Program-made: the position numbers and the translations under genes | Shown: in pieces, positions 1 to 64,000 of the stretch | How the letters are laid out: each line of letters opens with the position of its first letter | Numbering within the stretch: the stretch's first letter is position 1 | Notes under the pieces: generated by a model | Databases searched by the model: none | What the model saw: the letters and a program-made list of their open reading frames with translations, nothing else | What the model was told of the DNA's origin: nothing | Source: Akanthomyces muscarius | Taxonomy: Eukaryota; Ascomycota; Sordariomycetes; Hypocreales; Cordycipitaceae | DNA: 64,000 bases | Direction: 5' to 3' | Assembly (NCBI RefSeq): GCF_028009165.1 | Contig: NC_079246.1 | Location: 1,984,001 to 2,048,000 of the forward strand

Positions 1-801
1 ATATTCCGGAGAATGGTGGGCATATCCCAGCACCGTTGGCGGAATCTGCGGTACTCCGTCTGAAGAGTGCGTCACACGGTAGTAGTGGTCATCCGAGATC
101 ACTGAGTTGTAGTGTTTGGCCCAAGCCGCATCGCCGTTGCGCGGCTCACCAAAGGTGAATACTTCGGACACCTGGAAGCCCATACCCGCGAAGGAGGTTG
201 CCGCGATAGAGGCAATACCCCCGCCAAGGGAATGACCGGTAACAACAAATCGCCAGTCTTCCTCGCAGAGCAATCCCTGCAGAGTGGTTCCAATTGGCTT
301 CATGACTGAGGTGTAAGCGCTTTGAAACCCATTGTGGACCTGTAGGAATTGAGTTTTATCAGTATTGATTGCAGACTTCAGCGAAGAATTCGCGTCCTAC
401 CTTGCAATCGGAGCAATTCGTGCCAGGGGCACTGAGGGGGACAAGCGCGAACGCAAGGTCCGAGTCGAGCTCCTTAGGCGAGGAGGTACCCCGAAACGCA
501 ACAATTATTTCCTTCGCTTTATCGTCGCGGAAGATTGTAGCATGAGTACCCGTAGTGGCATCGTCGACACCCTTGACAATGGTAGAGCCAAATGGTGGTG
601 TTCCGCAATCTTCCTGATACGCAGCGGCAGAAAATGCCGTGTATCGCACCAATTTGTCGAACAGGTCCGATGATACTTCAAGGACACTTTTTAGCCATCT
701 TTGCGACACATTTCAAGAGACGGAGTGAGAAGCTTACCTGGTGTCTGGGCGGAGACAACTGCCTGTGTGAGGCCAATCGACGCGAGAAAAAGCCAACGCA
801 T
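1..801 (-). CDS. Secreted class 3 lipase, cut by the left window edge
   Basis: Exons, in reading order, are 801-738, 675-401 and 339-1 (continuing beyond base 1), joined in frame. The ATG at 801 begins a signal peptide (MRWLFLASIGLTQAVVSA). The 62-nt first intron ends at TTGAAG and leads to VSSDLFDKLVRYTAFSAAAY, the usual start of mature fungal class 3 lipases and feruloyl esterases. FRGT comes next, then the nucleophile elbow GHSLGG (Ser near residue 150), and an Asp in SSDGVPQIPP that fits the triad. The catalytic His and C-terminus are off the window. The protein should be an extracellular alpha/beta hydrolase acting on acylglycerols or related esters; sequence alone does not separate lipase from feruloyl esterase. 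It is divergent from the HsbA-like gene to its right. Confidence 0.9.
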
Positions 802-1210
802 TTTGAGTGATTGCAAGTACAGAGTTTTGTGAGTTGAAGTGTCCGAAGTCGAGACTTAGTATACAATCCAATGATGGCCACCGAGTCTTAGGCTGGCTTA
901 AATGACCTATCCGCCATAGACCATGCTACTCCCACTACTGGTCATACGTATTGATGCATGTGTCACGGCATTGGAATCCGAGCTGGGGAAGCTTTTAGTC
1001 ACCCTCGGTAGAATCGGGAGCGTGCTGGTGCACATATGTGTGCACAGTCCGCCAATGTAACGCCTTGACAGATGGGGGTGTGGTGGAGTGGTAGGCCGCA
1101 CTAGACAGCGCCGGCGGCGGATCGTCTTGGTTTAATTGAAGACAATCCGTCGACGTACCCATCTTCGCATCTCTCCCAAATATTCCAAACTTTTTGCAAG
1201 AAAAAACAAC
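802..1210. other. Divergent intergenic region, lipase / HsbA-like 1
   Basis: No coding sequence seen. It must hold both promoters. An extended palindrome around CACATATGTG lies at 1031-1040, and similar palindromes recur upstream of the other HsbA-type genes. Confidence 0.6.
1031..1040. promoter_or_regulatory. CACATATGTG palindrome (E-box core CATATG)
   Basis: Perfect 10-bp palindrome about 170 bp upstream of the HsbA-like 1 start, inside the longer near-palindrome GTGCACATATGTGTGCAC. The CANNTG core is the general target class of bHLH proteins. Function is inferred from recurrence and position only. Confidence 0.35.
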
Positions 1211-1735
1211 ATGCGGTTTCTGGGTTTATTCGGCGTGTTCGGGCTCTTCGTCGCCGCAAAGGCGGCTGATTTCCAAACCGTGCGAGACGACATCGCCAAC
1301 ATTAGCGCCATTCTTCAGCACCTGGACACCGATGCCAAGGGCATCCAGGCTGGTTCAGTAGGCATTGCCCGGTCGCTCCAGCTCGAGGTCGATTCTGTTC
1401 AGGTGCACAAATTGCTTTTAAGCACTACAGACGACACCAAAGCATCGCCTCCTTTTGAGGATCATTCCATTGATGTCGGCGGCGACTTCTTGAACCTGCA
1501 GCCCGTCATCAATGGTGTGCTGAAAACGATTACCGATCTCCAACCCAACTTGAAGGAGCTCAGCCCCGTGGTGGTGGCGATCCTGTATCAGTTGAAGCAG
1601 GACTCGGATGTGCTTGGAAAGGAAGTGTCGGGCAAGCTAAGCGCAGATTTCCAAGCGGTGGCACAGCAGGTTCTCGGGGAAATTGACGATACATTCAATA
1701 CTGCAATCACGACATACGGCGGGAAAAGTAAGTAG
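1211..1735 (+). CDS. HsbA-like secreted protein 1 (divergent copy)
   Basis: The ATG at 1211 starts a signal peptide (MRFLGLFGVFGLFVAAKA) followed by an all-helical region of about 155 residues with the spacing of the hydrophobic surface-binding protein A / cell-wall galactomannoprotein family (PF12296 type). An in-frame upstream extension has no ATG, so 1211 is preferred. Unlike the three relatives downstream it has no cysteine and no GPI tail. The stop TAG lies inside a good donor (GTAAGT at 1728); splicing 1728-1787 would change the end to GGKKT with a stop at 1793-1795. Such proteins are secreted and coat hydrophobic surfaces, in Aspergillus recruiting esterases to polymers; that role here is by family only. 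Confidence 0.75.
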   Translation: MRFLGLFGVFGLFVAAKAADFQTVRDDIANISAILQHLDTDAKGIQAGSVGIARSLQLEVDSVQVHKLLLSTTDDTKASPPFEDHSIDVGGDFLNLQPVINGVLKTITDLQPNLKELSPVVVAILYQLKQDSDVLGKEVSGKLSADFQAVAQQVLGEIDDTFNTAITTYGGKSK

Positions 1736-2165
1736 ACAGTGTTCTGTTTCTTTGTTCTCCTTGGATATTACCTCTAACTTGAAGTAGAGACCTGAGGAAT
1801 TTGGTTGGGGAAACGGCAGCTCAGACAATACGATAGTTTGACTTTTTGTAGAGAAGATTAGCAGCTAGATAACCCAATTAAATTATCAAAGCTTCAAAAC
1901 TAGGAATTAGTCCGTCATAATACGGTTTACGTCGTTGATTACGCGCACCTCGCTCTGGCCTGTCTTTTTTGGGCTGTCCTGTGCAGCACAATGAAAACGC
2001 ATTTAGAATTAGGAAAATGCATTGAAGTCAAATTTTTCTATTTCTATACAAACAATAGACGACATGATAAACCAAAGCCCTACTCTCATTTCCAAGCCCT
2101 ATCCTCCTGCAATAGTGTCGCTGTGTTCCTTCAGAGGCTACAGATCCTAATATTTGCATCATAGA
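1736..2165. other. Convergent intergenic region
   Basis: 3' regions of HsbA-like 1 and the MFS gene. AT-rich; no gene or repeat seen. Confidence 0.6.
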
Positions 2166-4016
2166 TCAGTTTCTGGGAAGCGCAGGCCAGCGCTTTCTCC
2201 AGCTTGCGCCCCATAGGTAGATAACCGGGATGAAGAGGATGAAGGCACCCAGAATCCCAGCATACATGGTGAAAGTCTTAAGGTATCCAAGCTCTGCAAC
2301 CCACTCCGAGACACGGAAAGAGAGCACAAAGGCCACGATGAGACGGAAAGATGCAATGTTGACCAATGCTGGCCCAGTGAGATGAGGGTAAGATTCCAAC
2401 ACGTAAACAATGCCGATGGTGTTTGTGGCAAGGAAGGCGAACCCGATCATTCCAAGACCAACGAGGAACATCATCCAATGATATTCTGCAGGATTGTCAC
2501 CAGAGATGCCAAAGATGATACATCCTGTAAGACCGACGAAACAAGGAATAATCAGGTTTAGGGCCTGGAACTCCGGGTTTCGCTTGCCGCTCTTCCTTGC
2601 CATCCAATTGGCAACCCGATCAGCCCCCCATCCGGAGATGAGAAAGGAAGCGCCTGCAGCAATGATGAGCGGAAACAAACAGAACCCCAGATGATAGAAG
2701 TTCCAACTCCATGGGTCGGCTAGAAGTTGCGGGGCTGCAGTGTACCCAGCGGCAAGCGCCATAGCAATAACGGCCGAGTTCAACAGCGTGACGAAAAGCA
2801 TGTGAGGGTAGAAGAAAGTGCGAAAGCAGGCCCAAAGAGCATCAGTGCCACTTCGCCAGTCAACCTTGCACTGAAAAAGCTTGATGTCATCCGTCCAAGC
2901 ACGGGGAGGATAGCTGACGTGATCAAGATCGGGACGGTGTTGGCCGGGTCGGAGAGGCACAGCCGGGATGCCTTCTATGGACTGGGTCAACATGGCTAAA
3001 TCACGAATAGTCTTCGTAGCAAACTTACTATTCTCGTCCTCTGAACGCTCGAATCTCGTCTCTGGCAAGAAAAAGAACAGGCAAATCCAGAACAGAAGAC
3101 CGGCACCTGCAGTTGCAAAGTAGATGACTCGCCAACTGGCGTAGCCAATAACGTAAGGTGCCGCCACACCTAGTGCAACAATGATTAAGCCCTTGCGGCG
3201 TACATAAGTTAGCTTTTTGATGACTGGCAGGAGAAGCGAGTGGTAATTTTGAGGCTTACCTGAGTGGCAAAGACGACGCTAATGGCAGCGTTGCGTTGAT
3301 GGTAGAAGATGATGTCCTGGAGAATGAACGGGATCAAACTTTCGATAGTTCCCGCACCGACCGCCTGAATAACACGGCAGACAAGATGCGTTGCTAAAGA
3401 GGTACTGAACCCGGATCCCACACAGCCTGCCAGAGCGACAACGCCAGTAATGAGTAGAACGTTACGGCGTCCTGTGGCGATGGCAAGCGGAATGAGCAGG
3501 ATGTTGGTTGCGCCCATCATCAAAATTGGGAGAGATGCCAGCAGATAGATCTCCCAGATGGGCGGTCCAGGGAACTCGGCAAGGATTGTAAGCGCGTTGA
3601 CACCCTCGGGTAGATGAACCTTGGTCAACAGCTTCGGATTAATACCAGCGTACTCAAAACTGAACACGGGCAACATGGCACCGAGAACCAGTTCAGCTGC
3701 AGCTGCCATGGCACCGAAAAGGCACAGGGACGCAAGCGCTGCCATCTTTCGCCAGGTAGGGAGGTTCAGAGGATCTGCTTAAGAGTCAGTAACGCTTGCG
3801 TCGCATGCCTATCGAGACTCGCATACCTCTTGGGTCCGCTGTGGGCATTGGAACGAGCGGAACCGAGTTTCCGCCTTCATTTCTTGCAGCTTCATCGGAT
3901 TGTTTCTTTTCACCAGGGGACGATGAGTCCTCGCGCAGTTCAACCATGGTAGTTGCCGTTGTTTGCGCGCTCAGCTTCTCATTCGAGCCGGAAAACCACT
4001 TTGACAGAGAAGGCAT
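2166..4016 (-). CDS. Major facilitator superfamily transporter
   Basis: Three exons (4016-3827, 3777-3260, 3191-2166) join in frame to 577 residues. A cytoplasmic N-terminal tail of about 65 residues, rich in Ser, Glu and Lys, leads to ADPLNLPTWRK and then to about 12 hydrophobic segments in two halves. A charged central loop separates the halves near residues 280-370 (FERSEDENSKFATK onward). The early RPI-like loop motif IATGRRNVLL and the segment VCRVIQAVGAGTIES match fungal drug:H+ antiporter-like MFS proteins. It should be a plasma-membrane exporter or importer; no substrate can be named. The neighbours are HsbA genes, divergent from HsbA-like 2. ATG at 4016 was chosen over an in-frame TTG slightly upstream. 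Confidence 0.9.
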
Positions 4017-4869
4017 GGTTGGCAGTGAAGGGACCAAATCATGAAAAAGGGGAAACCAGTGTAGAGAGAGTGTGTGATGATTTAGGGGAAAGCACTGTAC
4101 ATAAAAAAGAGACAGAAATCTGCGGAGTTGACTCTATCGGGTGGAAACGGTGGTGAGCCGTGCACATGTATTCGCCAGGTGTGGCGGAGGATGATCTGCG
4201 ACAATGACCCTTCAAGGAGATCTATCAAAAATGTGCAACAATGCTATCCTTGGGTCTCACTGGCGCTGGGGAAGATTTGAAATCTCTTCATCCAACCGCG
4301 GCTCAATGCGGGGGGTAGATCAAGCCACTTGCACGCAGAGCATTGGGCATGCAGAGAGCCGCAAACTACTTGAAGAAACGAAAGTGCGGAGAGCCAAGCC
4401 CGCGCATGCCAGGCAGATCATTTCACAAGCTTTGCCACCCATGGTAGGAGTATTGGTGTGGCCCCCGTGTGCAGTGCTGCATGGTACTACTGGTAGGTGG
4501 TGGCGAGAGATCCCTCGGCAAGCGCATCAACGACCACATATGTAGCGCGCGTGTTCTAGGAAACACAGCCCAACAGTCCAGTTCATGCTCGTCAAGAATG
4601 TGAGTGGAACTGTGAACGGATGTTTCAACAGTATCCGTACACCCGCTCGCATTGTATTTGTATTAGCATTATTTCGAATGGTTATCCCGCCTTTCGTGCC
4701 GTCCTGGAAATAGACGGCACTACATCTCTTGCCCAAACCGACAATAGCTCAACACTAATCTGCAACGATCGATTTCTTCAAGAGCCTCTTTTTTTTCCTT
4801 TTCCAACAGTCTAAAAGCACCCTCGCAACACCTTCTTCACATCTCGCCTCTCTCGTGTCGCAAAGCAGT
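4017..4869. other. Divergent intergenic region, MFS / HsbA-like 2
   Basis: No gene seen. It carries CACATATGT at 4535-4543 and, just after, TCTAGGAA followed by CAGCCCAACAGT (about 4555-4577). The same 12-mer occurs inverted near 11022-11034 in the spacer beyond HsbA-like 4. Confidence 0.6.
4535..4543. promoter_or_regulatory. ACATATGT palindrome upstream of HsbA-like 2
   Basis: CACATATGT, about 330 bp before the start codon at 4870. Same core as the site at 1031. Function inferred. Confidence 0.35.
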
Positions 4870-5511
4870 ATGCGGCTCTCATTTGTTTTCTGCGCTCTTG
4901 CCAGCGCCGCTTTTGCGATGCAAGAGTCTCTAGTCGCGCGAGACTACAACGTCATCACGACAGTGCTGGCCAATGTCACAGATGCCGTCAAGGGCCTGTC
5001 CACCGTGGCCGAGTCTGGCAAGGCTGACCCGGCCACCCTCCTCAAGGCCTCGGATCGCATCGTTCAGTCCATCAAGAGCGGTACTGCCAGCGTCAACGCC
5101 ACGGGGAACCTGACCTTTGTCGAGACCGTCCATCTGATCGGGCCGGTTCACAAGATGTCGCAGTTGTCGGCTGGCCTTACGAAAAACATGGGCAACATCA
5201 AGGGCTCGATAGAGAAGCAGAACCTGTGCGAGGTCGTGCGACTGCAAATAGGAAACATCAACCAGGGGGCAACTTCATTGATCAAGGCCATCAACAACCG
5301 GGTCCCCACAGCTGCCGTTGACATCTCCCAAGCATTGTCTCAGGGCATCATCGATACTCTGAACGATATTCAGGACGAATTCTCAGACCAGAACTGCGTC
5401 AATGGCCGCAATGAAACGACTACGTCGGCCAGTTCACGCCTTGCCTCTGGACACGCACAAGTCGTCTTCACTGTTTCTCTTGCCCTCGCTGCAGTTTTTG
5501 TCATCTTCTGA
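4870..5511 (+). CDS. HsbA-like cell-surface protein 2, probable GPI anchor
   Basis: Single-exon gene for 213 residues. ATG at 4870 gives the signal peptide MRLSFVFCALASAAFA. The HsbA/galactomannoprotein domain follows (about 25-180), with two cysteines: one in NLCEVVRLQ and one in FSDQNCVNG, both at positions shared with copies 3 and 4. The C-terminus has a short Ser/Thr stretch and a hydrophobic tail (VVFTVSLALAAVFVIF) ending at the stop, the layout of a GPI-anchor signal. It is probably held at the plasma membrane or wall rather than released. Family assignment is firm; the ligand (lipid, wall glycan or cuticle) is unknown. Confidence 0.85.
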   Translation: MRLSFVFCALASAAFAMQESLVARDYNVITTVLANVTDAVKGLSTVAESGKADPATLLKASDRIVQSIKSGTASVNATGNLTFVETVHLIGPVHKMSQLSAGLTKNMGNIKGSIEKQNLCEVVRLQIGNINQGATSLIKAINNRVPTAAVDISQALSQGIIDTLNDIQDEFSDQNCVNGRNETTTSASSRLASGHAQVVFTVSLALAAVFVIF

Positions 5512-7950
5512 TGGTTTTTTGTACTATGGTTGAGCTACTGGCTAGTCGCCAATCTGAAGAAACGGTCCGGAATTGGACTTGCGACTGCCCTTTGCTGGAG
5601 GATGCGGCTCGGAGAGTTTGCTTAGGTCTACTTGGAGGTCTCGTCTTGCGTTGTTGCAGAAATGTACTTGAGAAATATATAGGGTCCATGGTATTGTTAG
5701 ACGATCACACGAAACAAGCAGTTTCTGATTTGAAGCGCTGCGCTGTCCAAATTTATTCATGCACATGCACAAGAGCTTCTACCAACCGCCCGCAACTCGT
5801 GAAGTGGTGTTCTCAGCAACGATGCACAATGCAGCGATGGCACTCATCAATGTCACAAGCCGTATCGCCTACTCCAGCCTCAAACACTTATGAAGCAGTT
5901 TTCCCATTCTCCAAATCATTCCTCTATTTAGGGTAGTTTACATGGGCGGCGGTGGCTGTGGGGGTTTGGCACTGGTGGTTTCTCCACAGCGTGGGTTGGG
6001 TGACAAGACAAGCTCGACAAAATGCCTTGTGCACTACAGATTACAGCACGCTCAATTCAGTGAGTGGCTTGATGTTTGCTGGGCGGCGACAACGGGAGCC
6101 TCACTCCTGCTACTGCAAGGCACAACTACCCCGCACAGGTTGACTGGATACTCCCGAGGCGCCTTTTGGGGCAAGCGTGCTCTTTCGGCAGAAGAGAGCG
6201 ACATGTGAGGTGCCCTGCGCAGGTTTGTCTCTCAATGACAGCATGTCTTAATCTGGAACAGCCATGACAGGGCCTGTGTGGCATGCCAGTCAACCTGGAA
6301 GTACATGTGTCGGGTGGCATCCTCAGCTGGGTTGGGGGAAAGCCAACCACAAGGGCTGGCGGGAGGCTTGCCCGGATGCACTGTGTCCGGCCGTGCGCTG
6401 CATTAGTGCCTCGAATCCCCCGCATTGAGGAGACGAGATGTTCCATGGTGTTGTGGGCCAGACAACCATCTTACTAAAATGAAAGGGTGTATGTCTAACA
6501 CGACAGGGCTGGCGCACTTCGGCAAAACGCCCCTCCCCTTCCCTCCCTATGATTGCCTTCCAGCATGTCCCTGGGCACACACATGTAGGCCTAAAAAAGC
6601 ACAAGAATATTGGGACGCGATCATGGATCTACACTCCGCAGATTCGATTTGATCGCGTTACTCTAATGCAAGCCGAAACGATCATGTAGAGCAAGCCTGC
6701 CAATGCCAAGCACCCATGATGGAGGACAGACGGAACTGGACGGAACCACCAGAGAGCCCAGTCCTGCAATGTCTCATCCCTCAGCCATTCCAATGGCTGC
6801 CACAGCAGTTAGCGCCGACGGGTGTTGCCATTCTGGAAGCTATCGAGCTAGACACACGTTGGCGCCACAATTTCGCCGCGACCAGTCGTTGTCTTGCAGC
6901 TCCTTGACAAGGGCCACCAACCATCTTCTGGAGCCTCCTCGACATATTATGGTCCAATGTAAATTGCGACTAGAAACCTGGTAGTCCAGGCCAATGGCGC
7001 AATCGCGTAGCCGTGGCACTCTTGCGCCGCAGCAGGCTGCCACACTGGGCATAAAGTATTTTGATTGGCTCTACGGGCAGAGAGCGAGAAATGGGAGCAC
7101 CAGCTCAACTCGTATTCTCCTGCAGCGCCCCGTCATGCATCGTAAATCACTTCCTTGGCTTCTGCAGATTGAAGAAACCCCCCGTTGGTCCATCAAAAGG
7201 GCCTCGGCCGTGCATGCATGTTCATTCTCCTGTCTCAGCACATGCGCATACAGGGTGGCTGTCAATATGAACAGCGCCATGGTTGGGGTAAAATTCTACA
7301 ACTCGCATTGACGTTGGTTGCAAAAGAGGCAACTTTCAGCTGCGCAGGAAGCCAATTGGAGGTAGGATCGTCATGCAACAAGCTGCATTCTGCTCGCAAA
7401 TACAGATTACTCTGAAAGGTGCGGCATTTGTTCCATCTTGAGCCACGCGAAAGAGACAAAAATAGTCTGGCCGGGAGCGGCGTGTTTCTCCAAACCGTTG
7501 GACCAATACTTCCGGACTTCGGCGGATTTGAATCCTTGGAAATTAAAATTTGTTTTGCATCTGATGGGTGTAATTACGGGGATGTAGATGACGATCCGAA
7601 TGCTACCATAGAGGTGCGCCGCAGCATTTGTACACACATGGGTGGCCGCCTCGGCACGCGCCATTGACTACATATGTCAAGCGCTTAGAGGGGGCCGAGC
7701 CTACTTGGTATACTCGGTGCACTGATCGCCGATCCATAAACAAACGTTGCCAATGCTAAAGAGTCAACTTACTGCAAAGGTTAAATAAAGCAGGACAACA
7801 GCCAAATTTAAAAGCTGGCATCAGTTCGTTCCTCATCTGTTTCTCGCTACTCTTGACAACTCAGTCGTTTCAGTCACACCAGGCCGCTTCCACCCAAAAC
7901 TTTGAACTATTCACTCTGAATTATATCCTCAAACCTTTCCTCCCATCAAA
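5512..7950. other. Long intergenic region between HsbA-like 2 and 3
   Basis: About 2.4 kb with only scattered short open frames on both strands, none with a recognisable domain, good start context or splice logic. Holds ACATATGT at 7670-7677. TTAAATAAA near 7780 and TTTAAAA near 7806 could serve as promoter elements of HsbA-like 3. The rest is unexplained. Confidence 0.6.
7670..7677. promoter_or_regulatory. ACATATGT palindrome upstream of HsbA-like 3
   Basis: Sits inside the longer TGACTACATATGTCA, about 275 bp before the start at 7951. Same core as upstream of the other HsbA genes. Confidence 0.35.
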
Positions 7951-8760
7951 ATGAAGTTCTCCGTCATTGCCTGCGCCGTCACTGGTGCCCTAGCCCTCAA
8001 CACCCACGTTGAGCGTGATGCCTCCGAGATCAACTCCATCCTCGCCGATGTCAAGAAGAACCTCGAGTCCCTCGACTCGGCCGTCAAGAGCTACAACGGC
8101 GACAAGTCCACCCTTCTCAAGGCCTCCAACGACCTCATCTCCACCCTCAAGGACGGCAAGACTAAGGTCGACGCCTCTGCCGAGCTGGACCTCAACGACG
8201 CCGTCACCCTGACCGCCCCCGTCCAGGACCTCACCAAGACTGGCGAGAGCCTCGCTGGCGACCTTAAGGCCTTCAAGTCCACGGTCGAGAAGGAGAGCGA
8301 GTGCACCCTGATCCGCACCCAGGTCGGCAACGTCAACGATGCCTCCCAGGCTTTGATCAAGTCCGTCGTCGGCAAGGTCCCCGAGGAGGCTCAGCAGATT
8401 GCCTCTCAGCTCTCCGCTGGCCTGACCAAGGTTCTTCAGGACACCGTCACCGAGTTCAACGAGGACAACTGCAAGGACAGCGGCAACGGTGGCAGCTCCC
8501 CCTCTGGCTCTTCCTCTGCCCCCGCCTCCTCGTCCGCCCCTAGCTCGTCTGCTGCCGGCTCGTCCTCTGCCGCTCCCACTGGGTCTGCCTCTGTCCCCGC
8601 CACCTCGGCTCCTGCCACCTCTTCCTCTGCTGCTTCTGGCTCTGCCCCTGCTAGCAGCTCTGGCCCCGCCAGCACCGCCCCTCCCGTGGTCACCGCTGGT
8701 GCCGCTGCCCTCGCACCCCTCGGTGCTGCTGCTGTCGCTGTCGCCGCCCTGCTGCTGTAA
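7951..8760 (+). CDS. HsbA-like cell-wall protein 3 with Ser/Ala/Pro stalk and GPI tail
   Basis: Single exon, 269 residues, with a pyrimidine-rich leader and CAAAATG start context. The signal peptide (MKFSVIACAVTGALA) is followed by the HsbA domain to about residue 175, with the paired cysteines in ECTLIRTQ and EDNCKD. A low-complexity stalk of Ser, Ala, Pro and Gly follows (about 178-245), the kind that is heavily O-mannosylated. The tail is hydrophobic and Ala/Leu-rich, as a GPI signal. Codon use is strongly C-ending, suggesting high expression. Likely wall-anchored, presenting the binding domain outside the wall. Confidence 0.9.
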   Translation: MKFSVIACAVTGALALNTHVERDASEINSILADVKKNLESLDSAVKSYNGDKSTLLKASNDLISTLKDGKTKVDASAELDLNDAVTLTAPVQDLTKTGESLAGDLKAFKSTVEKESECTLIRTQVGNVNDASQALIKSVVGKVPEEAQQIASQLSAGLTKVLQDTVTEFNEDNCKDSGNGGSSPSGSSSAPASSSAPSSSAAGSSSAAPTGSASVPATSAPATSSSAASGSAPASSSGPASTAPPVVTAGAAALAPLGAAAVAVAALLL

Positions 8761-9607
8761 ATTATCGGTGGTTAATGGTCTGTACCGTCGCTATGATGGT
8801 CGTTAAAAGAAAGCATGCAACATAGACTGAGCCTCAGTCAAGTGTTTACTTCTCTTCTGACAAGGCTATTACACGGGCTGGGACAAGGACACAAATGTAT
8901 CAATATCCGGCAAACCATAATTGGTTCATGAGTTGGCTCGCATATGGTTTATAGAAACATGCTCTTGTACGGTTATCTATGTACTTGTCTGATAGTTTGA
9001 ATAGCACTTGATTAATTTAATTGTGATTTCTTCTTTTGGTGCAACTTCTGCCGTACATGCTGATTCCCCTGTGGTGATAACTTACTACCTCGTGCAATGA
9101 ATATAGTAATAAATGATGCCACTATATTACGGTAAGAGGTAATTCGGTGTTTTGAATGCAACTCAAAGTTTTTGCAGCATCCTGCTCTGTTCTTTCATCC
9201 GTCTTCCTTCTTTCTTTTTTCCGGCGCTTGCCCTTTTCGTTTCTTATTATTGTTTTTCCTTCTATCTTGACACTCGGCAGGCTTGTTTGTACAGCGCAGT
9301 TATTTGTCTGACTTTCAAGTACAATCGAATACCGTAAAAGGCTGTGCTCTACAGTCCTTCCCAGTGAAGAAAATATCGATAGATGCCTCGAAGAGATTAA
9401 ATATCACGATTCGGTTGTAGTATTTAAACAACATGCATTTGGCAAAATCTTAGACAAAGTCAAGGGAGCGATAGATGCGAGTTTGACGAATTTCCATTCC
9501 AAATTTGCCTATTTAATGGTTTCTTGCTAGCAACAATATATTTCCAGCAACCGAACAGAGCCCTTTGGACAGATTCTAATCTAGATCGATCAGCATCCTT
9601 GCCTAAT
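8761..9607. other. Convergent intergenic region
   Basis: 3' regions of HsbA-like 3 and 4; AT-rich, no supported gene. A 62-codon frame near 9152 is Phe/Ser-rich and looks like noise. Confidence 0.6.
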
Positions 9608-10144
9608 CTAAGCGTTCTTGCAGTTATCGGCAGAGAAGGCAGTCTGGGCATCCTGGAGGATGTCAAGGAATCCCTGTGCCTGCTGCTTGGCAATGTTCTG
9701 GGCACCAGCGGGGACCTTGGAAACCGTGGCATCAATCAGGGCCTTGCTCTTGCCGCTAATGTCGGTGACCTGGCTGCTGACAGCCTCGCAAAGTCCGCCC
9801 TTCTGGACGACGTCCTTCTTTCCCTTGAGGTCGTCGACCAGGGTCTGGGCGTGTCCCTTGAGGTCCTTGACGGGACCGAGAAGGCCAATGGCCTCGTTGA
9901 GGGTGAGCTCGCTGGTGCCCTGGACAGTGGTGGCGCCCTGGCCAATGGTGGCCACAAGCTTGTTGGAGGCGTCAAGGACCGGGGCGGGGTCGGCGGTCCA
10001 CGCCTTCACAGCAGAGTCCAGACCGTCAATGTCAGTCTGCACCTTGGCGAAGACGTCGAGAATGGGCTTAGCATCACGCTGGACAACAAATGCGTGAGCG
10101 CCAGTGACGGCAGTAATCAGGACAAGAGGGGCAGAGAAATGCAT
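9608..10144 (-). CDS. HsbA-like secreted protein 4
   Basis: Single exon, 178 residues. ATG at 10144 starts MHFSAPLVLITAVTGAHA, a signal peptide, then VVQRDAKPILDVF and the HsbA domain. The two family cysteines are in GLCEAVSSQ and ADNCKNA. The protein stops directly after the second cysteine, so unlike copies 2 and 3 it has no stalk and no GPI tail and should be released. Closest in pattern to copy 3 (DAVK..., TLNEAIGLLGPVKDL versus DLNDAVTLTAPVQDL). Confidence 0.9.
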   Translation of the reverse strand: MHFSAPLVLITAVTGAHAFVVQRDAKPILDVFAKVQTDIDGLDSAVKAWTADPAPVLDASNKLVATIGQGATTVQGTSELTLNEAIGLLGPVKDLKGHAQTLVDDLKGKKDVVQKGGLCEAVSSQVTDISGKSKALIDATVSKVPAGAQNIAKQQAQGFLDILQDAQTAFSADNCKNA

Positions 10145-11653
10145 TGTGATAAGACTGGATTTGAGTTGAAAAACGGGTAGATCCGAGCGTAAGAGATAAG
10201 GCGCTTTGACTTGATTGTTTGGAGAGATTTGTGGCTTGCTTATCGAGAATATTTTCGTGGGGTTGGTGGTGTGCTGGGGATTTTATATCATAGATTGAGC
10301 TATCTTCACAGCATGAACATGATCACCTCCAGGATACCGAAGCAATTCTACATGACGTCGCAATTCATTCTCTTGGCATATTAGACACAGAACTGCTGAG
10401 CCGAGTGAAACCTTGCCCCCTTGCCCAACCTTGCTCATTCCGCATAAGTATTAGCAAGTGGCATCAGAGACGACCTTTTTTGTTTCTGCAGGCTCAGCGA
10501 AAACAAGTGCCGACACTCGTGAGAGCAAGACATACCGAGATCCGGCCAAGTCAAACCCACGAGGGTCTCAATTGTATACGGGTGCCGCATCTGGTGGCAG
10601 GGACGGCGTTGCATCCGTTTCCAAACAAGACAACGCCAAGCAAACTTTTTCACCTGTCAGGCTGTCATTGACATAATTTAGGATTTCGGAGCCGGAGCAG
10701 GATTGACATTAATGCTCCAAAGAAGCTCACGCAACCCGGCAGTATGTATGTTCCACGACCGGTGAGACATTGAGGGGCGAGGGTGGGTAGGATGGTGGAG
10801 TGGAGGTCTTCCCCCTCCTTCATTGTCTGTGCCAGCGGCCTTCCTCGACCGAGCACATATGTGCTTCTTTTCCGAGCCTCACGGCAAGTTGCTTTGGCGT
10901 CCCGCAAGGGAGGGGGTAGGGGTGGGATGGCACGGTGTGTGAGTAGTGTTTTGCAGTTGGCAGGCAGCAGGATTAGTCTGAATGGGACTAACATGGGACT
11001 AGCCCGGGAACCCTGGTCTAGGAACTGTTGGGCTGGGCGAGGTTTCTACCGGTACTGAGCACTGGCGTGACAGCCACTCAATCCTCGTCAAACCATGGCC
11101 GCACATTTTAGCTTTATTAGCCCACCCAACAGTGTAAGCGATATCACATTGACAGTGCGCGGCGCGAATATGGCAAGCGGATGACAGCGTCGGCCGAGCG
11201 CGTGCTTTCCCAGCTTCTGGCAGCAGAGCGACAAGTGGCTACGACAGAAACATCAGCCCACTACGGGATTAACCGCTTACACGCATCTTCACTCAGTCGA
11301 CTGTCCAAGCGCTCCCTTGTGTCTGCCAGCCACAGCCACGAGCACCACCACCACACCAAGACACCAGGCGTAACTCAGCCTCCACCTTGCCCACCCTGAG
11401 AGTTGGAGAAGAGAGCGTGCCTGGCGACGTGATGATCAATTCGCAAAGAAAGATGGTGGGGCAGGGTCTCAGGCATTGGAAGGTTCGCCAACGCTTCTAG
11501 ACTAGATGCTGTCAAAAAGCAAAACTTATTCTGAGTTGGAAGTTGGAATGAAGCGAATTGTAAACAAATGTATGGGATCTAAAAGTGTCTTTTTTCTATT
11601 GTACAATCTGCTGGCGCGCCTCGCGCGACGTGACAAGGTCGCTGGCGAACCCC
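10145..11653. other. Intergenic region between HsbA-like 4 and the bHLH gene
   Basis: No supported gene. Contains GCACATATGTGC at 10853-10864, about 710 bp upstream of HsbA-like 4. TCTAGGAA runs into an inverted copy of CAGCCCAACAGT near 11016-11034, matching the block at 4555-4577. Confidence 0.55.
10854..10863. promoter_or_regulatory. CACATATGTG palindrome upstream of HsbA-like 4
   Basis: Perfect 10-mer, 12-bp palindrome with flanks. Same word as at 1031-1040. Confidence 0.35.
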
Positions 11654-12839
11654 TCACAAGCCCTGTTCGCTAGCCTTCAGAGTGTCCAATTGCTCTTGCA
11701 ATGCCTCATTTTTCTCCAATAGTGTCTTTAAAAACTCGACCGCCTTGAACAAAATTCTGGATCTTGACCAAGTGCCTCCTCGGAGCTCCGGGACGAGCTC
11801 GGTGAGATCGTTGAATCCATCACGGATCAGACCACGGCGTTTCTTTTCGTGCCGAATGTGGTTGCTCCGCTTCTGCTCGATCGTGAGCTTTTTGCGTTGC
11901 CCCTTTGGCTCCCGTTTGGATATAGAAGGCCCTCCGGCAGAGGCTGCGGAGCTTTCTGTGTATGCCTTCTTCGGGACGTTTCGTCTGCTGCGGCCGATGG
12001 GTCCTTTTCTGACGGACGACGCGGGGCTGCGAGCTGGACTTGATCTGGATCCAGTCGATTGCGCATCATCAGCATCAGCGTCTTGTTCCTCCTCGTCATC
12101 TTCTTCGTCTTCCTCCTCCTCCTCCTCTTCTTCCTCTTCGTCCGGCATGAATTGGAGTCTGAACTGGGTGAGTTGCCTCACACCAACTCTGCGCCGTGGA
12201 CTTCTGGCCTCTGTATCAAACATAGCATCGCTTCCCCACTGCACTGAATCTCCGGCAAAAGTTCGAGACGGCGACCCCCTCTCCGGTGGGTACACCCACT
12301 CCATGAAGGTGTTCTCATTGTCGTTTATTTGCCGGTTGCGCAGCATGTCTTCCTTGAAGTCGACTGACGTCTGGTGACGCAGATTGGAAGGCAGACATCC
12401 CCCGGCAGGCTTTGCTTGCCTGTTTCCACCTGCGGCATCAGGGTTCAGCAAAGAATCCGGTTGGCTCGGATAGACAGTCGCGCTTTGGTTGACGTCCGAC
12501 GGCCCCGTGTATTTTTGCGATGTACAGGAGTTGGAGTCATAGTTCTGATTGTTCAGACTCATGCCGTAATAAATGCTTTGGCTTTCGTAAGGGTCTTGCA
12601 CAAAGGCAATGAATGGAGTGCCACGCGGATCGACTAGTGTAATCGGTAAGGCGTTGGAAGCGTTATCAGGACACGACATTGCCGTGTAGGATGGTGTCCA
12701 GCCTATCTGGCCCAACTGAGTGGTCGAATACATGTCAGCTGCAGACTGTCAGCGTGGATTCACAGCACCGAATACAGGTCCATTTTTTGAGTCTGGAGGC
12801 GGGCGAAAACAGCAAGATAATGCACGTACCTAACTGCAT
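11654..12839 (-). CDS. bHLH transcription factor
   Basis: The main exon 12738-11654 encodes about 360 residues. An optional first exon 12839-12830 (ATGCAGTTAG, donor GTACGT, acceptor CTGCAG) joins in frame and adds MQLAD; otherwise translation starts at ATG 12733. An acidic run of Glu/Asp (about residues 200-225) and a basic Ser/Arg stretch precede the C-terminal bHLH domain. Its basic region is KRSNHIRHEKKRRGLIRDGF, helix 1 NDLTELVPEL, the loop Gly-rich, and helix 2 SRILFKAVEFLKTLLEKNE, running into a short coiled coil. The His-Glu-Arg pattern of the basic region predicts CANNTG binding. The closest feel is yeast Ino4-type bHLH proteins, but this is uncertain. It lies at the end of the HsbA block, whose spacers contain CATATG sites. 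Confidence 0.85.
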
Positions 12840-15800
12840 ATGGGCGCGTAGAAAAGTGAGGTGGCTTTGCTGCAAGCAGGTATAATCACAACTGGTTAAA
12901 GCGTAACCTACAGAGGTGGTTCGGAGCACACAAAGATAAGGCGATCGCGAGGGATTTATCTATCCAGCTATTCCCCAGTCGGCTGGTGAAAAAAACAGTC
13001 CAACGGGCCTTGCAGATGCGACTCTGTGAGGTCAGCCACTGGGGCACAAATTGTCTTGTTCAAAGGTCGTGCATCGAAGATTCTCATTGGCAGCAGTGGA
13101 GAGTGTCTCGAAGGTCGTGGCTGCAACAGGGCAGCTGTCACCCTAGCGGCTTGGGAGGGAGCGGCAGCGATCACTGCCTTTCCAGGCCTCCCGCCGCCTC
13201 TGTTGTCTTTGAGTAGCGTCAGTTGACCCACGCGGTGCATTCCTGCAGAGAGATTCCTGGTGGCAGCAGCTGCAAAAGCCGCCGTCAAAGCACCCCAGAG
13301 TCACGGACGCGGGGAAGTGTGGAGAGCGAGGAGACAATAGCGAGGTAGTTGTCGAGGCTCACATGCAGTGAACCCTCAATTCCTCTCGACCATACAGCAA
13401 AGAGATGAAAAACTGGACTAATTAACCAGGCACATGGCGGGGGCACTAGTGCGCCTCCATTCTGCTCGAGTGACAGGAGCCATCGCAGACCGAGACGCGG
13501 GAAACGAAAAAACGAAACCCCCCTCATCACCGCATTTGGAGTCGGCAGACCCTTGCAAGCCCTGTGAGCCTACAAACTAACGTTAGTCTCCCAGTGCTCG
13601 GCTGATCTCCTCCTGCCAACAGCAAGCCTGTTCTCCCATCAATGGGCCCGTCTCCTCTTGATCTTGATATCCACATTGGCAGGAGATTAAAAACGGCCTT
13701 TCCTGTCCTGGACGCCACAGGTTGGAGAATGTCTCAGCGATACTCAAGCCAGGCAGATCGTCCTAGCGCTACCCCCCTCAAAGGGCGTGCCCCGACTGGA
13801 TGGCGCACACACAGCTACAGATTCTTCACCAACGAGTACTGGGTAGAACTTGCTCCGCGACTGAGGCTTAAGCCAGAAACGGAGGACAAGCCACAAAATT
13901 ACGCCGAATGCGCAGCATCTCCAATTCAGCCTGAGCTTCTTCAACCCCACACTTTGCACCTCGCCAATCCTCTTGCAAGGCAATCCCCCCTGTCAAGCTG
14001 CATTGTTGATTGCTCTCTGCATGATCTGGTGTACATGCTCCCCAAGACTCGACTGGACCTCGGACAATGAGGCAAGCTGCCCTGGATTGTTTCTAGGAAC
14101 GACTGGCTCCTGCGAAAAACGGATGAGGTCAGGATTGATGCGCGACATGGATTTGGTACCGGAAGATCGTACTGATTGAGTGCTTGTAATTAATCTGCGG
14201 GCCTAATATGTGAATGCAGCATATGCCATGATATGCACTTATACGGGGCGATCTCGTTTTATCGCTTTCATTTACATCTTACTCTCACCCCGCCGGTAAA
14301 CCAATGTCGCCGTCATCACTCTGTCAATGATTCAACGTCGTCTTACCAAGTTTTCCGGTAGCTGATGATGCCGTGATCAAACATCTTGACTGCATGCATG
14401 TGATGGTCTCAAGCATTAATCATGCAAGCCAGTGTGCTAAGATCTATGCTCCCCTGACTACTTGCATGCGGAAAAAAGGCGAGATGAGTTACCAAGCGAT
14501 GTTGATCTCCCGCCGTCGCATCCTGGCCTGATTTGACACGATGCGCCTCGGCTCGTTGCATCGTCCTAGTGCGCCGAACAGTCCCCCAGGCTTCTCATGC
14601 TACTGTACACATATGTACTCGTTAGAGCCGCAGTCCTGCATGTTGACTGGAAAGGGTGTTTGGCACGTTGGCCCACACCCCAGGTCCCAGGCATTGCGCA
14701 CGCCGAGATCCGAACAGGTTTGCCCATCGTGCAAGCACGAGCCAGATCCCTAGAGATATAGTTGCTTTCAACGTTCAATACACCTCGGTATTGGATGGAT
14801 GACAATTTGCAAACATGTGAATGGTGAAGCCGGTCAAGACCGGAAACAGAGTGATGTCACGAGGGCCATAGCGACGATAAGTGTCCGTTTCATGAAAATG
14901 TTGAGCGGGACTAATTTGCAATTATCTCGTTGAGTATCTATGGTGAGACAAGCTGCAGTCCATGATATGATAATGGACGAAACGCATGAAGATTGAAGGA
15001 TTGCGAGGATGCACAGGCTCTCTACTCGTAGTATCAAAGATGGGGAGGCGAGCTACTTCACTGTTGCGGCTCTTATAGACACGATGTGCTGCTTTTCATG
15101 GTCATATAAGAGACTTTCTTATGCATTATACATATTGTCTGCACATATTTTATGTAAAACCTATCGATAATCATTCAACCCCGAAACAGCCGGTGTCAGT
15201 CCAGTCGATGCACCGTCCATCGACACAAGTGGCTAGCATACATGACAGCAAAGTGTGCGCAGAGTCGCTCAGATATTATTCAAAAGCAGTCACCTGCTTT
15301 AAGCTTCAATATCTTCAGCTGTGGAGCTCATTTTAAAATCGAGGTCGTTTCGCAGAAGCGCCAAAGAAAATTGCGCTCCACGATGTCCATGGTCATTTTT
15401 GCTTTGTGGGAGTTCTCTTTCCGAAATCGGTTTTCACAGTAGCATCATCAGAGCAATCGCGACCTGAGACACTCCAAAAGAATACCACCACACGATTTGA
15501 ACCTGCCGTTGCCATCAAGGTCGATGTTGAGACGAAAAAGAGGGCTCTCAAACTTGTCGAGACGAGGTAGGCTGCTAGACTGAAACGTCGAAAAGAAGAC
15601 GAATCTCCCTATACTCTTGTATAATTGATTTTGACAGAATCTTATTCGCGACCGGTACAGTCACGCAAATTATTTTCTTCACTGGTCATAAATACCCGAT
15701 GGTCGTCGGCATAGTGTTACGTCTGACTGGCACAAAAAAGAGTTTGCCTCAAGCAAGAAACGCAGGAAAATATGTATTTTTATCGGTGCACTGCAGAAAA

Positions 15801-16829
15801 TCCCTCAATACCCTACACCAGCTGTTCAAGCAATTAATAGCCAGCGAGTCGCAACCGTTGGATAATCAGCGCATCCAGCCATCCAGCCTCGATTGGTTAT
15901 AGAGAAGAGGTCAGCTACAAATCTGCGTCATGGTCACGACCACATAGTAGGCTCATCTTCGTCATCAATGAGCTCCTTTATCGGTGATGTCGACCAGGTA
16001 CTGGACAGAATTGACTTGGTCTGACGCTCACTCTTTACTTTGGTGAGAGCAACAGTACACCCAACGATTTATTTTATTTTCAAATAATACGTTAAATACA
16101 ACGCAAGCTGATGAAAGTACATGATATAAAAGGAAACCGCTACTTTCCTAGTGATCTCAAGTCAGCGCATGTAAGAAAAACCATCTGTTGAATACTGGTC
16201 GCGGCCGGCCAGATCCGGTGCTGATACGCGCCCGTCCTCCTCAGCAATCGACAAGGTTGATATCACACGAGCAGGGGCTAATCTGCACATGCGCGACCCC
16301 AGAACTGCCAGCGCAGACTCGATAAGAATGAAGAATCGGAACAGCCTTCTCATTCTCTTAGTCTACTGTTAGTATATCTGATTTCTTTTTACGTTAAAAG
16401 AACTTGACAATTCAACACAATTCTACCTCTCGTGGGTTGTATGCAGTTAAGACTCGAACCTTGCATGTGGTGCACGTGACACACCAGCTGCGGGAGGCGC
16501 TGTCATGAGCCAATCAGGGTCTCTCCGCACAAGCAAGGCACCAGGGCAGGGTATCTTCGAGGTCATCGTGACGGAACAAGATTCAACTCTCGACTGTTGC
16601 TTTCGCTGAATCAAAATTTGCCATCTGTCAGTTCCGCAACATCGTCGCGCAGAGAGTCGTGCTTTCGTCTCTTCCTCGGAGCCCGCACTATTTTTTGCGC
16701 TGTCGTGCCCCGGCGCTGTCTCCAGGTGGATCACGCGAGGTCAAGTCTGCCCTGCTTGTTTGTAGCTTGGGTTATTGTCCGACGGAGAAGACTGTCCTAC
16801 CCGCTTAGGCGGCCTCGAAACAGCAAGTC
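12840..16829. other. Long divergent intergenic region, bHLH / uridine kinase
   Basis: About 4 kb without a supported gene. Short open frames occur (the longest, 142 codons at 13642-14070, lacks any recognisable feature). Another ACATATGT lies at 14609-14616. 14.8-16.4 kb is clearly more AT-rich than the surroundings. No TE termini seen. Confidence 0.55.
14609..14616. promoter_or_regulatory. ACATATGT site in the bHLH / URK1 spacer
   Basis: Same core word as upstream of the HsbA genes but not close to any start codon. Listed because it belongs to the cluster of such words in the first 15 kb. Confidence 0.2.
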
Positions 16830-18625
16830 ATGTCGAATCTGGAGACGCACGTCACGGTGCAGAAGCGAGCGTACTATGCACCGCCCTGGGCCGACGTCAG
16901 CATTATTGGTGTGGCGGGCAGCTCCGGCTCTGGAAAGTCGACTCTTTCTCAGGCGATCGTCAAGAAGCTAAACCTGCCATGGGTGGTGATTTTGTCCATG
17001 GTACGGGCCTTTTACCAGCTGTCTCCTTTTTTCGGTGTTTTGTTCCGGTGTCTGACTGTGCATAGGACTCGTTCTACAAGACTCTCACACCTGAGCAGTC
17101 GAAGCTGGCTTTTGACAACGACTATGATTTTGATTCCCCCGATGTGCGCCCATCAACTTACTTCATCCCTTCTTGGTGCTAATAGCAACTTCCAGGCCAT
17201 CGATTTCGACATCTTGGTTGAGCGCCTCAGGGATCTCAAAGCTGGGTAAGTGTCTTGATGAGGCGCAGTAATGTCGCATGCTTAACGTATGTGTAGAAAA
17301 CGAGCCGATATTCCTGTGTACTCGTTTGCCAAACATCAACGTCTGGATCAAACAACATCAATCTATTCCCCACATGTTCTTGTTCTGGAAGGCATTTTCG
17401 CTCTGTACGACCCACGGGTATTAGAGCTTCTGGATATGGGTGTGAGTGACTGCCATGGCAACATGTTGTCTGCTCTTTAGTTCTGACATCCGTACAGATT
17501 TATTGCGAGGCTGATGCGGACACCTGTTTGTCACGTAGAAGTAAGTTCATGCATACAGCTGATGCGGTGCACCCTGACTAAGACATGCATGAAAAATAGT
17601 TGTGCGAGACGTGCGCGAGCGTGCTCGAGACATTGAAGGATGCATCAAGCAATGGTTCGCTTATGTCAAGCCCAACTTCGAGAAGGTACATTTCTCTCTC
17701 GGCTGTGATGGTCGAATCTCGGCTTACCAAGATTTTAGTTTGTCGAGCCGCAGAGGAAGGTCGCAGATCTCATCGTGCCACGAGGCATCGAGAACCGGGT
17801 CGCACTTGGTAAGAGATGCTGTCTTACGCTGCCTGAGTCAACATCTAATGATGTCTGTAGACATGATGGTTCAATTCATCGACAAGAAACTAGTCGAAAA
17901 GTCCACACATCACCGAGATGCACTGTCGAGACTAGAAGCGGAATGCAAGGAGCAGCCGCTCTCTGATCACGTTGTTGTGCTGAATAGTACACCGCAGATC
18001 AAGGCCATGAACACGATTTTGCAGGATATTGACACGTCGGCGGAGGACTTTATCTTTTACTTTGACAGATTGGCGGCGCTGGTGCTTGAACAGTTAGTGC
18101 CGTGCCTGACATTCAGCTGAACAAGCCGCTAACAGAGACAGGGCGCTCAACAATGTCCAATTTCAAAGTCTATCCATCAACACTCCCGCCGGGTATGAAT
18201 ACAACGGCCTGGCGCCCAAGGGTGAGGTCAGCGCCGTCATTGTGCTGCGCGGTGGCTCGGCGTTTGAAGCCGCGCTAAAGCGCACGATTCCTGATTGCCG
18301 AACCGGCCGCCTCTTGATCCAGTCCAGCTTCAAGACTGGCGAGCCGGAGCTGCACTACCTGAAGCTCCCCGACGATATTGGCACGCACGAGAGTGTTTTG
18401 CTGCTGGATACGCAGATGGCGAGTGGTGGCGCGGCCCTCATGGCCGTGCAGGTCCTGGTTGACCACGGCGTGGCTCTCAACAAGATTGTGCTCGCGACGT
18501 ACTCGGCCGGCAGGATCGGACTCCATCGGCTCATGACTGTCTTTCCCGAAATCAGGGTGGTCGTGGTGAACGTCCTGGCGGACCAGGAGCAACGCTGGGT
18601 TGAGAACCGATATTTTCGTTGTTAA
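16830..18625 (+). CDS. URK1: Uridine kinase with C-terminal UPRT-like domain
   Basis: Nine exons (16830-17000, 17066-17143, 17196-17245, 17297-17441, 17498-17540, 17600-17685, 17739-17808, 17861-18092, 18142-18625) close in frame to 452 residues. The P-loop is GSSGSGKS (residues 30-37); DSFYKTLTPEQ and DFDSPDAIDFD are the uridine-binding region, and RDVRERARD is the conserved Arg-rich lid. The C-terminal part (about 255-452) has a phosphoribosyltransferase fold: VIVLRGGSAFE, a QMASGGAALM loop at the PRPP site, and IVLATYSAGRIGLHRL. It phosphorylates uridine and cytidine in pyrimidine salvage; the C-terminal domain in this family is usually catalytically poor. Cytosolic. Confidence 0.92.
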
Positions 18626-19641
18626 GTCATGCATTGCTCGGGAAGGACGGGATGGGCTTCAAGGGTTCGCGGCGTAGTTGGCATTGCATTTTGCATATGA
18701 GCATATAGCACTTTCATATATTGTTGGCCGTATGCCGGTCTGACGTGTTATGTATTGAAATCCGTTGTTTCATGCTAAATTGTGAGTCTGTTCATGGCCA
18801 AGTTGGCTTGGCACCACGTCCATCCATCGGTGCCCGTCCGGTGTCCTCGCTATCGGGTCGGAGCTCGGGCTGCCGACATCATGTCCGCGGGGAGTGCGGT
18901 CGACGCATACCGAGCTGATGGCAGCGACCGCTGTGGCATTAGCAGCGCGCGACGCGGCGCCAAAAGCAATGGCAGCTCGCCGGAATAACTGCCCAAAAAT
19001 CGTCTCCCTCCCAAAATTAACAAAGTTCCTTCTTTTCCTGTGCGACGGCTGCCATGGACTATGCACGGAGCGGCCGGAAAACAAGCCCAGCTTGTGTTGC
19101 ACGATCGTGTCCTTCAGTGGAGCGAGCGCCGATGCGCTGCGCCGGTGCTTTTTCAGACGGCCCACAGCGCTCCCACTGGACCAGTACAGGCAGTCATCAT
19201 CCGGAAATGGCCCTGTCGAGCCCCAACCCACGGCAGCCACAGTGGCTCACCACTGCTAAGCTACCTAGGTATCAGTCGCTGGGTACCTATCAGTGGCTCG
19301 AAAAAGTCCGTCTGATGAGGGTCTCTCGGCCAGCCTATGACGCCACTACCTGTGCCGTGCTAGCCAGCTTCAGCTGCGCCTAAACCTGATTGCTCGAGGT
19401 GACCCAGCGCCTCTTCCGTCGACGCCGCGATAGCTGTTTACGGAGCCTCGAATTTTTCACTCCCTTCCATTCATCCTTGGCTTGTTATTTTGCATTGCTA
19501 ATCTACTCCGGGCCAATTGCTCTCAAAACCGTTATTCTCGTCATCTGCGACTGGCCATCTATGCCTGCCTTCAGGTAGCTTTGCTTCGCTGTGTTTGCGT
19601 GTGTTTCCCGCGGAGCTCCCGCCTTCGTTGTTGCGCTGGCC
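18626..19641. other. Intergenic region, URK1 / NDE1
   Basis: URK1 3' end and NDE1 promoter/leader. No supported gene; the upstream frame joined to NDE1 begins only with GTG. Confidence 0.6.
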
Positions 19642-21790
19642 ATGGCTGCGCCGCTTCGTCCCGTCGGCAGCGCGGCTGTCCGCCGTCTTCTGAGACCCTT
19701 GCCTCGCGGCTCGTCTGCTCAACCCGTCGTCCAGTTCGCGCCCAGGTCCAGAACCTTTGCCCAGCTTCATCGCCTGACGTCACCGACCTTGAAAGCCGCC
19801 GCCTCCCAGGGCTACTGCCGCGCCCAGCGCCCAACAGCAACCACTCTGGTCCATCTTCGCGCCCTCTCTGGCAAGCCATTGCCTCAGCGGCAGTCATGGA
19901 CGCTCAACTTTTGCTACAGGATGATGGCCTGGATTGGCACGTCCATTGCCGTCGGCGGTATCCTCGTCACGGCCTTCTTCGTTTACGATGCGACCACATA
20001 CAAGGAGGGCGCGGACGCCGGTGACATCACCGTCGGCCAGCTCGCGCTGCAGCCGCGCCGCGGTGGGCCTAAGAACCTGCCCATCGCTGACGTCCTCATC
20101 GATGACAATGACAAGAATGGCAAGAGCGAGAACCAGGACAAGCCCAAGCTGGTCATTCTCGGAGGCGGATGGGGCGGCGTTGCTCTCCTGAAAGAGCTGC
20201 ACGCCGACGACTACCACGTCACCGTCATTTCGCCCACCAACTACTTCCTGTTCACGCCCATGCTACCCTCTGCCACCGTTGGAACTCTTGAATCGCGATC
20301 CCTTGTCGAGCCGATCCGCCGCATACTCGGCCGAATCCATGGCCACTTTATCCGAGCCAGCGCCGAAGACGTATGCTTCCACGAAAAGCTCGTCGAAGTG
20401 TCGCAGACGGACTGCAATGGTGAAAAGGTTCGCTTTTACGTGCCCTACGACAAGTTGGTTGTTGCCGTCGGCTCCGTGACCAACCCGCACGGCGTCAAGG
20501 GCCTCGAGAATGCCTTTTTCCTCAAAGACATCAACGACGCCCGGATGATTCGGAACAAGATTATTCACAACCTCGAGCTCGCATGCCTGCCCACCACGTC
20601 TGATATTGAGCGCCGCCGTCTTCTCTCCTTCTGCATCAGCGGTGGCGGCCCCACGGGTGTCGAATTCGCAGCCGAGCTCTACGATCTCCTCAACGAGGAT
20701 CTGACCCGAAACTTTCCCCGCCTGCTACGCAACGAAATCTCTGTCCACCTGATCCAAAGCCGCAGCCACATCCTCAACACCTATGACGAAGAGGTTTCCA
20801 AGTATGCCGAGAAGCGCTTCGCCCGCGACCACGTCGACGTCCTGACCAACTCGCGCGTGCAAGAAGTCCACCCGGACAAGATTGTCTTTTCGCAGAAGCA
20901 GGCCGACGGCACGCTCGTCACCAAGGAGCTCCCCATTGGCTTCTGCCTCTGGTCGACCGGCGTCTCCCAGACGGAGTTTGCGCAGAAGATTGCAAAGAGC
21001 CTGGGCGACTTCCAGACCAACCGCCGCGCCCTCGAGACCGACACCCACCTGCGCCTCACGGGCTCGCCGCTCGGCTCCGTCTACGCCATCGGCGACTGCT
21101 CGACGGTGCAGAACAACGTCGCCGACCACATCATCACGGTGCTGCGCAGCATCGCCTACAAGCACGGCAAGGATCCCGAGAACCTGCAGCTGCACTTTAG
21201 CGACTGGCGCAAGGTCGCCACCGAGGTCCGCCAGCGCTTCCCGCAGGCCGTGTCCCACCTGCGCCGTCTCGACAAGCTCTTCCAGGAGTTTGACAAGGAC
21301 CAGTCGGGCACGCTCGACTTTGGCGAGCTGCGCGAGCTCCTCGCCCAGATCGACAGCAAGCTCACCTCGCTCCCGGCCACGGCGCAGCGCGCCAACCAGC
21401 AAGGCGTCTACCTCGGCCAGAAGCTCAACAAGATGGCCCACCTCTCGCGCGGGCTCGAGGTCAACGACGTGCGCGACGGCGACCTCGACGCCGCCGCCTT
21501 CAAGGCGTTTGAGTACCGCCACCTCGGCAGCCTGGCCTACGTCGGCAACTCGGCCGTCTTTGACCTCGGCGAGGGCTGGAACTTTACCGGCGGCCTCTGG
21601 GCCGTGTACGCCTGGCGGTCGGTATATTTTGCGCAGAGCGTCAGCTTCAGAACGAGATGTCTCATGGCCATGGACTGGGCCAAGAGAGGGCTGTTTGGCA
21701 GAGGTAAGCTCCTTCTTCTTCGACAGATGTCTTGAAAACGACGAGAGCATGATTGGCTAACTTGACTCGACAGATCTCATGAGCTTCTAG
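19642..21790 (+). CDS. NDE1: External alternative NADH dehydrogenase with EF-hand
   Basis: Exons 19642-21703 and 21774-21790 give 692 residues; the small last exon supplies DLMSF-stop, replacing the readthrough tail of the long frame. ATG 19642 begins a basic mitochondrial presequence of about 90 residues, followed by a membrane helix (MMAWIGTSIAVGGILVTAFFVYD), as in the type that faces the intermembrane space. Domains: FAD-binding GGGWGGVALLKEL, NADH-binding ISGGGPTGVEFAAELYDL, and YAIGDCSTVQN. Between these and the C-terminal membrane-anchoring segment sits a canonical EF-hand, DKDQSGTLDFGEL. It oxidises cytosolic NADH and passes electrons to ubiquinone without proton pumping; calcium control is known for the EF-hand members. 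The symbol follows yeast usage. Confidence 0.93.
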
Positions 21791-22158
21791 GCAGCGAGGC
21801 TGTGCGCTGTTGGAGGTGGTTTATAAATGACAGTAAACTAGTAAAAAGAAAGGAGTTGCTGAGCGATTGTTTGGATGGGAGTCGCATGAGACTCTGGGAT
21901 GTTTTGCTTTAGACTGGTTGGTTGCTTTTGTTGCATTGCTTGAAAAAAACTCATTATTTTAATCTATGTCATTGTATACTCGTGCATCACAACCATATTC
22001 AACATGAGAAGAAACAAAAATGTCGACAAAACAGCAATGATGTATAAGTATGAAAAGAATATGCCAAGCGATAAATTTTTATATTCCCGAGCCCACCCAA
22101 ACAACATATGAAAATCCGCACCAAGTCTTTCTTTTTCGCGCTCCCCGTTTCATCTTCT
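21791..22158. other. Convergent intergenic region
   Basis: 3' regions of NDE1 and NOP53; AT-rich, nothing else seen. Confidence 0.6.
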
Positions 22159-23564
22159 TTACAAGACAAAGTCCTTGTGCGTCCACTTCTCCGTCGCCTT
22201 TGTCCTGGCCTGGCGGTGGAAGGGAATGTGCCTGCGGGTCTCGACGCGGCCGCGGACGACCATGCTGCGGTAGCGGTCGTTGATGAGGTTGCCCTCGGGC
22301 CGGAGGCGGCGCAGCGAGTCCTGCAGCTCGTCGGGCAGGACGAGCTCGAGGTCGCGCTCGGGCAGCTTGAACTTGCCGAGCTGCCGTCTGCGGAGCTTCT
22401 CGGCGCCGCGCAGCTCGCTCTCGCTCGTGCTGTCCTCGCCGGCGAGCAGGGCCAGGGCGCGGCTCTGCTCCGTCTCCTCGATCTCAGTGGCAAGGTCCGC
22501 GATGCGCGCCTCCTGGATGCGGCGCGCCTTGAGGGCGGCCTTGTGCTTGGCGAGCTGCTCCTCGGCGCGGCGGCGCTGGATGCGGTTGCGCTGGGCCTGC
22601 GTCTTGCGCTTCGGCCGCTTGGCGGCGGCGGCGGCAGTGCCCTCGTCCTCGACGCCGCTCTGGAAGCCCTCCCACTCTGAGTCCTCCTCCCACTCGGACA
22701 TATTGGCGCGCTCCTCGGCGGCCTCGGCCTCGGCGGCGGACTTGGCGGCCCCCTCCTGCTTCAGCCGGGCGGCTTCCTCGGCGGCGAGGCGCTTCTTCTC
22801 CGCCTCGACGGCCCTTTCGCCTTCTTGCGCCAGGCGCTCCTCGTAGTCGGTAAAGACGGGGTTGTAGCTGTAGCCGCCCGTCGGCTTCTGGACGGCGGGC
22901 ACGGGCTTGCCGCTGGCGACCAGGGAGAGGGGCGCGTGCTTCATGGTCTTGGGCGTCCTGACGTTGAGTTTGGTATGGTCGAGGGCGACCTCGGCGGGCT
23001 CTTCCTGGGGGGCATCCCACAGGTCAAACGTGGCGTCATTGACCTGGATTGTGGTGTCGTGCTGGCCGTCGGCGATTCGCTGCAGTCTGGCGAGGTCCTT
23101 GTGCGTGACCCAGTCGCTACGCTGGCGCTTCACGGGAAGCAGTCCATTCGTCGTTCTATCGCTTGCTCGCTTGCGCGGGGCTACCGCCGCCACGGCAGAT
23201 CGCCTGTTGAGAATCTCATCGGCCTTGAGAGTCTTTTTGGCATGTTTGGGGAATTTTTTCGAGATTTGCGAGTCGCCTTTGATATCAATGGCGAACAGGT
23301 CTGCCGAGTCTCTTTCGCGGATAACACCACTGCAATCGAAAGTGTTAGTGTCTCAAGATTCCGTTGTGTAGTGATATGGCAGGTTTCTTTTGGGCAGTAT
23401 TGTCCTTACCCTTGAATAATTTCCTCGTTTAGGTCCTCGAGACCCTTCTGCACTTCGGTCACATCAACATTTTTTCTCCAGGCCTTCTTGCCCTTTCTGG
23501 AAGTTTGTTTATATTGGCTCGGGGCCTCGTTCGAGTCACCGGTCAGGGGTTTTATGACGGGCAT
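22159..23564 (-). CDS. NOP53: 60S ribosome biogenesis factor Nop53 (GLTSCR2 family)
   Basis: Exons 23564-23410 and 23329-22159 give 441 residues. The N-terminal SRKGKKAWRKNVDVTEVQKGLED block is the family signature. DLFAIDIKGD and ADEILNRRSAV follow (the latter near the region where yeast Nop53 binds the exosome helicase Mtr4). A long Glu/Lys/Arg-rich coiled-coil stretch makes up the middle, with a bipartite basic segment KRPKRKTQAQRNRIQRRR. The end, LVLPDELQDSLRRLRPEGNL...ERTK-type, is conserved. Nucleolar protein of late pre-60S particles, needed for 5.8S rRNA 3' processing and 5S RNP rotation. Divergent from YPT6. Confidence 0.88.
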
Positions 23565-24200
23565 TTTGGCTGAATTGTGTGGGATCAAGAAACGCTGCAC
23601 CGGAGGTATCGAAAACTCGATGGCTAGTTTTGCAGCGCCAGTTGGGCCTGCGACGGTCGACCTGCGCAGTCCAACTTTTGAATTTTTTGTGGGGGAAGCG
23701 ATAACCCCGCCAGCACACAGTGTTATCGGCCGCGGCTGACCGACTAATTGGCACGGCCAGGACCAGGCCGGCTTATTAAGGCCATCCGCCCTACCGTGGT
23801 GGCGAGCGGCGCCACAGGGGTCGGCCTACAGCGGCCTACAGGCGATCCCCAGCTCGCCACGAGCGCTGGAGCAGACGGCACGTGCAACTTCTAGGGGGCC
23901 CCGGTCGCAAACGCTGCCAGGCCTCTGGCAGCTCAATATTCCGGCTGCGCTTACCGATTCAGTGTAGGAGTTACGCCAGAGAAACCAGCGATTGGGAACA
24001 ACCTCCGTTCTCTCCGCTATCAACTCCGCCACAGTCGACCTCGACCTGCATCGTGCAATTTTATCTGAACTGGCAGTAACATATTTTTATATTTACCCCT
24101 TTTCGTCACAACCATATCGTGAATCGAGCGACTCCCTCTCAGTGCCGCGACTTGTTCAAGCTGCCTCTTTGTCTACGCCATTCAGGTACCCGAACTCAAG
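23565..24200. other. Divergent promoter region, NOP53 / YPT6
   Basis: No gene seen. Both genes are transcribed outward from here. Confidence 0.6.
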
Positions 24201-25124
<924 letters not shown>

Positions 25125-25422
25125 ATGGTGCGGACAAGCGAGATCCTACATCGGCCCGAATTTGCGAGTCTGTTTAGTGTTGCAGTGACTAACCTAGCCG
25201 CTCGCCGAGGTAGATGTTGTGCATGGCTGGCGCATCTGAGCATAGAGCTGGTTTTACTAGTCCCAAACAAAAAGTACGAGCCTATGATCTTTATACATAT
25301 AAACTAATACAATTTTGGCATACACGGATTCAATTGTGGAAGAAATCATTTGACTTTATTGTCTTTTATCGCCCATCATAAACTATGCAAAAATATCCAC
25401 GTGGCAGCGTTGGATTCCTCCT

Positions 25423-26349
25423 CTAGGCTGCTTTTTGAACCTGGACCTCCCCTGTAGGCAGGCCAAAGTAAGCAGCAATGGGCTTCTGCGCGGGCAGCAC
25501 CTGTCTGGTCTTGACAGCCTCGTCGCCGTTGAAGCCGTAGAAGAGGCCAATCTCGACAATGCCGGGCAGCTTGATAAGGGTTTCGGCAAGCTTGTTGATC
25601 TCCCAGACACCGTCCTTGCCGGAGCCGTCCTGGCCGTCCTTGAGGTCCTTGGGCAGGAGCAAGGAGGGGAACGGAGCGTCAATGATCCACATGCCATTGT
25701 CACTGACGCACTCGCCAGCCTTGCTAGGCAGGCCAGATCGCACCGCTGGGCCGGTCGAGCCCATGTCCTTGAGCTTGTTGAGGACGTCGGGGGCGGCCAT
25801 GGGCAGGACTTCGATTGGGATAGCCTTCCACTTTGTGCACAGGCGGGCCGACTGTTTGCGCGAATCTACGAAGGGAGTGTCAGCTCACGTTTCTGCTTTT
25901 TCTTCTCGTGGTACCTCAATAGAAGAATAGTGCATACCGGCAACAGCAATAAACTGCTTGGCCGCCGCCGCGACGAGCTTTTCTTGGAAGAGACAGGCAC
26001 CACCGCCCTTGATAAGGTTGAGCTCCTCATCGACCTCGTCGGCGCCGTCAAAGGCCACATCAAGCGCCACGGCCTTGCCGTCGACGACAGGACGTTCGTC
26101 GAGGTTGTTCATGCGGAAGCCGGCCAGGGTGATGAGGCCCTTGGACTGGCTGCCGGTGGGGATAAAGGTCATGCCGCCGTAGAAGGCAGGGCCCTTGGCC
26201 TTGATGGCCTCGACGACGTAGACGACGGTGCTGCCGGAGCCGATGCCGACATACTTGTGCGAGGGCAGGAGGTAGTCCTCGACGGCCTGGTAGGCGGCGG
26301 CCTTTTTGGAGGACTCGATGAGAGCCACTGCGTCGGCGGTGGTTGCCAT
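25423..26349 (-). CDS. RKI1: Ribose-5-phosphate isomerase A
   Basis: Exons 26349-25938 and 25865-25423 give 284 residues from ATG 26349. The family motifs are GIGSGSTV (phosphate loop), DVAFDGADEVDEELNLIKGGGA (catalytic Asp residues) and QEKLVAAAAKQFIAVAD with the Lys of the active site. C-terminal GLPTGEVQVQKAA is typical of fungal RpiA. It interconverts ribose-5-phosphate and ribulose-5-phosphate in the non-oxidative pentose phosphate pathway. The frame stays open upstream to another ATG at 26571; that longer form would have an Arg/Ser-rich presequence (see findings). Divergent from KEI1. Confidence 0.95.
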
Positions 26350-27141
26350 GATGCGAGCTGTTGGTGGTGGTGGGGGATGAGGTAGAGGGGTTGATCTGCA
26401 GGGTAGTGGTGATCTGGTAACGGAGATGCTGCTACTGCTTGGGAAAATTGGTGGTCTGGCGCGCGTGGAATATGATATGGCGCCAGGGAACTGCACAGCT
26501 GGGATGAACCGAGATCGAGACTGCAAAGATGGTGTGCGGCTATGGTGGTAGATATTCGCAATCCTTCTCATTGAAGTTTATCAGAGTATGAGTGAGACTT
26601 TGCTGCACAAAAAAGTCGCCAAGGAAAAAGAGCAAGTGAATTGCAGTGTCGGATGGAATGAGGGAATTTTTTTCCTCTTAAAAATTTATCGGGAGATAAC
26701 AATTAGAATCCCGTCTAGCCGTTGAGTCGCTTTTTGCACCGAAGGACTGGAGACGGTCGACAGAATGATACAAAAAGATCCAGTCACATTGAGCAGAGCT
26801 GGCACAGTGGATGGCCTGTGACGCCATTGCTGTTGTCCCAGCTCCGACGCCCCCACCGAGGCAGCAGGCCGAGCTCAAGCCGTCATTTATGATGGATCCC
26901 GTGACTGTGCACGTGACTCTTCCAGTCTTCCAGTCTCGTTACTGCAGCCTTTACGTCTTTGATCTCGGCAGCCACGGACCAAGTGGGCCTAATTTGATGT
27001 CAGATCCCCATGCAGCACACTCCCGACGCTTAACCAGGTTCTGCCTCTTTTTTTTCTCCGGGTCATACTCTTGTTACGGCCTCCCCCTGTGACTCGACAC
27101 TCGAATACATTGACAGAGGTCGCGAGGCCTGCATTTCTACC
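26350..27141. other. Divergent promoter region, RKI1 / KEI1
   Basis: Includes the open upstream extension of RKI1 (26350-26571). No other gene supported. Confidence 0.6.
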
Positions 27142-28039
27142 ATGTCCAAATTCACCAGACTATACCTGCGCGTGCCGCAGCCAACGGTACGTCAGCTCTC
27201 TGAGCCCCCTCGCGCGGAACGGGGGTGGGCGCCGCAAGCCCATTGAGCGGAACAGAGCGGTCACGAGGGCAACCATTTACTAACTATTTTGACCCGGACA
27301 GACGCTCTTTGGCTGCATCAGCCTGCAGACCGGCACGGAACTCATCTCGCTCGCACTCGTTTTCAACAAGGTGACGGGCGTCTACGGGCTGCTCGCCATC
27401 CTCACGGGGTACCAGCTGTCGCTGCTCCAGCTGTCGACGTACGTCTACTCGATTGGCGTGCTGGGCCTGCTCATCTTCCTGATCCCACACATCCGGCGAC
27501 AGACGCCCTTCGAGTGCCTGGCGCTGGCATGGGTGTACATTCTGGACGCGTGCATCAACGCGGCGTACACGGCCGCGTTTGGGCTGGACTGGTACTTCCA
27601 CAGCACGGCGACCGAGTCGGACACGCGGCCGGCGGGCCTGTCCAACACGGTCATGGAGAGCATCGAGGGGTTGAAGAAGGAGAGCGCCATCCACGGGAAA
27701 GTGGTGCCGCAGGAGACTGCTATGAGCATGATCTTCATCGTGGCCGTCACCCTGATCCGCGTCTACTTTAGCTTCGTCGTCATGGCGTACGCGAGGCAGT
27801 CGCTGCAAAAGTACATGCAGCTGATGATTATGGAGGGCCCCGGCGTGGACGACTACGACGGCCCGTTTGCGCTGGATCTGCCGGACGGCGAGGGCCGCCG
27901 GGGCCGTCTGGGCCGCATCATGGTGTCGCTTGGCCGCTCGTACTGGCTGGGTCACCTCGAGGACAATGGCTGGTCGGGCAACAACAGCAGCAGACAGCGC
28001 AAGGTCAACGAGCCAGGGATGCTTGCCGGCGAGGTTTAA
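27142..28039 (+). CDS. KEI1: Kei1, regulatory subunit of inositol phosphorylceramide synthase
   Basis: Exons 27142-27186 and 27302-28039 give 260 residues. The start MSKFTRLYLRVPQP precedes four hydrophobic segments: FGCISLQTGTELISLALVFNKVTG, YGLLAILTGY, YVYSIGVLGLLIFLIPHI and the last pair around CLALAWVYILDACINAAYTA and MSMIFIVAVTLIRVYFSFVVMAYAR. A hydrophilic lumen/cytosol loop and a C-terminal acidic-basic tail follow. This pattern matches the fungal Kei1 family (formerly DUF1753). With Aur1 it makes inositol phosphorylceramide in the medial Golgi. Family call by recognition, not search. Confidence 0.82.
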
Positions 28040-29936
28040 CCCCTGTTCGAGCATATATCATGCTAGCTGGGTGGATGGGCTTTTCTTCGGTTTGCCCGGC
28101 CACGCGGCCGAATGGCGACGACACCAGCTGGCAATGTAAGATATGAGACTTTTCAACGCGTGCACTATGCAGCTAGCGATGATGGACTAATGGCTCGGTG
28201 CTTGAGTGCCGACAACCAAGAAGGGTGGAGCGCATTTGTTTTTCCAGGATGCACGCTATTGGTATTGGGGAGGCGCAGATAATCATTTCGTTTTCCTTCT
28301 TCATCCTTATTCCGGATGAGTTGAGCATGCGACAACATAGAGATAATGTATACAATTTTTCGTAAAGAAAAAAGGTGGTTTGCCTTGTGACAGTGGTCCA
28401 TAGCAAAGCAGACGGAGATAAAAAAAAGATGTAGGGACAAGCGGTAGTGTTTGGGTGCAGTATTTCTGCAAGCCACCCGAATGCAGGGCGAACCAGGGTT
28501 AGATGACGCCATTGCGACCCTGGGACTCACCATCTTGGGGAAAAGCGCTCAGAGGAGCGAAAATGGGCGGGCAAAAAACTGTTTCTGTGGCGAACGGATA
28601 CCTATTGAGCACTCGGGTGGGGCTTTGCGGCGTTCGGAGAGAGATGGATGGTGATGAGCTGAGGCGTGGTTTTTGGCATGGGTTTCTTCGGTTCGTCGGT
28701 GGTTGAGAGAATGTCGGCAGGTCGGCGGACGATGGCGAGCTAGTTGGTGAGTGGATGGGCGAATTCGGGATGGGGAGGAGGCGAATCTGCAGAGTAATGG
28801 AATGTGACAATGGAGTTGTCCAGGGACTTTTTATTTAGTAAACACAGGATCTGTCCAACCGTGCGCTTTGCCTTTCTTCTTGTAGAACTGCTGCGATGAG
28901 TTTGGAGTACATGGCAAGGCCAGGCACGTTTTTACAGTGTTGGGTGTTTTATTAGGTTGACGAATGATGGGCCGCCATTTGTAATCCAGAAGCGGCAATG
29001 CAAGATGGCCCGTGGATGGATGGAGAGGTGGGACAAGACGAGATGCGCAGTGGGCGACTGCTAGACTACCTACGGACCCAAGGCTACCAGGGTTCCTTGC
29101 ACGGCTGCTCGGGACAATGGGAAACAAGCTGGCACCATGGTGGGAAATGATGCATGATGAGCCAAAGGTCAATTGCGACAGCGCGAGGAGGCGGCCGGAG
29201 CGATGCAAGATCGTGTGTCCATGTGTCTACGGATACTGTGTAGAAGAATGCGAAAAGCACGTACACTGCACTAGGCAATCACGCAATTCAGAGAAAAACT
29301 GGCTGACCTGCGGGGAATGGCCATTTAGCTGGCGGCCTACTGGGCGGGCGGGGAGTTGACGGTTCCACAATCGGCGACAGGGCGAGGTTAGTGCCTGCAG
29401 CGGTATGTGGCAGCGCTGCAGCTCGTGCCTCTTTGAGCGCTATCGGCGCTGTGAAGCAAGTGACTGTGCAGGGCATCTGCGGGCAGTTTCAGCGCTGCGC
29501 TGCTGGATAGGCAGTTAGTGGACAGTGGACACTGAACAGTGCTGCAGTGGACAGGCTCCAGAGCCATCTTGCCCCTCTCAGTCTCCGAGGCGGGGGCCCC
29601 TTCGTCCTCCACCGCAGCAGCAGCTCCCCCAATCCCCCAGCATGGCCCAGCATGGCCCAGCATTGCACCACCATGGAAATCCACCAAGACCGCTGAGACT
29701 AACAGAGGCCATCGAGCCTCCCAGTGGGCTCGCCATGTGCCAGCTCGCCAGCCAGCCGTCCTCCGTTCCAGAAAGTCTGATTTCCATGACCGGTCCCCTG
29801 CTTTCCTCTTCTTCCTTCTTCTCTTCCTCTTTTTACCTCTTCTCCAACCTTTTAATTCCTTTGCTTCCCATTCCTCCTCTCCTGTCGTGTTTGCTGTCCC
29901 TTGTCCGTGTTGCAGAGGGACGCCTACACTGCAACC
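28040..29936. other. Intergenic region, KEI1 / MET5
   Basis: About 1.9 kb. Overlapping short frames on both strands show no domain. The last 150 bp before MET5 are strongly pyrimidine-rich, as fungal promoters and leaders often are. Confidence 0.55.
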
Positions 29937-32900
29937 ATGGAGGCTGCCGCTCAGCACCAGGTGCGCACGCCGCAAGAGGCTGGTACGTTTTGCTCCCCTC
30001 TCCCTCCCTCAGTGTCTCCCGCACCACATGCTAACAAACCGACAACACAAACAGTCGCCAGAATCGCATACCTCGCCTCCGACGTCGTCGTCTCTGTCCA
30101 GCCCTCGCTCGCCACCGACTCTGAATTCTCCTCCCATCTCAAGCGATATGCTGCCCGCAAGGACCGCAGTCTTGTCGCTGCCGGCGCTGGCGCTGTCCCG
30201 GATGTAAGTCCCCTGTACTCTACCTGTTTGCCCACGGCGGCGCGCGGCGGCTGCGCTGCCCACCACTTTTTTTTTTTTTTACTTGCTTCCTAAGCCATGG
30301 CACGACGACGACCCGAAGCACGTCACCCGACCACCCGACCCAAGCCATTGCCTCCTCAAATCAACACACCCTCATATCACCCAACTGGATTGACAGTGCA
30401 AATCAATATTCGTTGCTAATACGCACCCCCAGATCCTCTCTGTCCGCCACAATGCTGACCCGCTGCTCTCCGTCTTCACCCCGATCCGCTCCGGCAAGCT
30501 CGTCTCCGTCACCACGCCCTCCTCGGTCCTCCTGCCCGCCGTCTCCCACCTCTACAAGCTGGCCAATTATCCCGTAGTCCTCCACGTTGCCCTCCAGCCC
30601 CGCAACTTTGCCGACTACTCCGTCATCACCGCCATCCGCAACTCGGGATGGACCTTTGTCCAGTCCGAGACCCTGCAGGAGGCACAGGACATGGCCATCA
30701 CGGCCCATGCCCTCGCCGTCCGCACCGGCAAGGGCGTCATTCACTTCTTCGCCCCTGACACCTCTTCCCAGGACGAGCCGGTGACCGTTGAGGATGCCAG
30801 CGTCGTGGGGAACCTCCTCGACCTGGACAGCGTGCGCCGCTTCCAGTCCGGCTCCGTTGCCGCCGCCGGCTTATACGCCGACGACGGCCATGTCGCCGTC
30901 TCTTCGGACCACCCAGAGGTTGCCCCCAACGCCACCGGCGACAGCGTCGCCAACCTGCGTCCGCCTGCGAGTGCCGATGCGTCCAAGTTTGCTTCCACCG
31001 GCACGTCGGTCAAGTCCAGCCAGGCCAGCCAGGCCAGTGACGCTGGCACCCCCGGCGCTCCCTCATCCGTCGCCACCACTGTCGAGTCGGCCCCGCCGCC
31101 CGTGACCTCCGAAGACATTTACACGTGCGCCACCCGTATCTGGACGAGCCTCAACTCTGCTGTCGGCCGCCAGTACAACGCTTTCGAGTATACCGGCCCG
31201 GACAATGTCCAAAACTGCCTCTTCATCTTTGGCTCCGATACCGGCACCTTTGCCCAAGTCATTGACAACGCCAAGCCCGACGAGATCTTTGCCCACACTG
31301 GCATCGTCACGCCTCGCCTCTACCGCCCCTGGCTTGGATCCAAGCTCGTCGATGCTCTCCCCAAGACCATCAAGCGCATTGCCGTTCTCGAGCAGATTCA
31401 CCGCAAGACCACCAAATGGGGTCCTCTGCTGATTGACGTCGTCTCCTCCATCAAGAGCGGCCCCGGCGGCGTTGAGACCATTGTTGGCCACCAGCTCGGC
31501 TACATTGCCGCCGAGGCTGCTGACCAAGCTCTTCGTGGCATTCTTCAGAACCTCACCTCCGAGGCCCCCCTCCAGAACCTCGAGGTCGGCGTACGGGACG
31601 CCCCCGCTGAACGCAGCGACTATGTCCTGTCCATGCCTGCTCTGGAGACGGCCTACAACAAGATTCTCGACCAGCTCTTCGGCAAGCGAACGCACATTGC
31701 CAACGCTCTCCGATCCCAAAACACCGGCATTTCTTCTACTGTCGCTGCCACCCCCGAATTCGGCTTCGGTTCCCTCATTGCCCGCAAGGAGCTGCGCAAG
31801 ACTTTCATCAGCGAGGTCAAGGAGGCCGCCAAGAGCAACGAGTTCATCACCGATGGCCCAAAGAACTGGCTTGCCAAGTGGGCTGTCGCCTCGGATGATC
31901 TGTCCAAGTCTACCGAGATTGCCGACGACGTCATCTCCCGCCTCCAGACGGACGGCTCGCCCATCTCTCACAGCCTGCTCAAGAAGCAGGGCCTCTTCCG
32001 CAAGGAGTCGCTCTGGCTCGTCGGCTCCGATGCCTGGTCCTATGACCTCGGCAACTCAGGTGTGCACCACGTTCTCGCCTCTGGTGAAAACGTCAACATG
32101 CTCATCATCGATTCTACCCCCTATTCTGAAAAGTCCAATGCCGACGCCAACCGCAGAAAGAAAGATATTGGTCTCTACGCCATGAACTTTGGCAACGTCT
32201 ATGTCGCCTCGACTGCTGTCTACAGCTCTTATACCCAGGTCCTCCAGGCCATGCTCGAGGCTGACAAGTTTGACGGTCCCTCCGTTGTTATGGCTTACCT
32301 GCCCTACTTTGGCGAGTCTGACTCTCCCCTCACCGTTCTCCAAGAGACCAAGAAGGCTGTCGATGCTGGTTACTGGCCTCTGTACCGATGGAACCCCGAG
32401 AACGAGAAGAAGGGCGAGCCCAACTTCTCCCTCGACTCCGAGCTCATCAAGAAGGAGCTCAAGACCTTCCTTGCTCGTGACAACCAGCTCACTCAGCTCA
32501 TGAACAAGGAGCCCCAGTTTGCTGCCAGCCTGGCCCAAGACTTTGGTACCGAGGTCCGCGCTCAGCAGAAGCGCAAGGCTAAGGATGCTTACAACCAACT
32601 TCTCGAGGGCCTTTTGGGAGCCCCGCTCACCATTCTCTACGCCTCTGACAACGGCAACGCTACTTCTTTGGCCAAGAGACTTGGCAACAGAGGCCGTGCT
32701 CGCGGCCTCAAGACCACTGTTCTGGCCATGGAGGACTACCCTCTCGAGGACCTTCCTACTGAGGAGAACATTGTCTTCCTTACCTCTACCGCTGGCCAGG
32801 GAGAGTTCCCTCAGAACGGTCTCGCCTTCTGGGAGGCCATAAAGGACAACACTGAACTTGATCTTGCCACTGTCAACTACTCCATCTTTGGTCTTGGTGA

Positions 32901-34848
32901 CAGCCATTACTGGCCACGCAAGGAAGACAGGATCTACTACAACAAGCCTGCCAAGGATCTCGACCGCGTTCTGACCAACCTCGGTGGCAAGCGCTTGGCT
33001 GACACTGGCCTCGGCGATGACCAAGATCCCGACGCGTACCAAACAGGCTATTCTGAGTGGGAGCCCAAGATTTGGCAGGCGCTCGGCGTCGACAACGTCT
33101 CCGGTCTTCCCGATGAGCCTCCGCCCATCACCAACGAGGACATCAAACTGGCCTCCAACTTCCTTCGTGGCACCATTCTCGAAGGTCTTGCTGACCCTTC
33201 CACTGGCGCCATCTCTGCTGCCGATCAGCAGCTCACCAAGTTCCACGGTACCTACATGCAGGATGACCGTGATGTCCGTGATGAGAGGAAGGCCCAGGGT
33301 CTTGAGCCCGCCTACTCCTTCATGATCCGATGCCGTCTACCCGGTGGTGTTTCCACCCCCAAGCAGTGGGTCCAGATGGACGATATTGCCAACGACCTCG
33401 GCAACGAGACGATGAAGCTCACCACTCGCCAGACCTTCCAGTTTCACGGCGTCGTCAAGGGCAAGCTCAAGCCCGCCATGCAGGCCATCAACCGTGCTCT
33501 CATGACCACCATTGCCGCTTGCGGCGACGTCAACCGCAACGTCATGTGCAGCTCGCTGCCCACCCAGTCCAAGTACCACCGCCAGGTCTTTGCCTGCTCC
33601 GCCAAGATTAGCGACCACCTGCTGCCCTCGACCAACGCCTACCACGAGATCTGGCTCAAGGACGAGAACGACAAGAAGACGCAGGTCGCCGGCGAGGCGA
33701 TCCAGGACTTTGAGCCGCTGTACGGACCTACCTACCTGCCCAGAAAGTTCAAGATTACCATTGCCATTCCTCCCCACAACGACACCGACGTCTACGCGCA
33801 CGACATTGGCCTGATTGCCATCAAGGGCAAGGACGGCAACCTAGAGGGTTTCAACGTGCTTGCCGGCGGCGGCATGGGTGCCACGCACAACAACAAGAAG
33901 ACGTACCCGCAGACGGGCCGCATGTTTGGCTACTGCAAGGCCGAGGACGTGCACATTGCCTGCGAGAAGATTATGCTCGTGCAGCGCGACCACGGCGACC
34001 GCAAGAACCGCAAGCACGCGCGTCTCAAGTACACCATTGACGACATGGGCGTCGACGTCTTCCGCGGCAAGGTCGAGGAGCTCTGGGGCCAAAAGTTTGA
34101 GGCCGCCAAGCCCTTTGAGTTCAAGTCCAACGTCGACACCTTTGGCTGGGTCAAGGACGAGACGGGCCTGAACCACTTTACCTTCTTCATCGAAAACGGC
34201 CGCATCGAGGACACGCCCGACTTCCAGATGAAGACGGGCCTGCGCGCCATTGCCCAGGCGCACAAGGGCGAGTTCCGCCTCACCGGCAACCAGCACCTCA
34301 TCCTCAGCAACGTGCACGACGACGACCTCGACGCCATGAAGGCCCTCATGAAGCGCTACAAGCTCGACAACGTGCAGTTCTCCGGCCTGCGCCTCAGCTC
34401 CTCGGCCTGCGTCGCCTTCCCGACCTGCGGCCTCGCCATGGCCGAGTCGGAGCGCTACCTGCCCGTGCTCATCTCCAAGCTCGAGGGCTGCCTCGAGGAC
34501 GCCGGCCTGCGCCAGGACTCCATCGTCATGCGCATGACGGGCTGCCCCAACGGCTGCGCCCGCCCCTGGCTCGCCGAGGTCGCCTTTGTCGGCAAGGCCT
34601 TTGGCGCCTACAACATGTACCTCGGCGGCGGCTACCACGGCCAGCGCCTCAACAAGCTCTACCGCTCCAGCATCAAGGAGGACGAGATCCTCGATATCAT
34701 GAAGCCGCTGCTCAAGCGCTACGCCGCGGAGCGCGAGGACGGCGAGCGGTTCGGCGATTTCTGCATCAGGGTCGGCGTCATCAAGGCCACCACCGACGGG
34801 CAAAACTTTCACGATGACGTCGCGGAGGAGGAGTCGGAGGAGGAGTAG
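29937..34848 (+). CDS. MET5: Assimilatory sulfite reductase, beta (hemoprotein) subunit
   Basis: Exons 29937-29982, 30055-30203 and 30433-34848 close in frame to 1536 residues; the ATG was set by MEAAAQHQV and the two introns. The N-terminal half is a pyruvate:ferredoxin oxidoreductase-like region. A flavodoxin-like domain follows near residue 795 (LTILYASDNGNATSLAKRL, STAGQGEFP). The C-terminal half is the siroheme/4Fe-4S sulfite reductase module, with FQFHGVVKG and GGGMG. The cluster ligands are in ACVAFPTCGLA (C-x5-C) and GCPNGCARP (C-x3-C), near residues 1385-1440. With the flavoprotein subunit (Met10) it reduces sulfite to sulfide with NADPH for Cys/Met synthesis. The protein ends in an acidic tail (EEESEEE). 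Confidence 0.95.
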
Positions 34849-35523
34849 ACCGCATCCCCTCCTCTTGGAATACATGTGCCTTGGAAATGAAGCACGAGGC
34901 ATACTGATCTTTTATGGTAATGAGATGTTGGGTACATGTCATGTTGTCCCTTTTTTTTGTTCTTGCTTGTTTCTTTTTGTTTATATCAAAAAAGGCTGGA
35001 TTATAAGAGTCGAGCGTATCTATGCATGTACATGATGGTTCTTTTTTTTCTCTTCTTCTTTCCTCTTCACTCATGTTCTTCTTTAGCTCAAAAAGGAAAC
35101 CGAATAAAAAAAAAAGGTTCAAAATTGATCGACAGTCCGCTCTCGATATCTCACGTGAACTTTGAACTTGGTACGAGGAAAGGGAAACGATACATCATGC
35201 AATTTTGCATTCGAGGAAAAACTCATTTCCTACATTAAATCACCTCCAAAAATCTTCTCATCATGACTAGTAGAAACTTTTCCTCTATGAGGGGTTCAGT
35301 TCGTCCTTGTCCAACATGTACAGCACAAAACTACCACAAAACAAAGCCAAAGAAATGTAGCAAAACAGACCGAAAAAAATCCTTGTAAAAAGAAAACACC
35401 AGCCCTTGGAAAAACACAAAACAAGCCTTCAGATACACATGGTCGGCGATCAATGCAAAGATGCAACACAAAGGTTTTCAAATAAAAGCTGCGAGTTAGT
35501 AACTTGGAAGATCTTGTCTTTCA
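34849..35523. other. Convergent intergenic region
   Basis: 3' regions of MET5 and the chitin synthase gene. A/T-rich with T- and A-runs; no gene seen. Confidence 0.6.
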
Positions 35524-38500
35524 TCAGCGCTTCAAGCTACTGCCGACGCTGCTCGCCACGTCGCTCATCTTCTCGCCCAGGCCACCCATCCACTTGGGCG
35601 CCTTGAGGCTCATGCGTATCCTGCCTTCAACAATCGTGTTGACGAGATTGATAATGGCAAAGGTGGTGGAGCCGAGGGCGCGAAAGACGGCGAGAGCGGC
35701 GACGCTCCACAGGATGAATCGCAGGTAAAAGTTGTCGCCGATGCCCTTGTTGCTGTAGATCTCGGACACTGCCATGGCGAGGATACCATTGGCCACCATC
35801 CACGTGACAACCATGTACGTGCGCACGCTCTTGTAGTAGTCTTCCTGGAGCTGGGACTCGCTGACGTCGGGCTTGGCGACGGCGAGGCGATCGCGGAGGT
35901 TGCGCAGCGCCTCGTCATAGCCACTGTCGATATCCAGCTGCTCGCTGGGCATCTCCAGCTCGACCGTCTGGCCCTTGCCGACGGCACCGCCGAGGTCAGT
36001 CTTGAGGACGTTGTCACCCTTGGTGCCCCATGTGATATCGTGAGTGTTGCAGAAGGCATACACCTGCAGCGTGCAAATGTAGCTGGGCAAAAGCATAAAG
36101 TACTGGAGCGAGGACGTCACCATGTGCCAAGGATCCAGGTAGACTAGTGACATGATAATGTACAGGCCGACAGTAGAGGTGAGCGAAACAATCAAATTCG
36201 TAAAGACATTGTTGCCAATGTTGAACTTGTGCAAATTTGACTTGTCCGTCAGTTGGCGTATCACAATGTAGATGACTGCAAACGTCGTGTACGCCATAAT
36301 GATAGCGTAGATAATCATGCTGGCCAGGTACATTTTCTTTGCACCCTGCGGTCGATTTCCCAGGGACAAAATGAATTGCGTAGCAATCAGCAAAACACAT
36401 GTGTACCGTAGGATGATGAAGATGACAGCTCCTATATTGTGGCCGAATGGATCAACGTCTTTCTTAGTTAAGCCGCCGGCGACAAAGTAGAAAGTCAGGT
36501 AGAAGTTGGCGAGAGAGAAGTAGGTAAACAGTAGTTGGCAGGCCTGGTAAACGAATTCCATGTAGAGGAGGATCTTGCGAGCAATGGTATGATCAGTAGC
36601 GATAATCTGTTTGAAGTTGACAAGGGAGTAGACAGCAGCAAAGAATGCACCGTTGAGCCATCGTCGGCGTTGGGAAATGAATTCGGGAACAGCGTCTGTA
36701 CTAAGTTAGCAACAATACCTCAAATGGAAAACTTTGTAGCTTACCTGGAACATCAGTTTCACCAGTGCAGCCCTTGACGTATTTCAGGACCCAGCGCTCG
36801 CCTCTCTTGGCTACTAGCTCCCAGCAGAGAATGCGATCTTCGGCGAGATACATGTTGGCGGTAAACACATCTGCATGCTGGCCGTGAAGGGTTTCACCCT
36901 TGAAGTATTGGCTGAGGGGTCCGTGTCCATGCTCGTCATTTTGCAGAGCGTGGTATCGGTAGGCACTCAGTGCACCGGGAAGCACAGTAATGTAGCCGAA
37001 AACGGACTCGAGAGGCTTGTCGAGGATGTTGGACATTTTGTACTCAAAGTTCTGGGAAGCAACGAGAGGGTTGAGAAGACTGGAGCCGTATTTGCCCTTC
37101 ATGGCCTTGATCTCACCACAGGCGCCGGCCACGTTAGAGTCGGTATCAAAGGCCTTCCAGAGATGGTAGAGGGAATTGCCGCCAGGCCGAGTACCAACAT
37201 CGAGCAAAATGCAAATGTTGGGGTTTAGTGCCCGGCCAAAAGCGTTGAAGAACCATCTGTGAGAGTTGAGTTTGCCGCGATTCTTCTCCTTGAGGCAGAA
37301 AATCATCTGGCAGGGAACAATGCCCTTCTCGGCACCCTTGAATTTGAGATCCGAGTCGAGCGATACCTGAGTGGTGTACTCATAAACGTGAGCCTGTACG
37401 GCACGGTTGTTGACAAAGTTCTTGGCGATACCGTGCTGAAAGACACCCATGGCAGCAAGGGCGTCCAGCGTACGAGGATGGATCTTGGGTCGACCGTCGC
37501 AAATGATGCAAACCACAATCTTCTGCCAGCCAGTTTCGCCCCATGTTCGAGAACGCGAACGGGAGCAAAAGTGCGAAATGTTCTTCATGACAGCGTGCAT
37601 GGTACGTGTAAAGCCGATCTCGTCTTCGTTGTACATGGTGATGCAGATGAAGAGCTCTGTCTCGCGGGTGGTTCGGCCAATAGACTGTCTGAGCTTGTAT
37701 CCTCGCTCAACAAAGTCATCGGGGTCGCAAGTGACGGCGGTATATCTCATATGTGTGAATTCAACCTCGTCGCGGCGCGGGAGGAAACTGTACAGAATTG
37801 TGGGAATCTTGCACTCGAGGACCAGCTCGCCATTGATGAGCACGACTTCCTTTCGCGACATTTGAGGTGCGCGAACACCTCGTCGCTCTTGTGCGCCGTC
37901 GGGCGCAGGTCCATAGCCATCAAACTTTTCGTAATACTCTTCGTTGGCTTCATTGAGCGTGTCTTGGGACTCGGAGTGGAAAGAGTCGCGAGTTGTCGGC
38001 AGAGGCCGCGAATCACTCAGGTCAGAGCCGGGGCCAAAGACATCGTCACCGCCATCGAGAGGAATGTTTACGGTGGCATCGTCGGCAAAAACCTGCGAAT
38101 TGCGGGCCGAGTTGGAGAAGAGTGGTGCAGGAGGCAGCGGGCGTCTGGGACTGCCGCCATATCTCGAAGACGGCGTGCCTGGTCGGGGACTGCCATTGAG
38201 GTCGGAAGGCTCAAATGACAGGTTTGTGGGCGGTGGGCGAGAAAATTCGGAGACTCTTGATGAGGGAGTCCACGGTCTTTGTGGCGAGCCGGCATCTCTG
38301 TTGGCAAAGGGCACGTATGTCGAGTCCGGAGGAGGCATGGCTCGCGCCTCGTCTTTGATAGAGCTTGCCCGAGAGGGAGAGGACGTGACGCTAGGCTGAT
38401 ATGGTTTGTACGATTGACGAGTCGATGTATCGTTGAAAGTATCGTTGAAGGTATCGCTAAAAGTACTAGAATTGAAATAACGTGAGTAGCAGTTCGCGAC

Positions 38501-39175
38501 AGAGGGTCCTTTGAGTGGTGGCTCTGAAATGGGAGTGTCTTTGCAGCGTGACGCAGCTGGTGGCCGCAGTGTCGCATCGCCATCAGCTCGCTGGAGCTTT
38601 CGCGGCGGCCTCGCGACTGAAAGACCATTGGAGCTCGAAGGTGCTTTTAAAGGGTGCGCAGCGTCACTGCCAGTGCGTTGGAGCTGGAAGCGCTCGCTTG
38701 GGCCCTCTGGCAGCTTCGGGAGAACCGATGGTAGCTTCGCTGGCAACATGGAAGCGGGTAGTTGTGTGTTGGAGAAGTTGGTGTGTGGTTTCTTTTGCAG
38801 CTTTGCAGTGTTTGGTCTGACAGGAATCTTGGAAATGGACGGGACTTGGGTCTTGGGCTGTGATTGTGGAAGTGATTGGTTTGCACGAGTCGCACAGTGT
38901 GAATCTTGGTGTTGACGCCGGAGGCTATTGGACGAAACTGTGACGGATTTCTGCCTCGTTGCTGGCCAAAACTGCGACGGACAAGGTGAAGCTGATGATG
39001 GGCGCGCAATGGCGCTGTTCATGAGTACGTACGGTCTGGACTCGTCAATGGGTGATTCCACCGAGGTCAATAGTCTGATGGCAGCTGAGTTGGTGCCGCT
39101 GGGAGTATCATGGTCATCGTCATAAGTGTGCAGGCTATAGTCGGGAGGCCTTGACGGGGTATTTGGGCGATCCAT
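35524..39175 (-). CDS. Chitin synthase, division 1, probably class I
   Basis: Exons 39175-36745 and 36695-35524 give 1200 residues. Residues 1-430 are Ser/Pro-rich low complexity with a [13 protein letters not shown] repeat; this is longer than the usual N-terminus. The chitin synthase N domain follows ([31 protein letters not shown]). Catalytic motifs: [28 protein letters not shown] and the product-site QRRRWLNG, which spans just after the intron. Seven or so membrane segments end the protein. [28 protein letters not shown] and [14 protein letters not shown] favour class I over class III. It extrudes chitin at the plasma membrane from UDP-GlcNAc. Class call is from memory of families. Confidence 0.9.
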
Positions 39176-40389
39176 GGTGTTGACTGAGCTGGAGCTTGTT
39201 GGGCTTGTTGTGTTTGGAATGCAATTGCGGCTCAGCCAAGACAGCCAGTGGTGGAGGGGCAGCGGAATGTAAAACGAGGACTAGAGGGTATAGCCAGATA
39301 GAAAAGCAAACGAGAACCAGTCTCGAAGGAAAAGCGGCAAGAGAAAATATCATGTAAACATCAAGAGTGAGCGCAGCAAACAGGAGATGAGATAGGTAGA
39401 CTGGCTGTTGACGTAGGATTGATTACACACTCAATGGCACATCCATACTGCTGCTGGTACACGCAAGCACTGCCCTGTTTGCCTGGTCCTTATTTGGTTT
39501 ACTTGCACCAGTAGCGGGGCCACTTGGTTGACGGGGCAACAAACGCTGGGCGTTGGACGCCGCGCTAGGCGAACCCAATCCAATGCAAGGGACCGACCCG
39601 GTGTGGTTTCAAGCAAAGCCGACTGGTCCGATGCCGTCATTTTGAGTCGCCTGGACCCTGACAATGGAATTGATGCCTTATGTGCAGTTTACACCGCGAT
39701 CGTGGCCATTGTTTGGGCTGCCATGTGTTGGCTGTCAACAGGGCGTGAGTACTGTAGGGTAGGCTGTGATACTGCGTATTCGAGGGGTGCCTGCACACCA
39801 TAACAGAACGCCCGGGCCAGAGTTTAATTCCGAAATTAGACCTGTTGTTGTGGCCAACGCTTTTTTTCTTCTTTCTTTAATATTCTCGGCGTGGTGTCTC
39901 GTCCTGTTGTGCTGTTCCTGACTCAGTTCGCGCCAGCCAACCATCCTCCCTTGTTGGGCAAAAGAGATCCAACGTCGGGGTGCTGCAAACACCTCGTCAG
40001 GTCGTTCTTCGGCGCTATCACAATGCTTGACTCGCGCAATAATTGGCTAGCTGGCTCTACTATCGACCCCGCATGATTGATTGGCGTTTTTACCCATAAG
40101 TGCGCCTTTTTGACTTAACGTACCACCCGTGATGCTCTCCGCACTCTCGTCGGTCCGACATCTCCAAGCTAGCACGCCGCCTGGCGGAGTCGATCGTGGG
40201 GCAGCCTCTTCCGGCAACAACCTTTTCCCCAGCTATTGTCCAGTCCCTCCGTCAATTTACATTTGCCGGCCCTGCTAACCAGGGTCCTCCAACGTAATAA
40301 AAGTTCTCGAAGCCTCGCCTCAACTCAGACATGTTTCCTCAACCTCCAACCCCGCAAACTGCTCCTCCGCATCTCGCCTGGCTTCCACC
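39176..40389. other. Divergent intergenic region, chitin synthase / GH32
   Basis: Holds both promoters; no supported gene. Short frames at 39528-39803 and 39735-39992 overlap on opposite strands and show nothing. Confidence 0.6.
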
Positions 40390-42185
40390 ATGCACTGGCT
40401 GCAACCCATCTCGCTGGCCGGCACCTTGAGCCTGGCCAACATCTGTCTAGCCGCAAACACCACATCGACATCCAACAGTACCTCTGTATCAACCTACATT
40501 GACCCCAATGTGCCTACCGGGGTGCCTATTGCTGGCGACTATAGCGGCCGCTATCGCCCCCAGATTCACTTTTCTCCTCCAAAGCATTTTATGAATGACC
40601 CAAACGGCATGTTCAGAGATGACCAGGGTACGTGGCATCTCTACTATCAGTATAATCCTACCGGAATTGCCGCTGGCAATCAACACTGGGGCCATGCCAC
40701 TTCCGAGGACCTCTACCACTGGGTTAACCAGCCAATCGCGCTGTTTCCTCCCAGGAAGACGCAGTATATCTTCTCTGGCAGTGCTGTCACCGACCCCAAC
40801 AACACGTCCGGATTCTTCCCGAGCCAAAAGAATGGTGTCGTCGCCATTTATGTAAGTCTATATATACAACCTGTATGCCGTTGAGCAGCCTCTGACAGCA
40901 GCAGACGCTCGCCGAATACGGCCAAGACGGCAGCCCTGGGCCACAAACCCAGGCCATCGCATACTCCCACGACGGAGGGTACACATTCACGCCATATAAA
41001 GGAAATCCCGTCATACCAAGCAACTCGTCGCAATTTCGCGATCCCAAGGTTGTCTGGTACCAGGATCACTGGGTGCTGGTCATAGCCTATGCTCAGGACT
41101 ACGAAATTGGCATCTTCACCTCCCCTGACCTCAAGGAGTGGAAACACGCCAGTAATTTCTCCCATACTGGCCTCTTGACCCTACAGTGGGAGTGTCCCAA
41201 CCTTGTGCAAATGCCATACCTAGATTCGGATGGCAAGAAGCAGGAGGACATGTGGTTGCTGGCTGTCAGTGTCAATCCAGGAGCGCCGCTCGGGGGCTCC
41301 ATCACCCAGTACTATCCCGGCCACTTCAACGGTACGCATTTCGAGGCCGTAGACAACGCCGCTCGAATCGCGGATTTTGGAAAAGACAACTACGCTGGCC
41401 AGTTTTTCTACGGCACGCCCGCAGACGAGCCCCCGGTCTACTTGGGATGGGCCTCCAACTGGCAGTACACGCAGGTCGTGCCTACTGGCGAAGAAGGCTG
41501 GCGAAGCGCCATGACGCTGCCTCGTCGCTCCTATTTGACAAAGGCGAAGCGAGTCGGCTGGAGACTTGTGACGGAGCCATATGATCTGGAACCGGTCATG
41601 GGCTCACAGCTGGCCAGCAACAACAGCCTGGTCAATGGCAGCCTCGCAGTCGACTTTGCCCGCGTTGACTCGAATGCGCTCTACTGGGAGGCGAACATCA
41701 CAAACCTCCCCAAAACTGGCATACCCGAGTCGGCAACGCTCAACTTTACGCTTTTGGCACCCCAGACGGGCGAATTCATCCGTGGCGGCTACTACCTTGG
41801 TGGAGACACACCCTTCTTCATCGACCGTGGCGGCGCCAAGGGCTTCGATAATGTCTTTTTCACCGACAAGTTCTCGACAAACACTCTGATCGACGGAGAC
41901 TCGTGGCGCATGAGCGGCATCATTGACCGGTCCATTCTCGAGGTGTTTCTCGACGGTGGAATCGAGAGTGCGACGGTCAATTACTTTACGACGCAGCCAC
42001 TCAGCTTGATGGTTTTGAGCACGTCCGACATGCCCAAGGGCGCCAATGTCAGCGTCAGCGTGCACGCCCTGGAGAGTGCCTGGGCGAACATGGCTGACAA
42101 AGGCGACGGGTTGGTGCATGGCAACCAGACTGGAAACGGCACTGCCAGTGAAAGTAAAAGTCGGCTGTTCGGCGTCGCCTTGTGA
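40390..42185 (+). CDS. Secreted GH32 beta-fructofuranosidase / fructan hydrolase
   Basis: Exons 40390-40851 and 40905-42185 give 580 residues. A signal peptide ([21 protein letters not shown]) precedes an Asn/Thr/Ser-rich stretch with many N-glycosylation sites. The five-bladed propeller carries all GH32 residues: NDPNG (nucleophile Asp70), FRDP (Asp200, transition-state) and WECP (Glu250, acid/base). The C-terminal beta-sandwich includes [11 protein letters not shown]. It hydrolyses sucrose or fructans outside the cell; invertase, inulinase and transferase activity cannot be told apart here. The second exon runs to FGVAL-stop. GH32 is useful to plant-associated fungi, but the organism's habit is not known from this. 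Confidence 0.93.
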
Positions 42186-42359
42186 AAACAACGAGGCATG
42201 ATTTCTTTGTACATTGACGAGACGGCATACGCTTACCGGCCGCTATATACTTGACGATATATACATCCTTCTTCGACATGATGACTGTAAAAACTCCGGT
42301 CCGGGTATTCTTGACCGTCATATGCATGATGGACCGGTTCATGTCAACAGGGATAACAT

Positions 42360-42998
42360 TCACCTCGGCCGTAGGCAGTAGCACCAGTAGAAAATGTCGG
42401 GATCGGTCGCTCTCGATTTCGGTGTCTGCACCTTTGACAGCACCTCGACATGAAACGGCAGGTCGCTCAGCTGGAACCTATCCGCCGAGAAGCTCAGCGC
42501 TATCCACGCACCGTCCGGTCGGAGGCACTGGTACACGCTGTCGCACATTTTCCGCAGGGCGTCCTCGCCGCCGCACGAGATGGCGTCGCAGGTGCTCTTG
42601 TCCAGCACGAGCTGAAAGCCGCTTCTTCCTGGCACACCCTCTTCCTCTTCGCTGTCGGACTCGCTGGCGAGGTCCTGCGGGAGCCGCGTCGCGTCCGCCA
42701 CGGCGTACCGTAGCCGCACGTCGCCAAAGGCGCGCCGCTCGAGCTCCCGCCCGCGGCGCGCCGCCAGCGGCTCGTAGTCGACGTTGGTGACGCCGAGGAA
42801 GCCGCGCCGCCGCAGGTGGTTGTGCAGGTCGCTGGTGCCGGAGCCGACGTGCAGGATGGCGGCCGACGACCGGTCGAGGCTGGCGAGCAGCGGTTCGACG
42901 AGGCTGAGAAAGTCGGACGAGGAGAGGAGCCACTCGAAGGCAGTCTCGGAGCGGAACCGCTCGTGCCAGTAGGATTGCTGCTCGAAATCTGCCGCCAT
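42360..42998 (-). CDS. Small SAM-dependent methyltransferase (EEF1A-Lys / METTL13-like)
   Basis: Single exon, 212 residues from ATG 42998 (MAADFEQQSYWHERF); an in-frame ATG at 43019 would add seven residues. SYWHERFRSETAFEWLLSSSDF is the signature start of the eEF1A lysine methyltransferase 4 / METTL13 N-terminal family. Motif I is ILHVGSGTSDL, the acidic loop NVDYEPL, and the post-motif LVLDKSTCDAISCG matches the family's DKGTLDA block. It ends YWCYCLRPR. Cytosolic protein methyltransferase; the exact target is inferred. The 5' side faces the transposon. Confidence 0.8.
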   Translation of the reverse strand: MAADFEQQSYWHERFRSETAFEWLLSSSDFLSLVEPLLASLDRSSAAILHVGSGTSDLHNHLRRRGFLGVTNVDYEPLAARRGRELERRAFGDVRLRYAVADATRLPQDLASESDSEEEEGVPGRSGFQLVLDKSTCDAISCGGEDALRKMCDSVYQCLRPDGAWIALSFSADRFQLSDLPFHVEVLSKVQTPKSRATDPDIFYWCYCLRPR

Positions 42999-43792
42999 TT
43001 TCCTTTTTGCGGTGAGCATCTGCTGCCCCCGGGGTTCTTGGTCAAGTTGAGAAGTGAAAGGGTTGAGAGACGACGAGAAAACTGTGTATACAAGAAAAAA
43101 AAGATGAAAAATCCTTTTTGTTTGTACGCGAGAGAACCAAGATGCCGTTACATCATTCTTCTCCACATTCACGTGGGTAAAAATGAATCATTTGAGCATT
43201 TACGCCATGAGTTTGTCCGGGATCAATTGGGGCCATCTCACGACCGCCATCATTTCCGGCTCTTTACCTCTGCACGAGCTCCGATCTACGGAAGCGTATG
43301 GTTTTGCAAATCAGCAGTTGGTTCCGCCGTTGGCCCGATGTGAGGGCATTCACAGATGGCTGATCAGCAAGTGGGGGCCACGCTACGTAGCTCTGAGGCT
43401 GGGAGGAATCCGCCCAAACTGACTGGCACGCTGTTTCCGCAGAAGCCTCTGCAGTGTTTGTCAAAGTAGCCAGGCTGGCTGCTTTATTCGAATCTGTGTA
43501 TTCCAAGTTCTCAGCACAAGTGTCTCAGAGTCAGCGGCACGCGTCATCCAAAGTCGTCCAAAGTCGTATGCGGCTCTGCAAGGGCTTCAGACAGCCTTGG
43601 TTTGGCTGGAGCGGGGACGAGCTAGTCAGTCGATATGAATCGGTCGCTATTTTTACCCAATGTTGGAACTAATAAGAACAAGAAAATTTAGCCTTTCGTG
43701 TTTGGATTGTGACTTCTTACCTGTTTTGCCCAAGGCCAAGCCGTGATTGGACAGATTTGTGGCGCAGCGGCGGTAGAAAGGAGAACTGCTTT
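42999..43792. other. Spacer between the methyltransferase gene and the transposon
   Basis: No supported gene. Before insertion this was one spacer shared by the methyltransferase (leftward) and the GDP-mannose transporter (rightward). Confidence 0.55.
43784..43792. repeat. Target site duplication, left copy
   Basis: AACTGCTTT, identical to 49630-49638. Nine bases is the usual duplication length of Mutator-like elements. The next base is G on both sides, so ten is also possible, but nine leaves symmetric GTG...CAC element ends. Confidence 0.85.
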
Positions 43793-43886
43793 GTGGATGG
43801 ACATAACCTGACCATCGCTGAGCTGATAACCTGACCAGAGGCGTGTTTAGCCGGGGTTCGGCCGGCGCGCCCTTGTACCGTTACAC
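43793..43886 (+). repeat. Left terminal inverted repeat
   Basis: About 94 bp, pairing with 49532-49629. From the shared ATAACC inward the two match with few changes, mostly transitions, to the shared TTACAC. The word ATAACCTGACCA occurs twice, 23 bp apart (43803 and 43826). Confidence 0.9.
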
Positions 43887-43973
43887 ATAGTTTTTCAGCA
43901 GCCAATGAGAAGCCGCGTTGCTTTGTTGTGATCCACTCTTTATGCACGAAAAAAAATTCACGCGTACCTATTT

Positions 43974-43996
43974 GGAACCGGTTCCAGACCAGTTCC
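43974..43996. repeat. Palindromic 11-bp units near the left end
   Basis: GGAACCGGTTCC followed directly by AGACCAGTTCC. Same unit type as the arrays below. Confidence 0.7.
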
Positions 43997-44071
43997 CATC
44001 CCTTTCTTTTCTTTCTCCTTCAAGCTCTCCTCTCTTGACGATTGCGCTGCCCTCCGACCTTTCGTTCTTTG

Positions 44072-44116
44072 CGAATTAATTCACAATTGTCTCCGAACCG
44101 ATTCCGAAACAATTCC
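44072..44116 (+). promoter_or_regulatory. Phased array of four palindromic units before zinc protein A
   Basis: CGAATTAATTC, ACAATTGTCTCC, GAACCGATTCC and GAAACAATTCC follow head to tail and end three bases before the ATG at 44119. They lie within the presumed 5' leader. Role unknown; transcription-factor site or leader element are both possible. Confidence 0.6.
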
Positions 44117-44118
44117 AA

Positions 44119-45099
44119 ATGGCGCCATCATACAAGAACTCCGAGGCCTACCAGCGCTACCGCACCGCCGGCCGTCCCTCCGCAAACAAGCTGCCTGTTT
44201 TGCAGCAGAATAATGTACGTGTCTATTATTCTTTGAATAGAATCAATACTGAATCAGTTCTAATAGGATGGCCGCTTTATGATCATGTCTGGAGAGCTGT
44301 ACTGCCGCTGGCGAGAGAATGGCAGGCTCTGTGTCTATGTTAGTTCTCGAATTCCTTCAGAAATGATTCCAAACTAATTCCGATTAGGAAGACATCTTTT
44401 CAAGCGAGAGTGCGCTGCACCGGCACTACGATATGGCCCACGAGGCACTGGTTAAGGACCGTACCTCTGGCCGCAACAAAACCAAGCAGGAGATGAAGTT
44501 GCGCCGTGAGTACTGCTTTGGAATTGATTCCGTGTTGATACTGAAATATTTCCAGGCTGGTACGAGGACATTATGGAGGGCAGGAGGCCAACCTGGCTCC
44601 CGCGCAAGCCTCTGGACGGCTCTGCAGCCCCCCCGGGCGTGGCAACCTCGCCGCCTCGCCGCCGTGGTCAACACCACGATACTTCGCAGGTATTGTTTGG
44701 AATTGGTTCTGAAATAATTCCGATGCTGATGAGAAATAGTTCGCGCCGCCCTCTGATTCTGATTCGGAGGAAGAGAACGAGCCAGTCGAGTCCTCTGAGG
44801 AGGAGGAGGAGGAGGAGGAGCGGGAGATCCCCGAAGAGGTGAGTATCGCTGGAACTATAACGGAATTAATTCTGACCTGATTCCAAAAGGATCTGCACCG
44901 GCTGCCAAAGAATGACGATGGCAGCCTCGATCTGGATGCCATGCATGAGAATGCAGGCTATGTTTTCCGCACCATTCGTTGCCCACACTGCACGGCCAAT
45001 GATGATGGTAAGTTTGACTGGAATTATTCCGGAATCAATTCTGACATGATTTCCAAAGAGTGCCCTGGCCCCCTGCCCGACCCTGATTGCTCAGTTTAG
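44119..45099 (+). CDS. Transposon accessory zinc protein A
   Basis: Seven exons (44119-44214, 44267-44338, 44388-44505, 44556-44689, 44740-44838, 44890-45007, 45059-45099) close in frame to 225 residues. Part one has a zinc-ligand pattern C-x8-C-x14-H-x4-H (YCRWRENGRLC...LHRHYDMAH). A Pro/Arg-rich linker and an acidic Ser/Glu run follow. Near the end is C-x2-C-x6-C-x8-C (CPHCTANDDEC...PDC). Both patterns are shared with zinc protein B at the other end. The frame continues beyond the TAG at 45097-45099 into a Ser-Glu repeat ending at 45201, so the stop may be a recent nonsense change. A DNA-binding or regulatory role for transposition is inferred. Confidence 0.7.
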
Positions 45100-45193
45100 A
45101 AAACGCACCAGGGTCGAGGCCTGGAATGGCCCGATTCGAGCGAGAGTGAGAGTGAGAGCGAGAGCGAGAGCGAGAGCTCTGACGAGGATATGG

Positions 45194-45240
45194 AGGATTG
45201 ATTCCGAATTGATTCCGAATTATCGCAGAGATAATTCGAA
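45194..45240. repeat. Phased palindromic units after zinc protein A
   Basis: AGGATTGATTCC, GAATTGATTCC, GAATTATCGC and AGAGATAATTC in a row, starting at the second stop of gene A. Confidence 0.65.
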
Positions 45241-45359
45241 GAACGGCGTTTTGTTTTTTTATATACCAGGGAAAGATTCCCAATGAATGAATATGTTGGC
45301 TTTTTGTAAAAGAAACTTTATTTGTAAAAACTGTGAGAAGATTGATAAGATTTCACTGT

Positions 45360-45415
45360 GGAACTGATTCGGAACCGGTTCTACACTCGTTCCGGACTGG
45401 TTCCAGACCGGTTAG
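45360..45415 (+). promoter_or_regulatory. Phased array of five units upstream of the transposase
   Basis: GGAACTGATTC, GGAACCGGTTCT, ACACTCGTTCC, GGACTGGTTCC and AGACCGGTTAG abut with lengths 11, 12, 11, 11, 11. The array ends about 85 bases before the transposase ATG. A pyrimidine-rich leader follows it. Confidence 0.65.
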
Positions 45416-45499
45416 TAAGCAACTTTTTTGAATACTTTTTTTTTTTCAACTTCCTCAACACTCTTCCTCTTTTCCTCCTTCTATAACACAACCAAAGTT

Positions 45500-48400
45500 A
45501 TGGAAACTAATTCGGAACCACATTTATATACTCTAACAGGGTCTACTACCCTAGAGGATAATAATTCGTCACATTTACGTGTTGAAACAATCTTTTATTC
45601 ACCTTTAATTCCTGATTATCCTTCTACAAGCTTATCTGGAATTGCTTATATTATTCCAACAAATTCACTTCAACAAGAGGATATAATCCAACCTTGGAAT
45701 ACAGTATGTTTCTATATCATTTATTAACTTATTTAGAATTAATTCTAATTTACTTTCTATTAGATTCAATACTGTTCAGCCCGCAAGATACCTGGAAAGA
45801 AGTCTTCAGTTACTATCTTCCATGGTAGACCTTGTTTTCGTTATCAACGCACTTGTCAAGGTGGACAAATTTGTGAATTTTTCCGAAATATCACTTCTTG
45901 GAACCATTCAGAAGTTAATTCGGAATTATTTCAAAAACTATCAAGACTTCAAAAAGAAGCTGAATTAAATTCAGTTAAAAATAAGGCTATTACGTTAGTT
46001 TTTCTTTTATTTATTCTCTTATTCCTCTTTTATTAATAGATATAATAGGTGGGCACATGCCCAGTTAAAGGCCTTTTCCCATCCAAATCAACGAGGTTGT
46101 AATCCTCGAAGAGATACTTGTCGGTTAATATTATATATAACTGATTTAAGTGTGAGTTTTATTTCTAAATTAATTCTTAACTAGTTCTAATTTATTTTTA
46201 TAGCGAATATCACACACAGCAGAAAAGCATGTATGCTGTTCTCATTTTCAGACAGTACCAACAGCCTCTTTTGAGCTACATTATTTTACTATATGCCCTT
46301 TAGAGTATCAAGAATATTCTAATCTTATAGAGGCTATTTTTAATAATGAGGCTCTTAATGAGGAAGATTCTTGTTATGCTATACACTCAACAAGACGGAA
46401 AAAGAAAACTTGTGGTAAGTTTATTTAGAATTATTTCGAAATTAGTACTAATATATTTCTCACTTAGATATGAATCACTTACAACGCCAAGGAAGACTAC
46501 AACCAGTACATTGCTCTGTTATTTTTAATTTCCTGCTGCCTATTGGTAGTGATTCTTCTTTCCCAGGAATTATTATTACTTCTCATGGAATTCACTCTCA
46601 TCCTCCAATTGCTCCATCAATTATACCAGCTTCAATTACAGCACAGCTATATACTCTTTTACTCCGGATTAAGGGTAAAACTACCTCAATTAGTAAGTTT
46701 CTAACTCTTTCTAAATTAATTCTAAACTATTTCCTAACTATTTCTAGTCCCTTTTCTAGCGAACCCACATGTTCGTGAATTCCTTACAAGCTATGGGGCT
46801 TTATCTTTTACAGAAATCCATCTAGCATTTGCAAATATGGATAGAATAAAAGCACTTATGACTAAAGTGCTATTAATTCATAATCCAGCTGGTGCTGATC
46901 GGGTTGCTACACAGTTAGCCTATTATAATCAACCAGAGTCATCAAGAGTAAGTTGATACTTTATATTTATTTCGAAATTAATTCCATACTAATTCTAATA
47001 TGTTTTAGTATATCCAATATTTTGAGGATAATGGTGAAGATTATTTAGCTATTTGTTTCTTTCAAGAACAAGCTAAATTATTTCAAGATCAAAAGGTTAT
47101 AACCTTTCAAATGGATGCAAATTATAAGCATCGATTTGGACAACAACATGTGGAATTAATCTGGGCTTATTACTCAGATAATGCAAATAAAAGTAAGTTC
47201 TATCTTGAATTAATACAGAATTAATTCTAATATATCTTAAAGGTATTACACTTTTACGCGCCTATTATAATAACGAGGGTGCAAATACTATTGAATTTAT
47301 ATTCAAAAAAGTACATGAAATCTTCTACCAACGATATAACTTCACTTTAAAGTGGAATTATTTACATGGTGAAGGTTTAATTGGAGTTACAATGGACCAG
47401 GCATGGGATGGTATTAAAGGTAAGTTACATATTAATTATTAAGAGTTCCGAATTGATTCTAATCTATTTAGGATTTGGTGTATATCTACAATCTCTTGAT
47501 ACACAACAACGAGGTTGGGAATGGCATTGTTTAAATGTTATTAGATTTTGCCTAGTTCATTTTGAACGTGGTATAAGTCGTATTTGTGGAGAACATGCCT
47601 CTCGTGCTCCTAATTCTTTATATGGGCAGATGGCTTCTATTTTAGCTGTTTCTTCAGCTGAAAGTTATAGCCGTATCTTACGAGGGCTAATGTGTAAGTT
47701 ATTTCTTATTTATTTCAGAATTAATTCTAATTTGCTTTATTATTAGTTCATCAACGTCAAGATGTACGAAATTGGGCTATACATAAAAGCTCAGCTATTC
47801 TACAATCTGGTTTAAACCCACATTGTAGTCTAATTCGAAGAGAGTTTTGGAATTTAATGTCTAGGCATACAAATATTGTTGAAGCGCTTCACCAACAATC
47901 ATATGTGTGGACTGGACGTTTTTTACCACTACTTAACTGTATTGAGAGGTATACCATTGAACTATTACTAAATTAGTTTATAACTAACTCTAAATCAGTT
48001 CGAAAATACTTGATCGAGTTATTATGCAAGCTTTAGCTGCAGCATCAGGGTATAATTTAACCCTATCATATACCGATAATAGCTTTCATTCAAGGGTTCA
48101 AAGACAGGTTAAAAGAACAAGTAAGTATTTTCTTTTAACTAAAAATACTTTAATATTAATTCTAAAATAGATATAAGCCGGGATACTCGGTTTAGACAGC
48201 GTTCTAATACTCCTCTACGAGATAATTCTCGAGTTCGATCTAGAGTAAATTCTCAGATTAACTCAGTTACTAATTCAAGAGAAAACTCTAGAAATAGTTC
48301 TGAAGTAAATCCTGGAATTAATTCCGATTTAACTCAAAGAGAAATACAACCAACAGCTTTATCAACTATTGCTTCTTTAGCACTTTTACAACGTGCAACC

Positions 48401-48601
48401 TCCTCAGGAACACTTCCAAATCAACAACAAAGGTATTATATTTTTATTTTTATAATAATATCTTATTAATTTTATCTTAGAAGACCTCAGCTTACTAGTC
48501 TTTCCTCTGATGTAGATTTAAGGCAGCTAGTTCAACAACAAGCTGAACAGATTGTATTATTACAACAACAACTTGAGAATCAGTCTAGAACTAGTTCCTA
48601 A
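45500..48601 (+). CDS. Mutator-like transposase, 13 exons
   Basis: Exons: 45500-45703, 45764-45993, 46040-46151, 46204-46414, 46468-46692, 46748-46947, 47009-47192, 47243-47419, 47472-47693, 47747-47948, 47999-48120, 48171-48432, 48481-48601. All phases match, giving 823 residues with no internal stop. An N-terminal Cys-rich region (YCSARKIP...RPCFRYQRTCQGGQIC, then GCNPRRDTC and HVCCSH) suits a zinc-binding DNA-recognition domain. The catalytic core has FQMDANYK (Asp near 430), GVTMDQAWDGIKG (Asp near 507) and the MULE-type C-x2-H in RFCLVHFERG (541-544). The tail has xxNS tetrapeptide repeats and a Gln-rich coiled coil. It should cut and rejoin element ends. The third catalytic acid was not pinned down. 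Confidence 0.85.
48217..48335 (+). repeat. In-frame 12-bp version of the palindromic unit, coding xxNS repeats
   Basis: About nine units such as TAGAGTAAATTC, AGTTACTAATTC and TAGAAATAGTTC run at 12-bp spacing in the transposase exon 12. They encode RVNS, QINS, VTNS, RENS and so on. The noncoding arrays of the element run at about 11 bp. Confidence 0.65.
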
Positions 48602-48728
48602 CTAAATTTTATTATAGTAAAATCTATATTCTTTATTACTTCTTTACTAATAGTAATAAATAAAGTAATATATTAAGAGTTATAGTATTAATATATAAAA
48701 GTATAATCTAATTATATTAAATTAATTC

Positions 48729-49359
48729 CTAATTATTACTTAAAGGTTCCTCAAACCTCTCCCAGATAATACAGTCCTTATCATAAAAGTTAGGAGGACA
48801 TTTTCTTCCTTTTTCCTTACATAATACACAATTATTTGGGTTTCTCCCACTTTCAAGAATTAATTTTGAAATATTAACCTTTTTATTCCGAAATATCGGT
48901 GCAGGGAGCTTTATAGCCTTTTGGTTATTATAATGAATTAAAGGCTGTTGCTCTTCATCCATTCCTTGTGATAGTGGGGAAGGTTGATTTGGAGTTGGAA
49001 TTAATTCCTGAGTAATTTAAAAGTTAATAAGAATTAATAAAGAAATAAATATAATATACCTTTTTAAATTGATTATACCACTTTAGTATTATAACCTCAC
49101 GGCTTGCATTTATTCTTCCAACTGATGGTGTGTAAATATCTACACCATGTCTTTTGATATGCTTGCGTAGGTTTGGTGTAGAGGTATAGGGTAGTGCATG
49201 TATACACGGTTCAGAATCAATTCGGTATCGACAATACACCTCTCCAGGGTAGATAATAGCCTTGCCATCACAGTATTCATACTCTGGTAGATTATCTGGG
49301 CGTATTCCGTTATTTTGATAGGCAATATAGCCTGCAGTTGTCTGATAAAGAGGTGGCAT
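48729..49359 (-). CDS. Transposon accessory zinc protein B (paralogue of A)
   Basis: Exons 49359-49060 and 49007-48729 give 192 residues. The intron has donor GTATAT and acceptor CTCAG. It shares with protein A the opening M-x-P-x-Y, the GE-x-YCR segment, the ligand pattern C-x8-C-x14-H-x3-H (YCRYRIDSEPC...LRKHIKRH), a GR...WY segment, and the C-terminal C-x2-C-x6-C-x8-C (CVLCKEKGRKC...KDC). It lacks A's Pro/Arg linker, acidic run and most introns and is far more AT-rich. It reads toward the transposase from the right end, mirroring A. Function not known; paired DNA-binding regulators or transpososome subunits are the obvious candidates. Confidence 0.75.
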
Positions 49360-49360
49360 T

Positions 49361-49409
49361 AGAATTGATTTCGTGTTGTTATTGAATTCTTTCCGAAAGA
49401 GTTCTGAAA
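49361..49409 (-). promoter_or_regulatory. Phased array of four units before zinc protein B
   Basis: On the minus strand: AGAACTCTTTC, GGAAAGAATTC, AATAACAACAC, GAAATCAATTC, ending two bases before the ATG at 49359. It mirrors the array before gene A. Confidence 0.6.
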
Positions 49410-49531
49410 GCGCTCTGTATTGATTACGTTAAGTACACGTTAGTATCATATTAGCTGCGTAAGTGCATAAATATGCAATATCTACATGTGATATGCTAGT
49501 AATGAGGTGGCCCGTGGTGATAAGTGGAGAC

Positions 49532-49629
49532 GTGTAAGGCACAGTACAAGGACTCGCCGGCCGGACCCCGGCTAAACACACCTCTGGTCAGGCTATCAGC
49601 TCAGCGATGGTCGGGTTATCTATGAGCAC
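49532..49629 (-). repeat. Right terminal inverted repeat
   Basis: About 98 bp; its reverse complement matches the left repeat from GTG through ATAACC..GACCATCGCTGAGC and on to TTACAC. The inner GATAACCTGACC word is GATAGCCTGACC here. Confidence 0.9.
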
Positions 49630-49638
49630 AACTGCTTT
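49630..49638. repeat. Target site duplication, right copy
   Basis: AACTGCTTT, exact match to 43784-43792. Confidence 0.85.
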
Positions 49639-49852
49639 GCCCCTATCCCTATCCACTCACAAGGCTAGATTGCTATCGCATCAAATTTTAATCTTGAGAG
49701 AAAGTCCTGCTCTGTAAGCGATACTCCTTTTTTCTCATTCTTTCTCCCAGTCAGAGGGCTGCTGGTCTGGGTACTCATAATCCACGATCATTAAACAGCA
49801 ACCTCTTTCCAGAAGGACAGTGAGCAATATATTTGCCCCAGGTGAAGAAGCC

Positions 49853-51081
49853 ATGACGGTCAACAGTAGTCCACCTTCGGGGCCTGCCTCCGGAGGTCTG
49901 ATCAGCAACTCCAACGCGTCTATTCTGGCATATTGCGTCGCCTCGATTAGCATGACCGCTGTCAACAAGTACATCTTTTCTGGCGGATCATGGAATCTCA
50001 CATTCTTCTGTCTCACGGTTCAAGTACGCGTCTCTATCTTTTTTTCTGAATCATCGTGTACACTCTGCTAATAAGTCTGGATTGATTAGTCCGTTGTCTG
50101 CTTGATTGCCGTTGTCGTCGGTAAGCGCCTTGGCATGGTCACCACCCTGGGACCATACGACACTCTCAAGGCCAAAAAATGTTTGTACACAGACCTCAAT
50201 CTCAGCCTGGGGCTTCTCAACTGACCGGAATCAGGGTTTCCCTTGTCCGTCTTGCTCGTCGGAATGATCTACTCCGGCGCCAAGTCGCTTCAGTATCTCA
50301 GCGTGCCAGTTTATACCATCTTCAAAAACCTGACCATTATCGTCATTGCGTACGGCGAAAACGTGTTTTTCGGCACCAAAGTCTCGCGCATCATCCTAGT
50401 CTCCTTTGGCTTGATGGTTCTGAGCTCCGTCATTGCTGCTTGGGCCGATATCCAGGCCGCGCTGAATGGACTGCACTCTGTCGATACGACGGCCGCAACG
50501 GCGCAGCTGACGGCTGGCTACACCTGGATGGGCATCAACGTGTTCTGTACCTCGGCCTTTTTGATCGGCTCGCGCAAGGTCATGAAGGCGTTCAACTTTA
50601 GCGACGTCGACAGTATGCAACTCACCAAGCTCTCACCTTTACACAAGCTAACATCCGCATAGCCATGTTCTACAACAACCTACTTTCCATCCCTGTTCTT
50701 ATCCTGGCGTCCGTGTTGCTGGAAGACTGGTCGAGCGAAAACGTCACCAGAAACTTCCCGCCAGAGACGCGGACTGTCCTCATCATCAGCATGATTTACT
50801 CTGGTCTCGGCACCATTTTCATTTCGTACACGACTGCCTGGTGCATTCGCGTCACTTCTTCGACGACGTACTCCATGGTTGGCGCGCTCAACAAGCTGCC
50901 CATGGCCGTCACGGGCTTCATCTTTTTCGGCGCCCCCGTCACTCTCGGCAGCGTGTCGGCCGTCTTTATTGCTTTTGTCAGCGGCATCGTGTATGCGTGG
51001 GCCAAGGTGATGCAAAGTGAAAAGGCCAAGCTGGCCCTGCCTACGACAAACGATACCAGGGAGAAGGATATGAAAGTTTGA
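49853..51081 (+). CDS. VRG4: Golgi GDP-mannose transporter
   Basis: Exons 49853-50023, 50090-50180, 50235-50612 and 50663-51081 close in frame to 352 residues. About ten membrane segments are spread evenly. [20 protein letters not shown], the loop before [36 protein letters not shown] and the FYNN motif match Vrg4-type nucleotide-sugar transporters. GALNK, the GDP-mannose recognition motif, is present near residue 285. It exchanges GDP-mannose for GMP to supply mannan and glycolipid mannosylation. The ATG at 49853 was taken over an in-frame GTG at 49820. The transposon end lies 223 bp upstream, so the promoter may be altered. Confidence 0.93.
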
Positions 51082-53969
51082 GCGCTGGGCAGAGCATCCG
51101 AAACCCGCAGTAATGAAATAGACTTAAAATTCGTGTACCATAGTTGGAATCAACCAAAATTATCAGCATCTTGAAAGAGGAACAGAAGGGAGGGGATGAA
51201 AACCGAAGAGAATAGAGCAGCCATGCCCGTATTTCGCCAAAGGAGCCCGTGTCTTGTCCTTGAACGTTTCGATACAGTGCCCGCCTGGTCTCCGCCCGTA
51301 ATCTTGCAAAGGCGTACCACTGCAACTGTTTACCCACCTGCACTCCGCCAAAAAGGTCCTTCTGTAAAGATCGTGCGATTCCCCGCTAGGAGGGGATGAA
51401 GGATTGCGGAGGGATCCCCCGGGGGTGCCCTGCTCCGCGGCCGACAGGCTTTGTGCTAGATGGAGATGACCTTGCGACCAATGGATATCAGCTTTGAGCT
51501 TGCTTGCAGCAAACTTCTGAGACGCCGCCGACCGAGGTAAAGGCGGCCGGAAATCACCGCCGATAGCAACATTAATTGACCTGCAGCAAAATGGTGTGCA
51601 TTGAGGCTGGAGGCTGCAGGTGCGACGCGGAGAAGTGGCTGGAAATGGGGAATTAATTGTAGCCCGGTAATAGGAATACCAGGACGCCAGCCACCGCACG
51701 ATTTTCTTCTTAGCTTATTGGTAGCGACTTATTACTACTCAATAGTTCTTTGCATCAGCGCAGTGGAGGCTTCGTAGTCTTGTAGTATCACGCACTGGGC
51801 AGTTGACGGCGAAATGCTCAATCGTAGCGTCTCCGGGACTTTCCAAATGCGAGAGACGGGAGTAACCAGGCTGAGCTTTGCGCCGGAGCGGACGGGAGCG
51901 TCAATGGCAACATGTTGCTGTTTTTAGCAACGCAAATGCCAATCCGTACGCCTCTCTCGTCAATGGGACGATGCTCTGTCTTGTCCGAGGCGCCACGTGG
52001 GGGATAAATGGGAGATCGGGCTGACTACAACGGCAGAGATGAGGCAACGCTAAATAGCGCGCTGGGCCAGGGCTGGCACCATTGCGCAGGGAAGCTTTCA
52101 GCTGGGGATAGGGGCTCATCGCCGTCGCCGGTTCACCTCTGTCTGCCTCGCCTTGCTTGCCCGTCTCTCTATTCAGGAATGCGCGCTACGGCGTCAACAA
52201 CAATACAATCCGGCCGCACTGCGGGTGGGCAGCATATTTAGTGCAAATTGGATGAATCTGAGCCACATAAATCCGATGCAGACACAAATTCTCGACAAAT
52301 TCGACGCTCAAAGCTCGCAAAATTACCTCGCTCCATCCTGGCATGCCTTGGTCTGTGTACCACACAGCTTGCTGCTGGCGATCTGCCAAGCGACATTGTG
52401 CGGAGCTGACCATTTTAGCACAGGAGACTAGTGAGCCTTGTCAAGTTGCCCGAAGCTGACCACATTATTCATACTTCGAAAAGCTGTGCAGATTATGCTT
52501 ACATATAGAGAGTACCTTACATGGCAGTCGTAGAGTCAAAGTGCTGTGTAAAATCAGCAAGCTGCCGCGCAAAGATGGGCTCTTTCTCCTATGATACTAG
52601 GGGCCTCGAATACAATCTCTCTGTTGGCACAGTGGCTTGCTTGAAAGCCACTACCGAGCACCCGCTAGCTTTTGGCTGCGGACCCCGAGATCCTCAGTAG
52701 CGTAGGGCGCAACGGCAGGATGAGCCCACCTCAATAGTTTACTATTGGCGCCTCCGGAGGATGTTTGCCCTGCACCTTGGCGTGGCGGCGACATCGGGGC
52801 TTGCCACGGCAGTGAGAACCGGATTGCGCCATGGCCGCTCGGCCTTGCCCTGAAAAGGAACATGTGGCTGGCGCCAGAACGGGCCCGTGGGAATAATCAG
52901 CATCACCACTGCCGGCAGTAGCGCAAGGCTTTCAGCGCGGACAGTCTCGAGTTTGTAGCAACGTCACTTGAGGCTGGAGCGAGTGGCAATGTCCCACCCC
53001 AACTTGTGCCACAGGTAGAAATCGAATGGAAGCCTTGGAAGACACGATCCCGCGTGGAATTGCAAAACATTTGCAGCTAGTGACCCATAAACAGGGACTT
53101 TTGGGGCGAGACATGCAGCTCGCGAATTATGCTTGCGCTATTGCCAGGGTTGGCTGGCCCCTTGCCCCAGAAGCCAGCCGCCCACCCGCTCTGGCCATCT
53201 TGGTAGCGCAATGATGGCCCAGTTAGGTGCTTGACAAGAGGCAAAAGTCCCTGCACCAGTGACCACTTGACCAGTAAAACGGGTGACTGGTAGTTGCGCT
53301 GACCCATCTATGGAGCGGCGTATGGGGTTCCGTAAGCACCTACTGTGAGCTGCCCCCGTGTAGCTTGCATGATTCGTGAGAAATGAATTCGATCAACGGC
53401 TTGGCTAAGAAGACTACCCGCCTGCCCGCCTATTGAGGAAACGCCGCAGCAACCATCTCATTTTGGGGGCCGCCTCGCGCCCACATGCCCTCCCCTACGG
53501 CACAGGGGTGGGAACATGGGCCGCCCAGATATCTGCAGGCTAATATTGACTTTACTGATAGTTATGTCCGGAAGAAATAGTCAAGCAGTCTAGTCTGCTC
53601 TTTAGCTGGTAATTGGCAAATTCAAAATCTTCTGTACAGAGCAAGGTAGGTTCGGCAAGGCACTTTCCAGTGTCTTACACAGGCGTCTGTGGGCCAAGAC
53701 CGAGACAATCTCCCCATACCAAGGCTGGACACTTGAGGTGCGCTGCACAAATGAGTTGGTGTATTGACGTTTCATCGGTCCTGTTGTAGTCCAAATCTAG
53801 TCGCCCCATCCGCGCAGCCTTGTTGGTACTTGGCATTGCCGATAACGTTAAATAAAACCCCTCCCCCCTTCCAGTCTTACTCTTCCGATGTTTCCCAGCG
53901 TGCCTGCGAATACCAATTGTTGTATCTGGATTCGTCGCGAACCAGAGTCGCGCACATTCACTTTGCAAA
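51082..53969. other. Long intergenic region, VRG4 / OPT
   Basis: About 2.9 kb, no supported gene and no TE termini seen. Short frames on both strands only. Confidence 0.55.
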
Positions 53970-56777
53970 ATGGCCGACAAAACAGACCACAGCACCACCG
54001 TCGTGGAGCCGGGTGTGGTCGCTGAGAAAGACGTATGTCAGCTCCGCTCGCAGCTTGCGCAATTGCGCCAAGTCGAGAAAGCTAGCTGCTGGAGGAGTTC
54101 CATTTGCTAACCATTGAAACGCGCCCATCTGCAGAATGAGATACGACACAGTGCTCACGGTGTCGAACTCAGCGACGATGGCATTGAGAAGACGGAGCGC
54201 CACCTCGATGTCACCGAGGACGACTTGCTCGAGGCCAAGGAGCTCGCAGCAACCTACTCGCTCGAGGACTTGCAAAGCGTAAGTCTTTTGCGTCCGCCCT
54301 GAAAGATGCGACAGCAACTGAACCGGGATCGATAGATGATGCAACGAGTACTGAAGCTTCATGGCCGCGACCCCAACTTCCCAATTAACATTATCCGCGA
54401 AATTGAGGAATTTCTCGGTGAGCATACGCATCGTTTCAACCCCAAAGGGCGACGCGTCTAATCATCTTCAACAGGGAATGACGACGTTTTCGCCAACCCG
54501 GAAAAACATGAGGAGCTCATCAACGAGATGAAGATTGAAGCCGCTCTCATCACCAACAACTCGCCCTATGCTGAAGTTCGCGCTGTTGTCGACAACCACG
54601 ATGATCCCACCACTCCCGTCTCTACCATTCGCGCCTGGGTAATCGGCATTATCCTCTCAGTCGCATGCGCCTTCGTCAACATCTTCTTCGGCATCCGCAT
54701 GCCCGCCATCAACGTCACCTCCAACGTTCCTCAGCTACTAGCCTATCCACTAGGTAAATTCTGCGAGACGGTGCTACCCGACGCTGGAATTACCCTCTTT
54801 GGTGTGCGCCACAGCCTCAACCCCGGTCCGTTCAACAAGAAAGAGCACATGCTCATCACGATCATGGCTAGCATCTCGATTGGCGGCACTTATACCAGCA
54901 GCATCATCTGGATCCAGGCACTCCCCAAATTCTTCAATCAGCCGTGGGCGATCAACTTTGGCTACCAAACATTGATTGCGCTTTCGACCAACTTTATCGG
55001 CTACAGCCTAGCTGGTATTACCCGCAGATTTCTGGTTTATCCTTCATTTTGCGTCTGGCCTGAAGCTCTGGTCACCATTGCTCTCAACGCTTCATTTCAC
55101 GATGACAGCAACCCAGTTGTCGCTGGTCCTTTCAAGAGTTTCTGGAAAATGAGCCGCCTGAGGTTCTTTTGCATTGCCGGCGGTCTTATGTTCATCTACT
55201 TCTGGGTTCCTAACACGCTTTTTGCCGCCCTGTCCTTCTTTACATGGATGATATGGATTGCTCCCGACAACCGCCTCCTCACAACTATTACCGGCTCCCG
55301 AAACGGTCTTGGAATTAACCCCATTCCGACATTCGACTGGAATATCGTCACCTTTTTTACCGATCCTCTTGTCATTCCCTTTTTCAGCACATTCAACCTA
55401 TTCGTTGGCATGTTTTTCAGCATGTTCATTGTTATCGGTGTCTACTTTAGTAATGCTTGGTACACCGGGTACCTCCCGATTACATCCAACGCTCCCTGGG
55501 ACCACTATGCGAAGCGATACAATGTCACACGGGTTCTTGACTCCAAGGGGATCATGGACATCGAGAAATACCAAGCCTACTCGCCGCCATACCTCTCAGC
55601 TGGAAACATTGTGATCTATATGTTCTTCTTCAGCGTATACACCGCATCCATCACTCATGCCATTCTTTACCATCGTCTGGAAATCTCCATGGGCTTGAAG
55701 GAGCTCTGGAATACGATCAGCCGAAAGAAAAACACCGACGAGGACCGCGTGTTGGATGTTCATAACCGTCTAATGAAGGCTTACAAGGAAGTTCCTGAGT
55801 GGTGGTATGGAATCTGCCTCATCTTTGCCATCGCTGTTGGAGTGGCTGGTATTGTTCACTACCCAACCAATACGAGCCCCGGGACGATCTTTTTCGGAAT
55901 TGCTCTGACGCTCATATTCATCGTACCCACTGGCATTATTTACGCCATGACAGGTGTGCAGGTCAGTCTCAATGTCCTGGCCGAGTTTATTGGTGGTTCT
56001 TGGGTTGAAGGCAACGCCCTGGCAATGTGCTTCTTCAAGACATATGGCGTCATTACATGTCTGCAGGCACAAGCCTTTGCCAGAGACTTGAAGCTCGCGC
56101 ACTACCTTAAAATCCCCCCGCGCATCACTTTTTTCGCGCAAATGGTCCCCACGCTTGCAACTACGTTTGTGGCTGTAGGCGTTCTGACCTATCAAATCAC
56201 GCTCAAGGACGTATGTACGGAAAATGCCCCTTTCCGTTTCTACTGTCCCAACGAGACGACCTTCTTCACTGCTGCTGTCCTATGGGGTACTGTTGGCCCA
56301 AAGAGACTTTGGGGTGTCGGTGGTCAATATGCCGTCACTCTGCTTGGCTTTCCACTCGGCGTTGTCGTTGTGCTAGTTTTCTGGGGTCTGGGCAAGAAGT
56401 ACCCCAACAACGCAGTCCTGCGGAAAACGCACCCTGTGGTAATGCTTTTCGGTGGTATCCAGTGGGCTCCGTACAACATTAGCTACATGTGGGCAGCCGT
56501 TCCACCCGGGGCCTTGTCGTGGCTCTATATGCGCAAGCGATTCCTCGGATGGTGGTCTAAGTACAACTTTGTCCTGTCGGCCGCTCTCTCCTGCGGTATT
56601 GCCATCTCGGCGATCGTTCAGTTCTTCGCAGTCGCGTACAATGGCCACGAGGTTTCCTGGTGGGGTAACGACATTGTCCAGAGCCATTGCGAGGATCCTT
56701 CCAACGTTGCCTGTCGCCTTAAACAGCTCGCCAAGGGCGAGTTCTTCGGTCCTGCTCCCGGAACATACAACGTTTGA
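53970..56777 (+). CDS. OPT-family oligopeptide transporter
   Basis: Exons 53970-54032, 54135-54278, 54336-54417 and 54475-56777 give 863 residues. A hydrophilic N-terminus of about 150 residues (ELSDDGIEKTERHLDVTEDDLLEAKE, DPNFPINIIREIEEFL) precedes 14-16 membrane segments. Family marks include NPGPFNKKEHMLITIMAS (the OPT NPG motif) and KIPPRITFFAQMV. The SLEDLQSMMQRVLKLHGRDPNFP block is common in fungal OPTs. Proton-coupled import of tetra-/pentapeptides, or of glutathione or metal-peptide complexes; substrate not predictable. The next gene downstream is a glutathione S-transferase on the same strand. Confidence 0.93.
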
Positions 56778-57403
56778 GAAGCATATTTCGGCGAACTGAC
56801 CAAATTTTGCTATGCTGTGGCCTTACTCATAAGAGCACATATTTCATGTCCGGAATGAACACATTGTATATAGCGGTTGCACAGGCGTCATTTACATTAA
56901 ATTGCCAAATTGCCTTCAATTATTGACCGACGTACCATGATAATATACTACGCAACAGCTCGAAAGTATTATGCACCTCGTTTAGTATCGAAGAGGACAG
57001 TATCCATTCTCTTATACCTTCCTCCTCGCAACTCAGGCTCAAGTACATTTACGTGGAAACACAACACCATGAAGGCAACAGCCGAACAACCGACGGTGAC
57101 CGAGCGTTCACACCTCACCAGCCTACTGGCCAGCCGATGATGTCAACCCCCCCCCCCTTTTTTTTTACAATTATTTAAAGCATGGCATTTGGACATATTG
57201 ACTCATACGCGGGATTCCAGTCCATTCTGTGGGCATCTCGGCGGTTACGCCACAGGGAAGTTTCCGGAGCCTAACACCGGATTTAAGCGCTATCGCCAGT
57301 TTAAAAGACACAGTCTCACCGCGCGACAGACGTATTTTTAAAACGATTTATCTATTCTTGAAAGTTAATAAAGAAAACACAACCTCGTCAACAAAAAAGA
57401 AAC
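56778..57403. other. Intergenic region, OPT / GST
   Basis: Contains a C-run followed by a T-run near 57148-57168. Otherwise nothing seen. Confidence 0.6.
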
Positions 57404-58134
57404 ATGCTTACCCTTCACCATTTGCAAAGATCTCAATCTGAGCGCATTGTGTGGCTCTGCGAAGAACTCGGCGTTGAATATGAGTTGAAGACGTACCCTC
57501 GTGATCCCAAGACAATGCAGTGTCCACCCGAACTACAAGCGCTGTGAGTTTCCAAGTACAGTTGGGGATTTTGGAGCATTGCAACTAAACAAAGGCTTTC
57601 AGTCATCCTACAAAGGCCGCGCCCGTCATCCAAGATGGCGGTGTTACGCTTGCCGAGTCCGGCGCAATTGTGGAATATATACTGACCAAATATGGCCATG
57701 GCAAGCTGTGCATCTCGCCTGAAGCAAGGAATTATGCAGACTATCTCTACTTTCTGCATTTCGGCAACGGATACTTTATGCCCGCTGTGCTCGGCTACGC
57801 GCCATATCTCCGTGGCACTCTCGTCTACTCGGAAGGAAACCTGGCTGCTTTTTTCTCCAATCGTAGCTTCAAGCAGGCGCTACAGATTCTTGATGATCGC
57901 TTGCAGACGAACAAGTGGCTAGCTGGAGACGAATTCACTGCGGCTGACATTATGAATGTCTTTGTGCTGACGACTGTACGGCTCTTTGTTCCTTATTCAC
58001 TGGAAGGACGTGATGCAATTCTTGCGTATTTGGAGCGAGTCACCAAGAGGGAAGCATATGTTCGCGCGATGGCGAAGGGGGATCCTGGACTCGCACCAGT
58101 CATTGCAGCTAAAGTGGCTACACCGGGGATGTAA
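57404..58134 (+). CDS. Glutathione S-transferase
   Basis: Exons 57404-57543 and 57603-58134 give 223 residues. The N-terminal thioredoxin-like domain has LQRSQSERIVWLCEELGVEYELKTYPRD with the catalytic Ser/Tyr region, then APVIQDGGVTLAESGAIVEYI, where the ES pair binds the glutathione gamma-glutamyl group. The all-helical C-terminal domain (from about 90) includes WLAGDEFTAADIMNVF, the N-capping box motif. It conjugates glutathione to electrophiles or acts as a peroxidase; soluble. No targeting signal is evident. Confidence 0.92.
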
Positions 58135-58225
58135 GGGGCACTGTAAGAACGAAGAGAATGATACCCGAGAATTGCAAATCTCATCTCACTATATACTAAT
58201 TCATAGTTAAAACTTACTTCACTCA

Positions 58226-61091
58226 TCATGAACCATAAAGGATCTTCCCATCCTTGTTCGCAATCTTGATGGGCAAAGATCTGTTATGGACCGTGACTCG
58301 ATCGACGACGCTGTCGTCGCTCCATGAAAAGTCGACAGAGCCGCCCCCCCGTAGTCGGAGACCCTTTACTTGGCCGCCCGCCCACTGCTTGGGGATTGCC
58401 GGACCCAGTATGACTGAGTGGGTGCTCGAGTCACCCGCCAGCTGCGGGATATCCGTGATGAGCATGGCAAGGCCCGCCGCGGACTGGCCAAAGTTGGCGT
58501 CAATCTGGAAGACCTTGCCAGGCGGCTCGTACACCGACAGGACATTGGGGGCAAAGTTCTCGGCAATGGTGTACTTGAACTCGTCATACGCGTGGTCGAC
58601 GTCGCCGGCGCGCGCCCAGCACGAAGCACGCCAGGTCTTTTCCCACCCAGTGTTGGAGTCCTCGGTGCCGTCGCCGCGGGAGAGCAGCGATGTGACGACG
58701 GCATCGTGGATGGTCTTGTTGCCGACGTACTTGCCGGAGATGGCGTAGCCAGGATACCAGCCGTTGAGGTGGGAAAGATGGCGATGCTTGTCTCCTTTCA
58801 CGTCCATGTCCATTTTCCATTCTGCGAAACGCGGTTAGCAGGTGAATTTCAAGTGATCTGCGAGAAGGCGTACCCTGAATCTGGCCCCAGCTGCCTATGT
58901 GAACGCCGTCATCAAGAGTGTCAAACGATTTTTTGACACGCTGAAGAAAGTCTTGATCGGCATCACCAGAAGCATCCCAGTCTCGGATGACATGGTCAAA
59001 AACCTCCCACACTACCTGTTGGAATTGAGCGCAACCGAAAGTCTTTGAAAAATACTTGTTAGATGATGTATCGGCAATGATTCAGGCATTGACACTTACG
59101 GTCGGTCCGTGTTCGGGAGAGTTGCATGGGTTGGCAACCAATGTGCCATCGTTGAAGTACTTGTCTTCAACGAGCACGTCGAGCCAGAAAGCCGCGATGC
59201 CCTTGATCATGGGATAGCCTACGGTTTTATACCACTGCGAGTCACGAGTGTAGTCGAAATGGTCCCAGACAGTAGCCACTGCAAGCAAAAGTCAGAATCA
59301 TTTAATTTTTCGATTTGATTTCGGAGGCGGAGTCATACTCATCCAAGCTGGGTCGTGGTAGACATTTGCCCACGACGCGTCGTCTCCTTGGCTACAATCA
59401 TGTTAGCATTGAGAGCCAGCTATCCCGGTAAAGCTTACCCTGTATGACCGAAAATGTTCAAATTGGTAAAGGCAACCCATCCGGTGGCGTTGTAGATCAG
59501 GCGCGCCGACTCGGTACCTCGCGGAACCCAGGTGTCAGCGATGAACTCGAACAACGGGTCTGTGATGTCGCCAAGGCCCATTTGCTCCGTCAGCCAATTA
59601 TTCCTAAAGTCGCAGCTTGTTAGATAAAAAAAAATCAGGAAACATCGTGTGGAAAAGGTCTCTTACATTTGTACATTAATGTCGATGTGGTAGTCGGAGC
59701 TCCACGGCGGGTTCACGTCGGGCGCCCATTTCCCTTGCAGATTAGGTGGCAGGCTTCCCGGGCGCGACGAAGAAATAAACAAGTACTTTCCGTAGTCAAT
59801 CACCAGACCATCAACGTATGGGTCGCCGTTGGCTCTCGTATACTCTGCCAGAAGCTTGGCCGTGTCCACGCTGGCCGAGTTGTTGGGGTCAGGCAGATCC
59901 AGCGTAAAGCGGTTGAACAGGCTGCTAAAGTCCTTGGCGTGCCGGGCGAGGATGTCGCTGTAGCACTTGCTGCGCAGCTTGGAGACGGTTTCCTCAACGG
60001 CCGGGTACGGGTCCACGCCGCGAAACGAGTACTTGTGCTCGGCAGTTCCCTTCTTTGGGTCGTATTCGGTGCCAGAGGCGAGCACGAATGTCAGCGAGTT
60101 GGTGCTGCCCCCGGGAATGACAATTTGGCCAGTGTCACCGCATGTCTGCGAGAAGTTGCCACGACCTACGACGCTGAGGAGTGCGTCAAACTTCATGCCA
60201 ATGTCGCCTTGGCCCTGGTTTGCTTCAGTGCGTCCGCTTAGGTGAGTGCCGTTGGCGGAGCAAGTGACGGCAGATTTGGGGCGTGTGCGGTATGTGTCGG
60301 TAATGGCGGCGGTCACTTCTGGCAGTGCTTTGTTTGACCTGATATGATAGACGCATACTTGGTCCGGATACGAACAGAACTGCGTCCTGTCATCTTATGT
60401 TAGTGAAGCGCGCCATATTAGCCGGCAAGGGTCGAGACTTGCGTGTTGAAGTTGGCGCCGTTGGCAGTGTACGACACCGTATGCACGGCCGTCTCCAAGT
60501 CCAGCGTCCGACGGTAGCTTGAATAGTCTTTAATTCCGGCAATGGACACAGTGAGATTGGCCATGAGTTCATAGGAACCGTAGTCGTCCATGTTTCCAAG
60601 CAGAGGACTCTCGTCTATTAGATGCAGCACGTTAGCGACAGGTCCAAGTTGTAAATGCATGCGCTTCCCTCACCTCCAGTGCCATTTTTGAAGATGTTCT
60701 CTTGTATACCGGGGAAAAAGTGAGCTACTGACTCATTTGGGTTTCCGCCATTGTATGTCTGCAGTCTTGTTAGTCAGAGACGCCAGATGCGACAGGTGAG
60801 CTTCTCACTGAGCTAGTGAAAGGGCCTCCGCGCCACAAACTATCGTGATTGATGGGCACGACATCGCTGCCGGGAATACCAATCGGCAATCCTGATGTCC
60901 CTAGTTAGATTTCCGAGTCTACAGGAATGGCTAACGGTAATCATACCGGCTTGTCTTCCGTTGCCAATGGTATAGGCTGTCTGTACAATATTATTCAGAT
61001 CAGCTGCGGAGCCAGTCCAGAGCTTTCTTGCGACGACTGGATGCTGGACTAAGCCAGCTGCCAGCAGGGTGGACTGAGTCAATGGCTTCAT
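58226..61091 (-). CDS. GH95 alpha-L-fucosidase
   Basis: Ten exons in reading order: 61091-60947, 60900-60809, 60758-60674, 60614-60439, 60379-59667, 59603-59439, 59391-59339, 59278-59100, 59042-58874, 58821-58226. All phases match, giving 790 residues. The N-terminal domain has IGNGRQAG and [10 protein letters not shown]; the (alpha/alpha)6 catalytic domain contains [18 protein letters not shown], and [10 protein letters not shown] holds the expected acid Glu (near 532). C-terminal [13 protein letters not shown] and the beta-domain [18 protein letters not shown] follow. It releases alpha-1,2-linked L-fucose or related sugars from plant or host glycans. The N-terminus ([21 protein letters not shown]) is only a weak signal peptide. 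Confidence 0.92.
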
Positions 61092-62046
61092 AGCAAAAGA
61101 ACTGAGATTTCTTCTTTTCTTTACCGAGACCAGTACTCGTAGGTTCGCAGCCGCACTTGTGGTCCTGTGAGGTTGGGGAGAACGGCGCTTTTATGTATCC
61201 AGCTCCTACTATCATAGACTGCACAATGACCTGACACTACTCCACTGTAGGTTAGTGCTCGATTCCACTAGTCGGGCATAGTTATGTTGCATGTAATCAA
61301 ATGACTAAAATACGACGGATGCTAGGATATTCGATTTGGAGAATGATGAAGCCCGACGGTTCGTATCCTCTTCGTCTGATACTTGGGAGGAGTCGACGAA
61401 TTCTAGCAAAGCCGTAAACATGTTTCTGATTCTAGACAACTACAGTTTCTTTCAAGTAGCCAAGTCCCGTTTGGGCTACCTTTTGTCCACTCTGTGAGTC
61501 CACTGGAAAGGTGACGTTCCGCCGAGGACTGTATCCAATCCGTCGCAGAGCAGACAGTTTTGGCGATTCTCTGCACACCTCTGGCATCCGATATTGCTCC
61601 AAAGGCATACGCGTTACCCTGAATTATAAACCGTCGGGTATTTGCTGGGCTGATGTAGGCGGGGATCGTGCGGAGCAGTAAGACGCTAATCGAACTAGAA
61701 GAAGTGGCTGCGGGGGAAAGATGCTGAAGCATCTTGGAAATACCCCTGTTCATGGTTCGTGGCCCGGAATTCATGACATCTCAAAATTTAGGGGGTTTTC
61801 TTTGCTGCAGTGCACATTGTCGCATAATTGTCACGGAAGACGGGCGTTTTTAGAACGTCCCGAACAAGTCAAGCACCAACTAGAAGATTTCGCCAAGCAG
61901 GAGGGGAATGTCTATAGTGCCAAGTAGTAGGCTTTAACTTATTACTAAGTAGCTAATACTACAAACCTTTGTGGGTTTTCTGGAGTTTTATTTCATTTTA
62001 GTGACAAGGGAATATTAATTCAACCTGCGTCGTCCCGCTCGGCAGC
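61092..62046. other. Intergenic region, GH95 / carboxylesterase-like
   Basis: Promoter side of the GH95 gene and 3' side of the esterase-like gene. No supported gene. Confidence 0.6.
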
Positions 62047-63717
62047 TTAAATGTGCATTCTCGGCGACAGTCGCTTCCAGAAACTACAAGACCATCTGAG
62101 GTGGCCGGTATCCTCAACCTTTGTTTCCCCGCCATTTCTAAAGACAAGGCGTGCGCGTCTTTGTGGCCTCCACCGTTCCCAATGGGTAAGCTTGACCTTG
62201 TGAGGCCCAACCTTCGATGAGTCCTTGCGTTTGGTGTCCGTGTTCGGGTCGAGCGACTTGACAAAGCTGGTCCAGTATCGCTGCTTGAGAAACGGGACGT
62301 CCTCGTTGACGCCGCCCTCGCTGTAGCGTCCTGGGCTGAAGCTGACGGCGGGTCGCCCCCAGAGCGTGGCGGTCTCGATGTTTTGGCGGACGACGGCATC
62401 TTGAATCTCCCGCTCCTCGACTTGCCAGAGATAGAGCCAGGCTGAATCGATGCCTTCTTGCTTCATGACTTCCGCCGCGAACAGGGCGGGGCAAGTGTAG
62501 CGCGAATCCTGATGAGCGTTGCTGATGGTCTCTGGCCCTTGGCCGTGTTTGAGCGTGTGCTTGGGATACATGGGACCAATCTCCTCCAAGTCCTTTGGTA
62601 GGAGGTTGGGGTACAGGGCGTGCATGTACTCGATGGAGTCTTCCGTGGTGGAGCCGCGGTGGTACGCAAACTCGGGGCTATTGTTGACAATGTTGCCGAT
62701 CATAAACGGGACTCTGGCGTAGTGACTCTGCCCGAAGTTGTTGGAGATGGTGTCGACGATGACGTCGTCGTCGATGAGCGGCAGCCACGGGTCCCAAGGT
62801 GGTACCTTGAGGTTGGATAAGGTCGCATTGCGGCTCGCAGCCTGGATTTCCTCGGCGGAGAGTTTGCGCATGCACTCGAGGCTAGAGTCTTCGCCATTTT
62901 CTATCGGCGATCTGGAAAGAAGACCGTACTCTGTTGTACCATCACAACCCACCTGCTTCACGAACTCACGGTATCGCACGTCTGCTTCGGTCATGTTAAG
63001 CATCGGGGCAAATGAAGGAGACTCTGCAATGATGCCTGTGAAGCGATGATTACTGCTCTTTTGCATGGTAAGAAGAATCAGAACATTTTGCGCGCCAATG
63101 CCAGATCCTCCAATGACAACGTGCTTGGGATCGCCACCGAAGTGATGGATGAAATTGTTCACCCAGTCCAGAGCCTTGACCTGATCCCTGATTCCATTGT
63201 TGGTGCTGGTGTTATTGCCCTTGATCAAGAATCCATATGGTCCAACGCGGTAGTTAAACGTGATGACGACAAAGTTCATGCCGTTGTTCTCCAACAAATG
63301 TGTAGCATTTACGTTGGAATCGGCCCGTGTGTTCTCGTACCCATCCCCAGAGACGTAGACGAACACGGGCAGGTTGGATTTTTCTTTAGCATTGGAGGGA
63401 GCCTGGACATTGATGAAAAGGCAATCTTCGCTATGGCCAGGATCATCCACTGGATTGCCCGTGACAAGGCAAAGATCGCCGTGAGCTCGCGCAGACTGCA
63501 TGTCATCCTCGTCCTCGGGCTCGTGTGGGTGCCTGAAGCGTCAGGGTCCGGTAGGCGGCGAGGCGTAGCGCATGCCCAGCCACTGAGTGATTCCATTGGA
63601 AAGAATCAGTCCGTTGTAACGGGCGGAGGGAAGATGAACTTCGCTGTCGACTGCAAGTGCCGGCGGCGCAATGAGCGACGCCACGACGGCGAGAAGTAAA
63701 ATCGAGCGAATCTGCAG
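62047..63717 (-). pseudogene. Carboxylesterase type B-like gene, damaged and lacking the catalytic serine
   Basis: The longest intact frame starts at ATG 63501 and gives 484 residues, but homology-like sequence continues upstream: a signal peptide (LQIRSILLLAVVASLIAPPALA), then WLGMRYASPPTGP, an in-frame TGA at the spot of the family's GPxRF motif, and RFRHPHEPEDEDD. No in-frame ATG precedes it; a CTG at 63717 sits where an ATG would be expected. The nucleophile elbow reads IGGSGIGAQNV, where relatives have GxSAGA, so Gly stands in for the Ser. The oxyanion segment is YVSGDGY instead of HGGGY. It is therefore either a decaying gene or a non-catalytic esterase-fold protein. Confidence 0.75.
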
Positions 63718-64000
63718 GCGGTTGACAATTTGAAACTGATGATGGGATGAATACTGAAGAACACAAGCAGACAAGAATGAAACATGCTTATATATTTGTC
63801 GGAACGCCGCAGTTCTTGACTTGGCGGAGGGATGAAAGTAAATGTGGTGGCGCCGTATGGCGCTCGCCTCGTTCGCCTCCTTTCTGACTGGCGAGGAACT
63901 TTGAAACTAACTTGGGTATGGGACGATGATTTCTATGCCGACGAGCTACATATCAGTATATGTGAATTTCAGGGCAGCATTTCTGGCAATGACGTGAATG

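Follow-up and report, generated by a model that had tools for sequence, protein, structure and literature searches.

Transposases commonly bind repeated subterminal motifs. In maize, TnpA, which the En/Spm transposon itself encodes, binds a 12-bp motif repeated in the subterminal regions of this transposon and influences methylation. Transposons of the Mutator-like element (MULE) superfamily produce target duplications of 8-11 bp, and the signature of their transposases is a DDE triad with C-x2-H between the second D and the E. In Arabidopsis, according to the consulted part of the report, VANC21 binds YAGTATTAY motifs arrayed in the introns, intergenic DNA and terminal DNA of VANDAL21, and VANC6 and VANDAL6 use other motifs than VANC21 and VANDAL21 (PMC5735166). 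As far as the consulted parts of two reports extend, both motif binding and demethylation have been shown for VANC in this plant (PMC5735166, PMC10398659). A search by title and by the start of the abstract, for which the subscription literature is mostly outside coverage, found no such system in fungi.

Here we describe two transposon families of one genome, that of the fungus Akanthomyces muscarius. According to the consulted part of PMC10323777, the assembly comprises 36.2 Mb in 12 contigs, and RNA-seq went into its gene models. One of the two elements lies in the window, that is, the whole 64-kb stretch of DNA that was analysed.

The window element and its phased unit

The window contains a DNA transposon of 5,837 bp (43793-49629, no strand assigned), hereafter the window element. 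Its inverted repeats (79 nt, 91%) are located at 43803-43881 and 49541-49619, and the 9-bp target duplication AACTGCTTT is found at 43784-43792 and 49630-49638. The genome holds two copies of this element. The second copy, on another contig, shows 99.5% identity, is flanked by a different 9-bp target duplication, GTACCTACT, and has a 20-bp tandem duplication in its transposase gene.

Gene A (44119-45099, + strand) encodes a predicted zinc-finger protein of 225 residues and has six introns (44215-44266, 44339-44387, 44506-44555, 44690-44739, 44839-44889 and 45008-45058, + strand). Its spliced product is identical at 225 of 225 residues to the deposited LMH87_000711 of A. muscarius. The transposase gene T (45500-48601, + strand; 823 residues, 12 introns) lies between gene A and gene B (48729-49359, - strand; 192 residues, one intron at 49008-49059), which encodes another predicted zinc-finger protein. 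The model of gene A is the deposited one; the models of B and T, like those of genes C, D and T2 of the second element, are our own and were built on reading-frame continuity and GT-AG intron ends. Genes A and B are paralogues (Smith-Waterman z = 20.5), and both products show C-x8-C-x14-H-x3-4-H, a predicted zinc-finger pattern read from the sequence.

In the Pfam search, T and B matched no family and A gave only one sub-threshold acidic match. No zinc-finger family passed the cut-off for A, B, C or D, with a sub-threshold C2H2 match for D. The search for relatives of transposase T in a protein database with fungi included gave 5,221 candidates, none of which reached E <= 0.001, and no relative was found in viral contigs; the protein database search with gene A returned its own deposited copy only. 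The AlphaFold model of exon 1 of gene B was unusable (mean pLDDT 36).

The first-pass annotation had proposed that an 11-bp phased palindromic unit pervades the leaders, introns, 3' ends and coding sequence of this transposon. A motif fitted to the noncoding DNA showed the unit to be a 10-bp even palindrome, GAAYYRRTTC, with a 1-bp spacer and a period of 11 bp, and this form describes the unit better than an odd-centred one; the consensus was derived from the same sequence in which the units were then counted. In the autocorrelation of the 1,563 noncoding bases of the element against dinucleotide shuffles, the z values were 15.0 at lag 11, 7.1 at lag 22 and 4.3 at lag 33. There was no lag-11 signal in the exons of the three genes (z -0.7 to 0.6) or in host flanks of 13.7 and 14.3 kb (z -0.6 and 0.0). 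In the transposase exons, z was 3.8 at lag 12. The phased unit in leaders, 3' ends and introns was thus borne out, autocorrelation and motif enrichment both placing the 11-bp signal above a shuffled AT background.

The fitted motif has 55 sites, and 29 of the 34 spacings below 30 bp were 11, two were 12 and three were 22, a count biased towards 11 by the flanks contained in the matrix and by the minimum spacing of 9. With the bare 10-bp core at up to 2 mismatches and no minimum spacing, the element gave 24 pairs at 11 bp, 12 at 22 bp and 9 at 33 bp. The host part of the window contains 174 core matches at this threshold and not one pair at 11 bp; the first-pass annotation had not noticed such arrays in host genes there. 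At up to 1 mismatch, there were 41 core matches in the 5.8 kb of the element versus 12 in the 58.2 kb of host DNA in the window. Throughout the genome (36.2 Mb), two phased units at up to 2 mismatches gave 29 forward matches, namely 13 in each element copy and three elsewhere. All 14 matches with 0 or 1 mismatch lie inside the two copies, and the pattern read backwards, as a control, gave 13 matches.

Chance from an AT-rich background was rejected on the basis of the dinucleotide shuffles and of ten other palindromic consensuses of the same form, which gave 4-35 noncoding matches versus 52. An array of host transcription-factor sites was rejected as well, with just three phased matches elsewhere in 36 Mb. 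Covariation between the palindrome halves was not significant (P about 0.09), giving no support for hairpins. In the terminal-repeat relics L041-L043, no lag-11 window exceeded z = 4, and L044 was rejected as an 11-bp array, the lag-11 z of its windows being only 3.3-3.6.

The five arrays named in the first-pass annotation were all recovered in place. Array 1 (43975-43995, + strand) consists of two phased units. Array 2 (44073-44115, + strand) has four phased positions, one of them weak, and ends 3 bases before the ATG of gene A. Arrays 3 (45195-45237, + strand) and 4 (45361-45414, + strand) are located downstream of gene A and between gene A and the transposase gene, respectively, and array 5 (49362-49404, - strand) ends 2 bases before the ATG of gene B. 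Units also fill most of the short introns, as had been noticed: 16 of the 18 introns of A and T contain one at up to 2 mismatches and 14 at up to 1. All six gene A introns have a unit at up to 1 mismatch, while for the 12 introns of T the numbers are ten at up to 2 mismatches and eight at up to 1; those at 45994-46039 and 48433-48480 have none at up to 2. The distances from unit to donor and from unit to acceptor vary widely. In several introns the unit runs into a branch-point-like CTAAT, and a pair of gene A introns shows 79% similarity.

The presence of units in coding sequence was confirmed only in part. In T, 29 units were found at up to 2 mismatches versus 21.1 in synonymous shuffles (2 of 500 reach it), and four 11-bp pairs versus 0.72 (2 of 500); a unit-rich stretch encodes an NSxx peptide repeat (48219-48335, + strand). 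Gene B has two exact units, at 48998 and 49214, versus 0.38 in synonymous shuffles (13 of 500). Against the same kind of shuffles, no excess was seen in T at 1 mismatch (5 vs 4.15), in B at 2 mismatches (5 vs 4.69) or in gene A (1 vs 1.0).

At up to 1 mismatch, the units form 28 clusters. The gaps between these are 116-311 bp and more regular than under random placement; with a minimum separation of 100 bp imposed, P is still about 0.002. The first such unit lies 182 bp from one end of the element and the last 257 bp from the other, both outside the inverted repeats. The exons of T are even-sized, the longest being 262 nt versus 516 expected at random (P printed as 0.0000); the same test gave P = 0.04 for gene A. 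Units occupy codons 2-5 of T and the position just before its stop codon, and the unit at 48719-48728 abuts the stop codon of gene B. Five of six start and stop boundaries lie within 4 bp of a unit (a random interior position falls within 5 bp with P = 0.134). The gene A stop is counted as a miss: the scoring took a TGA inside array 3 for it, but the deposited model has its stop codon at 45097-45099, where the nearest unit is about 96 bp away.

A related element with another word

The only other matches of transposase T in the genome (32% over about 200 residues, at three places) are all in a second element, element 2 (G000:C2:3553373-3560903). It is 7.5 kb long and has the 9-bp duplication AGGCACAAG; its inverted repeat measures about 105 bp. 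In a comparison over 5.9 kb, five copies showed 99-100% identity, and in two of these five the transposase has in-frame TAG codons; a sixth copy, at 80-82%, is heavily mutated. L067 was rejected as a third family, since its sequence is read as host DNA in which a short piece of one element 2 end remains.

Gene C (3553724-3555200, + strand) has 14 introns of 45-69 nt and short exons of 16-70 nt. Gene D (3555758-3556774, + strand) has four introns, and the transposase gene T2 (3560555-3556829, - strand; 1,074 residues) has ten. Genes C and D are paralogues (z = 16.1), with the patterns C-x9-C-x15-H-x4-H in C and C-x10-C-x12-H-x4-H in D. Each of the two elements therefore carries one transposase and a pair of paralogous proteins with the pattern C-x8-10-C-x12-15-H-x3-4-H.

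The copies of element 2 are absent from the genome-wide matches to phased GAAYYRRTTC. Element 2 uses a different palindrome, GCATATGC, in the same kinds of places as the unit of the window element. This word was first spotted by eye and was then found to be the top one when all palindromic 8-mers of the element were ranked, with 45 exact copies versus 0.11 expected. It occurs zero times in 8.4 kb of adjoining host DNA and once in the whole 64-kb window. Paired words 83-113 bp apart were found at 70 places in the genome, with 0 for the reversed control; among the 50 of the 70 places listed, 47 are in element 2 copies and three elsewhere. Exact words are spaced at about 60-120 bp around gene C and more widely elsewhere, and at up to 1 mismatch the gaps are 58-351 bp. 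The spacing is more even than random, the largest gap being not unusual (P = 0.38), and words lie close to both ends of the element, in or beside the inverted repeats. Just one pair of words is 11 bp apart. The earlier suggestion that the spacing sets every unit on the same face of the DNA consequently holds for the window element and not for element 2. The first-pass annotation had named, as a refuting outcome, related elements that lack the arrays at the same places; this related element does have a word in the same kinds of places, with a different palindrome and without the 11-bp phase.

All 14 introns of gene C contain the exact word. For C, D and T2 together, it is present in 22 of 28 modelled introns, and in 28 of 28 at up to 1 mismatch, counts that may be biased because the intron ends were set by reading frame after the words had been seen. 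In gene C, the distance from word to donor (12-40) and that from word to acceptor (12-33) are variable. The start codon of gene C sits inside one copy of the word and its stop codon abuts another. An exact word is nevertheless found within 50 bp at just two of the six start and stop boundaries of element 2, and at the start of neither D nor T2; closeness to start and stop codons is thus a trait of the window element, not a general one. In coding sequence, exact words number 4 in D versus 0.55 in synonymous shuffles and 6 in T2 versus 1.71 (0 of 1,000 shuffles each), and there is none in gene C. Since the coding words fall in all three frames and exceed synonymous shuffles in D and T2, it would seem to be the DNA, not the protein, that is kept.

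In both elements, the words are densest in modelled introns and other noncoding DNA. After removal of the words the introns appeared unrelated, pairs above z = 4 numbering 0 of 120 in the window element, where 33 of 153 pairs had been dropped as too short, and 0 of 91 in gene C, the one gene of element 2 that was compared. Copies of an introner were rejected on this ground.

The transposases T and T2 are clearly homologous along most of T (score 314 versus 42.8 +/- 5.1 for shuffles). Compared by eye with the MULE signature, they share MDANYK/IDLSFK, a D-containing stretch, CLVH/CQVH and TNIVE/TNIAE, which we take to be candidate DDE and C-x2-H positions. The zinc-finger proteins, on the other hand, are barely alike across the elements (z 2.1-3.0, with the score reached by 7 to 25 of 500 shuffles), and the two words share nothing. 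As judged from the sequences, the transposases are conserved between the elements while the predicted zinc-finger pairs and the words have diverged. A transposase that is kept, with a putative reader and its word changed, is the pattern that a self-recognition system would show.

The heavily mutated sixth copy of element 2 was compared over one aligned block of about 4.3 kb. Changes of the kind G>A or C>T make up 756 of the 762 substitutions there, the pattern of repeat-induced point mutation (RIP). Of 17 words aligned there, 12 read GTATATAC, three ATATATAC and two GCATATAC; with none intact, this mutated copy is without its word in the aligned block. Since all 17 were lost, the word did not protect that copy from RIP-like mutation.

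Possible roles of the words

We propose that the word of each element is an element-specific address, which would be bound by the element's own predicted zinc-finger proteins so that they coat that element alone and probably prevent its silencing. We put the probability of this reading at about 0.5. The tiled word would be the binding site of the zinc-finger pair, and the tiling would cover that element and little else. The paired proteins would bind the word as zinc fingers, probably as dimers, and in the window element the 11-bp phase, by setting the units on one face of the DNA, might lead to cooperative binding. The many very short introns may be kept as carriers which bring a site into every coding stretch. 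With less confidence, the purpose might be to oppose host silencing, by analogy with VANC for VANDAL. The near confinement of the phased array to the window element (26 of 29 genome matches) favours an address for its own proteins. Among the roles suggested in the first-pass annotation, a binding site for the zinc proteins or a self-recognition code is favoured because of this confinement and of a relative with a different palindrome, together with the two predicted zinc-finger proteins.

It is worth noting that the words could be sites at which the zinc-finger proteins act as ordinary transcription factors of their element's three genes, with no anti-silencing role. In the window element, each of the three genes has an array upstream of its start codon or at it, and the gene C start codon is itself within a word. 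However, sites running evenly through introns, 3' ends and coding sequence exceed what a promoter switch needs, and the starts of D and T2 are without an exact word nearby, so that we regard this role as unlikely, though it is the most serious rival. Binding of the transposase or a transposition complex, also suggested earlier, would suit both the common habit of transposases and the words near the ends of element 2. This part of the suggestion finds no counterpart in the window element, where no unit at up to 1 mismatch lies within 182 bp of an end, and the role is less likely because of these distances of 182 and 257 bp. Recognition of the ends, moreover, needs no even tiling of the interior and the introns, and the transposases are conserved whereas the words are completely different. 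It is therefore rather improbable that the transposase is the reader.

Three further readings, namely a splice signal, a mobile intron copied many times and RIP pairing, account for the data less well than an address does. A splicing or translation signal would account for the words seen in modelled introns (16 of 18 in the window element, 28 of 28 in element 2) and for the units that run into CTAAT. Such a leader or splicing role, likewise raised by the first-pass annotation, is disfavoured by the variable distances to donor and acceptor in both elements, by two window-element introns without a unit and by words outside introns and in three coding frames. One host would also have to read different words in its two elements, and the intron models, except those of gene A, are our own; this role is highly doubtful. 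The repeats might instead be functionless, either as the residue of tandem slippage, which could create 11-bp units, or as one mobile intron copied many times, for which the 79% likeness of two gene A introns could be taken as a sign. Because none of the compared intron pairs stands out once the words are removed, and because isolated, evenly spaced words in three coding frames are not slippage, this is still less probable. The slightest chance is left to the view that the 11-bp phase serves the direct pairing of duplexes by which homology is proposed to be recognised in RIP. The consulted part of the Neurospora report describes a periodicity of 11 or 12 bp that extends across several hundred base pairs (PMC4858203), which the period of the window element matches, and RIP-like mutation has occurred in this genome, as the sixth copy of element 2 indicates. 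Single arrays are only about 21-54 bp long, however, and that mutation erased all 17 aligned words of the copy it struck. As a general cause the RIP phase was rejected, since element 2 has the same architecture without it.

The address reading can be extended to a broader claim, which we advance tentatively and at somewhat less than an even chance. Fungal MULE-like transposons may have independently evolved an address system in which each family bears its own palindrome along its full length, dozens of tiny introns serve chiefly as carriers that keep a site near every stretch, and a fast-evolving zinc-finger pair reads only that palindrome and shields the element from silencing. If this is true, self-recognition of transposons by sequence is not confined to one plant lineage and arose in fungi with unrelated proteins. 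Introns would have the unexpected job of carrying protein-binding sites inside coding sequence. There would also be compact pairs of protein and word whose specificity is directly measurable, and the escape of selfish DNA from silencing without disturbance of the host would become testable in haploid fungi.

Comparison with known systems

Both elements have the long terminal inverted repeats (79 nt; about 105 bp) and 9-bp duplications of a MULE. They are called MULE-like only, because the MULE profile of Pfam matches neither T nor T2 (0 families at E <= 1), and they differ from MULEs in their very many short introns and tiled word. The motifs of TnpA in En/Spm are subterminal, whereas the words described here extend through the element as a whole and also occupy its introns. 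Introners and sister stwintrons, as presented in the consulted parts of the literature (PMC9860276, PMC8469720), resemble these genes in having many short introns that share sequence; here, however, only the word is shared and the rest of the compared introns is unrelated.

The closest likeness is to the Mutator-like VANDAL elements and their anti-silencing VANC proteins, so far as the consulted parts of the reports describe them. In both cases a transposon carries a transposase with further genes and a dense, element-specific noncoding motif that is different between related families, and the transposase is better conserved across families than the motif. An element-specific, dense noncoding motif that changes between related families was found here as well. 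The differences lie in the host, a fungus here and a plant there; in the proteins, whose predicted pattern here is that of a zinc finger, with no match to a VANC domain; and in the word, which is palindromic here, enters coding sequence and comes either in strict 11-bp phase or as single evenly spaced copies. The VANC domains, named DUF1985 and DUF287 in the consulted part of PMC5735166, were matched by none of A, B, C and D in Pfam at E <= 1. Since no VANC domain is among the Pfam matches, the elements are not counted as members of VANC/VANDAL; by analogy, their address system likely works as VANC and VANDAL do, with unrelated proteins.

Composition and copies of the window element

The window element, a MULE-like transposon at 43793-49629, is a mosaic in composition (44119-45099 versus 45500-49359): G+C amounts to 60% in the exons of gene A, whereas it is about 35% in those of the transposase gene T and of gene B. 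The palindromic GAAYYRRTTC units were present in both the G+C-rich and the G+C-poor parts. In the deposited model of gene A, the stop codon is followed directly, at 45100-45200, by an acidic SESES reading frame that terminates at a TGA within array 3 (45195-45237). This frame may represent an alternative 3' exon.

The second genomic copy, L002, lacks 6 bp close to its left end, and its transposase gene carries a tandem duplication of 20 bp at the place corresponding to 48044 of the window. The base substitutions between the two copies numbered four, all of them transitions.

A mutated copy of element 2 and terminal-repeat remnants

A sixth copy of the related element 2 was located at positions 6923411-6929369 of A. 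muscarius contig G000:C1, part of it being contained in L066. In one 4.3-kb block of this copy, 756 of 762 substitutions were G>A or C>T, and the majority of its words took the form GTATATAC. Judged from the sequence, the mutation pattern resembles that expected of repeat-induced point mutation (RIP). Short remnants resembling the terminal repeat of the window element (L041, L042 and L043) or of element 2 (L067) were also observed; the rest of the DNA was different in each case.

Similar units in viral contigs

In a search of the IMG/VR viral contigs, three phased GAAYYRRTTC units were matched exactly in two contigs only, L058 and L059. Tandem 11-bp palindromic units lie at 11424-11466 of the IMG/VR contig L058 and, within a predicted gene, at 5129-5160 of L059. 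These viral units may be iteron-like, and convergence probably accounts for their likeness to the unit of the fungal transposon.
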